6,860 bases of DNA from positions 1-6,860 of the forward strand of contig JAJZIF010000204.1 in NCBI GenBank assembly GCA_021810735.1, in the 5' to 3' direction. The DNA is from Acidobacteriota bacterium. Its GTDB lineage: Bacteria; Acidobacteriota; Terriglobia; Terriglobales; Acidobacteriaceae. Positions 1 to 6,860 of this stretch are shown here, piece after piece. How positions within the stretch are numbered: the first letter of the stretch is position 1; every line of letters starts with the position of its first letter. The notes below the pieces were generated by a model. That model had not been told where the DNA came from. It saw only the letters and a program-made list of their open reading frames with translations, and did not search any database. A program made the translations under genes and the position numbers.

Positions 1-191
1 AGAAATTGATCGATGGCACTGTCCGGGCCTTCCACCTCGACGGTCACGCCGGACGAGGAATTGAGGATGTAGCCGGCCAATCCAAGAGAATGTGCCAGGT
101 TGTAGATAAATGGGCGAAAGCCGACACCCTGCACCACTCCCCGAATGAAGATGTGCTTGCGTGCTGTCGGGAGAGAGCGGGTTGTGGCCAT
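1..191 (-). CDS. hypF: HypF, carbamoyltransferase of [NiFe]-hydrogenase maturation (N-terminal fragment, runs off the left edge)
   Basis: Only the first 63 codons are present. They match the acylphosphatase-like domain that opens HypF. Residues 17-28 read RGVVQGVGFRPF, the acylphosphatase signature, with the substrate-binding Arg at 26. Asn44 in NSSSGV is the second catalytic residue. The GFRPF form with proline after the arginine is typical of HypF rather than of stand-alone acylphosphatases. HypF uses carbamoyl phosphate and ATP to make the thiocarboxamide on HypE that becomes the CN ligands of the hydrogenase active site; it acts in the cytoplasm. The ATG at 191 is preceded by AGGA in CACAGGATTTCCC, at normal ribosome-binding distance. 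It is divergent from the lipoprotein gene at 380. The zinc-finger, YrdC-like and Kae1-like parts would lie beyond the window, so a free acylphosphatase is not fully excluded. Confidence 0.85.
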   Translation of the reverse strand, partial: MATTRSLPTARKHIFIRGVVQGVGFRPFIYNLAHSLGLAGYILNSSSGVTVEVEGPDSAIDQF

Positions 192-379
192 GGGAAATCC
201 TGTGCCGTGTACGCGAAGCCTGGGTTGCGCCCAAGTCTACCGCTGCAATCAGGGTATATGAGAGGGGAAGTTGTCGGCGAACGTTGCCTCTCGACCCGCA
301 GGCGCCTATCTCGCCGCTTTTCCAACGAGGAATCGAGGAGTCACACATCGCGGGGGCACTGTCCGGCATCTATATCCGG

Positions 380-730
380 ATGAAATGGATTGTTGCTGTG
401 TTGTTCGGTCTGGTGGGTCTAAGTGGTTGTACTGCGCCGAATCCAAGTCCCGCTCAAATTCGCCAGGATACCGCGAATGCCACGGCGGCGGCGGCTCGCG
501 ATAGCAAGGCGGTCGCGCAGGGAATCGTCGAGGGACTGAGGAGCAAAGGGCAGCTGAACATCGATCGCGCAAGCAAGTCGGATCTAGAGACCTTGCCCGG
601 AATCGATAGCGCTGCCGCGGACAGGATCGTTGCCGGCCGCCCGTATGACGATTCGGCGCAGTTACTCCGGCGGCACATCGTGACGCGCGCGGAATACGAT
701 CGAATTGCAAGCCGGATCGAAGTCCATTGA
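380..730 (+). CDS. Small lipoprotein with a ComEA-like helix-hairpin-helix domain
   Basis: This gene encodes 116 residues. The N-terminus has a Lys, then a hydrophobic stretch ending in a lipobox LSGC (residues 14-17), so Cys17 should be lipidated and the protein anchored in a membrane facing the periplasm. Residues 25-57 are Ala-rich and probably helical. Residues 58-116 hold a helix-hairpin-helix fold: LNIDRAS, then LPGI (72-75) followed by AADRIVAGRPY, as in ComEA and the related secreted domains. Such domains bind DNA in ComEA, but in short lipoproteins of this kind the role is unknown. The ATG at 380 is chosen because it places the signal peptide correctly; no good Shine-Dalgarno sequence precedes it, and a reading frame open back to 161 gives no sensible N-terminus. 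It is divergent from hypF and convergent with the cytochrome gene, so it is probably a single-gene transcript. Confidence 0.75.
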   Translation: MKWIVAVLFGLVGLSGCTAPNPSPAQIRQDTANATAAAARDSKAVAQGIVEGLRSKGQLNIDRASKSDLETLPGIDSAAADRIVAGRPYDDSAQLLRRHIVTRAEYDRIASRIEVH

Positions 731-795
731 AGCTGGTATGGGCGGCATGGCGACGCTCGTCCAGGGCAGCAGGGCCGCCATAGCTAGCGGAGAAA

Positions 796-837
796 TTTTA
801 GGGAAAGGTCGTGCGCTGCATGACCCTTCCCCTAAAA
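796..837. repeat. Long imperfect hairpin in the convergent gap
   Basis: TTTTAGGG with AAAGG at 796-808 pairs with CCCTTCCCCTAAAA at 824-837. The stem continues inward through TCGTGC and GCATGA to a 3-base GCT loop, giving about 19 pairs with a couple of bulges and G-U pairs. It lies between two genes that end towards each other. Unlike a normal intrinsic terminator, the outer stem is 5' T-rich and 3' A-rich, so the RNA of either strand does not end in a clear U-tract. It may still block or stabilise 3' ends. Confidence 0.55.
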
Positions 838-871
838 AATTGTTCACAAATGTTTCCAGTGTTGCAACGAC

Positions 872-900
872 AGAGGGCCAGCTAACAGTCCAGGCCCTCT
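872..900 (+). terminator. Perfect 8-bp stem-loop, possible terminator
   Basis: AGAGGGCC (872-879) and GGCCCTCT (893-900) form a perfect GC-rich stem around a 13-base loop. On the plus strand it is followed after five bases by a run of five T (906-910), which fits a weak terminator for the lipoprotein transcript. On the minus strand it lies about 40 bases after the cytochrome stop codon and could also trim that message, but no U-run follows there. Confidence 0.45.
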
Positions 901-941
901 TGAACTTTTTCCACTGCAGTTGTCCCGGCTGCTGCCGGCGA

Positions 942-1262
942 CTACTTCTTCTGCAACGTGTGAATATAGGCGACGACGTCCGTAATCTGCGCGCCTGTCA
1001 GCTTCCCGGAATACGCGGGCATTTTCCCCTTGCCGTTCTTCGTCGCCGCCACCAGTTCCGCCGTCGACATTTTCATGACTTCGGGCGAGCTGAAGGAAGG
1101 TGCCTTCATGGCCTTGCCGGCAGGTGTCGCGCCGCTGCCATCCGCGGCATGACACATCGCGCACTTTGTCTTGTAAATGTCCGCTCCTGGACCCTGGGCG
1201 AATACTGTCATTGTTGAAAATGCCATGACGCCAACCACTGCCAATGCAAATCGATTTTTCAT
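942..1262 (-). CDS. Periplasmic monohaem class I cytochrome c
   Basis: This gene encodes 106 residues. A signal peptide is clear: MKNR, a hydrophobic core, and VFA before Q23, a likely cleavage point. The haem site is CAMCH at 34-38. The distal methionine is probably Met81 in GKGKMPAY. The C-terminal helix DVVAYIHTL (95-103) is typical of small class I cytochromes. The mature protein of about 84 residues would be a soluble periplasmic electron carrier. The start at 1262 has a strong ribosome site, GAGGAG, 8 bases upstream. It is the last gene of the minus-strand block, 50 bases after the barrel gene. It most plausibly hands electrons to or from the decaheme cytochrome, as MtoD is proposed to do in Sideroxydans. 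Class and localisation are solid; the partner is inferred from context. Confidence 0.92.
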   Translation of the reverse strand: MKNRFALAVVGVMAFSTMTVFAQGPGADIYKTKCAMCHAADGSGATPAGKAMKAPSFSSPEVMKMSTAELVAATKNGKGKMPAYSGKLTGAQITDVVAYIHTLQKK

Positions 1263-1312
1263 CGTTCGATCTCCTCTTCAACTACAGTGCTGCCAACATT
1301 CGTAGGCCCAAA

Positions 1313-3877
1313 TCAAAATTCATAGTGCATTCCGATGGTCAAGTTGTTCGCATGAAAGTTCCGCGCCGCGGTCTCACCCGCGGGCGATATGGTTAGACCG
1401 GTCTGAAGACCAGCCAGTGTGGGAGAGTTGCAGGGAACCACGGCCACCGGAGACGTAGGCGTGGGATTGGAAGTGCTGCATAAAGCTGCGCCGGAAGGCC
1501 CGCCCTCGCCGTAGCCGTAGAAATTGTATTCTGCGCTCAGGCTCCAGGACTTACGGACCGCCCATGCAAAATTCACAAAGGGAGACTGGTACGTGGAGAC
1601 CAGCGAGCCATTCACATCCCGCGCATCGTTGAAGAACCGGCTACCGCTCACGGAGCTGATGATGTAGCCAATACTGGAGTGGATTCTGTCGGTAGGGGAC
1701 AGATGGAGAGCTACCGACCCGTACTGCGTCGGCGCATCCATGAAGTCCTTGACCGGCCCGAACTCGTAGTAGGTGGTTCCCCTCACGGTCGCGCCGGGGC
1801 ACGCCGTGCCGCTCGGCGTCGCTGCTCCAGGCAGCGTAGGGCTGGCGGCGGCGTCATAGCAGATGTTGGTCGACGTATACACATCGCCGTAGGAGTAGTT
1901 GAAATCGAACCCATAGTGCGCATTCGGCGACAGCACCCCACCCATGCTTACGACCCGGCTGTGGTCGACATGATCCAGCGATCCGGCTGCGGAGGCCGTG
2001 CCTGTGTTGTTCGTGTTGTTATGCCGTTCCACGCCGTTGTAGGCGCCCGACAGCGTCGCCCAGGGCTTCGGCCTGTAGATGGTATGGACCCTGTAGCGCT
2101 GCGTTTCCCGCGGAGTGAGCGGCGTGAATGCGTTGTCGTTATAGAACAGCCCGATGCTGCCATTGACGTTCCAATGCTCGCTGGGACGCAGGCCGGCGTT
2201 GAAGATTCCGCCGTTTTCGTGAATGGTGACGGTTCCGTTGTTGGTCGCGCGCGGGGCCAATGGAGCGTTATGAGGAATGCCTTCCGCGATGATGTGCGTT
2301 TGGTAGCGATAGGTCACCGAGAAGGTCGCGCGGGACCAGCCATCCCAGGTCGCCATCAGGTTGTTGGTCAGGAACTTCTGCCCGAAAAAGTCCGGCAGCG
2401 GCGTGCCGTTGGGGTTGCCCTCAACCGTGACCGGGGTTCCAGGCGTCAGTGGACCCGAGTAGTTGATGGTCTCATTCGGGTTCGGGGGCGTAACCAGAGT
2501 GGCCCCTTTGGAGATATTTGCGATGCCGGGTTGCTGGACATTGGAGAAGACAACCTGATCCGCAAGGCTGATCGTTTTCGTCGCATTCCAATCGATGCCG
2601 TAATCGACAGCGATGACCTCCCGTCTGGCATTCGCGTTGCCTGTATATGTGATGGAACGAACCGCCCCGGACAGTCCCTGGAAGTTCTCATAGTAATTGG
2701 GAAGGTTCATATTCGCGTTGGTGTAGCGCACATCGCCGTTCATCGCGACGTTCGGGATGCTGGAGCTTTGGAACCGGAAAATCTCCGTGGGGTACAAAAT
2801 GCGTGTCGGCTGGCTGCGAAGGTAGCTGACAGCGACACTGCATGCCGGATTGATGATGGGCAGCCCGCCTGGGGTTTGCGCGGGCGACAGGATCGTATAG
2901 GGCGCGGCGCCCATACTTCCCGTATTGCAGCTGCCGATGCCGTAAGGCGGAATGCTGTCCCATCCGCCCGGAGCCACCGGCGTTCCGTCCGCCTCCTGTG
3001 CGATGAAATCGCTCGGGGCCAGAGTAAAGTAGGAGCCTTCCTTGTAATGATCGACCTCTTCTTCAAAGGTCAGCGTGGTTTTCAGCAAGGGTTTCCAGTC
3101 GATCCCTCCGATAAAATCGTCGGTGCTGTTGCGTTGATACTGCTCGAGCAGTTGAGTATTCGTGCCGATCGAGGCTGCAAAGAAGGGGCTCGACGCGCCG
3201 GGACTCAGGCTCGGGCCCTGGAATACATTTTGCGAGTATTCGAAATGGTACGTGACCTTGGAGATCGGAAAGATCGTAAGGCTCGTGTCCGTCATCCTCC
3301 GCACTGTGTTGTACAGGAATGGTGACTGCTTCACCTGCGGCCATGCAAGCGAGCCCGTGGGCGCAGTGGTTGGCCCGATGGGGATCGACTGCCCTGCGGG
3401 GATGTTCGGGTTGCCCAGCAGGTCGTAATCGAAGTACTGGCGATCGCGCCGGAACGTTCCCGAGAACTGGTAGATTTTGCCTTTGGAGAAGTTCATCGTG
3501 GCTTGGTCGTATGGGTTCCCGCCCCACCCGGTGCTGTAGGCCGTCAGGGAATCGACAAGCGTATGCTTTGTGGTCGGCAACGCCTGCATCTGAAAGGAGC
3601 TGCCCAGCACGCGCGGCCCGGACTGCATATTGACCATCGTGTCGTACATGGCCCCACTGCCTGTGAGGCTGGTCATGTTCCCGCCCAGATTGATGCTCCC
3701 GTGGAGCGTATATCCATTCGGCGCAGCCGACGCAGAATCCGGCATCGCAACCTGGGCGGCAGCGACGCCCGCGATCATCAGCAATATGGCGACTCCCATG
3801 CCCCCGGCGATACGCTGGACCATTGCGAGAGAGAGCTTTTGATGGTGCAGCCTTGAAAGTTCATCTGTCTTCTTCAT
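1313..3877 (-). CDS. Outer-membrane beta-barrel porin, MtrB/PioB-like, partner of the decaheme cytochrome
   Basis: This gene encodes 854 residues. It has a long n-region and a hydrophobic segment (24-41) ending in AAA before Q42, a likely signal peptide. The rest is full of alternating aromatic and polar strands, with long Gly/Pro/Asn-rich loops. The C-terminus is HYEF, the terminal Phe expected for BAM-dependent insertion. RRDRQYFDYDLLGNP lies at 143-157 and looks like a conserved early strand pair. There is no TonB box, plug domain or SusC-like feature. Its place 56 bases after a decaheme cytochrome gene is the main reason to call it the sheath of a porin-cytochrome conduit. It is longer than Shewanella MtrB (about 700 residues). 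The N-terminal CXXC of Shewanella MtrB is absent; instead six cysteines form three close pairs (317/346, 673/693, 800/816). The start at 3877 has GAGG 8 bases upstream. Barrel and export are firm; the exact family is an inference. Confidence 0.8.
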   Translation of the reverse strand: MKKTDELSRLHHQKLSLAMVQRIAGGMGVAILLMIAGVAAAQVAMPDSASAAPNGYTLHGSINLGGNMTSLTGSGAMYDTMVNMQSGPRVLGSSFQMQALPTTKHTLVDSLTAYSTGWGGNPYDQATMNFSKGKIYQFSGTFRRDRQYFDYDLLGNPNIPAGQSIPIGPTTAPTGSLAWPQVKQSPFLYNTVRRMTDTSLTIFPISKVTYHFEYSQNVFQGPSLSPGASSPFFAASIGTNTQLLEQYQRNSTDDFIGGIDWKPLLKTTLTFEEEVDHYKEGSYFTLAPSDFIAQEADGTPVAPGGWDSIPPYGIGSCNTGSMGAAPYTILSPAQTPGGLPIINPACSVAVSYLRSQPTRILYPTEIFRFQSSSIPNVAMNGDVRYTNANMNLPNYYENFQGLSGAVRSITYTGNANARREVIAVDYGIDWNATKTISLADQVVFSNVQQPGIANISKGATLVTPPNPNETINYSGPLTPGTPVTVEGNPNGTPLPDFFGQKFLTNNLMATWDGWSRATFSVTYRYQTHIIAEGIPHNAPLAPRATNNGTVTIHENGGIFNAGLRPSEHWNVNGSIGLFYNDNAFTPLTPRETQRYRVHTIYRPKPWATLSGAYNGVERHNNTNNTGTASAAGSLDHVDHSRVVSMGGVLSPNAHYGFDFNYSYGDVYTSTNICYDAAASPTLPGAATPSGTACPGATVRGTTYYEFGPVKDFMDAPTQYGSVALHLSPTDRIHSSIGYIISSVSGSRFFNDARDVNGSLVSTYQSPFVNFAWAVRKSWSLSAEYNFYGYGEGGPSGAALCSTSNPTPTSPVAVVPCNSPTLAGLQTGLTISPAGETAARNFHANNLTIGMHYEF

Positions 3878-3933
3878 ATCGAACCTCGCTTCGAAAAAAC
3901 GTCAAGACATCAAAACCGCTGAGTTGGCCATCA

Positions 3934-4860
3934 TCACCGAATGAAAGCGGCATTGAGGTTGGATCCGTGGATCATGGTGTGGCAGCCGGTGCAGGGTGTT
4001 AGCTCTTGCGATCCCGGGTTCATCCCGTGGATCGTATCGGCGCTCACCTGGCTATGGCACTGGTTGCACAATGTATTGATCGTCGGCATATTCAGCAGCC
4101 GGGCGTTCTGAGAGCCGTGCGGCGTGTGGCACGCCATGCACCCTTCCCCTTTGACCACGGCGTGCTCATATACGAATGGCCCGCGCACATCCATATGGCA
4201 TTTGGTGCAGATCATGTTCTGATCGGCGGTAATTCTCAAATTGCTGTTCTGGAATGTTCCGTGCGCGTCGTGGCAGTCGGTACAGTTGACTCCACCTTCG
4301 TTCACCGGGTGGTGGAATGGCATGTCGAATGACCCCTTCACGTCGGTGTGGCAACTGAGGCACAACGTCGGCTGCGGCAGTTTCAGCAGGGCCTGTTCGC
4401 TCTGCGGGGCGTGAATGCTATGACAACTGATGCAGCTCAGGCCGGCCTTGGCATGGGGCGAGCGCTCGAAATTCGGATGCACTCCAGCATGGCATCCCAG
4501 GCAAGTCGCATCGATCTGACTGGCGGGTGCCTTGCTGGGCAGGAAGATCTTGGTGATCTCTCCGCCGCTGTCCACGTGGGCTTGCCCCGGTCCGTGACAG
4601 CTCTCGCACGTAATGCCCTTGCCATTGTGCATAAGCGCAAGCTTGGAATGCGGGTTGTTGGCAAAGTTCTTGCCCACTTCCGCATGGCAGGTCAGACAAG
4701 TCTCGGAGCCAACGTAGCCGGGTGCCCCGGTCGTGGCCGTCGGGGGAGTTTGGGGTGCGTTGGTCTGCTGACCGGTCTTACCCGCGGCATACACCGGTCC
4801 GGTATTCCAGAGTCCGGCTAGTCCGACGACCAGCGCAACACATAGGAGCAAACGTTTCAT
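3934..4860 (-). CDS. Periplasmic decaheme c-type cytochrome, DmsE/MtrA family
   Basis: This gene encodes 308 residues. A signal peptide covers residues 1-25 or 26 (MKRLLL, hydrophobic core, VYAA). After a Pro/Thr/Gln-rich linker, ten CXXCH haem sites begin at Cys 55, 85, 120, 143, 167, 193, 218, 241, 265 and 290, evenly spaced at 22-35 residues, with many extra His for bis-His ligation. YVGSETCLTCH, CESCHGPG with AHVDSGG, and the ending CTGCHTMIHGSN are typical of the DmsE/MtrA family. The size also fits MtrA (about 330). These proteins pass electrons through an outer-membrane barrel. The frame is open upstream to 5376, but the ATG at 4860 is chosen because GGAGG precedes it by 4 bases and it creates the signal peptide; the upstream extension is low-complexity and lacks one. 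It is the first gene of the block, followed by the barrel and the small cytochrome. Confidence 0.95.
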   Translation of the reverse strand: MKRLLLCVALVVGLAGLWNTGPVYAAGKTGQQTNAPQTPPTATTGAPGYVGSETCLTCHAEVGKNFANNPHSKLALMHNGKGITCESCHGPGQAHVDSGGEITKIFLPSKAPASQIDATCLGCHAGVHPNFERSPHAKAGLSCISCHSIHAPQSEQALLKLPQPTLCLSCHTDVKGSFDMPFHHPVNEGGVNCTDCHDAHGTFQNSNLRITADQNMICTKCHMDVRGPFVYEHAVVKGEGCMACHTPHGSQNARLLNMPTINTLCNQCHSQVSADTIHGMNPGSQELTPCTGCHTMIHGSNLNAAFIR

Positions 4861-4889
4861 AGAGCCTCCATTGCGGTTCAGACAGCTTT

Positions 4890-4908
4890 GTCGATTCTGA
4901 CAATCGAC
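4890..4908. promoter_or_regulatory. 7-bp inverted repeat in the leader of the decaheme gene
   Basis: GTCGATT and AATCGAC flank a 5-base spacer. It lies 30-48 bases before the decaheme start codon, so it could be an operator or a hairpin in the 5' leader just ahead of the ribosome site. Confidence 0.4.
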
Positions 4909-4942
4909 TCGCATTGCGTGAACATCATCGATTGCGACAGAA

Positions 4943-4956
4943 GAGATTAGAATCTC
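4943..4956. promoter_or_regulatory. 14-bp palindrome GAGATT-AG-AATCTC
   Basis: Six-base arms are perfectly complementary around a central AG. It lies about 85 bases upstream of the decaheme start. On the minus strand it includes TCTAAT, which resembles a -10 box, though no matching -35 is seen. A regulator binding here could overlap the promoter of the cytochrome block. Confidence 0.4.
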
Positions 4957-4969
4957 CCGCGTTTGCTTG

Positions 4970-4987
4970 CAGTGATGGTCGTCACTG
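4970..4987. promoter_or_regulatory. 18-bp dyad CAGTGA-N6-TCACTG
   Basis: Perfect 6-base arms surround a 6-base spacer, a geometry common for dimeric helix-turn-helix activators. It sits about 110 bases upstream of the decaheme start and just beyond the GAGATT palindrome. The binding protein is unknown and is not encoded in the window. Confidence 0.4.
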
Positions 4988-5166
4988 ATGTTGGAGTGAG
5001 CGCCATACCGCGGATTTACAGGCGCGATACCGCATAGCGCGGCCTCGGAAAGATGTGTTTCACGCTGGAGGTTTCGCGTGCGTTTTCGAGGAGATCGGCA
5101 AGGATTGCGGCGTGGATTTGCCGGAGAGCGTGGACTGTGCGCGGACGACGCCAGAGGAAAGCGATC

Positions 5167-5201
5167 GCAGTTTTGCAGTTTTACTGGTGCGGCAATGCCG
5201 C
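5167..5201. promoter_or_regulatory. Tandem GCAGTTTT repeat followed by a 13-bp palindrome
   Basis: GCAGTTTT occurs twice head to tail at 5167-5182. The second copy overlaps a small dyad CAGT-TTT-ACTG. At 5189-5201 lies GCGGCA-A-TGCCGC, a perfect palindrome about a single base. TTTTGC (5171-5176) and GCAAAA (5202-5207) bracket it. All lie 120-155 bases upstream of the dehydrogenase start and may be regulator sites. Confidence 0.35.
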
Positions 5202-5222
5202 GCAAAATTGAACTGTCATCCT

Positions 5223-5269
5223 GATGCGACGCATCTCTGTATATGTATTCTCCTCGGAATAAACCGAGG
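5223..5269 (+). promoter_or_regulatory. Palindrome and leader hairpin upstream of the dehydrogenase
   Basis: GATGCG-A-CGCATC (5223-5235) is a perfect 13-bp palindrome just before TATATG (5240-5245), a possible -10 box. It is followed by CCTCGG-AATAAA-CCGAGG (5252-5269), a 6-bp stem with a 6-base loop that would sit in the 5' leader. The arrangement suggests an operator at the promoter, but no clear -35 element was found. Confidence 0.35.
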
Positions 5270-5320
5270 TTCTTCGCGCTCTCTCTGGTGGATGACATTG
5301 TTTGCCCGGAAAGGAAGCAC

Positions 5321-6313
5321 ATGAAAGCCGCGATTCTGAATTCTCCAGTTGGCATTTCCGGCCACGCTCTTCGCATCGAGGACGTGCCCCGGCCTCACGC
5401 GGAACCCGGTCAGGTCCTTCTGCGCGTCCGCGCCTGCGGCGTCTGCCGTACCGACCTGCACATCCTCGCAGGAGAACTTCCGCCCCGGCGTGAAAAGTTG
5501 ATTCCCGGTCATCAAATTGTGGGCGAGATTGTCGAAGGCGAGACGCTGGAACTGCCCGCCGGGACGCGTGTCGGCGTTTCCTGGATGGGCGGCGTGGACG
5601 GGACCTGCTGGTACTGCCGGCATGACTCCGAGAACCTGTGCGATGCGCCGACCTTCACGGGGTATACCGTGAATGGCGGCTATGCGGAGTATGCGACCGC
5701 CAGGGCTGATTTTGTTTTTCCTCTCCCAGAAGCTTTGGACGATCTGCACGCCGCGCCGCTGTTGTGTGCCGGCATCATTGGGTTTCGCAGTCTGCGCGTG
5801 GCCGGCGTCCTGCCCGGCGAGTGCGTGGGCTTGTTCGGTTTCGGCGCGTCCGCTCACCTCGCGATTGCCGTCCTGCGCGCCTGGAAGTGTAACGTGTATG
5901 TCTCGACGCGCGGGGCGTCTCATCGCCGCCTGGCCGAATCTCTTGGCGCTACGTGGGTGGGAAGCGAGACCGAGAAACCTCCAGTGAAATTGGACCGTGC
6001 CGTGACCTTTGCGCCCAGCGGCGATGTTGTTGTCGCAGCGCTTTCGTGTTTGCGCAAAGGCGGCGTGGTGGCCATCAATGCGATTCATCTGGATAAAATG
6101 CCTGCGTTCGACTATGACAAACTGCTGTGGGGCGAGCGGCAGATTCGCAGCGTTGCGAATATGACGCGGGCGGACGCGCGCGACTTTCTCGAAGTTGCGG
6201 CGGAAATTCATCTGGAGTCGAAAACGGCCGCATTTTCTCTGGACAATGTGAATGACGCGCTGCAGGCGATCAAGGACGACGCCATCGATGGCGCGGCGGT
6301 GATTCTTCCTTGA
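5321..6313 (+). CDS. Zinc-dependent alcohol dehydrogenase family protein (medium-chain dehydrogenase/reductase)
   Basis: This gene encodes 330 residues, the usual length for the short zinc-alcohol-dehydrogenase subfamily. The GroES-like catalytic domain has ACGVCRTDLH (38-47) with Zn ligand Cys42, PGH with His64, and a likely third ligand, Cys149, in LLCAG. The Rossmann domain has GFGASAH at 173-179 for NAD(P). The lobe that binds structural zinc reads DGTCWYC to ENLC (93-107): Cys96, Cys99 and Cys107 are present, but the first expected Cys is Asp93. It should be a cytoplasmic enzyme converting an alcohol and an aldehyde; the substrate cannot be told. The acidic residue that marks NAD preference at the end of the second Rossmann strand is not evident (VSTRG). 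The ATG at 5321 is chosen over 5243 because AAGGAA lies 4 bases upstream and the protein begins MKAAIL as in homologues. It is divergent from the cytochrome block. Confidence 0.92.
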   Translation: MKAAILNSPVGISGHALRIEDVPRPHAEPGQVLLRVRACGVCRTDLHILAGELPPRREKLIPGHQIVGEIVEGETLELPAGTRVGVSWMGGVDGTCWYCRHDSENLCDAPTFTGYTVNGGYAEYATARADFVFPLPEALDDLHAAPLLCAGIIGFRSLRVAGVLPGECVGLFGFGASAHLAIAVLRAWKCNVYVSTRGASHRRLAESLGATWVGSETEKPPVKLDRAVTFAPSGDVVVAALSCLRKGGVVAINAIHLDKMPAFDYDKLLWGERQIRSVANMTRADARDFLEVAAEIHLESKTAAFSLDNVNDALQAIKDDAIDGAAVILP

Positions 6314-6645
6314 CACAGCCTGTTCGCCGGATTTCCTGAAAATGCGCCACCGATTTCCGGAATATTTTCGGCGCTGGAAAGCACTCCGAAAAAAACAAGT
6401 TGCCTTAGCAACCAAAGATGACCAAATAGTTGCTAAGGCAACTATATAAAATGGACGAAAAGTGACGCCGATTTTCTGTCGGCGGGACACGTGACCGTGG
6501 CCGCCTTCTCCGATTCCATCGCGCGGTTCAATATAGGATGGAAGAAACGAACTCAAAACGCATCGCGGCCGCCGAGGGAGACGGTTTCCAATCGACAACC
6601 CTCGAATCCGATCGGCCGCATCGCAAGAAGGAGTGAAAAAAGATC
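6314..6645. other. Intergenic region between the dehydrogenase and gpmA
   Basis: There is no convincing gene in these 332 bases. The first part has no clear terminator after the dehydrogenase. The middle holds the double palindrome at 6398-6443 followed by the AT-rich TATATAAAA. The last part should be the gpmA leader. A 32-codon frame at 6538-6636 (ATG to TGA) ends directly after the gpmA ribosome site AAGGAG (6628-6633), but it has no good ribosome site of its own and no recognisable product. Confidence 0.55.
6398..6443. promoter_or_regulatory. Double operator-like palindrome, 15-bp inverted repeat of AGTTGC-N4-GCAAC units
   Basis: The arms at 6398-6412 and 6429-6443 are perfect inverse copies of 15 bases with a 16-base spacer. 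Each arm is itself a dyad: AGTTGC-CTTA-GCAAC and AGTTGC-TAAG-GCAACT. The second extends to TAGTTGC and GCAACTA. The two dyad centres are 30 bp apart, close to three helical turns, so two dimers would sit on the same DNA face. TATATA follows at once (6443-6448) and could be a -10 box. The unit resembles MarR-family operators in shape. As RNA on the minus strand it would form a long hairpin followed by TTGTTTTTTT, so a terminator role is the alternative, although no minus-strand gene is seen upstream of it. Confidence 0.6.
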
Positions 6646-6860
6646 ATGGAAACCAATAAGCTTGTTCTGCTTCGGCACGGAGAAAGTATCTGGAACAAAG
6701 AAAACCTGTTTACCGGCTGGACGGACGTGGATCTTTCCGAGCAGGGCAGAAAAGAGGCCAGCGAGGCGGGCCGATTGCTGAAGGCGGAAGGGTATGCGTT
6801 CGACGTGGCCTTCACCTCAGTGTTGAAGCGGGCCATCCGAACATTGAGGGTTGTGTCGGA
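6646..6860 (+). CDS. gpmA: 2,3-bisphosphoglycerate-dependent phosphoglycerate mutase (N-terminal fragment, runs off the right edge)
   Basis: The first 71 codons are present. [13 protein letters not shown] (5-17) carries the RHG motif with the catalytic His11, which becomes phosphorylated. [13 protein letters not shown] (20-32) and [12 protein letters not shown] (56-67) with Arg62 are characteristic of the cofactor-dependent mutase of glycolysis and gluconeogenesis, which interconverts 3- and 2-phosphoglycerate in the cytoplasm. The ATG at 6646 has AAGGAG at 6628-6633; the 12-base spacing is rather long. After RTL the usual Trp is Arg68, a small departure near the window edge. The full protein would be about 230-250 residues. 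It is preceded by the double palindrome about 200 bases upstream. Confidence 0.95.

Follow-up and report, generated by a model that had tools for sequence, protein, structure and literature searches.

The window (the whole stretch of DNA analysed, 6,860 nucleotides) contains a conserved gene block of the porin-cytochrome type with an MtrB-like barrel that the family models do not see (Table 1). An electron-conduit function is very likely for this block, and its outward use is likely. The first-pass annotation had described three same-strand genes, with gaps of 56 and 50 bases, for a ten-haem exported cytochrome, an 854-residue barrel and a small exported cytochrome c; this was borne out by the minus-strand open reading frame (ORF) coordinates and by the CXXCH counts (10, 0 and 1, respectively). 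Export-signal-like N-termini were recognized by eye on all three proteins, as was a purine-rich stretch, possibly a ribosome site, ahead of all three starts. The decahaem ORF begins with an ATG at position 4860.

Table 1. Positions of the conduit genes and of the stretches between and beside them in the window
Feature	Position	Strand	Basis or remark
DmsE/MtrA-family ten-haem exported c-type cytochrome, 308 aa	3934-4860	minus	TIGR03508, 6r2q_A alignment
Gap decahaem/barrel, 56 bases	3878-3933	minus	read from ORF positions
MtrB-like outer-membrane beta-barrel, 854 aa, C-terminal Phe	1313-3877	minus	family models blind to it
Gap barrel/monohaem, 50 bases	1263-1312	minus	read from ORF positions
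Exported monohaem class I cytochrome c, 106 aa	942-1262	minus	PF13442, PF00034
Stretch between the divergent conduit genes and alcohol dehydrogenase gene	4861-5320		presumed promoter site

Cytochromes and conservation of the block

The decahaem protein has exactly ten CXXCH motifs (residues 55, 85, 120, 143, 167, 193, 218, 241, 265 and 290). Its proposed DmsE/MtrA membership was confirmed by an NCBIfam search, in which TIGR03508 (DmsE family) gave 257.4 bits against a curated cut-off of 192.2; we take this model to cover MtrA-type proteins in general. The score with NF041028 (GSU2203 family) was 220.1 bits, below the cut-off of 325. The best match among solved structures was chain 6r2q_A (E 2.7e-35), and all ten CXXCH motifs of the two proteins were paired in the alignment (by eye). 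Though the database label on this chain is cystathionine beta-synthase, it was taken as MtrA, because the entry is an Mtr complex and 6R2Q is named as MtrAB in PMC10654088 (papers given by PMC number are used here in excerpt).

The monohaem protein was classified as a class I cytochrome c (PF13442, 55 bits; PF00034, 45.8 bits). Its single CXXCH is CAMCH, and its probable axial methionine lies in GKM; at this site G.M is found in 64 of 75 sequences and K-M or R-M in ten of the other 11, the last being cut off. CcoP and cytochrome c6 are among its best solved relatives, which together with the probable Met ligand suggests a high potential. The protein is likely a periplasmic shuttle.

All 58 related loci carry Acidobacteriota titles (the search reaches close relatives only), in agreement with the acidobacterial host first proposed. 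The decahaem gene lies directly upstream of the barrel gene on the same strand in 54 of them, the other four contigs starting at the barrel; 49 of the 58 have a monohaem gene no more than 1.2 kb downstream, and at two of the nine exceptions the contig ends there. The block is thus not a chance arrangement, and the monohaem gene is not obligate. The same decahaem-barrel order was found in 20 of 20 more divergent regions (from 19 of the 27 barrel-positive genomes described below), where the upstream cytochrome has 10 or 11 motifs; ImcH-like genes occur in 10 of these regions. Silvibacterium bohemicum has two copies of the cluster (L005 and L008) on one contig.

A profile of the close barrels (A1) matched 27 of 199 sampled Acidobacteriota genomes, the weakest match scoring 19.8 bits; in 26 of these the match immediately before the barrel is a decahaem (the exception being G110, 25 bits). 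Of the 199 genomes, 55 have PF11854 barrels, 7 have both kinds of barrel and 75 have at least one kind. Since the window-type barrel occurs without any PF11854 match in 20 of its 27 genomes, surveys based on PF11854 would miss the route there. In the genomes with both kinds, the two barrels stand at different places. At L121 (G137:C107), a decahaem and a window-type barrel lie side by side with a second decahaem and a PF11854 barrel.

In a tree of 64 decahaem proteins (the window, 24 of the 58 loci, all 20 divergent regions and 19 of 20 PF11854 loci, L063 being dropped as it has no single ORF with 9 or 10 motifs; six rows are long-branched), a branch with 100/100 support separates the 19 beside PF11854 barrels from the 45 beside window-type barrels. 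A fit between each decahaem and its own barrel would be expected to produce such a split.

Relation of the barrel to MtrB

The first-pass annotation had placed the barrel with MtrB/PioB. Direct searches with family models did not bear this out: the window barrel gave no match at E<=1 in Pfam and NCBIfam, PF11854 and TIGR03509 included, and none among PDB sequences, and the outcome was the same in six relatives' genomes, none of which gave an MtrB_PioB match. The placement was upheld by a predicted MtrB-like fold and by remote homology between profiles, for which a control family came out negative, as it should. The predicted model has 26 strands (own count) and the fold of MtrB, to which it is 9% identical in the structure alignment; unrelated barrels came up only in the lower rows of the fold-search lists, and no plug domain was seen in the element list of the model.

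Profile comparisons were performed with hhalign. The close alignment A1 comprises 64 rows (the window, 49 loci and 14 proteins hand-picked from 120 listed), leaving out L001 as a near copy, L028, L047, L054 and L057 for a stop, frame or X, and the partial L051, L053 and L055. Compared with 17 PF11854 barrels of the phylum (A2, 17 of 20 loci, without L070, L072 and L077), it showed no homology (3.7%). The broadened alignment A3 has 24 rows, in which the window and 4 close loci are joined by 19 of the 20 divergent regions (all but L120); it matched MtrB end to end over 615 columns (99.4%, E 1.6e-21); this link needs the divergent relatives, the close alignment alone showing none. LptD, a large barrel family with 26 strands, served as the control (A5, 18 of 20 loci, without L136 and L152) and matched neither barrel family (4.6% against A3, 1.9% against MtrB).

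Single members of A3 were compared with the family models as well. PF11854 was matched by one of the 24 (E 3.7e-4), and NF041027 (GSU2204 family) weakly by 13 of the 24 (E<=0.01, best 1.4e-6; the family cut-off is 350 bits), the window barrel itself giving no match. All 17 of 17 bona fide MtrB proteins match both TIGR03509 and NF041027, and the NF041027/GSU2204 family is called an MtrB/PioB family barrel in the excerpted review PMC13188914. On the strength of the A3 homology and of the matches of both A3 members and MtrB to NF041027, the window barrel is in our reading a member of the MtrB/PioB superfamily in the wide sense, from a branch that current models miss; it combines the predicted MtrB fold, profile homology through A3 and a gene position beside an MtrA-type decahaem.

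The C-terminal residue is Phe or Tyr in 50 of 50 close barrels, and 10 of the 20 divergent barrels (L114 to L120 and others) do not end in either, although an aromatic last residue is usual for outer-membrane barrels; these ten may carry additional residues at the C-terminus or be read in another frame. The public names of three relatives of the barrel (P0019, P0041 and P0044) begin with 'FHA domain-containing', 'TonB-dependent receptor-lik' and 'Oar protein', an apparent misnaming.

Neighbouring genes and the quinone partner

An ImcH-like gene was found in 41 of the 58 loci, in 40 with the CX3CH motif (39 downstream of the conduit and one upstream, in L026) and in L057 as a fragment; several of the 17 loci without it have little sequence remaining downstream. 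The relatives' protein has 5-7 motifs, a NapC/NirT-like part, the CX3CH and, by eye, N-terminal hydrophobic stretches. Hydrophobic stretches and a CX3CH beside a NapC/NirT-like domain are features of ImcH according to PMC6295460 (excerpt), and these were found in the relatives only. In the four closest loci (L001 to L004) no such gene is present in the 4.1 to 10 kb downstream, and the genomes of L001, L002 and L003 have one each elsewhere; the conduit and ImcH halves thus stand apart in the window's lineage. In G002 and G003 the gene stands behind monohaem, 11-haem and putative cytochrome b genes, and the 11-haem reading frame of G001 is fragmented.

The window itself contains neither a quinone module nor a Crp/Fnr gene, and a tblastn search with the L003 regulator for a remnant of the latter gave no match (best E 1.3). 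No gene for a surface decahaem cytochrome (mtrC) is found among its genes, which sets the block apart from MtrCAB. OmcA/MtrC (TIGR03507) was found above cut-off in none of eight relatives' genomes of unstated completeness; a weak match in G006 reached 22.6 bits.

Relatives of two further multihaem proteins, one with 13 haems and a cytochrome b part and one with 11 haems, are encoded in twelve of the 58 loci; cydA occurs in six. In L009 (13114-15273) the 13-haem protein is fused to a cytochrome b561-type membrane part in a CbcL-like layout, with an 11-haem neighbour. NiFe-hydrogenase subunit genes lie within 10 kb of the conduit in ten of the 58 loci (L009, L011, L013, L022, L026, L041, L043, L044, L052 and L054), and the Bryocella locus L041 has a Hyb-like set of four hydrogenase genes. 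Crp/Fnr-type genes stand 0.2 to 2.6 kb upstream of the decahaem in 32 of the 58 loci, mostly on the opposite strand (e.g. 3349-4050 in L003); their identity was confirmed by Pfam in 7 of 7 scanned. A CX2CX8C motif within the first 120 residues of 28 of the 32 regulators is perhaps a redox sensor.

As for the flanks, an N-terminal piece of HypF (window 3-191, minus strand) is cut by the window end and corresponds to an 805-residue reading frame in L001. A coupling to hydrogenase in the window itself, suggested by this cut hypF, was rejected and is retained only as a pattern in relatives: of L001-L004, the near-identical L001 alone has hypF next to the conduit, and in G001, the nearest genome, PF00374 gave no more than a partial match of 41.6 bits. 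A short lipoprotein-like ORF with a helix-hairpin-helix (HhH) domain (PF12836; 380-730, plus strand) converges on the conduit and recurs among the 58 loci only in L001. An HhH gene beside mtrC is reported for some Betaproteobacteria in PMC8805035 (excerpt), and its likeness to the window ORF is probably a coincidence. A zinc alcohol dehydrogenase gene (TIGR02822; 5321-6313, plus strand) and the start of a phosphoglycerate mutase gene (6646-6858, plus strand) are ordinary neighbours.

Proposed function and comparison with known systems

From the computed families, predicted fold, homology and gene order we infer complex formation, electron flow, direction and acceptor as follows. The block is probably an MtrAB-type conduit used outwards by way of an ImcH-like quinol oxidase and periplasmic cytochromes. 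The decahaem would sit inside the MtrB-like 26-strand barrel, its haem chain crossing the outer membrane, and the monohaem cytochrome would ferry periplasmic electrons to or from the inner end of the conduit. The inner-membrane half would be the ImcH-like NapC/NirT-type quinol oxidase, whose gene is part of the conduit cluster in most relatives but belongs to a separate cluster in the window's nearest. Electrons could then pass from quinol to ImcH, periplasmic cytochromes, the decahaem and an outside acceptor, e.g. Fe(III) or humic matter. As an MtrC-type surface cytochrome was not found, the decahaem probably makes direct contact with soluble or chelated acceptors at its outer end.

The same conduit could run inwards, as has been suggested for MtoAB-MtoD and PioABC. 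An outside donor such as Fe(II) would then be oxidized at the decahaem, and the monohaem cytochrome would deliver the electrons to either a terminal oxidase or the quinone pool. A decahaem, a barrel and a small carrier without MtrC form the Mto/Pio make-up (PMC10654088, excerpt), and the presence of CcoP and cytochrome c6 among the best solved relatives of the monohaem cytochrome favours this reading. With its probable Met ligand, that cytochrome is also reminiscent of the Mto systems of Fe(II) oxidisers, which counts against our preferred explanation; so does the argument in PMC5900883 (excerpt) that the acidobacteria studied, these genera included, are without Shewanella- or Geobacter-like Fe(III) reduction. 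Other points on that side are the lack of MtrB homology in the close alignment, the non-aromatic ends of half the divergent barrels, the nine loci lacking a nearby monohaem gene, and the window's own want of a quinone module, a Crp/Fnr gene and an uncut hypF. The ImcH-like gene downstream in 39 of the 58 relatives points outwards, ImcH being implicated only in quinol oxidation in the excerpts of PMC6295460, and the hydrogenase (10 of 58) and Crp/Fnr-type (32 of 58) neighbours were counted on the same side. Of the two directions the outward one is likely, and the inward reading is considered unlikely.

The name DmsE of the model matched by the decahaem would suit a conduit of the DmsEF type, one that supplies a terminal reductase outside the cell (for DMSO or another substrate) and not metals. 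No molybdenum reductase was seen among the window genes scanned, nor by eye among the neighbours in 7 relatives, and the decahaems beside 17 of 17 TIGR03509 barrels belong to the TIGR03508 family or close to it, which makes this explanation very improbable. That the barrel is an unrelated transporter lying by chance beside a periplasmic decahaem, as the silence of the family models and the public names 'TonB-dependent receptor-lik' and 'Oar protein' might suggest, is already disfavoured to the point of being hardly credible by the fold, profile and gene-order evidence, the unseen plug domain and the sorting of the decahaems by barrel kind.

Returning to the outward MtrAB-type conduit, a bolder proposal can be made tentatively: the block may represent a second, overlooked MtrAB class in Acidobacteria of acidic soils and peat and elsewhere in the phylum. 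The barrel of such a class would go undetected by the MtrB/PioB models, its genes would form one cluster with that of an ImcH-type quinol oxidase, and it would have no surface cytochrome, so that the decahaem tip would reduce dissolved Fe(III) or humics directly.

Extracellular electron transfer in these genera is unsettled in the excerpted literature. Acidobacterial Fe reduction was proposed from decahaem genes (PMC3669403), and mtrA/mtrB candidates were listed in S. bohemicum, T. gabretensis, Granulicella and others, none with complete mtr/omc operons (PMC5900883). Elsewhere in the phylum, a porin-cytochrome cluster was described in a Holophaga, which its authors believed to be the phylum's first (PMC7399161), MtrCAB was found in five Acidobacteriia with the quinone enzyme not near (PMC8805035), and PioA, PioB and PioC homologues are described as widespread in Proteobacteria and Acidobacteria (PMC10654088). 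The initial view that the route is little studied in this phylum therefore holds in part, the candidates in the same genera and the clusters elsewhere being already in print. No description of a window-type barrel or an imcH-linked cluster was found in the literature passages searched, those of PMC8100337, PMC6344600 and PMC12977616 included (subscription papers are mostly outside the search). ImcH-type enzymes are counted among the best markers of outside electron transfer in PMC12977616. If the conduit reading is true, the missing pieces are present under unrecognised names, and there is a concrete gene set for named strains (Silvibacterium bohemicum, Granulicella), along with a new barrel profile to search with.

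Among known systems, MtrAB (Shewanella baltica, PDB 6r2q; PF11854/TIGR03509) shares with the block the ten aligned decahaem motifs, the MtrB fold and the adjacent genes; the window barrel differs in being 9% identical and missed by the family models, and a monohaem cytochrome is found instead of MtrC. With GSU2203/GSU2204 of Geobacter (NF041028/NF041027), up-regulated with hematite and magnetite (PMC4070692, excerpt), the weak matches of 13 of the 24 broadened-family barrels and the decahaem score of 220 bits are shared, whereas the window decahaem lies under the cut-off of 325 and the window barrel has neither an NF041027 match nor a CXXCH. Acidobacteriia MtrCAB, group 5 of PMC8805035 (Bryobacterales and unclassified), shares the phylum and an MtrA-type decahaem beside a barrel; as excerpted, it differs in that MtrC is present, its MtrB was picked up in a sequence search and a quinone enzyme is lacking in the vicinity. 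MtoAB-MtoD and PioABC likewise have a decahaem, a barrel and a small periplasmic carrier and no MtrC, whereas the window barrel is missed by the MtrB/PioB models and an ImcH-like protein takes the place of CymA as the quinone partner in the lineage. The likeness of that partner to Geobacter ImcH is by description (hydrophobic N-terminus, NapC/NirT-like part, CX3CH; PMC6295460), and the relatives' gene is absent from the window; in the excerpts of that 2018 survey mtrAB/mtoAB were not found adjacent to imcH, an arrangement that the relatives described here have, with MtrAB-like genes and an imcH-like gene sharing one cluster.
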